36,576 nt of DNA from a virus, in the IMG/VR virus record IMGVR_UViG_3300017741_000021, positions 1 to 36,576 of that record, one strand, 5' to 3'. Position 1 is the stretch's first letter. Each line of letters starts with the position of its first letter. Under the pieces are notes generated by a model. That model made no database searches. It was not told where the DNA came from and saw only the letters and a list, made by a program, of their open reading frames with translations. Of the stretch, positions 1 through 36,576 are shown one piece after another. Position numbers and translations under genes: made by a program.

Positions 1-195
1 AGCACCTTGAACATGTAATGCTTTTAAAGGTGAGGTGCTTCCTACTCCAACTCTATTGTTTGATGCATCGACATGAAGAGTGTTTGTATCTACTGTTAAA
101 TCACTACCGATAGCTAAGCTTCCGCTTGAATCCAACGTAAGTATATCGGTTCCGTTTGGATATTGTATCTTTTTTATTCCAAGTGTACTCGTCAT
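1..195 (-). CDS. Tail-fibre-like protein, N-terminal part (runs off the window)
   Basis: Open reading frame starting at an ATG at 193-195 and running off the left edge, so only the first 65 residues are visible. It reads MTSTLGIKKIQYPNG, then Asp-Ser containing text, then DASNNRVGVGSTSPLKALHV. The last segment is a motif I associate with trimeric fibre proteins that carry a peptidase-S74/intramolecular-chaperone domain at their C-terminus, but that end is outside the window. Its start overlaps the stop of the upstream fibre gene by four bases (ATGA), so the two are probably translationally coupled. The role as a host-recognition fibre component is inferred from this motif and from the neighbours. 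Confidence 0.7.
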   Translation of the reverse strand, partial: MTSTLGIKKIQYPNGTDILTLDSSGSLAIGSDLTVDTNTLHVDASNNRVGVGSTSPLKALHVQGA

Positions 196-725
196 CCGGC
201 GATCTCCTGTAATATAATTTTAGTAACACCTTTAATAGTCAGAGTACCACCGATTTTTCTTGCATATTGCAATTTATAATTTACTGCTGAAGTTGTGCTT
301 GGCGAGTCAAGATGTGTTAAACCTACTCTAAATACATTCCAATAAGTATTTGCAGATCTTTCATCTTTTATCGTATATCCATTAGAATCCTCAAATGCTT
401 TTATGTCCGTGCTATCTCTTACAAATTTATAAGCCGCACCTACTTCAGTTGAAGCACTACTACCAAAAAAATAGTTACCAAACTCAAAATATATTAGAAT
501 TTTACTTGATGTTGAACTTGGTGTTATACTTAAATTAAATCCAGTATCGGCATATGATGTACTAGTACTCGAAACTGAAGATGTACTTTCACTATGTAAA
601 GTTTGTAAAATTCCTCCAGCCGGCACGAATCCTGCAGGAGTATGTCCAGCCGCTAAACTTACTGTTGTGCCAGAGCTTCCTTGAAGTGTATCAGTTTTTA
701 CCGTATTTACTCTTATATCACCCAT
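192..725 (-). CDS. Small tail-fibre/virion structural protein
   Basis: A 177-residue protein. The N-terminal part (MGDIRVNTVKTDTLQ, then a Gly/Ala/Pro-rich linker) resembles the N-terminal attachment region of marine phage fibre proteins. The C-terminal part from about residue 60 is a beta-rich globular segment ending YKLQYARKIGGTLTIKG and LQEIAG; the Leu-Gln-Glu-Ile ending is common in small phage receptor-binding domains. No enzyme motif is visible. It abuts the 128-residue gene upstream (the stop and start share base 725) and overlaps the partial fibre gene downstream by four bases, so all lie in one minus-strand fibre operon. The function, a distal fibre or receptor-binding piece, is inferred from composition and context. 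Confidence 0.6.
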   Translation of the reverse strand: MGDIRVNTVKTDTLQGSSGTTVSLAAGHTPAGFVPAGGILQTLHSESTSSVSSTSTSYADTGFNLSITPSSTSSKILIYFEFGNYFFGSSASTEVGAAYKFVRDSTDIKAFEDSNGYTIKDERSANTYWNVFRVGLTHLDSPSTTSAVNYKLQYARKIGGTLTIKGVTKIILQEIAG

Positions 726-1111
726 TATACCACCATCAATGTTCCATTAACTGTTATCGTTACACCCGAATCCACATTAAATGGACCTACTAATAATCCA
801 TTGCTGTTTGAATCGATGGTGTGACTTCTTGATAAATTCTTTGGATTAGTTCTCAAATCTGCTGCAATCTTTCCAGTAATTGTTGTCGTTGTTATAATTG
901 TATTTATACTGGCTGAGTCTGCAGCATCTTGTCGTAAAGCAATATAAGCAGAATCAACCTGAAACCCAATTGCCGAATCTATCATGCCCTGTGTCGCAGC
1001 AGAGTCAGTGCCAGCTGTCTGTCTTGCCTGAATATAATCAGAGTCAATAAGTCCCTTAACGTGACTATCCACTGAAGTATGTAAATTAAATGGTCTTATC
1101 TTTGTTGACAT
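725..1111 (-). CDS. Asp-Ser-rich fibre protein sharing a module with the 1766-residue fibre
   Basis: A 128-residue protein with eight Asp-Ser pairs. Residues about 20-60 (DSDYIQARQTAGTDSAATQG, then IDSAIGFQVDSAYI) match almost residue for residue a segment near the C-terminal third of the adjacent 1766-residue fibre. The rest is a short beta-rich tail ending in NGTLMVV. It abuts both neighbours: its ATG shares base 1111 with the stop of the large gene. The shared module suggests duplication or exchange between fibre subunits, or a common assembly interface. No catalytic motif is seen. The role is probably structural, as a fibre tip or connector, inferred from context. Confidence 0.6.
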   Translation of the reverse strand: MSTKIRPFNLHTSVDSHVKGLIDSDYIQARQTAGTDSAATQGMIDSAIGFQVDSAYIALRQDAADSASINTIITTTTITGKIAADLRTNPKNLSRSHTIDSNSNGLLVGPFNVDSGVTITVNGTLMVV

Positions 1112-4100
1112 TATGCCGGAGTCCTTATCGCTCTTAATTTAATACTGGTATTTGTTTTCGCTGGTGAAAACTTTAACCTAACGTTACCACTATTTATATC
1201 TGCATCAAACGTTCCTAAGTTAGAGTCAAGTAATACTTGTGCGTACGTAGTCATCGCAACATCAGAGTCATTATGAGTTAATAAAACTTCTTCAGCATGA
1301 TAACTTGAACTTCCATCGTGTTCTATTTGTGCAGTAAATTTTAATGTTCTATGATTTGCCGCTGCGTAAGTATATATAATTTGATTGGCACTTGATGATG
1401 TTAGATCAGAGTCAATTGATAGTACACCATTTAATTCTGCGGTTGATGCTTTAGCATGACTTACGACTTCAATAACATTCCCAGATGAGAAAGCTGAGTC
1501 AAATACAATTGATGTACCATTTGTTGCAGTAAAGTCTTTTCCTGTTACTAATCTTGAACCGTTAGCAAACACGTCAACCTTACCTACATCGTATGCTAGG
1601 GCTGTTCCTGCCGAATCAGCACCACTTACTGAGTCAGTAGTTGTACTTAAAGTGTAGACATATGACTTATGATCTCTTAATACTAAGTTTGCAGATTGTA
1701 ATAGGTGTGTTCTTGTCTCAATCTCACTTGCAGAATCTGGTGCAGAATCAAGTGTTAAATTAAGTCCTGATATGCTATAAGTATTAGTATGTTGTAATAC
1801 TCCATTTACAAATACCAGTACATCATCAGAATCAGCAGGTGCATTTGATAACGCAAATGTCTTTGTGGTGGCATCACCTGTAAAAGTATTTGCTTTAACG
1901 TTATTGATTATACCGGTTGATCCACTACCACCAGTTATTGTAATAGTTTTAGTAGCGCCTGATCCAGTTGCAGTGACATTTGAACCTACAAAGTTTAGTG
2001 TTGTGCCAGCAGTTGATAATGAACTACCTTCTTCTTGAACTGTAATTCCTACAGCAGATTGTCTTGCTTGTACATAAGCTGAGTCAACTTGAAATCCTAT
2101 AGAGGAATCAATCATCGCCTGTGTAGCTGCTGAATCTGTACCTGCAGCTGTTCGTGCCTGAACATAAGCCGAATCAACTAGTACTACCACGGCGGCAGAA
2201 TCGATGTTTCCACTTAATGCTGTTACTGATGCAAATGATAAATTACCGCTACCATCTGTTCTAATGACATGATTAGCTAAACCATCTGACTTTGGAAATC
2301 TTAATCCGCCAATTACTGCAGAATCTGCAATAATCTCACCAGTTACGTTTACACCAGAATCAGTAGTTTGTAACTTTGTGCCATTGTTAAACTTTAACTG
2401 AACACCACCATCTTCGACGAAAACCGCCATATTCTCTGTTCCAGCTGCGTTCTGTATATAAACGTCATGTCCTTTAATAACTAAATCGCCAGTGCCAGCT
2501 TCTTCAATATAAGAAGTGTTATTTGACGAGTTGTGTCTAATAACTAAATCACCACCAGTACCAAAACTTGCTTTGTGATCATCACCAAATTCGAGAGCTT
2601 TATCAGATTTATCAAATAATATACCACCAGCAGAATCAAATGCAACGTCTCCAGAAAATATAACACTATTAGCAAAGTTTGAATCAATCATTGCCTGAGT
2701 AGTAGCAGAATCTGTGCTTGCTGGAGTTCTTGCAATTATGTAAGCTGAGTCAACGAGACTTGTTACTCTTGCATCTGTATAATAAAGATTTGTTTGTTCC
2801 GGAACGTCTGCAGTACTAACTTGATTTGTACCTGTTCCAAAGTCAATATGAGTGTCATCAATACCATCAGCTTTCAGCGTAACTGCACCTGATGAGACAT
2901 CAAAGTGATCACTACTAAAAGATGCTATACCTTTATTAGATGTTGTTGCATCTTCACCTGAGATAGTACCACCTGAAACATCGATACCTTCACCAGCCGC
3001 AAGATAACTTGCCACTCTTGCATCAGTATAATATAAGTTACTACCACCTTCAGTTAAATTGTTAGTTGTAAACCCTGTTAAGTTACGTGTTCCAATTACG
3101 AGAGCATGACCCATATAACCATGAGCTGAACACTGATAATGTAATACTGGTGGTGTGGCTTCAGTTATTAAGATTCTTGCAAATGTTGCTGCAGTAGTAA
3201 CGTTAGTAGTATACTGCGTAGTTTTTGCTGCATCATAATAAAATCTAAATGGGTGACTTGACATGTCACTTGAACCTAGATTAAACTGATAAGTCCTTCC
3301 AATTTGTAATTGAATAACTGGTGATTGAGTTCCATCAATTACATAACCACTTGAACTACCAGACCCTTCATAAACATGGTCAGATGTTTTTGTTGCAACT
3401 GTTACTGTGAACTCAGCTGAGTCAATATGTTTGTTTCTTTCAATGGCCGTATTAGCAGAATCTTTTGCTAAGATGTAGTCACTATCAAAGTTATCAGCAG
3501 TGTAGACAGTTTCAACGTCTAAACTAAATGCGCCAGTACCCGAATTATATGATATGTCTCCACTCCCTGAAAACATTCCACGAATATTTGCAGAGTCAAT
3601 ATTAATCTCACCTGATGTAATACTTACACCTTTGTTTGCGGTAATATGAGCACGAACTTCAGAAGCACTTGGTCCTGTGTATGTCATTACACCTGAAGCT
3701 GAATCATATGTAAATGATCCGTCTCCACCAGCATCTATTGCAAGTAATGAAGCTTTAGCATCACTATCAGCACGAGCTGTTGTATAATAAAGATTAGTAG
3801 TACCTTCTGAAAGTTTGTCAGTCGAGGCCGAGTCTAAGTTCTTATCGAAATCAGAATCGCTTCTTGCAACAGTGTAATATAAGTTTGTTTGTTCTGGAAT
3901 ATCAGCAGTACTTACTTGATTTGTCCCAGTACCAAAATCGATATGCGTATCATCTATTCCGTCTGCTTTAATGCTTACGGCACCAGATGTTACAGAAAAA
4001 TGTTCGGTATTGAATGATGCAATACCTTTATTTGAAGTCGTAGCATCTTCTCCTGATATAGCGCCTGAAGATATATCAATACCTTCTCCGGCTGAGAAGT

Positions 4101-6411
4101 GTGCCCTTACTTCACTTGCACTCGGACCTGTATAAGTCATTACTCCTGATGAAGAGTCATAAGTAAAAGAACCATCTCCTCCCGCATCAATTGCCAGTAA
4201 TGATGCTTTAGCATCGCTATCGGCACGTGCAGTAGTATAATATAAGTTATTTCCTTCACTTAAGTTACTTGTTGACTTAGTTCCTAATGCAGAGTCAAAG
4301 TCTGAGTCAAAGCCAAGATACTGACCTTGAAACGGTTTATTAAATACGAATTTGTCGCCTGATGCAGCATAGGTTAATGAAGCACTTGCACCATTAATTG
4401 TAATACCAGCTCCATCGGCAGCTGCAGCGTTTGCAGCAGAATCTGCTAGTACTATATTCTTATCATTTATACTTACGGTAGTAGAATTAATGACTGTTTG
4501 TGTGCCTTCAACTTGTAAATTACCAAGTATCTGAACAGTACCAGTGTTGTCTCCTACGGCCGCAGGATCAATAACAAAGTTTGCGGGCCCTCTTACGGAA
4601 TTGAATGTTACGTTATCTCCTGTTCCAACAGGCTGACCAATTGATATAACACCTGAACTTGAATCATATGTTACACCAGTTCCACCAAGTAAGGCAGCTT
4701 TTGCATCGCTATCAGCTCTTGCTGTAGTATAATATAAATTGTTAGAACCTTCACTTAAATCGTTTGTAGTGCCAGAATCCATAGCAACATTAAAGTCACT
4801 ATCAAAGTTTGCTTTAGTATAAACATCTTCAACATCAAAGCTAAAGACACCTGTTGTGGCATTATAACTTAAATCACCTGAAGCTGAAACATAACCTCTT
4901 ATAGTTTGTCTATATAAGCTAGCAAGTTCAGATGAGTCTATTCTGATAACACCTGAAGATAATCCTATACCATCACCACCAGTAAAATGAGCTCGTGTTT
5001 CTGCTGGACTTGGCCCAGTGTAAGTCATGACTCCAGTAGCAGAATCATAAGTGAATGAACCATCACCTCCGGCATCAACTCCTAATAGAGCTCGCTTTGC
5101 ATCAGAGTCCGCTCTTGCTGTTGTATAATAAAGATTATTACCTTCAGCTAATCCTGTAGTTGTTATTGTTGTAAATGCGCCACCTACATCTAAGTCTCCA
5201 ATTATTGTTGCTGAATCACCGCGTATACTACCTGTGACAGTTATTCCTGAATCAGTAGTATTAAATTTTTGAGAACCTTTATGATATAATCTAACTTCTT
5301 TAGAATTACCATGAGCAACAATATAATTAGTTACTTGCTGATTTGTTCCATTGTCAGTTTTAATTATAACATCACCACCATTAGAGCGGTTTTGAATAGT
5401 TATGTCTCTATTATCATCATTATCATCATCTGTATTTTCTATATTCAAAGCGCCATCTGTGTTTCGAATATATGAAATAACATTACTAGTAAATAATTGT
5501 AACTTACCTGGATTATCGTTACCAATTGCTAGCCTACCACCTTGTGTAAGAGTATAAGGAACTCTTAGATCTTTTATATTTGCACTATCTGCAGTAACTA
5601 TACCGAATGTAGGATTATCAGTTGTACCTAGAGCTTGAGGTAGACTAAAATCTCCAGTAGAACTATTATAATTTAAAGTATTACTTGCTGATAGATAGCC
5701 TCGTATATCTTGTTTGAAGTTTGCTTCTAATTCTGAAGAGTCAATGCTTAATGTATTCGTGGCATTATTGTAAGTTAAACCTACACCTTCGAGAACAGCA
5801 CTGTCGAGCGTTACGTTAAAATCAGAATCAAAGTTTGCTTTTGTATAAACTTGTTCTACGTCAAACTGAAATACACCAGTACTGGCATTATATGAAAGAT
5901 CACCGCCACTAGCAAACATATTTCTAATTTGTTGTATAGAACCTTGTAAGTCAATATTTACTGGAGAACCGGTGCTGTCTTTAATACTAAAATCACCACC
6001 AGAATCTTTGAGGTTTATATTACCTAAGTGTATTGTTGTACCACTTAAAAATAAATCTTTCCATTTTTTATCACTATCACCTAAATTGTATGCACTATCT
6101 GCACCAGGCAATAAACTTCCATGTGATGTAAGACCTGTTATAACTGGAGTTGAACTTGAGTCAATTTGAATTAAGAGCTTATCATTACCAGGTGTATAGA
6201 ATTTTTCTAATCCATTAGCAACATTAAAATCAAAGTTTTTAAATGCTTGCTCATTCGAATCATATACTAGTATTTGACCATCAGATTTGGTTGAAACTTT
6301 AAAATCAGTAAATTGATCGATTGATAAACCACTAACTGCTGTAGATATTGGAGTACCAACAACAATCTTTTTAACAAAAGTGTTTTGGCCTGTTGTGACT
6401 TTAATTGCCAT
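1111..6411 (-). CDS. Giant repetitive tail-fibre/adhesin protein (1766 residues)
   Basis: By far the largest fibre gene. It is built from imperfect repeats: NNLYYTTARADSDAK, GGDGSFTYDSATGVMTYTGP, the pair ISGEDATTSNKGIASF to GTGTNQVSTAD, SYNxxTGVFxFDVExVYT, and DSAYVQAR modules. About 52 Asp-Ser dipeptides are present by my count, 24 of them Asp-Ser-Ala. A cupredoxin-like domain lies at roughly residues 1005-1105. The C-terminal part has a VFVNGVLQHTNTYS segment typical of phage fibre end domains. The start is ATG, eight bases after the stop of the upstream 133-residue gene, which probably supplies its promoter and may be its attachment protein. It is likely a long trimeric fibre that contacts the host surface; this is inferred from repeat type and position. 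Confidence 0.75.
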   Translation of the reverse strand: MAIKVTTGQNTFVKKIVVGTPISTAVSGLSIDQFTDFKVSTKSDGQILVYDSNEQAFKNFDFNVANGLEKFYTPGNDKLLIQIDSSSTPVITGLTSHGSLLPGADSAYNLGDSDKKWKDLFLSGTTIHLGNINLKDSGGDFSIKDSTGSPVNIDLQGSIQQIRNMFASGGDLSYNASTGVFQFDVEQVYTKANFDSDFNVTLDSAVLEGVGLTYNNATNTLSIDSSELEANFKQDIRGYLSASNTLNYNSSTGDFSLPQALGTTDNPTFGIVTADSANIKDLRVPYTLTQGGRLAIGNDNPGKLQLFTSNVISYIRNTDGALNIENTDDDNDDNRDITIQNRSNGGDVIIKTDNGTNQQVTNYIVAHGNSKEVRLYHKGSQKFNTTDSGITVTGSIRGDSATIIGDLDVGGAFTTITTTGLAEGNNLYYTTARADSDAKRALLGVDAGGDGSFTYDSATGVMTYTGPSPAETRAHFTGGDGIGLSSGVIRIDSSELASLYRQTIRGYVSASGDLSYNATTGVFSFDVEDVYTKANFDSDFNVAMDSGTTNDLSEGSNNLYYTTARADSDAKAALLGGTGVTYDSSSGVISIGQPVGTGDNVTFNSVRGPANFVIDPAAVGDNTGTVQILGNLQVEGTQTVINSTTVSINDKNIVLADSAANAAAADGAGITINGASASLTYAASGDKFVFNKPFQGQYLGFDSDFDSALGTKSTSNLSEGNNLYYTTARADSDAKASLLAIDAGGDGSFTYDSSSGVMTYTGPSASEVRAHFSAGEGIDISSGAISGEDATTSNKGIASFNTEHFSVTSGAVSIKADGIDDTHIDFGTGTNQVSTADIPEQTNLYYTVARSDSDFDKNLDSASTDKLSEGTTNLYYTTARADSDAKASLLAIDAGGDGSFTYDSASGVMTYTGPSASEVRAHITANKGVSITSGEINIDSANIRGMFSGSGDISYNSGTGAFSLDVETVYTADNFDSDYILAKDSANTAIERNKHIDSAEFTVTVATKTSDHVYEGSGSSSGYVIDGTQSPVIQLQIGRTYQFNLGSSDMSSHPFRFYYDAAKTTQYTTNVTTAATFARILITEATPPVLHYQCSAHGYMGHALVIGTRNLTGFTTNNLTEGGSNLYYTDARVASYLAAGEGIDVSGGTISGEDATTSNKGIASFSSDHFDVSSGAVTLKADGIDDTHIDFGTGTNQVSTADVPEQTNLYYTDARVTSLVDSAYIIARTPASTDSATTQAMIDSNFANSVIFSGDVAFDSAGGILFDKSDKALEFGDDHKASFGTGGDLVIRHNSSNNTSYIEEAGTGDLVIKGHDVYIQNAAGTENMAVFVEDGGVQLKFNNGTKLQTTDSGVNVTGEIIADSAVIGGLRFPKSDGLANHVIRTDGSGNLSFASVTALSGNIDSAAVVVLVDSAYVQARTAAGTDSAATQAMIDSSIGFQVDSAYVQARQSAVGITVQEEGSSLSTAGTTLNFVGSNVTATGSGATKTITITGGSGSTGIINNVKANTFTGDATTKTFALSNAPADSDDVLVFVNGVLQHTNTYSISGLNLTLDSAPDSASEIETRTHLLQSANLVLRDHKSYVYTLSTTTDSVSGADSAGTALAYDVGKVDVFANGSRLVTGKDFTATNGTSIVFDSAFSSGNVIEVVSHAKASTAELNGVLSIDSDLTSSSANQIIYTYAAANHRTLKFTAQIEHDGSSSYHAEEVLLTHNDSDVAMTTYAQVLLDSNLGTFDADINSGNVRLKFSPAKTNTSIKLRAIRTPA
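2777..2996 (-). repeat. Fibre repeat A, copy 1 (pairs with 3871-4096)
   Basis: Encodes ISGEDATTSNKGIASF, then KADGIDDTHIDFGTGTNQVS and PEQTNLYYT. The same protein text recurs at 3871-4096 in the same gene. The two copies differ at many third codon positions (for example ggaacgtctgcagtactaac against ggaatatcagcagtacttac) while the protein stays nearly identical. This points to an old duplication held by protein-level selection. Boundaries were set by eye. Confidence 0.75.
3090..3400 (-). other. Cupredoxin-like (blue copper) domain inside the fibre gene
   Basis: A roughly 100-residue non-repetitive insert between DSAEFTVTVATKTSDHVYEG and VIGTRNLTGFTTNNL. It shows the order of a type-1 copper domain: YVIDGTQSPVIQLQIGRTY (paired beta strands), SHPFRFYYDA with the first His (codon near 3253-3255), then a 41-residue interval to HYQCSAHGYMGHA with Cys, His three residues later and Met six residues after the Cys. 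In plastocyanin-type proteins the ligands are His, Cys, His and Met in this order. Here the Cys-to-Met loop is short. Copper binding is an inference; the fold may be kept only for structure or adhesion. Confidence 0.55.
3646..3805 (-). repeat. Fibre repeat B, copy 1 (others near 4106-4255 and 4988-5145)
   Basis: Encodes NLYYTTARADSDAK, then LLAIDAGGDGSFTYDS and GVMTYTGPSASEVRAH. Near-identical protein units lie at about 4106-4255 and, with changes such as ALLGVDAGGDGSF, at about 4988-5145. A shorter fourth copy of the first half lies near 4690-4745. Codons differ between copies: the Ser in ARADSDAK is AGT, AGC or TCT depending on copy. Confidence 0.7.
3871..4096 (-). repeat. Fibre repeat A, copy 2 (pairs with 2777-2996)
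   Basis: Second copy of the GEDATTSNKGIASF to PEQTNLYYT unit within the 1766-residue fibre gene. Between the repeats the HFxVxSGAV segment varies most (DVSSGAVTL against SVTSGAVSI). Boundaries were set by eye. Confidence 0.75.
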
Positions 6412-6418
6412 TAATACC

Positions 6419-6820
6419 TCACTTAGTTACTGAAGGAGTGACTTGAATTCGACCTTCAAGTACTCGTTCGACGATTGTATCAGAAGTTGCACTATCAACA
6501 TGAGATAATTCTATATCGTACACGTGCCGTCCTGCTTTTAATGCATTAGTTTGTACATTGGTGAGAGATAATGTAGCTATTCCAGCAGAAGCATTAGTAA
6601 TCTGCGTAGCGAATGATGTAGTTTCTGAACTGTCGCTATTGAATGTTTTTTTAATTTTAGATGTTATTGTATGGCCCAACAGGTTTTTTGCTGCGCCGTT
6701 AGCATCTACTAAATGAAGTTCTATAGAGGTATTAGTACCTTGATCAAAGGTAAATTCTTGATATTGGGCCATGAAATACTCCAGTTGATTTCTTTGTCGG
6801 ACGGTTACCGCCCCTGCCAT
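6419..6820 (-). CDS. Baseplate upper-protein-like (BppU-type N-domain) fibre attachment protein
   Basis: A 133-residue protein: MAGAVTVRQRNQLEY, then a beta-sandwich-like pattern (SIELHLVDANGAAKNLLGHT, ITNASAGIATLSLTN, ALKAGRHVYDIELSH, ERVLEGRIQVTPSVT). This alternation of a polar/ligand half and a GxxxYDIEL half resembles the Ig-like N-terminal domains of phage baseplate upper proteins that join receptor-binding fibres to the baseplate. It directly precedes the 1766-residue fibre on the same strand, eight bases away, which fits an adaptor role. A perfect late-promoter box lies six bases before its ATG and no Shine-Dalgarno site is visible. The family assignment rests on pattern only. Confidence 0.55.
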   Translation of the reverse strand: MAGAVTVRQRNQLEYFMAQYQEFTFDQGTNTSIELHLVDANGAAKNLLGHTITSKIKKTFNSDSSETTSFATQITNASAGIATLSLTNVQTNALKAGRHVYDIELSHVDSATSDTIVERVLEGRIQVTPSVTK

Positions 6821-6826
6821 TTAAAC

Positions 6827-6834
6827 TATTTATA
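6827..6834 (-). promoter_or_regulatory. T4-type late promoter box TATAAATA
   Basis: The plus strand reads TATTTATA, which is TATAAATA on the minus strand, six bases before the ATG of the 133-residue fibre adaptor gene. With T4 late-promoter spacing, transcription would begin at about the start codon. It drives the fibre operon leftwards and lies back to back with the plus-strand box at 6857-6864. Confidence 0.7.
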
Positions 6835-6856
6835 CAAAAAAGGTTTTATAGAGTAA

Positions 6857-6864
6857 TATAAATA
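6857..6864 (+). promoter_or_regulatory. T4-type late promoter box TATAAATA before the enzyme cassette
   Basis: Perfect TATAAATA on the plus strand, five bases before the ATG at 6870 of the first cassette gene. No Shine-Dalgarno sequence lies between. It suggests the reversed enzyme cassette is expressed late, with the virion genes, and that its first message is leaderless or nearly so. Confidence 0.7.
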
Positions 6865-6869
6865 CATTT

Positions 6870-7139
6870 ATGTTAAAACCAAAATGCCACACAGGTAAAG
6901 GAATCGCGTATGTTTCTTCAGGCCATTTATTACCATGCTGTTGGTGTGATAGTCTGCACCCAAAACCAAAAGAAGAATTTGTTAAACTCGGTTTTTTCTT
7001 TGAAGATTTAAAACTTGAAAATAACGACACCATCGAAGATATATTATTATCTGATGTGTGGATTGATTTTCATAAAAAACTTATAGAAACACCAGAAGAA
7101 GCAACGTGGGTTTGCAAGAAAAACTGTAGTGATGATTAA
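6870..7139 (+). CDS. SPASM-like iron-sulfur domain protein, stand-alone
   Basis: An 89-residue protein rich in placed cysteines: Cys6, then GKGIAYVSSGHLLPCCWC (Cys23, Cys24, Cys26), and Cys82 and Cys86 at the end (VCKKNC). The order, a short beta hairpin GxxxxPCC followed by a distant CxxxC, is that of SPASM/twitch auxiliary iron-sulfur domains, which normally form the C-terminus of radical SAM maturases. Here the domain is a separate gene that overlaps the start of the radical SAM gene by eight bases, and it comes first. Residues 45-80 are acidic and helical. I infer that it binds an auxiliary cluster and works with the next protein. A stand-alone Zn-binding protein is an alternative. Confidence 0.55.
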   Translation: MLKPKCHTGKGIAYVSSGHLLPCCWCDSLHPKPKEEFVKLGFFFEDLKLENNDTIEDILLSDVWIDFHKKLIETPEEATWVCKKNCSDD

Positions 7140-7842
7140 TTTTAATAAATTCTATAAATCATATATAAAAATTCAAAGAAAAGCTTACTTTAATATAGAA
7201 ACTACATCTAGATGTAGATTACAATGTCCTTTTTGCCAAAGACAAAGAAAAGGCGGTAAAGAGAAAGTTAAACAAGCCGGTGAAATGTCATATCAAGATA
7301 TGAGAAAAATTTATAATTTTACTGATAATATAAATTTTTGCGGTCAAATTAGTGATCCAATCTATCATACAGATTTTTTAAAAATACTAGAAATAAAGAA
7401 AAACGAATATCCAAATAAAAAAATGGATATAAGAACAAATGGATCAGGCAAAAAATTAGATTGGTGGAATAAAGCGTATGATCTTTCTGATGAAACAACT
7501 AATTGGATATTCGGTCTTGACGGAGCAAGTCAAGAGACCGCAAACCTATATCGCATAGGCACAAATTTTAATCAAATTTTTAAAGTTATGCAAATTGGAG
7601 CAAAAAGAAACATACCTATACAATGGCAATTTATTTTATTTGAGCACAACGAACATGAACTTAACCTAGCTAAAAAACTTTGTAATGAAAACGGAATAAT
7701 TTTAAATATTATTTACTCTAATAGATGGCCAAAAGAAAAAATGCATCTTGGAATAAATAAGTCATATGTTCAAATAGAAGAACAAACTAAAAACCAGAAA
7801 GTACCAGTACAAAAATATGCAAAAAGATATTTTAACAAATAG
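7132..7842 (+). CDS. Radical SAM enzyme
   Basis: A 236-residue protein with the cluster motif CRLQCPFC (Cys28, Cys32, Cys35, counted from the ATG at 7132), preceded by a first beta strand YFNIETTSR. It is followed by NFCGQISDPIYH (the position of the usual GGEP strand), IRTNGSG and FGLDGASQETANLYR, all typical of the partial TIM barrel of SPASM-group radical SAM enzymes. The chain ends where those enzymes would continue into the SPASM domain, which is supplied by the upstream gene. The substrate cannot be read from sequence. A GTG at 7129 is an alternative start; ATG at 7132 is preferred. The stop overlaps the next gene by 26 bases. Confidence 0.8.
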   Translation: MINFNKFYKSYIKIQRKAYFNIETTSRCRLQCPFCQRQRKGGKEKVKQAGEMSYQDMRKIYNFTDNINFCGQISDPIYHTDFLKILEIKKNEYPNKKMDIRTNGSGKKLDWWNKAYDLSDETTNWIFGLDGASQETANLYRIGTNFNQIFKVMQIGAKRNIPIQWQFILFEHNEHELNLAKKLCNENGIILNIIYSNRWPKEKMHLGINKSYVQIEEQTKNQKVPVQKYAKRYFNK

Positions 7843-8452
7843 AAAATATACAAGATGGTTTGATCAGGACAACATTCCTGAAAAAAAAGTTATAAAATCT
7901 TTAATTGAAACAACTTTTGAATTAGTACCTTCTAAACAAAATCTGATACCATATCTTATAACTGTGTTTGGCCCTGAACATAAAAAAGAAAAAGAAGAAA
8001 TAATTAAATTAAGTACAAGAAAAAAGATGATGACTGACTGGGGAAAAAATCTAAATACACAATTAGCAGCACCTTATCTTGTTATTTTTTCTACTAGATT
8101 TATAACTAATCCAAATAAAAAAGTTAAAGATATGATGAAAAGAGGAATTGAATTTAAGACTTGCCGTAAAGAAAAATTTAATCACTCAGCAGTTAAAATA
8201 GCTGCATCGCTAGAAATTGGTATGTTTTGTATGATATTGACTAAACTAGCTTTAGAGCACCAAATAGATACTGCGTATACTAGTTGCCATTTTAATGATC
8301 CAAAAGGACAAACTATGGTAGAAAATGAAGTTCTTTTTGTAATGAGCTTAGGCTATTATGATCCTACAAAAAGTTATAAAGATTTTAAAGATATGAAAAT
8401 TAAATCTGGGGAAGTAAAACCTAATATGAAGGATGTTATAATTTGGAAATAG
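7817..8452 (+). CDS. Nitroreductase-family flavoprotein (probable)
   Basis: A 211-residue protein. The N-terminus NRKYTRWFDQDNI followed by helix EKKVIKSLIETT and VPSKQNLIPYLITVFG matches the opening of FMN-dependent nitroreductases (Arg-x-x-Arg-x-Phe, then PSxxNxQPY). AAPYLVIFSTR, then KIAASLEIGMFCMILTKLAL and a final LFVMSLGYY give the rest of the fold. It lacks a clear second FMN-phosphate motif, so the assignment is by overall pattern. Its ATG lies inside the end of the radical SAM gene, so the two are coupled. Such proteins reduce nitro groups, flavins or peptide-derived heterocycles; here it could be a redox partner for the cassette. Confidence 0.6.
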   Translation: MQKDILTNRKYTRWFDQDNIPEKKVIKSLIETTFELVPSKQNLIPYLITVFGPEHKKEKEEIIKLSTRKKMMTDWGKNLNTQLAAPYLVIFSTRFITNPNKKVKDMMKRGIEFKTCRKEKFNHSAVKIAASLEIGMFCMILTKLALEHQIDTAYTSCHFNDPKGQTMVENEVLFVMSLGYYDPTKSYKDFKDMKIKSGEVKPNMKDVIIWK

Positions 8453-9159
8453 TATGTTTAAAGTGGGGTAACAAATTCAGCCATGAACATGTAAATCGTC
8501 TTTATGAAATGGTAAAGAAAAACTTTTATGATGATTTTACATTTGTGTGTTATACAGAAAATTCATCTCAAATTGATAAAAGAATTAAAATACGACCACT
8601 AAATATGGATTATGATTTAGAAAAATGGTGGTGGAAACTCACATTATTTGAGAAGCCAACTGATAAACCTACAATGTTTCTAGATTTAGATATTGTAATT
8701 CAACATAATATAACTCATTATATAGATTATTGTAAAGATAATAAGATATGCACAATTAAAGCTTATTGGAAGCCACATGCTCATAATTTAGAACCAGTTG
8801 CGCCTGGATATAATATGGATTTAAATTCTTCTGTTATAATTTGGAAAGGCGATTGCACACATGTATGGAATGAATTCTACGACCAGTCTGATTACTTAAT
8901 GTGTAAATATCAAGGAATAGATTCGTATTTGTATTTTCACCATAAAAATATACTTGAATTTTTTCCTAGAAATGAAATATATTCTAGATTACATGGAATG
9001 GATGAAAACAACTTTTGGTGGACTGGTCCTAAAGTTGCTTTATTTTATGATCCATTATATAATATTTGTATTTTTAATAAATGGAAGATGGATAAAAAAT
9101 GGGGTGGTCCTGGAATTGATGATGACGCATATGACGGATTTGAAAAATATTGGAGCTAA
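8443..9159 (+). CDS. GT-A type glycosyltransferase
   Basis: A 238-residue protein. It opens MEIVCLKWGNKFS, a beginning I associate with small phage and bacterial glycosyltransferases. FTFVCYTEN forms the second strand, and TMFLDLDIVI carries the metal/nucleotide-sugar motif Asp81-x-Asp83. NSSVIIWKGD and the final region ICIFN fit the acceptor half. The start is a TTG at 8443 preceded by AAGGA nine bases upstream; no in-frame ATG lies nearby, and the family opening supports this choice. It overlaps the nitroreductase-like gene by ten bases. The sugar donor and acceptor are unknown. Probable targets are a virion fibre or a host glycan. Confidence 0.75.
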   Translation: MEIVCLKWGNKFSHEHVNRLYEMVKKNFYDDFTFVCYTENSSQIDKRIKIRPLNMDYDLEKWWWKLTLFEKPTDKPTMFLDLDIVIQHNITHYIDYCKDNKICTIKAYWKPHAHNLEPVAPGYNMDLNSSVIIWKGDCTHVWNEFYDQSDYLMCKYQGIDSYLYFHHKNILEFFPRNEIYSRLHGMDENNFWWTGPKVALFYDPLYNICIFNKWKMDKKWGGPGIDDDAYDGFEKYWS

Positions 9160-9161
9160 TA

Positions 9162-9734
9162 ATGAAAGAACATGAATTTGATAAATCAACATTTATAGGT
9201 GGTTGGTATATACCTGATGAAGTTTGTGATAATTTAGTTGAAACATATTATAATAATATTACTGATACTGTAAAAGGACAAGTCGGTAATAACGCTGTAA
9301 TTCCATCTACTAAAATAAGCACTGAATTTATTATAAACAAAAATAAGAAGAAAGAACTTATTTCAGAATACGAAAGCCACTTAGGAAAAGTATTAAGCAA
9401 ATACAAAGAAAAATATCCGTATTCTAATAAAGTAAGTAAATACTCTTTACATAAGTATATTAAAATACAACATTATAAGCCTAATGAAGGATTTTTTAAA
9501 TGGCATGCAGAAAACACAGGCACTCATCAACAAAGACACTTAGTTTTTATGACATACCTAAATACTCTTGATAATGCTGGAACAGAATTTTATCATCAAA
9601 ACTTAACAACACCATGTATAAAAGGTTTAACATTAATATGGCCTTCAGCATGGACACATACACACAGAGGTGTTATCAATAATGATGCACACAAATTTAT
9701 AATAACAGGGTGGTTTAATTTCGATGTTAATTAA
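9162..9734 (+). CDS. 2-oxoglutarate/Fe(II) oxygenase, prolyl-hydroxylase type
   Basis: A 190-residue protein. A double-stranded beta helix core is visible from IKIQHYKPNEGFFKWHAEN (iron ligands His115-x-Glu117) through LVFMTYLNTLDNAGTEFYH and LIWPSAWTHTHRGV (distal His at about 166-168) to HKFIITGWF (Lys178 as likely 2-oxoglutarate anchor). This order is that of prolyl 4-hydroxylase-like enzymes. The acidic ligand is Glu rather than the usual Asp. I start the gene at the ATG at 9162 because GGAG lies six bases upstream; a TTG start four codons earlier would overlap the previous stop and lacks its own site. It hydroxylates an unknown protein or sugar substrate. Confidence 0.75.
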   Translation: MKEHEFDKSTFIGGWYIPDEVCDNLVETYYNNITDTVKGQVGNNAVIPSTKISTEFIINKNKKKELISEYESHLGKVLSKYKEKYPYSNKVSKYSLHKYIKIQHYKPNEGFFKWHAENTGTHQQRHLVFMTYLNTLDNAGTEFYHQNLTTPCIKGLTLIWPSAWTHTHRGVINNDAHKFIITGWFNFDVN

Positions 9735-10326
9735 TTATAGTGAATGTTTGGGGTGGTTTTATAGAAGATATCCTGAAAAGATTAAAGATTATATACAGAG
9801 CGTATCATTAAAACAAATACAATGTAAGCAATGGTTAGTAAAAGAATTAAGACAAATTCCAAGTGAATTTAATAATGTACATTTATATGGTGGTTGGTTT
9901 GGATATCCATTAATAGATATACTAGATAGGGCTTATAACATAGAAAGTTTAACTAATATAGATTGTGATCATGATGCAATATTAGTAAATAAAAGATTTT
10001 CAAAAGAATATTTTAATCATCATTTTGTAAATTATAGTAAACTCTCAGTAGAGCAATATGCTGGAAATTTTAAGAATATAGATTTAGTTATTAATACATC
10101 ATCTGAACATATGCCACATTTGCCTGATCTTATAAAAAATAAAAAATATAGAAAGTCTTGTGTATTTGCTTTGCAAAGTAACAATATGTTTCACTTAGAT
10201 GAACATACTAATTGTGTAAACTCTCATGAAGAACTGGCTGAAAAAAGTGGACTCAATAATATATTATATTCTGGTAAATTAGATTTAGATAATTATGAAA
10301 GATATATGGTTATAGGTTTATTCTGA
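9724..10326 (+). CDS. SAM-dependent methyltransferase-like protein
   Basis: A 200-residue protein with a Rossmann-type core: VHLYGGWFGYPLIDIL (glycine motif I), SLTNIDCDHDAILVNKRF (acidic motif II, Asp80 and Asp82) and IDLVINTSSEHMPHL (strand 4 region, where class I methyltransferases place catalytic residues). The end LDNYERYMVIGLF fits a final beta strand. An N-terminal helical cap (residues 1-45) has several aromatic residues. It is the last gene of the plus-strand cassette, overlaps the oxygenase by 11 bases, and its stop overlaps the convergent gene by nine bases. The acceptor is unknown: a protein, a sugar or a small metabolite are all possible. Confidence 0.65.
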   Translation: MLINYSECLGWFYRRYPEKIKDYIQSVSLKQIQCKQWLVKELRQIPSEFNNVHLYGGWFGYPLIDILDRAYNIESLTNIDCDHDAILVNKRFSKEYFNHHFVNYSKLSVEQYAGNFKNIDLVINTSSEHMPHLPDLIKNKKYRKSCVFALQSNNMFHLDEHTNCVNSHEELAEKSGLNNILYSGKLDLDNYERYMVIGLF

Positions 10327-10932
10327 TTCTATATCTTCTATCATCATTTCCCAAAAGTTTTTATTTGGTATAACAAATCCTAGTGTAAGTCTATCTTCAT
10401 AAGCACGTGCACAATGCCAATATAGTTTATCTTTTTCTTTTAAAGATCCATAATATCCAACTTTACCTGTCCACCCTGGACTATCATGCATAGTTACAGT
10501 TTCTAAAGTTATAGGATCTTTGTATCTAAAATATCCATTTCCATTTTTTGTGTAAGAAAAAAGTATATTATAGCCACTTGCATTGTGATTATTATGCCAA
10601 CCCATGTATCCGTCTTTAGGATAATACATTTTAACAGCACAATGTTTAGCACTTAAAATATTGTTAAACTCTTCATCTATTTTTCTTATTCTATCTCGTA
10701 AATCAATTGATGTAGATTCTGACTTAGCTAAATCAACGCCATGCGCAATTTCTGGAAATCCTATATGATTTTTCTGGTTTATAGTTTTAAAATATTCTTC
10801 TCTTGTATAATAATCTTTTTTGTCTTGTTTGCCTGAAATTTTAATTTTAGATTTATCTAAAATTTCAAACCAACTTGAAAAATTGTTTAAAAGATTAATT
10901 ATATCTTTATTTTTAATATCGATTTTTTGCAT
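10318..10932 (-). CDS. 2OG/Fe(II) oxygenase-like protein, marine-phage family
   Basis: A 204-residue protein whose C-terminal half carries a jelly-roll oxygenase pattern: KMYYPKDGYMGWHNNHNASG, YNILFSYTKNGNGYFRYKDP, SPGWTGKVGYYG, WHCARA and DRLTLGFVI. His113 and His173 are the likely iron-binding histidines and Arg181 the likely 2-oxoglutarate anchor. At the acid position of the His-x-Asp motif there is Asn115, so the metal site is atypical. I recall similar sequences with the same GWH..N core in other marine T4-like phages, but I could not check. It lies eight bases after a glycosyltransferase on the same strand, mirroring the glycosyltransferase and oxygenase pair of the plus-strand cassette. 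The substrate is unknown. Confidence 0.6.
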   Translation of the reverse strand: MQKIDIKNKDIINLLNNFSSWFEILDKSKIKISGKQDKKDYYTREEYFKTINQKNHIGFPEIAHGVDLAKSESTSIDLRDRIRKIDEEFNNILSAKHCAVKMYYPKDGYMGWHNNHNASGYNILFSYTKNGNGYFRYKDPITLETVTMHDSPGWTGKVGYYGSLKEKDKLYWHCARAYEDRLTLGFVIPNKNFWEMMIEDIESE

Positions 10933-10939
10933 TAAAAGA

Positions 10940-11632
10940 TCATGTATTTGGTAATGGTTGGTGCGAAATTACAACATTATGTCCTAAAAGTTCTTCTTTT
11001 CTATATACGTATACAAAATTCCATTTAACGTCAGGATCAGGAAAATAAGAACGTTTTATTTTATATTTAGTTTTATTTTGTAACCACCAATATGTCCACA
11101 TATCCCATGGTCTTAAATATTCTGGATAAATGTCAGTATCCCATTTCCATTCACCTGAATGTTGTTTACAATATAATAGCCACCATTGCTTCATAAATTC
11201 TAAAGTATGAGGTTTATTATTATATAAAAATAAACCGCAATGATCGTTTAACTCTCCACCTTTAAATGTAGGATCTATAGATGCAGCGTAATGCCGAGAT
11301 TTAGTAATAGTAATATCAGATTTAAAATCGTATTGTTCAAATATATTTTGAATTTCTTCGCTTTCAATCCATGTATCACAATCAATATAACATGTTAAGT
11401 CATAAGGAGTTTTATTTAAAGCCCAAAGTTTTGCTCTTATATGATCTGGCACATCTTGAGTAATTATATTATTAAAGAGTGCTTTATCTTCGTTACGCAC
11501 CCATTTTTCATGTGTGAATAAAGTAATATTGCTATCTGGCCAAAAATCTTTTAAACTAGTTGCAGAATACCTTGCTGCTTTAATAAATTTTTTATGTTTA
11601 CTAGCAACGTAAATAAATCCGTTATTTTTCAT
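10940..11632 (-). CDS. GT-A type glycosyltransferase-like protein
   Basis: A 230-residue protein. IYVASKHKKFIKAARYSATS forms the first nucleotide-binding strand and helix. AKLWALNKTPYDLTCYIDCD contains the Asp84-x-Asp86 motif expected for metal and nucleotide-sugar binding. DHCGLFLYNN and WDTDIYPEYLRPWDMWTYWW form the acceptor side, and NVVISHQPLP ends the fold. It overlaps the preceding 143-residue gene by 11 bases and is eight bases before the oxygenase-like gene, so the three are probably one transcriptional unit. Tryptophan content is high, as often seen in sugar-binding faces. Donor and acceptor are unknown. Confidence 0.7.
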   Translation of the reverse strand: MKNNGFIYVASKHKKFIKAARYSATSLKDFWPDSNITLFTHEKWVRNEDKALFNNIITQDVPDHIRAKLWALNKTPYDLTCYIDCDTWIESEEIQNIFEQYDFKSDITITKSRHYAASIDPTFKGGELNDHCGLFLYNNKPHTLEFMKQWWLLYCKQHSGEWKWDTDIYPEYLRPWDMWTYWWLQNKTKYKIKRSYFPDPDVKWNFVYVYRKEELLGHNVVISHQPLPNT

Positions 11633-12053
11633 TTTCTAATATTATCAATGCTGATGTGTAAGCCATTACTTCTACTAAAGTTTTTGCTTTTCGTATACTA
11701 GACTTATAATCTCTATTCTTTGAATTTTTTATAACTTCTATTTCAAACGCATCTAACTTTGCATCAAATAAAATATCGTTTTTCGCTCTTGCTTTTTCAT
11801 CTTTTTCAAAAGATTTTCTTAATTCATGATTCTCTAATCTTTCTTTTAATGTATTTTCAGTAAGATCATCTACTTCTTTTACTGTAAATGTTTCAAAGAT
11901 TTCTTTCCAATCAGGATTGCCATTTTCAGTATCTGTAACAGCAGCTTCAACAATTGGTCCGCCTTCATAACTAAATTTGCATATGACTTGTGTTTTTTCT
12001 TTATTTCCCCAATAAGGTTCTAATATTTTTCGTGGAAGATGTGTGTATTCCAT
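11622..12053 (-). CDS. Conserved small phage protein of unknown function
   Basis: A 143-residue soluble protein, MEYTHLPRKILEPYWG, then VICKFSYEGGPIVEAAVTDT and NGNPDWKEIFETFTVKEVDD, followed by a long charged helical half (residues 65-143) rich in Lys and Glu. I remember similar proteins next to fibre genes in marine T4-like phages but not a function. The start is the ATG at 12051-12053 because GGAG lies six bases upstream; a TTG four codons earlier has no such site. No enzyme motif is visible. The helical half could be a coiled coil, suggesting a chaperone or assembly role for the neighbouring fibre proteins; this is only inference. Confidence 0.55.
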   Translation of the reverse strand: MEYTHLPRKILEPYWGNKEKTQVICKFSYEGGPIVEAAVTDTENGNPDWKEIFETFTVKEVDDLTENTLKERLENHELRKSFEKDEKARAKNDILFDAKLDAFEIEVIKNSKNRDYKSSIRKAKTLVEVMAYTSALIILENEK

Positions 12054-12072
12054 AATAAACTCCAATAATGTA

Positions 12073-13089
12073 TTAAGCGGTTCTCACCCATAAGTAATAA
12101 GTTGAAATAGTTTCTTGTGTATTTTGTACAGTTAATTTAGCTGTAGTTCCTACGTAATTTCCTGTAAAACTGCCAGTAAAAAATCCTGTAAATGTATTCG
12201 CATAATTTCCATTAAAAGTTCCTAAAGATTGACCAGTAAACGCTTGAAATCTTTGGCGTGAGCCAGCAAAAAATCCTGTAAACGTATTTGAAAACGTATT
12301 CGTATAAGTTCCTGTGTAAGTTCTTGCATAATCTTGATTAGCTAACGCAAAGCGAGTGTCTAAAAAAGCAGTTCCTGCTATAGCCCATGTTCCGCCTGAA
12401 GTTGGAGCAGTAGATGAAACTTTATATTGGCCAACACCTGCTTTTATCTTATTTTTTAATCGAGCAGTAAATTGTTTAATTTCAGTATCGGTTAATTCTT
12501 GAATTGTACCACTGCTAAACTTGACTGGTCTTACAGCTGTAGGCGCTGAAGCTGCAGCTGATTTTCTCCATAATTTATACGTAGTATCAGTACCAGTTTG
12601 AAGTTCATTTGTGATAGTACCTTTAGCAACCCACGTACCGTCAGTTGGTGCTGAAGATTGTAATTTATACATTCCTATTCCAGAATTAACTAAATTGCTT
12701 TGAGTAGATGCAAGAAAATCTGCATCAACTTTAGCTGCACCCATTCTTTGTAAATTAGTTGTACTATCAACCATCAATGGACGTGTTGCAGCAGTAACAC
12801 TTTCAGAAACAGTTTGTAAATCTTGATAAAAAACATAAGTTACTGTTGTTATAGTGGTTCCACCTGGAACGGGTGTTCCTGGCGCATCGCCCACTTTAGT
12901 ATCAACAATAGAGCCAATATTTGTTAAGCCTGTTGTATCTGCAGGATTTATACTTACTGTGCCAGTGCCAGTATCTCCAGCTGCATAAAAATCTGATAAT
13001 AAAACGTGTTCAATATAATTTTTGTCAGTAGCAGACATTTCTTGTATTGTGCTACCAGAATCTGTTTGCTTAACAACAATGTCAGCCAT
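12073..13089 (-). CDS. Fibre-like virion structural protein with Thr-Gly aromatic repeats
   Basis: A 338-residue protein. The middle holds an internal duplication, GMYKLQSSAPTDGTWVAKGT (DNA about 12611-12680) and GQYKVSSTAPTSGGTWAIAG (about 12370-12440), each followed by a beta-rich stretch. Residues about 254-318 are a run of Tyr/Phe-Thr-Gly/Asn units, such as YTGTYTNTFSNTFTGFF and NTFTGFFTGSFTGNYVG, a pattern I associate with beta-structured fibre shafts in marine phages. It ends TISTYYLWVRTA. No enzymatic motif is visible. Spacing to the upstream gene is three bases. It is probably part of the tail-fibre or baseplate-periphery set; the precise position in the virion is unknown. Confidence 0.6.
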   Translation of the reverse strand: MADIVVKQTDSGSTIQEMSATDKNYIEHVLLSDFYAAGDTGTGTVSINPADTTGLTNIGSIVDTKVGDAPGTPVPGGTTITTVTYVFYQDLQTVSESVTAATRPLMVDSTTNLQRMGAAKVDADFLASTQSNLVNSGIGMYKLQSSAPTDGTWVAKGTITNELQTGTDTTYKLWRKSAAASAPTAVRPVKFSSGTIQELTDTEIKQFTARLKNKIKAGVGQYKVSSTAPTSGGTWAIAGTAFLDTRFALANQDYARTYTGTYTNTFSNTFTGFFAGSRQRFQAFTGQSLGTFNGNYANTFTGFFTGSFTGNYVGTTAKLTVQNTQETISTYYLWVRTA

Positions 13090-13092
13090 AAT

Positions 13093-13635
13093 TTAAGCTC
13101 CAGCTCCATGGATAGTTTTTAATGTATTACCAGCGACGTCTTTGATTAATAATGTAGATAAAGTTTTCATTTGTACTGAACCAATTGCGTCATCTGCCAT
13201 TAAAGCTTCTGTAATTTGGTCATTAGCAATGTGTTGAGTGTCGATTGAACCGTCAACATAATGTTCTGAGTTTATTGCATCATCTGCTATTTTAGTTCCG
13301 TCAATTGCATCTGCAGCTATTCTAGGAGTTGTAACTGCAAGATTCTCTAACATATCTGAATTAATAGTGCCAGTTGGAACAAAGAATCTTCCTCCCGAAG
13401 AATCAAATCCTATGCCATTTGCACTGTCTTTTTGTAATCCAGATTTAGCTGTAAGTATAATTCCAGCAGAATCTTGTATGCTTCCGTTTAAATAGTTTAT
13501 AGCTTGTACTAAGTCAGAATCATTTGCTCCACCGACTGTAAGCTGTGTAATATCACCAATGTGATCCGATATAGTATTAGTTTTACTAACAAGAACTGAT
13601 ACTGGATCTGATAAATTTATAATAGTTTTAGCCAT
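13093..13635 (-). CDS. Small fibre protein with decapeptide repeats
   Basis: A 180-residue protein. Residues 1-60 are helical and polar, 60-90 carry Asp-Ser pairs (QKDSANGIGFDSSGG), and residues 107-156 form five consecutive ten-residue units: AADAIDGTKI, ADDAINSEHY, VDGSIDTQHI, ANDQITEALM, ADDAIGSVQM. Such regular units with an Asp at position 2 or 3 and a hydrophobic residue at positions 5 and 10 are expected for a trimeric beta-helix or similar fibre shaft. The end LLIKDVAGNTLKTIHGAGA may be a cap. The start overlaps the stop of the upstream coiled-coil gene by eight bases. Role: structural, inferred. Confidence 0.6.
   Translation of the reverse strand: MAKTIINLSDPVSVLVSKTNTISDHIGDITQLTVGGANDSDLVQAINYLNGSIQDSAGIILTAKSGLQKDSANGIGFDSSGGRFFVPTGTINSDMLENLAVTTPRIAADAIDGTKIADDAINSEHYVDGSIDTQHIANDQITEALMADDAIGSVQMKTLSTLLIKDVAGNTLKTIHGAGA
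13168..13317 (-). repeat. Five tandem 30-base units coding a decapeptide repeat
   Basis: Encodes residues 107-156 of the 180-residue fibre protein. Each 30-base unit codes for a pattern of Ala/Val, Asp/Asn/Ala, acidic or small, small, Ile, four variable residues and a hydrophobic residue. The DNA units differ enough that the repeat is clear only at protein level. Confidence 0.7.
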
Positions 13636-13837
13636 TTAATTTCTCTACTAATTTGGTTAACATGTTTTTAATATCATGAACTTCATTTTTTAAATCAATA
13701 ATTTCTTTTTCTTTACTTAGCCGCTCGGCTTTACGTTTCCTAGCTGCTTCAATTTCTTCTTTATTAGTATTCAATATTGCACCAGAACTTTTATCTCTAA
13801 CTAAACCTTTGTGGCCTTCAACATTAATATATTTCAT
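13628..13837 (-). CDS. Small coiled-coil protein conserved in marine T4-like phages
   Basis: A 69-residue protein. The N-terminus MKYINVEGHKGLVRDKSSGA, ending ILNTNKEE, is a pattern I recognise from short uncharacterised proteins in marine T4-like phages. Residues 26-69 form a long charged helix with a heptad spacing of Ile/Leu/Val (IIDLKNEVHDIKNMLTKLVE), so a coiled coil is likely. It lies between the 526-residue tail protein (15 bases upstream) and the decapeptide-repeat fibre protein, which it overlaps by eight bases. It could be an assembly chaperone or an oligomerising linker; the function is unknown. Confidence 0.6.
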   Translation of the reverse strand: MKYINVEGHKGLVRDKSSGAILNTNKEEIEAARKRKAERLSKEKEIIDLKNEVHDIKNMLTKLVEKLNG

Positions 13838-13852
13838 AATAATTATATACTC

Positions 13853-15433
13853 TTAAACACTTAATGCAATAATTCTTAAATCTCTTATTCTAGGAACTTT
13901 TGCAGAATTGGTACTTCTAAACACTATTTTAATTTGAAATTTAGTAAAAGCAGGTAGCACTCCATTTTGTCCACCTATCAAATATTTATATTCTCTAAAA
14001 ACTGCAATTTCTTCATCTGCAGGCATTGCTGTTTCAGGACTTTGTAAAACAAAAGACTTATCAGTAATCACTTCATCTGATGTTCCTGTTCTATAATAGA
14101 CTTGGAAATCAGTATCATTAGGTCTATTTGCTGTAATTAATACTTTTAATCCAACTGCATCATCATCTAATGTTACGATTTTAGTTAAATGTTTTGCTGC
14201 AGCAGAACCATCAGTTGGTGATGTTTCATCAACGTAATTTAGTGGAACATTAAATCCGTTTGTTGCAGCTGGATCTTGTTTATCTACTATATTATCAATC
14301 AAAGAAATAGAAGTTCTTTGTAAATCAATCATTGGTGATATATCAGAATCCTCAGTATTCATCAATATTCTCATATCAAATGATTTTGTTTCGCTTGAAG
14401 GCGTTAATTCGTTTGCTTCAGCACTATCAAATGCAATTATATATGGTTCTAATGCTTGATTATTTTCATTAAATTTTATAGTTTGAAACTCTTGCTGTTT
14501 TTGATATGCAGTTTCTCCACCAGCAAAGGATTTACCAGTTGTGGCTTTAATTGCACCAGCAACAAATGTATTTCTTGGAGTTAACATCTGAGTGCTTGGA
14601 TATATAAGGCTAAAAGGTATATTTTTTGAAGCTATCATATTTGCTCCACCGGCTATAGCATCAGAATCAGCATTAGAATCAGCTTCAAATGTATAATCTG
14701 TCCAATCAACTTTTGTAATTGTTCTTCTGCCATTTACACTTGAATCAAATTCAAAAGGTATTGGAGCTCCTACTCCAGAAATATTAATAACGTCATTTAC
14801 GTTTAATCCATGCCCAATATGACGCACTTTAACAGTCGCATCACCACTAACTAAAGTAAGAGGATTATTTATTAATTTTTTATTTGGTAAAGTAGCATTG
14901 TGTAATATTGCTGTAGCAGCTTTGTATTTAAATTTAGCTTGGTGAATTGCAAAAGCTAAATCTTGGTTTTGTGATGGAGTCCATGTTACGCCGTTTTGAG
15001 AATAAAATAAACTACCTAAGTCTGGCTGTTTATTGGCACGTCTTTCAGTAGATCCAAATTGAAATTCATTTATTTCAGCTATGTAAATTTCATAATCTTT
15101 TGAATCAGCTGTTACTACTAATGCATAATCTTCTTGACCTTTTAAAAAAACTGGTTCATCAAATTGAAAAGATGTTGCTGTAAGCGCTGGACCACTTGTA
15201 TCAACATTTACACTTCCAGCTGGTAGCATTTTAATTGTTCCAGGTATAATTTTACTTGATGAAGGAAACCCATTAACCATTGGTCTTATTTGTATTTGTA
15301 TGGGTAAGCTTGCATCTTTCTTAGAAAAATATAAATCAACTTTGGTGCAATATATTCCAGTAGACGCGCTTATAAAAAACGACTGCGCTATTGGTTGCTT
15401 ATTTAATTGATACCCTAATGAGGTTACTGCCAT
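13853..15433 (-). CDS. Large tail/baseplate-periphery structural protein (526 residues)
   Basis: The N-terminal part QPIAQSFFISASTGIYCTKV, then DLYFSKKDASLPIQIQIRP, is a beta-sandwich pattern I know from large structural proteins of marine T4-like phages, where it often sits with a DUF4815-type domain. A linker rich in Asp-Ser pairs (ADSNADSDAIAGG) follows near residue 250. The C-terminal half carries DFQVYYRTG and EYKYLIGGQ strands and ends IRDLRIIALSV. It overlaps the 1342-residue gene by ten bases, so the two are translated together and probably assemble together. No catalytic motif is visible. It is likely part of the fibre-to-baseplate connection. The exact T4 equivalent is unclear. Confidence 0.6.
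   Translation of the reverse strand: MAVTSLGYQLNKQPIAQSFFISASTGIYCTKVDLYFSKKDASLPIQIQIRPMVNGFPSSSKIIPGTIKMLPAGSVNVDTSGPALTATSFQFDEPVFLKGQEDYALVVTADSKDYEIYIAEINEFQFGSTERRANKQPDLGSLFYSQNGVTWTPSQNQDLAFAIHQAKFKYKAATAILHNATLPNKKLINNPLTLVSGDATVKVRHIGHGLNVNDVINISGVGAPIPFEFDSSVNGRRTITKVDWTDYTFEADSNADSDAIAGGANMIASKNIPFSLIYPSTQMLTPRNTFVAGAIKATTGKSFAGGETAYQKQQEFQTIKFNENNQALEPYIIAFDSAEANELTPSSETKSFDMRILMNTEDSDISPMIDLQRTSISLIDNIVDKQDPAATNGFNVPLNYVDETSPTDGSAAAKHLTKIVTLDDDAVGLKVLITANRPNDTDFQVYYRTGTSDEVITDKSFVLQSPETAMPADEEIAVFREYKYLIGGQNGVLPAFTKFQIKIVFRSTNSAKVPRIRDLRIIALSV
13983..13990 (-). promoter_or_regulatory. Possible internal late promoter box
   Basis: TATAAATA on the minus strand, inside the 3' end of the 526-residue gene (codons for KYLIGG) and about 145 bases before the 69-residue gene. 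It could start a separate late message for the small fibre genes downstream. In an AT-rich gene a chance match is quite possible. Confidence 0.25.
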
Positions 15434-18400
15434 TTTCTTTTATCCTTTAATTCAATTTTGTTCTTTAGTACTTTATATGTTCCTATTATCATGGATAGTG
15501 GTGTAATAACAACTTCTGCATATAATGAACCAATTGAGGTTTTTCCATAGATCTTATTATTATAAAAATCTCTAACTCTATCAGATTGCCATTTAGATTT
15601 TGCAACTAAGTTATCTGCTATAATTTTACCCCAAACATCATATCCTTCTTGCCAAATAATTGACTGTTTTCTGTGCCATGCTCTTAATTTTTTAACTTCA
15701 GTAAAATTCATATCACCACGTTTTTGTGCTGCTGTACAACAGTGAGTACCATCACTAGATCCTCCATTATCACCCGGTGCTTCGTCGATTCCTGCATTTG
15801 CCGGACTAGAATTTGAAGCTGAATTTGCATCACCTAAACCACCTGTCGCAGAGTTAGAGTGTCCGTTACTAAAACCACCACCGCCTGTAGCATTATCTTC
15901 AGATATTGAAGTTCCTCCACCAGTCGTGCTTTCATTATCTCCTGAATTGTATTGAGCTTCGTCTCTTAATCTTATACCTTGAACATTAAGAACTCTAGTT
16001 GAAGCATAAGTTCTATCAATATTGTCGATATATCCAGTAGCAGTGTATATTGCTTTTGCTATAACTGATGCACCAGCTTCATTATCTGCACTTACGTCAA
16101 GAATTTTAAATTCTATTGGCCCAGTTCTAATTTTTAAACTATCGTTGTTAGGTATGATAAAAGAACCTTGAATTGTACCATTTGCATCTGTTTGTAATGT
16201 AGCAGCTCCATCTGGATGAGCAGTCAGTCCTTTTAATGTATTACCATAATCTACAGCATTATCAGAATAAAATTGAAATGTTTCGGGTTTAGTGTAGTCT
16301 GAAATTAAATTACCACCAAGTATAGGAAAGACTTTAGTATTTGGTCGCAATCCTTCTGATTTAAAAAATACTTTTCTAGATCTCATATAAGGTATTAAAG
16401 CAGATTGTACAACTCTATCTTCTACAACTTCTAGTATAGTTTCTTCACTTACAACTCTATTAACTGTTCCTTCTTGAGTATTAGTTTGTGAGCCAATTCC
16501 TAAATTTTCTGCAGGAATTCCTCCCCAATTCCAAGACCAGTTATTCCAATTATAAGCTTGAGTAGAACTCAATCTAGTTCCACCTTGTATAGTTCTTTCT
16601 GCAATAACATTTGTATCTCTCCATTCATCAGATGCAGGAGATACTACAGTAACACCTTCATATATAACAACAGAAAATGGATTTATACTAATTGCTTTAG
16701 TGGCTAAGTCTTGATTTATATACGGTGTTTCGTCATACATAATATAAACATTATCGCCTTTTCTTATAGTTTTTTGTGTACCACCATTAGCAGTTATAGA
16801 TCCAGCTGAATCATAAATTAACCTTACGTTGTCCTCAGTAAATGCTGGTCTTATTATATTGTCTATAGGATCTAATGCAGCTCTGTAATTAGTTCCACTT
16901 AATTGTGATTGTGAGTGATCTAAAAAGTTATCGACAAAAAATCCAGACTTTGTTCTATTATTACCTGCTGAATCTAGAACTTGAAAATGTTTAGTATCAA
17001 TTTCTAATGCACTTAGCGTTGCAACTTCTTCTAATTTATCAACTCTTTTTTCTAACAGACCTATGTCTTTCATTGTAAAACGTTTATGTTCGATCTTTTT
17101 AACACTAACGTCAGAATCATTTAATGTATTTGCATTAAGTCTAATATCATATAACCCGAGTGTTCCATCAGGTTTATTAGGTGTTATCGGAGTAAATCCT
17201 GCTGCACCTACATTAAATCTTATAATACCATCTTTGTCAATAACTAATTTACCAGCTTTGGCTAAGTGGTAAGTGATATCTGCAGTTACAACTGATGTTG
17301 GTTGAGGTAGCTCATGAACAATTGCACCAAGACTAGCATTACTAAACTCACCAGCTGAATCCATAACAGATCTAAAATCAAGTACATCATGCAGTTTTAT
17401 ACGTGTGCCATTACTAAATCTATATGTAGGAATTTGATCATACGGCACTTGAGCGTTATATGAATTAACAGCAAAAAAGTCTCCGTCATTTGCATGATTA
17501 AAGTGTCTATATCTAATAAATATTCCACCTGCAGGTGCAGATTGCCCGCCTTTAAGGAGTAACCTGCCTAGTGCATAGTGATTATCTCTTTGACCATCAT
17601 CTACAGTAAATCTGTTTAAATAACTTATACCGCTATCACCACTTTTTACAACCTGTTCTACATCAAAAATATCAGCTTTGTTAAGAGGAAGAAACTTTTG
17701 GCCGAATCCATCAGAATCTATAGAAACTGTAATTGAATTTGTTGCAAGAAGTTTTTGTCTAGGTGTTGCTGCACTTTTATTGACATAAGCTAATACTTCA
17801 ATAGCCTGACTTGCAGGTAAACCACTTAGTGTTGATGATTGAGTTCCTGCAGAACTTATACTTGCACCAAGATAGATATCACTATCAGTACCAATTATCC
17901 AATCTCCAGTATTTACAAATGTTTCAGTTGCATCTGTTAAAGACAACGCCGCCACGCCTGAACCATTAGAAGTAGTAGCAAACCTTCTTTGAACTGCAAA
18001 ACTAATATCAGTTAATCCTTGAGGTCTTCTTCGTGGTAAAGGAAAAATAGAAGTATTATTTGATGTTTCTTTTAATACAGCTTTACTACTTTCAAGTATT
18101 GGCTCAAAATAATTTGTTACACTTGTTCCTACACTTTTTACATTTCTAAAAGCTGATCCACTATTCATTTTTACATCAAATAAATGGTATCTTAGCTTAG
18201 TGCCATCTTCGTTGATCGCTTTAACTCGTGCGGTACCTATAACATTTCCTGTATAATCAGTATTATCTTTTAATTCTAATTTTTCAAATACGTTGATATT
18301 TGGTATACCAAATGAGACCTCATCAAGACTAGTTGCATTGTTAACAAGTACATAATTTCCAAAATCAATTCCTACTACATCATTGTTTATTGTAGTAGTT

Positions 18401-19452
18401 TCTATTGATTTTTTAACTCTTATAGTTGTAGGATAATCACGAGATGCTCTATAACCATCAACAACTGCGGTGCCTGGACTCACATTTAGTCGTAAATGTG
18501 TTGAAGCTGAATCTAATTCAAAATTTATAGTAAAAGGTTTTACAAAATAATCACCAGAATTTTCAAATATTCTTTTTGCAACAACTTTATTAGGAACATT
18601 ATACGCGTCGTTTGCGTCAATTGCACTATATATAACGCCGTCTCTAACAGTTGCAACATGAATAAAATTCTCATCAGCTGTAAGTTCACTTTTCTCTGCA
18701 ATGGTCAACTCAATTTTATATCTATCACCGCCTGGCGCAGTTAAGTTTGGAACAGCTCCTTGATTATCAAATAATGCATCTGTATCTATAGCTGTAACTA
18801 TAGATTCAACTGATTTAAATCCTACTTCAGTATTAACAACATCAGAATATTTTGATATAATTTTAGTTTGATTATCAGTAAATACAAAATGACCTCTTGC
18901 GTAATATATACCAGATAATAGTGTAATTAATATTCCAACACCCACTGCTGGGTCAGCAGCTGAATTAATTGTTTGAACAGTTAATGTCTTAGATCCACTA
19001 ACAATATCTTCTCCTGGAGTCATTCGTATTGTTGAAGAGCCTCCAGTAACACTACTAGTATTAGTATATTGAACATATAATGTTGCAGGATCACTTCCTA
19101 CAGCTGCTACATATTGTAATAACTTTACTTGAACAGAAGAATTTTGACCCACCCAAGTTTCTCCTACAAACGATTCAATATCAGCAGGAATTCCGTTAGT
19201 ATCTGTATTTAATTTTATAAATTCGTACTTTTGATTAATCGTGGCGCCACCTGGTTTTACTACAGCGCCTTCTTTAAATATATTACTACCAAATCTTGAT
19301 ATTTGTTCTTGAAGTATAGTTTGCAGCTGTGTTAATTCTCTCGCCTGTAGTGCCTTACCAGAATTAAATAGTATTTTATGATAACCAGCGCTATCAGCAA
19401 AATCGTCTTTATACAACGTTGGAAAAGTGGTTTCAGTTAAATTAGTGGCCAT
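15424..19452 (-). CDS. DUF4815-type large tail structural protein (1342 residues)
   Basis: The N-terminus LYKDDFADSAGYHKILFNSG, then KALQARELTQLQTILQEQIS and FGSNIFKEGAVVKPGG, is characteristic of the DUF4815 group of phage tail proteins seen in marine T4-like phages. The rest is beta-rich with scattered Asp-Ser pairs. A Gly/Ser/Asn-rich linker (about residues 1170-1240) leads to HCCTAAQKRGDMNFTEVKKL and a separate basic, Trp-containing helical domain (residues about 1250-1342), with a hydrophobic stretch ITPLSMIIGTYKVL. AAGGA lies upstream of the ATG. It sits directly after gp8 and before the 526-residue protein. I infer a long baseplate-attached fibre or wedge-tip protein. There is no recognisable enzyme. 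Confidence 0.7.
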   Translation of the reverse strand: MATNLTETTFPTLYKDDFADSAGYHKILFNSGKALQARELTQLQTILQEQISRFGSNIFKEGAVVKPGGATINQKYEFIKLNTDTNGIPADIESFVGETWVGQNSSVQVKLLQYVAAVGSDPATLYVQYTNTSSVTGGSSTIRMTPGEDIVSGSKTLTVQTINSAADPAVGVGILITLLSGIYYARGHFVFTDNQTKIISKYSDVVNTEVGFKSVESIVTAIDTDALFDNQGAVPNLTAPGGDRYKIELTIAEKSELTADENFIHVATVRDGVIYSAIDANDAYNVPNKVVAKRIFENSGDYFVKPFTINFELDSASTHLRLNVSPGTAVVDGYRASRDYPTTIRVKKSIETTTINNDVVGIDFGNYVLVNNATSLDEVSFGIPNINVFEKLELKDNTDYTGNVIGTARVKAINEDGTKLRYHLFDVKMNSGSAFRNVKSVGTSVTNYFEPILESSKAVLKETSNNTSIFPLPRRRPQGLTDISFAVQRRFATTSNGSGVAALSLTDATETFVNTGDWIIGTDSDIYLGASISSAGTQSSTLSGLPASQAIEVLAYVNKSAATPRQKLLATNSITVSIDSDGFGQKFLPLNKADIFDVEQVVKSGDSGISYLNRFTVDDGQRDNHYALGRLLLKGGQSAPAGGIFIRYRHFNHANDGDFFAVNSYNAQVPYDQIPTYRFSNGTRIKLHDVLDFRSVMDSAGEFSNASLGAIVHELPQPTSVVTADITYHLAKAGKLVIDKDGIIRFNVGAAGFTPITPNKPDGTLGLYDIRLNANTLNDSDVSVKKIEHKRFTMKDIGLLEKRVDKLEEVATLSALEIDTKHFQVLDSAGNNRTKSGFFVDNFLDHSQSQLSGTNYRAALDPIDNIIRPAFTEDNVRLIYDSAGSITANGGTQKTIRKGDNVYIMYDETPYINQDLATKAISINPFSVVIYEGVTVVSPASDEWRDTNVIAERTIQGGTRLSSTQAYNWNNWSWNWGGIPAENLGIGSQTNTQEGTVNRVVSEETILEVVEDRVVQSALIPYMRSRKVFFKSEGLRPNTKVFPILGGNLISDYTKPETFQFYSDNAVDYGNTLKGLTAHPDGAATLQTDANGTIQGSFIIPNNDSLKIRTGPIEFKILDVSADNEAGASVIAKAIYTATGYIDNIDRTYASTRVLNVQGIRLRDEAQYNSGDNESTTGGGTSISEDNATGGGGFSNGHSNSATGGLGDANSASNSSPANAGIDEAPGDNGGSSDGTHCCTAAQKRGDMNFTEVKKLRAWHRKQSIIWQEGYDVWGKIIADNLVAKSKWQSDRVRDFYNNKIYGKTSIGSLYAEVVITPLSMIIGTYKVLKNKIELKDKRKWQ

Positions 19453-19462
19453 AGTTTATTCC

Positions 19463-20872
19463 TTAAAGTGTAATTACTACTTTTAAATCTTCTTGTTGAT
19501 TTATAGATCTTGTTACTGGTGCTCTATTTTCTATATATAATATTTCTCCAGATAGTTTATCAACATCATCTCTCTCAAAGGCCTCAGCGTCTGCGTCAGC
19601 ACCAGCTGAATCTAAAGTGGCACTTATACCACCACCTATAATTACTTCAGCTTCTTGAAATGTTCCAAATCCAGTAGCTGTAGTCTGATGAAAATATATT
19701 CTATCTTCATCTACCTCATCAACAAACGCTTTTGCGCCTGAGGCTTGTCCTACTATAGTAGTATTTAAAAGATTTGCGTTAGCAGTTGCATTTAACTTTA
19801 GAGATCTTAAAACCTTACCACTAGATGTTGCAAAGGGTGGTCCATCTGCAGCACTGTCAGAAGTGTGGTTAGGATCTTTTATTAAAGCAACTTGTCTAAA
19901 ACTTTGACCTACTATAAAATTGCTATCTTCTATACCATTAGGTTTTGTATTAAACATTAATGAACTTGAAAATAAATCATCTCTTGAATCTGCACCTAAA
20001 CCATTGCTTGGTCCTATTATTGCTCTGGCAGAAGCTCCAGTGCCGCCACCAGCATTTGTAAATGAAATACTAGCAAAATTATAACCTTGCCCCATAGCTA
20101 TAGCACTATCTGTACTTGAATCAAGTTCAATCTTTGTTATTACTTGATTTACTACTGTTGCAGTTGCTGCTGCTCTAACACCATCACCAGTGATTACTAC
20201 GTTAGGTGTAGATGTAAACCCAGAACCTCCAGATGTTAGTGCAATTCCTATAATTTGACCAGGAACTGCTGAATCTTGTACAAGTGCTTGCTGAATAGTT
20301 AAAGGCGGTAATGCTGCGCTTGGATCAACCAAATTATTGTGGTCTGAAGAGTCTAGTACCTTTTCACATGGTAAAAAATTTGCTGATAAAAATGCACTTG
20401 CTCGACTTGCAGTTAATGTATATAAAAATTTCCACACGTATCCATCGGATGTTTTAAATGGTTTAGTGGACACTCCATCAGGTTTAATAGTAGATGTTGT
20501 TGCTACTCCGTTAGAATTTTTAGCTTGTTGAAGACACATGTAAACTTGATTATCTTCGGTTAATACCGCATAAGGATTAATATCAGGTATGCCAGTAAAA
20601 GTATCATCATATCCTTGGTATAAAGATCCAGATGACCAATTATATCTTGGTACAACATATGATATGTCTGTAGCAGATTTTATTGATTGTAAACTATTTC
20701 TTACACTTCTAATAGTTCCATCATTAATTATTGGTGTTGGTACTGTTTCAGCTGAATCCCATTGCTCAGATCTTCCTATTCCAATATAATACCTATTAGT
20801 AGTATTAACCACTTCATTAAATACAGTTTGTGCTAACTGCTTTTTAAATGGGCGAGTTATTATTGCTGACAT
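19463..20872 (-). CDS. 8: Baseplate wedge subunit gp8
   Basis: A 469-residue homologue of T4 gp8 (334 residues). The diagnostic pieces are YYIGIGRSEQWDS (residues 28-40, matching the FGRSEPW region of T4), YVVPRYNWSSG (the IPRRDW region), DGYVWKFLYTLT (matching DGYVWEYLFEI) and the C-terminal LSGEILYIENRAPVTRSINQ, then LKVVITL, matching SGEMIYMENRPPI and its end. The extra length lies in the middle (about residues 190-380), where VVNQVITKIELDSSTDS and similar Asp-Ser-bearing insertions occur. gp8 dimers hold the wedge together in T4. AAGGAAT precedes the ATG. The gene lies between a fibre-like protein and the DUF4815-type protein in the minus-strand baseplate operon. Confidence 0.88.
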   Translation of the reverse strand: MSAIITRPFKKQLAQTVFNEVVNTTNRYYIGIGRSEQWDSAETVPTPIINDGTIRSVRNSLQSIKSATDISYVVPRYNWSSGSLYQGYDDTFTGIPDINPYAVLTEDNQVYMCLQQAKNSNGVATTSTIKPDGVSTKPFKTSDGYVWKFLYTLTASRASAFLSANFLPCEKVLDSSDHNNLVDPSAALPPLTIQQALVQDSAVPGQIIGIALTSGGSGFTSTPNVVITGDGVRAAATATVVNQVITKIELDSSTDSAIAMGQGYNFASISFTNAGGGTGASARAIIGPSNGLGADSRDDLFSSSLMFNTKPNGIEDSNFIVGQSFRQVALIKDPNHTSDSAADGPPFATSSGKVLRSLKLNATANANLLNTTIVGQASGAKAFVDEVDEDRIYFHQTTATGFGTFQEAEVIIGGGISATLDSAGADADAEAFERDDVDKLSGEILYIENRAPVTRSINQQEDLKVVITL

Positions 20873-20883
20873 ATTCTATTCCT

Positions 20884-21813
20884 TTATGCTACTGTTACTT
20901 CACCTTGATTGCCTACAAGAGACCAGTTTGTTCCATCCCATATACAAGTACATCCATCATGTTGTGCAAGTGTAAATTTTGCGCCTTGTGAAAAGTTTGT
21001 TGGAGTTACTTGAAGCGGTCCAGCTCCTTTATTTGTAAATATTTTATATTCACCTACTACTGTTCCATCAGCCATAGTTGCAACTAAAGTGCTTCCTTTA
21101 TTTCCTATGATATATGTTGCTGTAGCTGATACCGCGCCATCTCCTGTCATAGTAACTGCTGCAAAAGCTGCTTTAGCTATGCTAACTGCACCTGTTCCTT
21201 TACCTGCAAGTATAACATCTAAATTTGCTCCACCACCAGTTGCAGACAATGTAGGACCAGTCGTAGAAGCACCATTTGCAATTGTTAATTCATTTACCGC
21301 ACTCGATGTGGCAGTAAATTTAATAACTTCATTTCCGTTAGTGTCATTTAACGATGTTCCAAATTTACCAGTATTTATTATAGGTGATGTTAGTGTTTTA
21401 TTAGTAAAAGTTTCTGTTCCAGCTTTTGTTGCTATTATTCCGCCACCAGTAGGAACTGTTAGAGTTCCACTATTTGTTATAGATGCTATAACTGGTGTTG
21501 TAAGTGTTTTATTAGTAAGTGTTTCAGTATTATCTATTAAAGATACTGTACCTGTTGCATTTGGTAATGTAACTGTTCTATCTGCAGTAGGATCAGTTAC
21601 TTTTAGAGATGTTTCATTACCATCAGGTGTACTACCTTCAAATATTACACCATCAGTACCTAATGTAACTTGAGTGCTTAACGTGTTAGCATTACCACCA
21701 AGAAGAGTATATAATTCTGTAAAATTTGCATTAATTTTTGTACCAGCACTACGAAGCGTATCGCCTGTTCCGTCATTTGCTGAAGATCCTGTGCTAATAT
21801 TTTCTCTTGTCAT
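20884..21813 (-). CDS. Short-tail-fibre-like virion protein
   Basis: A 309-residue protein that opens MTRENISTGSSANDGTGDTL, then RSAGTKINANFTELYTLLGG. This SANDGTGDxLRxAxxKxNxNFxELY segment is a recurrent N-terminal attachment unit in T4-like fibre and baseplate-spike proteins. The body repeats DNTETLTNKTLTTPVIASI and GTETFTNKTLTSPIINTGKF, a beta-structured shaft pattern common in phage fibres. The C-terminal domain from about residue 225 ends TCIWDGTNWSLVGNQ, a small beta head. It has its own late promoter and an AGGAA site, so it may be made in a different amount from gp8. The position between gp8 and the gp6 group supports a baseplate-fibre role. Confidence 0.65.
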   Translation of the reverse strand: MTRENISTGSSANDGTGDTLRSAGTKINANFTELYTLLGGNANTLSTQVTLGTDGVIFEGSTPDGNETSLKVTDPTADRTVTLPNATGTVSLIDNTETLTNKTLTTPVIASITNSGTLTVPTGGGIIATKAGTETFTNKTLTSPIINTGKFGTSLNDTNGNEVIKFTATSSAVNELTIANGASTTGPTLSATGGGANLDVILAGKGTGAVSIAKAAFAAVTMTGDGAVSATATYIIGNKGSTLVATMADGTVVGEYKIFTNKGAGPLQVTPTNFSQGAKFTLAQHDGCTCIWDGTNWSLVGNQGEVTVA

Positions 21814-21835
21814 TTTTTATTCCTAATTATAGTGT

Positions 21836-21843
21836 TATTTATA
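21836..21843 (-). promoter_or_regulatory. T4-type late promoter box TATAAATA
   Basis: TATAAATA on the minus strand, immediately after the stop codon of the upstream 320-residue gene and 22 bases before the ATG of the short-tail-fibre-like gene. A Shine-Dalgarno-like AGGAA lies in the leader, so this is a normal late promoter with a short leader. Confidence 0.7.
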
Positions 21844-22806
21844 CTAGAAAGACGAGTCACTTGTACGTCTTGTAAATATTTGATTATCCATAGTTTCTAG
21901 TGTTATTGAAAAGTCTGGAGTTGCGTTTTCATCACTATCTCTAATACTACTGTCATCAAAAGTAAATGAATTTGGTGTTATAACTTGTTTGACTGAATGG
22001 TAGGTTGTATCTAATTGTTGTAAAGTAAACCCTTGGTAATCGCTTACTAACTCATTAAGAGCAGTTCTTACATCTGTTCCACTTGAATCTATTAACACTG
22101 TTGCTTGTAGGAATGGCGTAGAAAATGTTGCAATAGCTTCAGATACCAGTGTTGGACCAGGAGAAGAATCTACTAAAGATATAGGTGCAGTTATATTTAA
22201 TGATGCTACTGTGTCAGATACAACTTCACCTTTATAATAGAATCCTGCAGGATGAACAAACTTTTTATATAATTCTTCCCATTGCGAAGTATCAATACCA
22301 GTTTTTACTAATAATCCAAACGTTTGAAACAATTCATTGTTTTGTATATACTTTAAAGAGTCAACACCTATTTGACTCTTTGAATCACCGATATTAAATA
22401 TTGATTCTTTTCCATATTCTACTTCAGCAACTTGTTGAAAAAATAATCTAAAAAATTCTTGAAAATTAAACTTAGTTCCTTTATTTCTAGATAGTTCAGC
22501 TAATCGAGTTAAAGCATATCTAGTATCTGTAAAATTGTCACCAGTTTCTAATCCTCCAGCAACCTCACCTACTAAGTTATTAAGTAAATTCTCAGGAGTT
22601 TCATGTATATCTTTGGTGCCGAATAGCTGTCTAATGTTATCGCCAAATGCGTGCGTTCCATTGTCAGAATCTATAAAATCATAATATTTTTCTAAAAATG
22701 AAACTAACTTAGGATAGTCTGAAGTATAATATTCAGGAAGCGCTTCACGAACTTTTCTAACTTGTAAATTCTTAAATCTTCTTTTACTATGATAATGAAC
22801 TGACAT
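21844..22806 (-). CDS. Baseplate wedge-associated protein in the gp7 position
   Basis: A 320-residue protein. The N-terminus RRFKNLQVRKVREALPEYYT, then YPKLVSFLEKYYDFIDSDNG, is a helical domain I recognise from marine T4-like structural proteins next to gp6 and gp8. It continues through FRLFFQQVAEVEYGKES and KKFVHPAGFYYKGEVVSDT; the HPAGFYYKGEV segment is conserved in such proteins. The C-terminal third has Asp-Ser pairs (FDDSSIRDSDENA). T4 gp7 holds this map position between gp6 and gp8 but has over 1000 residues, and I see no direct match, so a shortened or unrelated functional replacement is possible. Its start shares a base with the gp6 stop. Confidence 0.55.
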   Translation of the reverse strand: MSVHYHSKRRFKNLQVRKVREALPEYYTSDYPKLVSFLEKYYDFIDSDNGTHAFGDNIRQLFGTKDIHETPENLLNNLVGEVAGGLETGDNFTDTRYALTRLAELSRNKGTKFNFQEFFRLFFQQVAEVEYGKESIFNIGDSKSQIGVDSLKYIQNNELFQTFGLLVKTGIDTSQWEELYKKFVHPAGFYYKGEVVSDTVASLNITAPISLVDSSPGPTLVSEAIATFSTPFLQATVLIDSSGTDVRTALNELVSDYQGFTLQQLDTTYHSVKQVITPNSFTFDDSSIRDSDENATPDFSITLETMDNQIFTRRTSDSSF

Positions 22807-24635
22807 TAAATAGATACCTTAGTGTTTTGAAAATCAAGTAATGCTCTAGAAGTTGATACAGATTGATCTAATTCTAATACGTAATTACGTAAAGGCCTAA
22901 TTGTATTCTGATTAGCTGGTGTTATAGATATACTTATAAAAGAACCTTCTATAGATGAAGGCTTAAACCCAACTAAATTAACAGTGCCTAAATCTGCATT
23001 GTATGTTCCAACATTGTCAACCTCAATTGATCCAGTAGAAGATACAACTTGTATTTTGCTAGATCCTATTTCATTTTGTAAAAAACAAGATTTAGAATTA
23101 AAAACAAATCCAGATGATTTCAGTGTGGCTATTGTTGTATCTGGCGCAGCTAATTTAACAGGGTACGTTATAGTGTAAGACAAAGATATGTTATTAGTTG
23201 GAACAAAGGTTTGTAAGAGCTTTACATCCATTCTAGAGTTAAGTATTGCGGGGTCTAACGCATCGATAATAGTTAACAAATTAGATCTTCTAAATACTTT
23301 ATTAAATTTTCCTAAATTTACAGAAAAATATTCTGTAATTGCATTTTGTACTAAATTTTGCATAGCTTGAAGAGTTGAACTAGTTAAATCTGGATCTAAA
23401 TTAAAATTTGTAGATAATTGTACAAGTGTTGTTATCGGATCTACGTATTCACTTGTAATAGACATAACTGACATATTATCAGTTAACTCTGTTTTTATTT
23501 GATCTTTAACTGATAGTTGTGTGCTAGCTGTTATTCCGTCTTTAAATTTTAATCCAAGATATACAACTCCATATGTAGCTGGAACATTATCGTGGCCTCC
23601 ATAAGACGTTACATCATCTAAATAAGCGTTATAATTTGAAAGAATTTGTCCTTTATAATCTTCAGCTGTTACAAGTCTGCGCTGAGACGTGAATGCTATA
23701 GGAGCATTTTGCCTTATTGATTCAATATTTTCTTTAAACGCTCCTCCTGCCGAATTTGCAGTAGTAACTACAATCATATTATAATCTACATCGTTTATTC
23801 TTATACTTGATTTTGGCGTAAAAGTAACACCACCATTTCCGGCTGAGCCTAGTGTTGATAAATAATCTACTACAATTTTATTACCTGCTTTAGGCGCTTT
23901 GCCAGTAGTTAATCCATCACCAAAAATTAACTCATAATAACCATTAGGAACTTCTTTAATTTGATAGTATGTTGAGTCATTTTCTATTTTAACAGCTTTT
24001 TTAATATCAGTATATGTGTCAAAAAGTGTTGAACCTGCAGTTGGAAATACGCGTATTCTTAATGTAGTAGTATCTAATGTGACATCGGGTATCACATATA
24101 TTTGAGTATCAGATGTATCTCCTACAAAAAATGTTTTAGTTTTTTCTGTTCCTTCAAATACAGGTATTCCAGTTCCATTAGTAGAGTTTAAAAATTGATA
24201 TATTCCGTTTCCATTGTCATTAGCAGAAAACGACTCTCTTGTCTGAAAAGTATACGAAACATCATCAACGCTAGTTGTAAACTGAGTATTTCTTGGAAGT
24301 ATTATAGCTGCAGGCCGCGGTGTTGTAGTGATACTAAGTGATAAATCTAAACTTGCTTCAGATGAAACATAAGACCTTGGAGTATAACCTAATCCTTCTG
24401 CTAGAGACGCAACTGAACTTCTTAATTGCGCAGTATTAATAAAAGATTCGTTTAACGCAAAGTTAGCGTTTAATCCAGTAAAATGCGTGTTATATGCTAA
24501 AACATCTAATATATTACTTAAGCCAGAAGCCTCAAAATCATAATCTTGAAATTCAGCTTGTTGTTTTAAATATTCTTTTAATTTACTTTTTATAGTGTCA
24601 AAGTCTAATTGAGTTGATTTAATTGTTGTTGCCAT
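22806..24635 (-). CDS. 6: Baseplate wedge subunit gp6
   Basis: A 609-residue protein, close to T4 gp6 in length (660). The opening KSTQLDFDTIKSKLKEYLKQ, then FEASGLSNILDVLAYNTHF, NANFALNESFINTAQLRSSV and LAEGLGYTPRSYVSSEA is the conserved gp6/gpJ-like N-terminal region. The middle carries YQIKEVPNGYYELIFGDGLT, and RRLVTAEDYKGQILSNY marks the later domain. gp6 forms the inner ring of the wedge and closes the iris around the hub. Few Asp-Ser pairs are present here, unlike the peripheral proteins. It overlaps gp25 by one base, as expected for the conserved gp25-gp6 order. Confidence 0.9.
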   Translation of the reverse strand: MATTIKSTQLDFDTIKSKLKEYLKQQAEFQDYDFEASGLSNILDVLAYNTHFTGLNANFALNESFINTAQLRSSVASLAEGLGYTPRSYVSSEASLDLSLSITTTPRPAAIILPRNTQFTTSVDDVSYTFQTRESFSANDNGNGIYQFLNSTNGTGIPVFEGTEKTKTFFVGDTSDTQIYVIPDVTLDTTTLRIRVFPTAGSTLFDTYTDIKKAVKIENDSTYYQIKEVPNGYYELIFGDGLTTGKAPKAGNKIVVDYLSTLGSAGNGGVTFTPKSSIRINDVDYNMIVVTTANSAGGAFKENIESIRQNAPIAFTSQRRLVTAEDYKGQILSNYNAYLDDVTSYGGHDNVPATYGVVYLGLKFKDGITASTQLSVKDQIKTELTDNMSVMSITSEYVDPITTLVQLSTNFNLDPDLTSSTLQAMQNLVQNAITEYFSVNLGKFNKVFRRSNLLTIIDALDPAILNSRMDVKLLQTFVPTNNISLSYTITYPVKLAAPDTTIATLKSSGFVFNSKSCFLQNEIGSSKIQVVSSTGSIEVDNVGTYNADLGTVNLVGFKPSSIEGSFISISITPANQNTIRPLRNYVLELDQSVSTSRALLDFQNTKVSI

Positions 24636-25078
24636 TATCTTAACCTTGTTAAATCTATATTAGTAGTAACAGTTTCATTTGTATTAATTACTTTAAAGGT
24701 GACTGAAACTTTTATTTCGTGTGAATCTTCGTTTAAATTAGTAGCTATATTTAGAACTTTAGCTCTAGGTTCAAATATCTCAATTGCTTGAATTATTTGT
24801 TCTTCTAAATCTTCATCATCAATATCAGTATTTAAAGCAAATAATAATGAATTTAGATTTCCACCAAATCTAGGTTGAAATGGCTTTTCACTAAAATTAG
24901 TAAGTAATAAATTTCTTACTGCTTGTTTTACAGCTGCAGCATGTTGTTTCTTAAATATATCACCTGACGCTTTTTTAGTAAAAGACAAATCAATATCTAA
25001 AGATGACCTTGTTTGAGAAGTAAGAATAGTTTTACTTCCTATGTTTCCATCTTCTACTGCAAAAGCTCTAATTGGCAT
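24635..25078 (-). CDS. 25: Baseplate wedge subunit gp25
   Basis: A 147-residue protein (T4 gp25 is 132). The signature FSEKPFQPRFGGNLNSLLF (Pro-Arg-Phe-Gly-Gly at residues 69-73) and IEIFEPRAKV (Glu-Pro-Arg at 103-105) are the conserved parts of the gp25/TssE lysozyme-like fold, which serves in sheath attachment rather than catalysis. The C-terminus HEIKVSVTFKVIN is the last sheet. A late promoter box lies 17 bases before the start, with AAGGA in the leader. It leads the gp25-gp6 pair. Confidence 0.93.
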   Translation of the reverse strand: MPIRAFAVEDGNIGSKTILTSQTRSSLDIDLSFTKKASGDIFKKQHAAAVKQAVRNLLLTNFSEKPFQPRFGGNLNSLLFALNTDIDDEDLEEQIIQAIEIFEPRAKVLNIATNLNEDSHEIKVSVTFKVINTNETVTTNIDLTRLR

Positions 25079-25095
25079 ATTATTTCCTTTTGTTC

Positions 25096-25103
25096 TATTT
25101 ATA
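25096..25103 (-). promoter_or_regulatory. T4-type late promoter box TATAAATA
   Basis: TATAAATA on the minus strand, 17 bases before the gp25 ATG and just past the stop of the beta-helix gene. The leader contains AAGGA in front of the start. It probably raises transcription of gp25, gp6 and the gp7-position gene. Confidence 0.75.
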
Positions 25104-25106
25104 CAA

Positions 25107-27095
25107 TTATGTAGTAGGTAATGCTTCCATTAACTCATTAGTTACTTGAGAAAAGTTATTATATCTAGTTTCAATTTTATTAGTGTAAATTACTTCCCAT
25201 GGCGGTGTTATTTCTGGCATTATTATAATAATTTGAGCATTTAACGAATCATCTGGATTATAATTATCATAATCTAATATCATTTTTTCAAATTGTATAT
25301 TATCTTTAAAATATACAGCCAAATCAAATGTTTTTTCTATAGCTATTTCACCTTTTTCATTTATTAATTCATAAACAACGGCTCTACCTCTAGACATTAA
25401 ATAATTAATTCCATCACTAACATCTAAGTCTTCACCTATTTCAGGTCTATATAGACCTTCTACTACTTGCAGTCTAAAATCTTTAAATTCACGAACAGCT
25501 TTATGAGAGTTTACCGCTTTTAAAATACGTGTGTGCAATGTATATTGTTTAGCTAGGTTTAGTCTTTCGCCATCATCAAGAATATGAGTTAAAGTTACAG
25601 GATCGCCTACTCCACCTAAAAATGTAGCCATGGTAATTCCTTCGGCCAATCGTGTTCTACTTGATATAGATCCTTCTTGAAACACTGGATTAAATTTAGC
25701 ATCTGGTAAAGCATCAGTTTTATTTACGCTATTAGGAGTACCTATAAATCTTTCCATAGGATTAGCTGGATTTCCCATAATTGTACTTGGAATTCTAAGA
25801 CTTTTTTCATTTGAAACTATTCTGTCAACTGTTAGTATTGCTTCTCGAGAAAAAAATGGTGATAATATGCCTTCAGCAATACAAGCTCCTGTAAAAGTTT
25901 CGTTATTAATATTATTTGGATCTCTTAACTTTGATCTTACTTGACGTGTAGTTAAATCTGTTTTTGATACTCCACCATAATGATCTAATCTATTTAACCT
26001 GTTAAATAAACCTTTTGATGTATCGATATCTACTCTTTTTATTCCTATTGAAGAGTTTTCTAACGCGTCGTTTAATAAAGAAGTTGTTGGCTCTGCTGTA
26101 ACTTTATTTGTTGCAGTTGTAACTGTTGGTGTTCCGCCCGTGCCAGCAGGTCCTGGAACTGCAGTTCCAGCTTTATTTGCTTCATTTGCTTTTTCAGCTA
26201 CACCATTTAAATCTCCGTGAAATGTTGTAGCATGGATTGAAGTTGAATTAATTCTTGGAATGTGCGCAGTTTTTCCATAATATACCATATCAGTACCTCC
26301 AATAGTTCCACTATCACCTAGCATTGCTAAAGATGATGCAGCAATATTCACACTTTTTGATGAGAGTGTAATTTCTTTTTCAGCTGTCATAACTAGTGTA
26401 CCACCAATATTTTGTGCTTGATCTTCTCCTACAAATAATCCATTTGATTTTTTTATAATACTTGTATTATTTCCATGTATAAATGTTGTTGCATCTATCC
26501 CTATTGTTTCTGATTTACTTTCAATTATTTGAACTTCTTTACTTCCACCAATATCTTGTTTATAACCTCTTTTTATTGTTTGATCAACATCGCCTTCTAC
26601 TTTTACATTAAAATCTCCTCCGACTTCTAAATCAAAATCTCCAGAAACTTTTAATTTTAAATTTCCATTATAATGAAGTTCACCATCGCCATCAACAATA
26701 ACTTTTTCGTCATGAGCTGTTACTCTTATTGTGTTAGCCACTGAACCATATACTACAGTTCCATCTGCTCTCATTTCTACGCCTGAACCAGTTCTATGCC
26801 TAATCATAACACGCTCACCACCAGGTGTATCATCAGTTTCTATAATGTGTCCAGAAGCAGTTTCTTTAACTTGAGAATTAGGATATATTGATGCTGGTTC
26901 TTCTTTTATTTCTAGATCTATATCTGCAGATGCTCCGCCTAATTCAACGTTTACTCTAGTTGTTCCTCTTGCTTTATCATTCACTGAAGGCGAATTAATA
27001 GAACCTTGTTTAGGATAACTTCCTGTTCTATCAGCAAAACCATTTCGATTATTATTAATCGAAGCTTTGCTAAAATCTTTATTTTCCATTGGCAT
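25107..27095 (-). CDS. Baseplate hub spike-like protein with beta-helix region
   Basis: A 662-residue protein. After a polar N-terminus, residues about 90-290 form short Val-x-Val-x-Gly-Asp type strands: GERVMIRHRTGSGVEMRADG, KVIVDGDGELHYNG, LKVSGDFDLEVGGDFNVKVE and GTLVMTAEKEITLSSKSV. This is the pattern of the gp5C triple-stranded beta-helix of T4-like cell-puncturing devices. A Gly/Pro/Thr-rich linker (about 310-335) leads to a second domain (residues 350-662) with KFNPVFQEGSISSRTRLAEG and VREFKDFRLQVVEG. The neighbouring gp5 homologue lacks this helix, so the needle appears to be encoded here. The assignment is from pattern and place. Confidence 0.65.
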   Translation of the reverse strand: MPMENKDFSKASINNNRNGFADRTGSYPKQGSINSPSVNDKARGTTRVNVELGGASADIDLEIKEEPASIYPNSQVKETASGHIIETDDTPGGERVMIRHRTGSGVEMRADGTVVYGSVANTIRVTAHDEKVIVDGDGELHYNGNLKLKVSGDFDLEVGGDFNVKVEGDVDQTIKRGYKQDIGGSKEVQIIESKSETIGIDATTFIHGNNTSIIKKSNGLFVGEDQAQNIGGTLVMTAEKEITLSSKSVNIAASSLAMLGDSGTIGGTDMVYYGKTAHIPRINSTSIHATTFHGDLNGVAEKANEANKAGTAVPGPAGTGGTPTVTTATNKVTAEPTTSLLNDALENSSIGIKRVDIDTSKGLFNRLNRLDHYGGVSKTDLTTRQVRSKLRDPNNINNETFTGACIAEGILSPFFSREAILTVDRIVSNEKSLRIPSTIMGNPANPMERFIGTPNSVNKTDALPDAKFNPVFQEGSISSRTRLAEGITMATFLGGVGDPVTLTHILDDGERLNLAKQYTLHTRILKAVNSHKAVREFKDFRLQVVEGLYRPEIGEDLDVSDGINYLMSRGRAVVYELINEKGEIAIEKTFDLAVYFKDNIQFEKMILDYDNYNPDDSLNAQIIIIMPEITPPWEVIYTNKIETRYNNFSQVTNELMEALPTT

Positions 27096-27107
27096 AATAT
27101 TGTCTCT

Positions 27108-29372
27108 TTATTTTATGAAGTTAAATTTATCTGTTAATTGACTTAAATTATCAAAATTTAATTTTTTAATGTTTTCATCAAAGCCAGCTGACAATCCATC
27201 AGTTGCTCCAAACAAAGCTTTTGCATTTTTATCACCTAATATCTTACTAGCATCTCCTCTAGCTTTTGTTATATTAGCTTCCATCTCAGCTTTAATATCC
27301 CCTTTGTTTTGTTGAATCTCTGTTAATGCAGTTTTCATTTCAGCTTGAGCTTCTTCTAAGGTTACTACCTTTTTGTTACCTGTAGCAGGATCAATGTTTT
27401 CATAGTCTTTAGTGATTTTAGTAGGGCTAAATGATTCTTCTGTTTTAAGCTTAGTAGTTGTAGGCTTTGCTACTTCTGGTGGTTTAATTAGCGCTTGTTG
27501 TGCTCTAGATATTTCTGCAGATCTTGAATCAGCTGGATCTATTGTTAAAACTTTACCGTATTTTTTTCTTATTGCTTCAATATCTAAGCCTGGCGCAATA
27601 TAATCTGAATCAATTTCATATACGCCTATTAATTGAATTTGATACATATACGCTAATATTCCAGCGCAAACAGTATCTAGTGTGGCTGCTTGTTGAGTTG
27701 TAGGAGGATTAGTTTTACCTGCTATAATAAGAATGTATATACCTTTATTGGCATAATTGTCAAATACAGGGTCAAGTGTTTCTCCTAAAGGTCTTCCTTT
27801 TTTACATGTGCCATCTCTTTCAATTACAAAATGTGCTTGTAATCCATATAATCTAGAATTTAAACCTTCTAACTCTTTACGCGCTTCAGTTGATGCTTCT
27901 GTTGGAGTTTTACCAGCTGATGTAAGAGTAGATATTTCGTCATCTAAATCAATTTTTTTCATTTCTTCATGAAGACCTGGCGTATCAAAATCAACTAAGT
28001 CATCAGTTGTCCAGTCAACAATTGCAAAAGTAAAAGCATTTATACCTTTACCAGTAACTCGAGGATGCCCATCTAAATAATTACATAATTTATCTAAAGA
28101 CCCTAGTGTTTCAAAGTTATAATCGCTGGAATTAGTAAGATAACCTTTCCAATTTGATTCAGCTTCTGCACTAGATACTTCATCTTTTCCAACAACTGGT
28201 TGCATGTTAGGTGTTAATTTACCTTTACCCATTGCTTTACTCATATTAGTATTATAATCAATTTTTCCTGTAACTGAATTAGTTCCGGGCATTAACTCTT
28301 TTATAACTGCCGGGTTTGCAATTTCTTCTGCAGATAATTTAAGACCTGATGAAATATTTGATATTGGTAAATTTATATCACCTGGAATACCTGGTGGTGT
28401 TAAACCTTTTGCTGCAGCTAATATATTTGGTTGTACATTTACATTAGATCTAGCACCAGCTGGGCACATATCTAATATGTTTCCGAAAAGATCTTTAAGG
28501 CCTAAACCACTTCCTGCATTATTACTTAATTGTGCTCTTGCTTTTATAACTTCTTTTTGTTTTGTAACAATATTTTTAATTGGATCTGTGCCTGCTTCTT
28601 TATCATCTGAAGCTTCTTCAGCTGTTTTTAAAATTTTGTCTGATAGTCCTGAAGGAATAAAGAATTTCATTTGCTCTTTAAGATTATTTTTATTTATTCC
28701 TGGCATATGTTTTTTAAATGTATTTTGTATTTCGTTTCTAGTTCCATTTACAAAAACTGCTTTATTTAAATTAGTATCTTTCATACTCGAAGATTTTAAA
28801 AGATTTCCTAGCACAGTTGTATTTGTAGATTGTTTATTAGCAGATCCATCGCCAGCACTTTCTAATAATTTTGTTACTCTAGGTCTATCAACAAAATTAG
28901 CCGTAGGTTTAGCTCCACCTACTAAACCCATAAATCCAGATACAACTTTACCAGGATCATTAACTATAGCTGTATTGCTTATTTTAAATTTAGCTTTTTC
29001 ATTTTCAGCTGTAGCTTTTTCTGCACCTCCGACATTTGCTAGTAAATTAGCTCTTATATCTCTAAGAAAGGGTGCATTTTCAGTGGCTTGTTGAAACTCA
29101 TCTTCAGAAACATTTCGAATAAATTCAATTCTAATATACGTATAATTATTATTTAAAGTCACAGAAGATTTATTATGGGTATAGTCTACACCTTTATATA
29201 ACAAGCTCGAGCTTAAAGATCCAGTTCCAGCTCTAATCTCAATAATTTCTGCAATGTCGTCTTTAGGTCCAAAATTAAAAGTTCTTCCATCAAACTTTCT
29301 ATGTTTTCCTAAAGGCCCTTTACCGAAAGCAATTGATTTTCCTTTTAGTTCTATTGTTTCTGATTCACTCAT
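27108..29372 (-). CDS. Baseplate hub protein with degenerate amidase-like domain
   Basis: A 754-residue protein. Residues about 440-600 follow the order of an N-acetylmuramoyl-L-alanine amidase (amidase_2/PGRP) fold: FTFAIVDWTTDD, LQAHFVIERDGTCKKGRPLG, NYANKGIYILIIAG, QQAATLDTVCAGILAYMYQI and IGVYEIDSDYIAPGLDIE. The three usual zinc ligands are not seen: the first His position reads Asp (VDWTT), the GH position reads Gly-Val, and the APG site lacks Cys. So the domain is probably inactive and structural. Residues 1-80 contain a small beta domain (IAFGKGPLGKHRKFDGRTF), and both flanks are Lys/Ala-rich helices. It overlaps gp5 by four bases and belongs to the hub/spike group. Confidence 0.6.
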   Translation of the reverse strand: MSESETIELKGKSIAFGKGPLGKHRKFDGRTFNFGPKDDIAEIIEIRAGTGSLSSSLLYKGVDYTHNKSSVTLNNNYTYIRIEFIRNVSEDEFQQATENAPFLRDIRANLLANVGGAEKATAENEKAKFKISNTAIVNDPGKVVSGFMGLVGGAKPTANFVDRPRVTKLLESAGDGSANKQSTNTTVLGNLLKSSSMKDTNLNKAVFVNGTRNEIQNTFKKHMPGINKNNLKEQMKFFIPSGLSDKILKTAEEASDDKEAGTDPIKNIVTKQKEVIKARAQLSNNAGSGLGLKDLFGNILDMCPAGARSNVNVQPNILAAAKGLTPPGIPGDINLPISNISSGLKLSAEEIANPAVIKELMPGTNSVTGKIDYNTNMSKAMGKGKLTPNMQPVVGKDEVSSAEAESNWKGYLTNSSDYNFETLGSLDKLCNYLDGHPRVTGKGINAFTFAIVDWTTDDLVDFDTPGLHEEMKKIDLDDEISTLTSAGKTPTEASTEARKELEGLNSRLYGLQAHFVIERDGTCKKGRPLGETLDPVFDNYANKGIYILIIAGKTNPPTTQQAATLDTVCAGILAYMYQIQLIGVYEIDSDYIAPGLDIEAIRKKYGKVLTIDPADSRSAEISRAQQALIKPPEVAKPTTTKLKTEESFSPTKITKDYENIDPATGNKKVVTLEEAQAEMKTALTEIQQNKGDIKAEMEANITKARGDASKILGDKNAKALFGATDGLSAGFDENIKKLNFDNLSQLTDKFNFIK

Positions 29373-30214
29373 AAAATTACTACCTCAGCTCCAACTCCAA
29401 GTTTTTTTATAGTTTCTTGCGCAAATGCTATTCGTTGATTAGTATGAGCTAAAGCTTTATTTGGCCTTTCATACTTATCTTGAAATACAATAGTTGCTTC
29501 TTTAACTGTTTCAGCTTTTCTAAGTTTTCCAATTCCTAAATACGGTAAAGTTTCTAGCTCATACTTTACAAATCTAATTTGTGTTTCAATAAGTCTATGA
29601 GATTGACCAATGCTTGCAGCAAACTTCATTAATTCTCCAAACCTATCTCCTGCTTTTTTGGCAGGATTCCATTGCGCAATTCCAAACGATCCTTCATTTT
29701 GAAATCCAGAAACAGCAGCTGGATTAATATCTCCACGATTAGTAGTAGCTCCTGATTCTACACAAAAATTACCTATCATACCTGCAGCCTGTTGCGGCGT
29801 AAATTGACCACCAGCTGGTGATATAAAAAAATTAAATGCTTTTTCAATATTTGTATTTCCATTTAATTCTATAGTTACGTCATTAACAACTTCTTGTACA
29901 GTATTTCTTTTAGTTTCTATTTTTGGAATAGATCCTAATACTAATGGCAATTGTGAATTTCGACCATCTAAAAATATTCCGAACACTTGAGCTCTAACTT
30001 TTAATTGTGAATTACTTCCTTGACCTGAACTGCCATCTTCAGTTACAGGTATGTTAACTTGAGCCCATGGCAAATCGTCATCAGGTATGTCATTAACATC
30101 TGCAGAATGTAATCCCTGTATTCTTACTTTAACTCGATCTAATTTTAAAGGATCTATATTATTAACAACAAATCCTATAAACCATCTTGCATTATCACCG
30201 TAAAATTCTTGCAT
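29369..30214 (-). CDS. 5: Baseplate hub/tail lysozyme gp5
   Basis: A 281-residue protein. Residues 1-100 are the gp5/VgrG-type OB fold: WFIGFVVNNIDPLKLDRVKV, RIQGLHSADVNDIPDDDLPW, FGIFLDGRNSQLPLVLGSIP. Residues about 120-260 are a phage tail lysozyme domain: AFNFFISPAGGQFTPQQAAG, MIGNFCVESGATTNRGDINP (Glu153 as probable catalytic acid) and GSFGIAQWNPAKK. T4 gp5 (575 residues) carries a different lysozyme and a C-terminal beta-helix; here the chain stops after the lysozyme and the helix-like part is in a separate gene. It would cut peptidoglycan during DNA injection. It shares a base with the gp27 stop. Confidence 0.85.
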   Translation of the reverse strand: MQEFYGDNARWFIGFVVNNIDPLKLDRVKVRIQGLHSADVNDIPDDDLPWAQVNIPVTEDGSSGQGSNSQLKVRAQVFGIFLDGRNSQLPLVLGSIPKIETKRNTVQEVVNDVTIELNGNTNIEKAFNFFISPAGGQFTPQQAAGMIGNFCVESGATTNRGDINPAAVSGFQNEGSFGIAQWNPAKKAGDRFGELMKFAASIGQSHRLIETQIRFVKYELETLPYLGIGKLRKAETVKEATIVFQDKYERPNKALAHTNQRIAFAQETIKKLGVGAEVVIL

Positions 30215-31551
30215 TATATATCAGCCTCTACACCTAATGATGCAACTCTTCCACATATTAACTCAGAAGTTATTTTTTGGCCATTAAATACGTGCTTAGC
30301 ACTCATAACTATATAATCTCCAGATTTTTTTAAATCAAGTTTAGCTACTTTATTTTCAATTACTGTATTTGTATCTAAGAATCTAATACGAATAGTTTTA
30401 CCAATTGTGTAGTTTGCATCACCTGTTAAAAATTCTCGTCCTCTTACAGTAATTGTTATAGGTGATTTAGTAATAAATTCTTTTAATGAATTTCTATTTA
30501 TGGTTTTTGTTTGACCTCCGCCTGTAGGTTCATCATTATAACTTTGAAAATTAGTCCCAACTGTCTCATATGCGCCAGATGACGATATTTGAGAAAATAC
30601 TTTTGAGTCATAACTTCCAATTTTTTTATCTTTAACTTTAAATTCAGGTGAATGATTATATCTTGAATTTTCTCCGCCTAACAATTCTTTTGTAATAAGA
30701 CCTTGAAATACTTTATCGACGTCATAAGAGATCTCACTAGGAACGCCTCTAAATGTGTCGTAAAAAACGTATTTAGCTCCAACGTTACCGTTTCTCATTA
30801 TTTTAAGTAAATTTTCTGTTTTACTGTATTCATATTCTTCTATTAAATAATGTTTTATTTTGTTACTAGTGGATGCACTTGGTGCATAAGTATATGGCGT
30901 TTCAGTGTTTATAGCTTGTTGAGTTAACATTTTTTCTAAGTCTTTTAATACTAAATTGTCAGTGCCTAATGTAGAAAACAAATAAAAAGGAAGACCTTCT
31001 TTTGTACTTGCTCGTTGTGTTAACCACAATGCTGCTTCTATAGGATGCAAATTAGGAATTATAACTTTCATATTTTGTATGTCGTCACTGCCATCAACCA
31101 TAACTTCTTTTGTTATATGATTTTCAATAACTTTTTTAATCATTTCTGAAGGTGATCCGTTATATGATTTATTAACATTTTGTGCTGAAGATTCAAATAC
31201 ATGAAATTCAATACAATGTAAAAAAGCAATTTCAGTTCTTTCGTCAACACGTACTACTTTTTCAATTTCATCTACTAGAAACTCTTTTGTAATATCATGA
31301 CCAGTTATAGTTTCTTCTAACTGCTGTATTGTAATTGTTAATTTTTCTCCACCTTGGAAATCAATCTGTTGCAACAGATTTTGTTCTTCTTTGAATGAAA
31401 GTCTCATTGTTAAATATGGCTTTTCTATATGCTCATATATAATCATTTCTGCTACAGCAGCCGTTATTTCAATTTCAGTGTCAGTTCTAGTTGAACTGAT
31501 TACTGCTTGTTTTATAAGATAATCGGTACCTGATTCAATACTGTTTTCCAT
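30214..31551 (-). CDS. 27: Baseplate hub subunit gp27
   Basis: A 445-residue protein (T4 gp27 is 391). It contains EIEITAAVAEMIIYEHIEKP and LTMRLSFKEEQNLLQQIDFQ, the first tube-like beta domain, then ERTEIAFLHCIEFHVFESSA and SPSEMIKKVIENHI, IPNLHPIEAALWLTQRA and GLPFYLFSTLGTDNLVLKDL, the helical-plus-barrel middle typical of gp27/gpD/VgrG hub proteins. The end TIGKTIRIRFLDTNTVIENK, then GDYIVMSAKHVFNG, is the last barrel. It directly precedes gp5, with which gp27 forms the hub complex in T4. No start ambiguity is visible. Confidence 0.82.
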   Translation of the reverse strand: MENSIESGTDYLIKQAVISSTRTDTEIEITAAVAEMIIYEHIEKPYLTMRLSFKEEQNLLQQIDFQGGEKLTITIQQLEETITGHDITKEFLVDEIEKVVRVDERTEIAFLHCIEFHVFESSAQNVNKSYNGSPSEMIKKVIENHITKEVMVDGSDDIQNMKVIIPNLHPIEAALWLTQRASTKEGLPFYLFSTLGTDNLVLKDLEKMLTQQAINTETPYTYAPSASTSNKIKHYLIEEYEYSKTENLLKIMRNGNVGAKYVFYDTFRGVPSEISYDVDKVFQGLITKELLGGENSRYNHSPEFKVKDKKIGSYDSKVFSQISSSGAYETVGTNFQSYNDEPTGGGQTKTINRNSLKEFITKSPITITVRGREFLTGDANYTIGKTIRIRFLDTNTVIENKVAKLDLKKSGDYIVMSAKHVFNGQKITSELICGRVASLGVEADI

Positions 31552-32283
31552 TTAGCCTCTTATCGATTTTTTAAAACTTGAAACAATACTATTAATTAAT
31601 TCTGGTTTAATTACTTTTATTTGTCTTAAATTTGAATTTACATTAAAATATATTTCTTCGAATGTTTGACCAGTTAAAAGCGCGCCTGGACCAACTGTTG
31701 GATCTATATCAACTATTTCTCCATCACCATTTATATAATGACTTTCTGATAAATATTCTTTTTCACTTGAAACAGAAACTAAATTTTCTTCAGTTCCTTC
31801 TGAATTAATAGATATATAGTTTTCTCCTGAAGTTGTAAAAGTAATATCACCTTCTATGAATATTTGCCCTAAGTTTATATTTCTTCTAATAATTTTTCCT
31901 GATTTACCAGAAGTGTTACCAGTTATAGTTTGACCAATTTTAAATTTATTAGCTAAATCACTATCTCTAGTAGTTATTGTAGTATTAGGAAAAGATTTAC
32001 GTATATAATTTGTAAGCTCATGGTTGTTTAAAGGCCAACCTTGTTCTCTTAAATTATCATTAAGTAAGTAAAAAGTCCAATAATGAAGTGGCGTATCATA
32101 TAATTGAATTGAAACTTGATCTGGTCTAAAACCTTCTTGTATAGTATGGCCATTAGCAAATGTAACATTATCTTTAACTTGATCAATAACATCACCGTAT
32201 AGAGATATATTTTGAAATACAACTTTATCGGTTTCGTTTCCAAAATTATAATTTATATTATCAAATTCATTAAAATATAACAT
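31552..32283 (-). CDS. 53: Baseplate wedge subunit gp53
   Basis: A 243-residue protein (T4 gp53 is 196). The matching pieces are the N-terminal MLYFNEFDNINYNF, the core EGFRPDQVSIQLYDTPLHYW, then TFYLLNDNLREQGWPLN (T4 has PRPEELANAIYGNPQLYWVL at the same place), and the C-terminal LRQIKVIKPELINSIVSSFK, which aligns with LRQIKIIAKSDINSFMNDLI of T4. Residues about 95-200 are an inserted beta-rich segment (GQTITGNTSGKSGKIIRRNI) not present in T4. gp53 joins adjacent wedges when the baseplate closes. The gene overlaps gp48 by one base. Confidence 0.85.
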   Translation of the reverse strand: MLYFNEFDNINYNFGNETDKVVFQNISLYGDVIDQVKDNVTFANGHTIQEGFRPDQVSIQLYDTPLHYWTFYLLNDNLREQGWPLNNHELTNYIRKSFPNTTITTRDSDLANKFKIGQTITGNTSGKSGKIIRRNINLGQIFIEGDITFTTSGENYISINSEGTEENLVSVSSEKEYLSESHYINGDGEIVDIDPTVGPGALLTGQTFEEIYFNVNSNLRQIKVIKPELINSIVSSFKKSIRG

Positions 32284-33611
32284 TAGAATCCTTTCTTTAT
32301 ATCCGCTGATGTGAGTGTTTTATGTTCTACAAAGGCCATCGTAATATCTATTTCGTTCGGCTGGCCATCTTTACGTAGTCCTCCTCCAGTAGAATTAGTG
32401 GTTGCTGAAAAAGTTCTTAAATAACACTCTTTAATTTTAGGAAACTTTTTATTAATTCTTCCATTAAACTTAAATGCAATCTTAAATGCATTTGGAAAAT
32501 GATAACCTAAATCAACACTTGATGTGCCAAAACTTACTGGAAACCCTTCAGGATATAATTCTGTTCTAAAATGTTTTATTATTTTTTGTATGACATCTGC
32601 TTCTTCAGGCGATGTAGGTATTAATTTAAATTGAAAAGAAAATTCACGTATGTTTACTCCTTGAAACACAGCTCTTACATTAGGATTTACTGTAAATCTA
32701 TTTACTAAAGCTACAGCATTTCTTAGACTTGGTACTGGATTAAATCTAGAGTTAACTTTTGCGATTGATTGCTTCATTGCGTTTATAGCAGCTGGTGTTG
32801 TTTTTTCTTTTCCAGTAATTGTATCAAGTAAAGCTTTACCTTCTTCTTTCAATGCACCCATTGCTGCTTCCATGCCACTCATTCCTCCTTCGAGTCCAGC
32901 CATTACTGAAGCTCCTGCTTGCCCTAAAGATGCATTTTCATAACCAACACCGTCTAGAAAAGCCATACTTGGCGGAAAATATAATGTTATTGCTGGTGCG
33001 CCTTTTTTAGGAAAAAATACAGCTCCAGAATTTGCAGATTTGCTTTCACCTTTAACAGCAGCTGCTTCAGTTGCAGTGTCTTTTCTAGCCATAAAATTTA
33101 ATGCAGCCGCATCATCACCACCAGAAATTCTATTAGCTGCAGCTCCGTCATCACTAAACGTTATTGGTTGATTTGTTGCGCCTAAAAATGCGGCATTAGC
33201 GTCGTTTGCTTGCTGAAATCCTGTATTCATTCCTCCGAAATCATCCACTTTACCTAATCCAGCAGCTTGATTACGTGCGTCATCTGCGCTTTTAAGCCTA
33301 GCTTGTTTTAAATTATCGTCTTGTTGCTTTGCATGTAATTTATCTGTAATACCTGCAAATGGAGATTTATATTCCATAGTAGTAAATGTAACAGTAGATG
33401 CATAAGCTGGATTACCACCAACGTCAAGAGGATATTCTAATTTTGAACCTCCACCGCCAAAAGCGCTAAATAAAGAACCAAGTAAATTTTGCCCTGCTTG
33501 AGCAAAATCATCAAGATCAGCTTCAATATTAGACATACTACTAATAGGATTTTTTAATCCAGTGCTTTTTATTTTTTCACCAAGTGGTCCTACTTTATCG
33601 AATATTTCCAT
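32283..33611 (-). CDS. 48: Baseplate tail-tube cap gp48
   Basis: A 442-residue protein; T4 gp48 has 364. The C-terminal region has the tube-family pattern: VNRFTVNPNVRAVFQGVNIR, EFSFQFKLIPTSPEEADVIQ, FPNAFKIAFKFNGRINKKFP, KECYLRTFSATTN and NEIDITMAFVEHKTLT. The first domain starts VTFTTMEYKSPFAGITDKL and the interior (about residues 100-280) is Ala/Gly-rich and partly low complexity, an expansion relative to T4. gp48 caps the hub and nucleates the tail tube. The leader holds AAGGA before the ATG and a late promoter box 38 bases upstream. It is the first gene of the minus-strand baseplate operon. Confidence 0.78.
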   Translation of the reverse strand: MEIFDKVGPLGEKIKSTGLKNPISSMSNIEADLDDFAQAGQNLLGSLFSAFGGGGSKLEYPLDVGGNPAYASTVTFTTMEYKSPFAGITDKLHAKQQDDNLKQARLKSADDARNQAAGLGKVDDFGGMNTGFQQANDANAAFLGATNQPITFSDDGAAANRISGGDDAAALNFMARKDTATEAAAVKGESKSANSGAVFFPKKGAPAITLYFPPSMAFLDGVGYENASLGQAGASVMAGLEGGMSGMEAAMGALKEEGKALLDTITGKEKTTPAAINAMKQSIAKVNSRFNPVPSLRNAVALVNRFTVNPNVRAVFQGVNIREFSFQFKLIPTSPEEADVIQKIIKHFRTELYPEGFPVSFGTSSVDLGYHFPNAFKIAFKFNGRINKKFPKIKECYLRTFSATTNSTGGGLRKDGQPNEIDITMAFVEHKTLTSADIKKGF

Positions 33612-33621
33612 ATTTAATCCT

Positions 33622-33629
33622 TATAGATA
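33622..33629 (+). promoter_or_regulatory. Possible late promoter variant for gp4
   Basis: TATAGATA, one base from TATAAATA, on the plus strand 37 bases before the gp4 ATG. It would serve the rightward virion operon and overlaps the leader of gp48 on the other strand. Weak evidence. Confidence 0.25.
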
Positions 33630-33649
33630 TTATTAAGATCTTATTTTTA

Positions 33650-33657
33650 TATTTATA
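33650..33657 (-). promoter_or_regulatory. T4-type late promoter box TATAAATA for gp48
   Basis: TATTTATA on the plus strand gives TATAAATA on the minus strand, 38 bases before the gp48 ATG in the short divergent gap between gp48 and gp4. The leader contains AAGGA seven bases before the start. It probably drives the whole leftward baseplate operon. Confidence 0.78.
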
Positions 33658-33666
33658 ACGGATTTC

Positions 33667-34170
33667 ATGGGATATTCAGGAAGATATCAAGTCAAAAATA
33701 AATCAAAATACAAAGGAGATTCATCTTCGGTTGTATACAGATCGTTATGGGAGAAAGCTGCATTTAATTGGTGCGATAGTAACGATAAAGTAAAAGGATG
33801 GAGTTCAGAAGAAGTTATCATTCCATATTACTATGACGTTGATAAAAAGTATCACAAATACTATGTTGATTTAAAAATAGTGTTTGAAGAAAAAACGATC
33901 TTAGTTGAAATAAAACCAGAAAAAGAAACTGTTCCACCAGTAAGTGCAAAAAAAACTAAAAGATATATTGCCGAAGGTCTTACTTATGTAAAAAATATGA
34001 ATAAGTGGGAAGCTGCAAATGAATATGCACAAGATCGTGGTTGGGAGTTTCATGTATGGACTGAAAAAACATTACAAGAAATGAAACTATTGCATAAGCC
34101 AGTTCCTGGAAAACTTAAGAAGTATACTCCAATGAAACCATTTCGAAAAAAGCGTAAGAAAAAGATATAA
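33667..34170 (+). CDS. 4: Head completion protein gp4
   Basis: A 167-residue protein. MGYSGRYQVKNKSKYKGDSS, then VVYRSLWEKAAFNWCDSNDK and VKGWSSEEVIIPYYYDVDKK match T4 gp4/50. The order SLWE, IPYYYxxDxKxHxYYVDLKI and LVEIKPEKE forms a nuclease-like core (Asp and Glu-x-Lys in the TnsA/restriction-enzyme style). T4 gp4 is needed to complete heads before tail joining. The C-terminus is strongly basic (FRKKRKKK), consistent with DNA contact. It begins the rightward operon, opposite to gp48. Confidence 0.85.
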   Translation: MGYSGRYQVKNKSKYKGDSSSVVYRSLWEKAAFNWCDSNDKVKGWSSEEVIIPYYYDVDKKYHKYYVDLKIVFEEKTILVEIKPEKETVPPVSAKKTKRYIAEGLTYVKNMNKWEAANEYAQDRGWEFHVWTEKTLQEMKLLHKPVPGKLKKYTPMKPFRKKRKKKI

Positions 34171-34173
34171 ATA
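34166..34173 (+). promoter_or_regulatory. T4-type late promoter box TATAAATA
   Basis: Perfect TATAAATA spanning the gp4 stop codon and ending five bases before the ATG at 34179 of the next gene. There is no Shine-Dalgarno sequence in front of that ATG. The spacing equals that of the cassette promoter at 6857-6864, which suggests a leaderless late message. Confidence 0.65.
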
Positions 34174-34178
34174 GATTC

Positions 34179-34772
34179 ATGAGTAACTTATTTCAAAAAC
34201 TAGAACTCGAAGCTTTTCGAAAAGGTATCACACCTCGTACGCAAGAATCGCGTGATTGGTTTCGTAAACGTGTACAAAGATTAACGAGAGTTAACCGTCA
34301 GTCTTTGATGAGAGAAGATGGAATAAACAAAGTAAGTACACCATTACTTGGTAGTATGCTTATGTTTTTCTATGATCCTAAATTAAAAGACAAACTTCCA
34401 TATTACGATACATTTCCATTAGTAATACCAGTTGAAAAAGCAGAAGGTGGATTTAGAGGTTTAAATCTGCATTATATTCCTCCTGTTTTACGAGCAAAGT
34501 TTTTAGATAGTTTACTTGATGTTGTTAATAATAAAAAGTATGACGAATCAACTCGTTTTACTTTAACATACAGATTACTTAAAGGTGCTGCTAAATTTAG
34601 ATACTTTCAGCCATGTTTTAAACATTACTTATTGGATCATGTTAAATCTAGATTTGCTCAGGTGCCAGCGCCAGAATGGGAAATAGTAACTTTTATGCCA
34701 ACCGCAAGCTGGAAAAAAACTTCAGCTGGTAGAGTATACTCAGATTCAAGAAAGATAGCAAATGGCCAATAG
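34179..34772 (+). CDS. Conserved T4-like virion protein, function not firmly known
   Basis: A 197-residue protein. GITPRTQESRDWFRKRVQRL, GSMLMFFYDPKLKDKLPYYD, TFPLVIPVEKAEGGFRGLNL and HYIPPVLRAKFLDSLLDVVN are conserved pieces of a family I recall from many T4-like and larger myoviruses, where it is variously labelled as structural. T4 places gene 2 (DNA end protector) beside gene 4, so it could be the counterpart; I cannot verify a sequence match. The C-terminus has basic and Trp residues (SWKKTSAGRVYSDSRK). It overlaps the next gene by 11 bases. A head or neck role is inferred from place. Confidence 0.5.
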   Translation: MSNLFQKLELEAFRKGITPRTQESRDWFRKRVQRLTRVNRQSLMREDGINKVSTPLLGSMLMFFYDPKLKDKLPYYDTFPLVIPVEKAEGGFRGLNLHYIPPVLRAKFLDSLLDVVNNKKYDESTRFTLTYRLLKGAAKFRYFQPCFKHYLLDHVKSRFAQVPAPEWEIVTFMPTASWKKTSAGRVYSDSRKIANGQ

Positions 34773-35454
34773 TATAGATGAAATAAAAGCACTTGCAAAT
34801 ACTAAATTAGGTTTTGCAAGACCTAATAGATTTTTAGTTACAATGCCGACTAATTTTGGTGGAGGTGGTGGTCTTTTAGGTGGAATATTGGGGTTTTTAA
34901 ATTTAGGCGGTGGTGGCGCATCAGGTCGAGAATTAAATATATTATGCTCAAATGCAACATTACCAGCTAAAACAACATTAACAAACGATAGAAGAATAGG
35001 TATGGAGTTTCAAAAAGTAGCTTATGGCTATGCTGTTGATGACGTATCTATGACATTTTATTTAATGAACGACTACGGAGTTAAAGAATACTTTGACGCT
35101 TGGCGCAATACAATAATACCAGAGCAAGGTGCCAATGCATTTACAACAAGCTATAAAAGTGAATATGCTAGAACTATTAGTATACACCAATTAAGACAAC
35201 CGTTAGCAGGATTTAGCAAACAAATAGGGCCAATAAGATTTAATGCAGGTATTGGAGGAGGTTCAGTATATTCAGTAGATTTACTAGAAGCCTTTCCTGT
35301 ATCAACCAGCGCAATAGAATTAAATAACGAACTCGATGGATTAGTGCAATTAAATGTATCATTTGCATATACAAATTGGGTTAAATCACAAAGTGGACAA
35401 GGATTCATAAATATGGATATAGATACACCACTTGGTGGATTAGATATACTTTAA
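34762..35454 (+). CDS. Tail-tube/baseplate-cap family protein (gp54 or gp19 type)
   Basis: A 230-residue protein. The opening DEIKALANTKLGFARPNRFL, then VTMP, the strand pattern LCSNATLPAKTTLTNDRR, FQKVAYGYAVDDVSMTFYLM and the end VQLNVSFAYTNWVKSQS are the usual tube-protein features shared by gp19 and gp54. A hydrophobic Gly-rich loop (GGGGGLLGGILGFLNLGGGG, residues about 33-52) replaces the first hairpin loop. Position next to gp26 favours gp54, the tube-to-baseplate junction, over gp19, which would be expected near the sheath gene. The paralogue assignment is uncertain. Confidence 0.6.
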   Translation: MANSIDEIKALANTKLGFARPNRFLVTMPTNFGGGGGLLGGILGFLNLGGGGASGRELNILCSNATLPAKTTLTNDRRIGMEFQKVAYGYAVDDVSMTFYLMNDYGVKEYFDAWRNTIIPEQGANAFTTSYKSEYARTISIHQLRQPLAGFSKQIGPIRFNAGIGGGSVYSVDLLEAFPVSTSAIELNNELDGLVQLNVSFAYTNWVKSQSGQGFINMDIDTPLGGLDIL

Positions 35455-35466
35455 GGAGTGAAATGA

Positions 35467-36174
35467 ATGAGTTTACCAAAACTTAATAATGTACCAAAAT
35501 ATAAAACAATAATACCTTCAACAAATCAAGAAATAGATTTTAGACCGTTTCTTGTTAGAGAAGAAAAAATATTACTTATTGGATTAGAATCACAAGATCC
35601 AGTACAAATAGCAACTTCAATATTAGATACTGTTGTATCATGCTTATACGGTGAAATTGATAGTAATAAATTAACATCATATGATATTGAGTATTTGTTT
35701 TTAAAAATACGATCTAAATCAGTAGGAGAAACTTCAAATCTTGTATTGAAGTGCAGTTCGTGCGAGGCTGAAAATGAAGTGTCTGTTAATCTAGAAGACA
35801 TAACAATGGAAGTAAAAATAACAAATAACACAGTAGAAATAGCAGATGATATTTCATTAGAAATGACGCATCCTACATTTAAACAAATTTCAAATAGTGA
35901 TGCTGCTATTGAAACATCGCCTACAAATCAAGTATTTGCTTTAATCAAAGAATCAGTTGTAGCAGTTTTAACTAATGATGAAAGAATTGTTGTAAAAGAT
36001 ATTGATAAAAAAGAATTTCAAGATTTTATTGAATCTATGACTCAAGATCAATTTAGTAAAATACGAGCTTACATTGAATCAATTCCAAAATTATCTCATG
36101 AAGTAAAATTTGATTGTGTAAAATGTAATGAAAATAATAATTTAACAGTGGAGGGTCTGCAAAGTTTTTTATAA
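35467..36174 (+). CDS. 26: Baseplate hub assembly protein gp26
   Basis: A 235-residue protein of the T4 gp26 baseplate family. The opening MSLPKLNNVPKYKTIIPSTN, then FRPFLVREEKILLIGLES and YDIEYLFLKIRSKSVGE are the conserved parts. Two Cys pairs, CSSC (residues 96 and 99) and CVKC (217 and 220), would bind one zinc. AAGGAG lies eight bases before the ATG. T4 gp26 works with gp51 in hub assembly. The last codons contain a slippery heptamer right before the TAA, in front of a gp51-like open frame, so a longer fused form is likely. Confidence 0.85.
   Translation: MSLPKLNNVPKYKTIIPSTNQEIDFRPFLVREEKILLIGLESQDPVQIATSILDTVVSCLYGEIDSNKLTSYDIEYLFLKIRSKSVGETSNLVLKCSSCEAENEVSVNLEDITMEVKITNNTVEIADDISLEMTHPTFKQISNSDAAIETSPTNQVFALIKESVVAVLTNDERIVVKDIDKKEFQDFIESMTQDQFSKIRAYIESIPKLSHEVKFDCVKCNENNNLTVEGLQSFL
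36150..36171 (+). promoter_or_regulatory. Probable programmed -1 frameshift signal (gp26 to gp51-like)
   Basis: GGAGGG at 36150-36155, a nine-base spacer, then T TTT TTA at 36165-36171 in the reading frame of gp26, followed directly by TAA. The heptamer is a standard X XXY YYZ slip site, and a Shine-Dalgarno-like element about ten bases upstream is the stimulator known from the E. coli dnaX site. A weak palindrome ATTAGCTAAT lies about 20 bases downstream. Confidence 0.65.
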
Positions 36175-36350
36175 TTTGTCTATCTCATAATTCATTAGCT
36201 AATTATTATCAAACCAATTTTAGTCTAATGCAACATCATAAGTATTCACTAGATGAGATAGACCATTTGATACCCTGGGAAAAAGACGTTTATATTAATA
36301 TGTTAGTTGATCATATAAAACAAGAAGAAACTAAGCACACGAAAGAGTAG
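36171..36350 (+). CDS. 51: gp51-like hub-assembly domain in the -1 frame of gp26
   Basis: An open frame of 59 codons that begins where gp26 ends, in the -1 frame, and stops at TAG 36348-36350. It reads FIICLSHNSLANYYQTNF after slippage, then HHKYSLDEIDHLIPWEKDVY and INMLVDHIKQEE. The pattern HHxxSxxEIxxLxPWExDxYxxML is one I associate with short gp51-type or tail-assembly-chaperone proteins placed after gp26. There is no ATG, GTG or TTG between the preceding in-frame stop and an ATG at 36228, which would give only 40 residues and has no ribosome site. Expression as a C-terminal extension of gp26 is therefore the simplest reading. The gp51 name is by position and pattern. Confidence 0.6.
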   Translation: MICLSHNSLANYYQTNFSLMQHHKYSLDEIDHLIPWEKDVYINMLVDHIKQEETKHTKE

Positions 36351-36354
36351 AATA

Positions 36355-36576
36355 ATGGCAAGATCATATAGTACACTTGGAGATGTAATAGAGCAACTTA
36401 AAGTAAATAATAGTTCTACTATCGATACAGCTCACGCTGTTGATAGTTTAAATAATACGTTATCTAGGCAGTTTGTAAAACAAGCTCGAGCTGATTTAGA
36501 AGCTTCAAGAGAAAAACAAACAAAATCTGGTTTAAAAAATAATACTTCTCCAGTATCATCTCCAAAAGCTTCAAAG
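36355..36576 (+). CDS. Probable tail tape-measure protein, N-terminal part (runs off the window)
   Basis: ATG at 36355, four bases after the gp51-like stop, open to the right edge (74 codons). It reads MARSYSTLGDVIEQLKVNNS, then STIDTAHAVDSLNNTLSRQF and VKQARADLEASREKQTKS. An initial helix with LKxNN, followed by a polar helix and a basic helix with ARADLEASREK, resembles the start of many long tape-measure proteins in myoviruses, and the position after the gp26/gp51 chaperone pair fits that role. The assignment is an inference; a long hub or lysozyme-bearing tail protein is an alternative. Confidence 0.45.
   Translation, partial: MARSYSTLGDVIEQLKVNNSSTIDTAHAVDSLNNTLSRQFVKQARADLEASREKQTKSGLKNNTSPVSSPKASK

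Follow-up and report, generated by a model that had tools for sequence, protein, structure and literature searches.

A tail assembly chaperone with a short form and a probable long, −1-frameshifted form at the gp26-gp51 junction of T4-like phages

The 3′ end of gp26 in T4-like phages raises the question of whether gp26 and the reading frame that follows it, called gp51 in other annotations, are two genes or one. We analysed a 36,576-base uncultivated virus record that carries a T4-like virion module (this whole stretch of DNA is referred to as the window), for which a sequence-only reading had predicted a programmed −1 frameshift that fuses gp26 to a gp51-like domain. Comparison with related sequences leads us to conclude that the locus very probably codes for two lengths of a single tail assembly chaperone, a short gp26 and a long gp26-gp51 fusion produced via −1 slippage.

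The gp26 junction and its gene neighbourhood

In the window, gp26 (35467..36174, + strand) encodes a 235 aa protein of the T4_baseplate family, the short, TAC-N-like form of the putative chaperone, which matches Pfam PF12322 at E 9.9e-54 in a profile search and phrog_150 at E 9.5e-53 (180 bits, profile positions 5-232 of 282). The 3′ end of this gene reads ..GAG GGT CTG CAA AG[T TTT TTA] TAA, with the slippery heptamer T TTT TTA (bracketed; 36165..36171) in the gp26 frame and the zero-frame stop TAA (36172..36174) directly 3′ of it. The Shine-Dalgarno-like sequence GGAGGG, a putative 5′ stimulator, is located at 36150..36155, nine nucleotides before the heptamer, and forms a duplex of −9.8 kcal/mol with the 16S tail. 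All of these elements are on the + strand, as is the −1 frame extension (36171..36350), which runs for 59 codons beyond the heptamer to a TAG at 36348-36350 and would form the C-terminal part of the long form. Its product contains the motif HHKYSLDEIDHLIPWEKDVY and matches phrog_634 ("baseplate hub assembly catalyst", gp51) at E 4.1e-26, with only profile positions 58-113 aligned. The earliest ATG, GTG or TTG of the −1 frame is an ATG at 36228, corresponding to codon 21, and no Shine-Dalgarno sequence was found before it (best duplex +1.0 kcal/mol). The sequence-only reading had placed the heptamer and its immediate TAA correctly to the base, and its claims of a GGAGGG nine bases upstream, of 59 open codons, of a −1 frame with no usable start near its beginning and of an HHxxSxxEIxxLxPWExDxY-type product all agree with these findings. 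The predicted peptide across the fusion junction is ..GLQSFLIICLSH.. or ..GLQSFFIICLSH... In the window ORFs that reach 120 codons, TTTTTT occurs in frame 10 times, and only the gp26 occurrence has a −1 frame open for at least 40 codons.

The genes are arranged in the order tail tube, gp26, gp51 extension and tape-measure candidate. The tail tube gene (34762..35454, +) matches phrog_45 (tail tube) at E 5.3e-26. The tape-measure candidate (36355..36576, +), a 5′ part cut by the window end, is designated by position, and neither this fragment nor the full 554 aa copy present in a near-identical locus (L002) has a family match. The corresponding gene of HTVC008M matches tape-measure families (E 1.2e-12), and a tape measure is located directly or near downstream in this phage, with a weaker match in ValKK3. 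In T4, gp26 and gp51 are entered as hub assembly chaperones in a published listing, where gp51 is given as essential and not in the particle, and the presence of gp26 in the hub is described as disputed (PMC3004832). Since the gene order is that of lambda and the T4 proteins are listed as hub assembly chaperones, we take gp26 and its extension to be two lengths of one tail assembly chaperone, produced through −1 slippage.

Three other regions of the window are also of note. On the minus strand (13853-19452), ORFs 15424-19452 and 13853-15433 overlap by 10 bases and match phrog_358 (2056 residues) at 577-1414 and 1775-2055, respectively, and represent a split gene. Between 25107 and 30214 (−), two ORFs match separate pieces of the hub/lysozyme family phrog_430, 29369-30214 its N-terminal part and 25107-27095 a later part, and a 754 aa ORF between them (27108-29372) has no family matches. 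Finally, a small island between tail-fibre and baseplate genes (7129-9734, +) contains matches to radical SAM, glycosyltransferase and 2OG-Fe(II) oxygenase families.

Conservation and nucleotide-level features of the junction

Junctions from relatives were gathered in three ways, using the gp51 motif, a gp26 alignment blind to the junction and named records; an alignment of diverse non-cyanophage gp26 proteins was too variable for a scan of the collection. All 80 junction-blind loci carry an in-frame T_TTT_TTN in the last 45 nt of gp26 together with an open −1 frame, and over all loci 217/223 junctions have the heptamer at this place and an open −1 frame. As a control, other genes of the same loci have a heptamer near their end in 4/336 cases, accompanied by an open −1 frame in 1/336. 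Beyond marine cyanophages, the heptamer junction is present in Vibrio phage ValKK3, Sinorhizobium phage phiN3, Pseudomonas phage pf16, Stenotrophomonas phage BUCT608, Ochrobactrum phage ORM_20, Aeromonas phage Ah1, a Desulfovibrio phage and the jumbo coliphage PBECO4, and Rhizobium phage RL38J1 has the variant T TTT TTG. About 570 phage records, mostly from Synechococcus phages or other cyanophages, contain the −1-frame stretch, and the conserved part of the protein that it encodes starts at the heptamer itself. Single genomes are often mis-annotated where a frameshift mutation or a sequencing error has split one gene, and a decaying or chance overlap could arise in this way. However, the same split and heptamer recur across several phage families, in contigs and finished genomes that together number more than 200, and on this breadth of conservation we rejected the explanation, whose probability we consider negligible.

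Two individual loci are also of note. A single contig (L051) is missing about 35 of the last gp26 codons and the heptamer, with the gp51 frame intact, which may reflect either a deletion or an assembly fault. In the second locus (L250), gp51 contains an in-frame TTTTTT that is displaced from the junction by about 9 nt and was taken as chance.

Codon usage was analysed in 164 junctions under 80% identical, all with TTTTTT found, a requirement that dropped only 6/223 loci. The first phenylalanine of the heptamer is encoded by TTT in 164/164 junctions, compared with 69% in the gene body, and the preceding codon likewise ends in T in 164/164; the nominal P values (1e-26 and 1e-36, respectively) assume independent sequences and, since the sequences are related, overstate the significance. 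Further upstream, glutamate at −12 is encoded by GAG in 68/99 cases, compared with 27% in the gene body, and GGG and GGA are favoured for glycine at −9. Pairing with the 16S tail peaks 9-10 nt 5′ of the heptamer, where the mean duplex is −5.8 kcal/mol compared with a background of −0.1. Downstream, folding relative to synonymous recodings of the −1 frame gives a mean z of −1.38, with 30% of junctions below −2, whereas three control folding windows give −0.32 to 0.00, with 5-7% below −2. The hairpin stems differ by clade at one place, for example GTATGGCTCA..TGAGTCATAC and GGCTCTCacatGAGAGCC, and among the 50 strongest the first pair is most often 5 nt past the heptamer. No significant 3′ hairpin was detected in the window itself (z +1.2 over +9..+57 and −1.5 over +9..+75). 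As judged from these alignments, codon choice at the heptamer, the Shine-Dalgarno-like box and the hairpin go beyond what the protein requires.

Slippage on a T run might alternatively occur during transcription rather than translation, and 66/164 junctions do have seven T. In most junctions, however, a C or A ends the run after exactly six T, and the bacterial cases of transcriptional slippage have been described for runs of about nine (PMC5009743). Moreover, the Shine-Dalgarno box, which is tuned to the heptamer, and the hairpin 3′ of the heptamer indicate slippage by the ribosome, rendering transcriptional joining of the frames highly improbable.

Could gp51 instead be a separate small protein, made by reinitiation after the gp26 stop, with the heptamer incidental to a conserved Phe-Phe C-terminus? 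In 60/164 relatives, about a third, the −1 frame has an ATG, GTG or TTG among its first 8 codons, and the Ackermannviridae phages GR28A and Kamild (L217, L218), which have no heptamer, carry a short homologue of the extension (E 4e-8 and 5e-7 in a small set), an ORF that overlaps the gp26 stop as TAATG and is probably translated by reinitiation as a separate chain. Against this explanation, the −1 frame of the window has no start before codon 21, and 43/119 junctions have no ATG, GTG or TTG within the first 18 codons. Moreover, Shine-Dalgarno sites are lacking before the −1-frame starts (a duplex of −6 kcal/mol or stronger precedes 1% of first −1-frame starts vs 48% of gp26 starts), the TTT and NNT codon choice is fixed beyond the amino acids, and conservation of the −1-frame protein sets in at the heptamer. 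We therefore regard it as very unlikely that gp51 is such a separate protein, although in those 60 relatives the nearby start codon means that reinitiation could yield additional, separate gp51.

The long form and its counterparts in T-even phages and Ackermannviridae

Read through the −1 shift, the window fusion matches phrog_150 in a single stretch (5-277 of 282, E 1.1e-61), the added −1 frame raising the score from 180 to 210 bits in one match. The T-even gp51 (UPEC01, 250 aa) is a single ORF that spans phrog_150 13-282; a profile built from the −1 extensions recognises its C-terminus (i-Evalue 2e-9 in a set of 12 sequences), and the gp26 profile recognises the remainder. T-even gp26 ends at phrog_150 position 234 with the C-terminus GLKEFFK and without the heptamer. 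In 37 T-even-type loci the short gene is present in 37/37 and a single-ORF long gene was detected in 34/37. A short and a long form with a common N-terminal part are thus found as coding capacity, both in the end-to-end match of the window fusion and in the single ORF of T-even phages.

AlphaFold2 models of the window gp26 (pLDDT 91.7) and T-even gp51 (pLDDT 91.4) have the same predicted order of strands and helices, and the latter adds four C-terminal helices where the extension begins. With the gp26 model as query, BFVD yielded gp26 proteins of T-even type as well as an Acinetobacter gp51. Sequence comparison linked gp26 to no solved structure, and neither gp26 nor T-even gp51 had a significant Foldseek match in the PDB; that of gp26 to the HK97 tail assembly chaperone 2ob9 is not significant (probability 0.28-0.47, E 2.0-2.5). 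The window gp26 also contains two zinc-ribbon-like CxxC pairs, CSSC (35752-35763) and CVKC (36115-36126); T-even gp51 has a CxxC too (CQKC), and several cyanophage gp26 proteins have none.

On the basis of shared family, fold order and gene content, we interpret T-even genes 26 and 51 as a duplication. It is possible, although we advance this only tentatively and with some doubt, that the cassette of Shine-Dalgarno box, T_TTT_TTN and hairpin is ancestral in the T4-like superfamily and was replaced twice, by duplication in the T-evens and by a TAATG-coupled extension in the Ackermannviridae. Were this the case, a single covalent chain would not be obligatory for the long form.

Proposed mechanism and comparison with known systems

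We strongly infer from the comparative sequence evidence that ribosomal slippage occurs at the gp26 heptamer. Most ribosomes would stop at TAA 36172 to give the 235 aa gp26, and a minority, retained as GGAGGG base-pairs to the 3′ end of 16S rRNA, would slip one base back on U UUU UUA and continue for 59 codons to give a 294 aa gp26-gp51 fusion. The efficiency of slippage and the binding partners of both forms are argued from analogy. On the model of lambda gpG/gpGT, the part shared by both forms would cover the tape-measure protein, the extension would bring in subunits of the tail tube or hub, and both forms would act only during assembly. Efficiency could be low, as synthetic constructs in E. 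coli show far less slippage on U_UUU_UUA and U_UUU_UUU than on A_AAA_AAG (PMC5009743). The −1 frameshift, the gp26-gp51 fusion and the analogy with lambda G/GT originally proposed for this locus are supported by the conservation of the heptamer, by codon choice, by the lack of a ribosome site for gp51 and by the T-even single-ORF fusion.

Marine "gp51" is therefore most probably no more than the C-terminal extension that a tail assembly chaperone, working like lambda G/GT, carries in its long form. In the GenBank records examined, gp51 is shown as its own gene ("baseplate hub assembly catalyst") or is absent, a widespread annotation that this reading would correct; the −1-frame stretch is present in about 570 phage records. 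In Citrobacter phage Moon (L219, 1-1554), GenBank joins a 'GT-like fusion protein' at gp27/gp28, which apparently represents a search for the missing GT in T-evens. More than 150 natural variants of the cassette, spanning cyanobacterial, alphaproteobacterial and gammaproteobacterial hosts, are now available for studying the trade-off between Shine-Dalgarno box, heptamer and hairpin. A chaperone of two lengths would be unsurprising to a tail-assembly specialist, yet the case is broad and cleanly testable.

As predicted for the window, the −1 shift of lambda gpG/gpGT lies at the very end of the chaperone ORF, between the tail tube and tape-measure genes, and gpGT likewise consists of the short form plus a C-terminal part; the lambda heptamer is a different one. 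A 2016 review describes G-T frameshifting as a conserved trait of the long-tailed phages, "except T4" (PMC5009743), an exception that would be explained by gene duplication having replaced the frameshift. The E. coli dnaX cassette, to which the arrangement at this locus had been likened, also has a Shine-Dalgarno-like box about 10 nt 5′ of its heptamer. This part of the likeness holds, whereas the dnaX 3′ hairpin has a counterpart in many relatives but is weak or absent in the window. In addition, the dnaX heptamer is A_AAA_AAG rather than T_TTT_TTA and, unlike dnaX, the shifted product in the window is the longer one. A further parallel is the TAC of Vandenendeviridae and Andersonviridae (phage Adele), described as a −1 extension of TAC-N at an invariant polyT motif, although in other phage families and with the motif GTTTTT (PMC12846349).

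In the T4-type phages (Tevenvirinae and Acinetobacter phages), gene 51 corresponds to the fused long form and gene 26 to the short form, but these are distinct paralogues encoded on opposite strands, and gene 26 has no heptamer at its end. The assignment of tail assembly chaperones in T4-like phages is reported to be the work of Vladimirov, Gautam and Davidson (Virology 2022). Two later papers cite them for phages having one short and one fused long gene (PRFect; PMC10885494) and for polyT slippery sites in T4-like TAC-N genes (Adele; PMC12846349). Hence, although the sequence-only reading presented a frameshift between gp26 and gp51 as not known to have been described, the citing papers indicate that a T4-like chaperone of two lengths is already described in kind, and the window locus is a well-supported further case. 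To this the present analysis adds the breadth of the junction, its stimulators, the Ackermannviridae variant and the re-annotation of the records that carry the extension.
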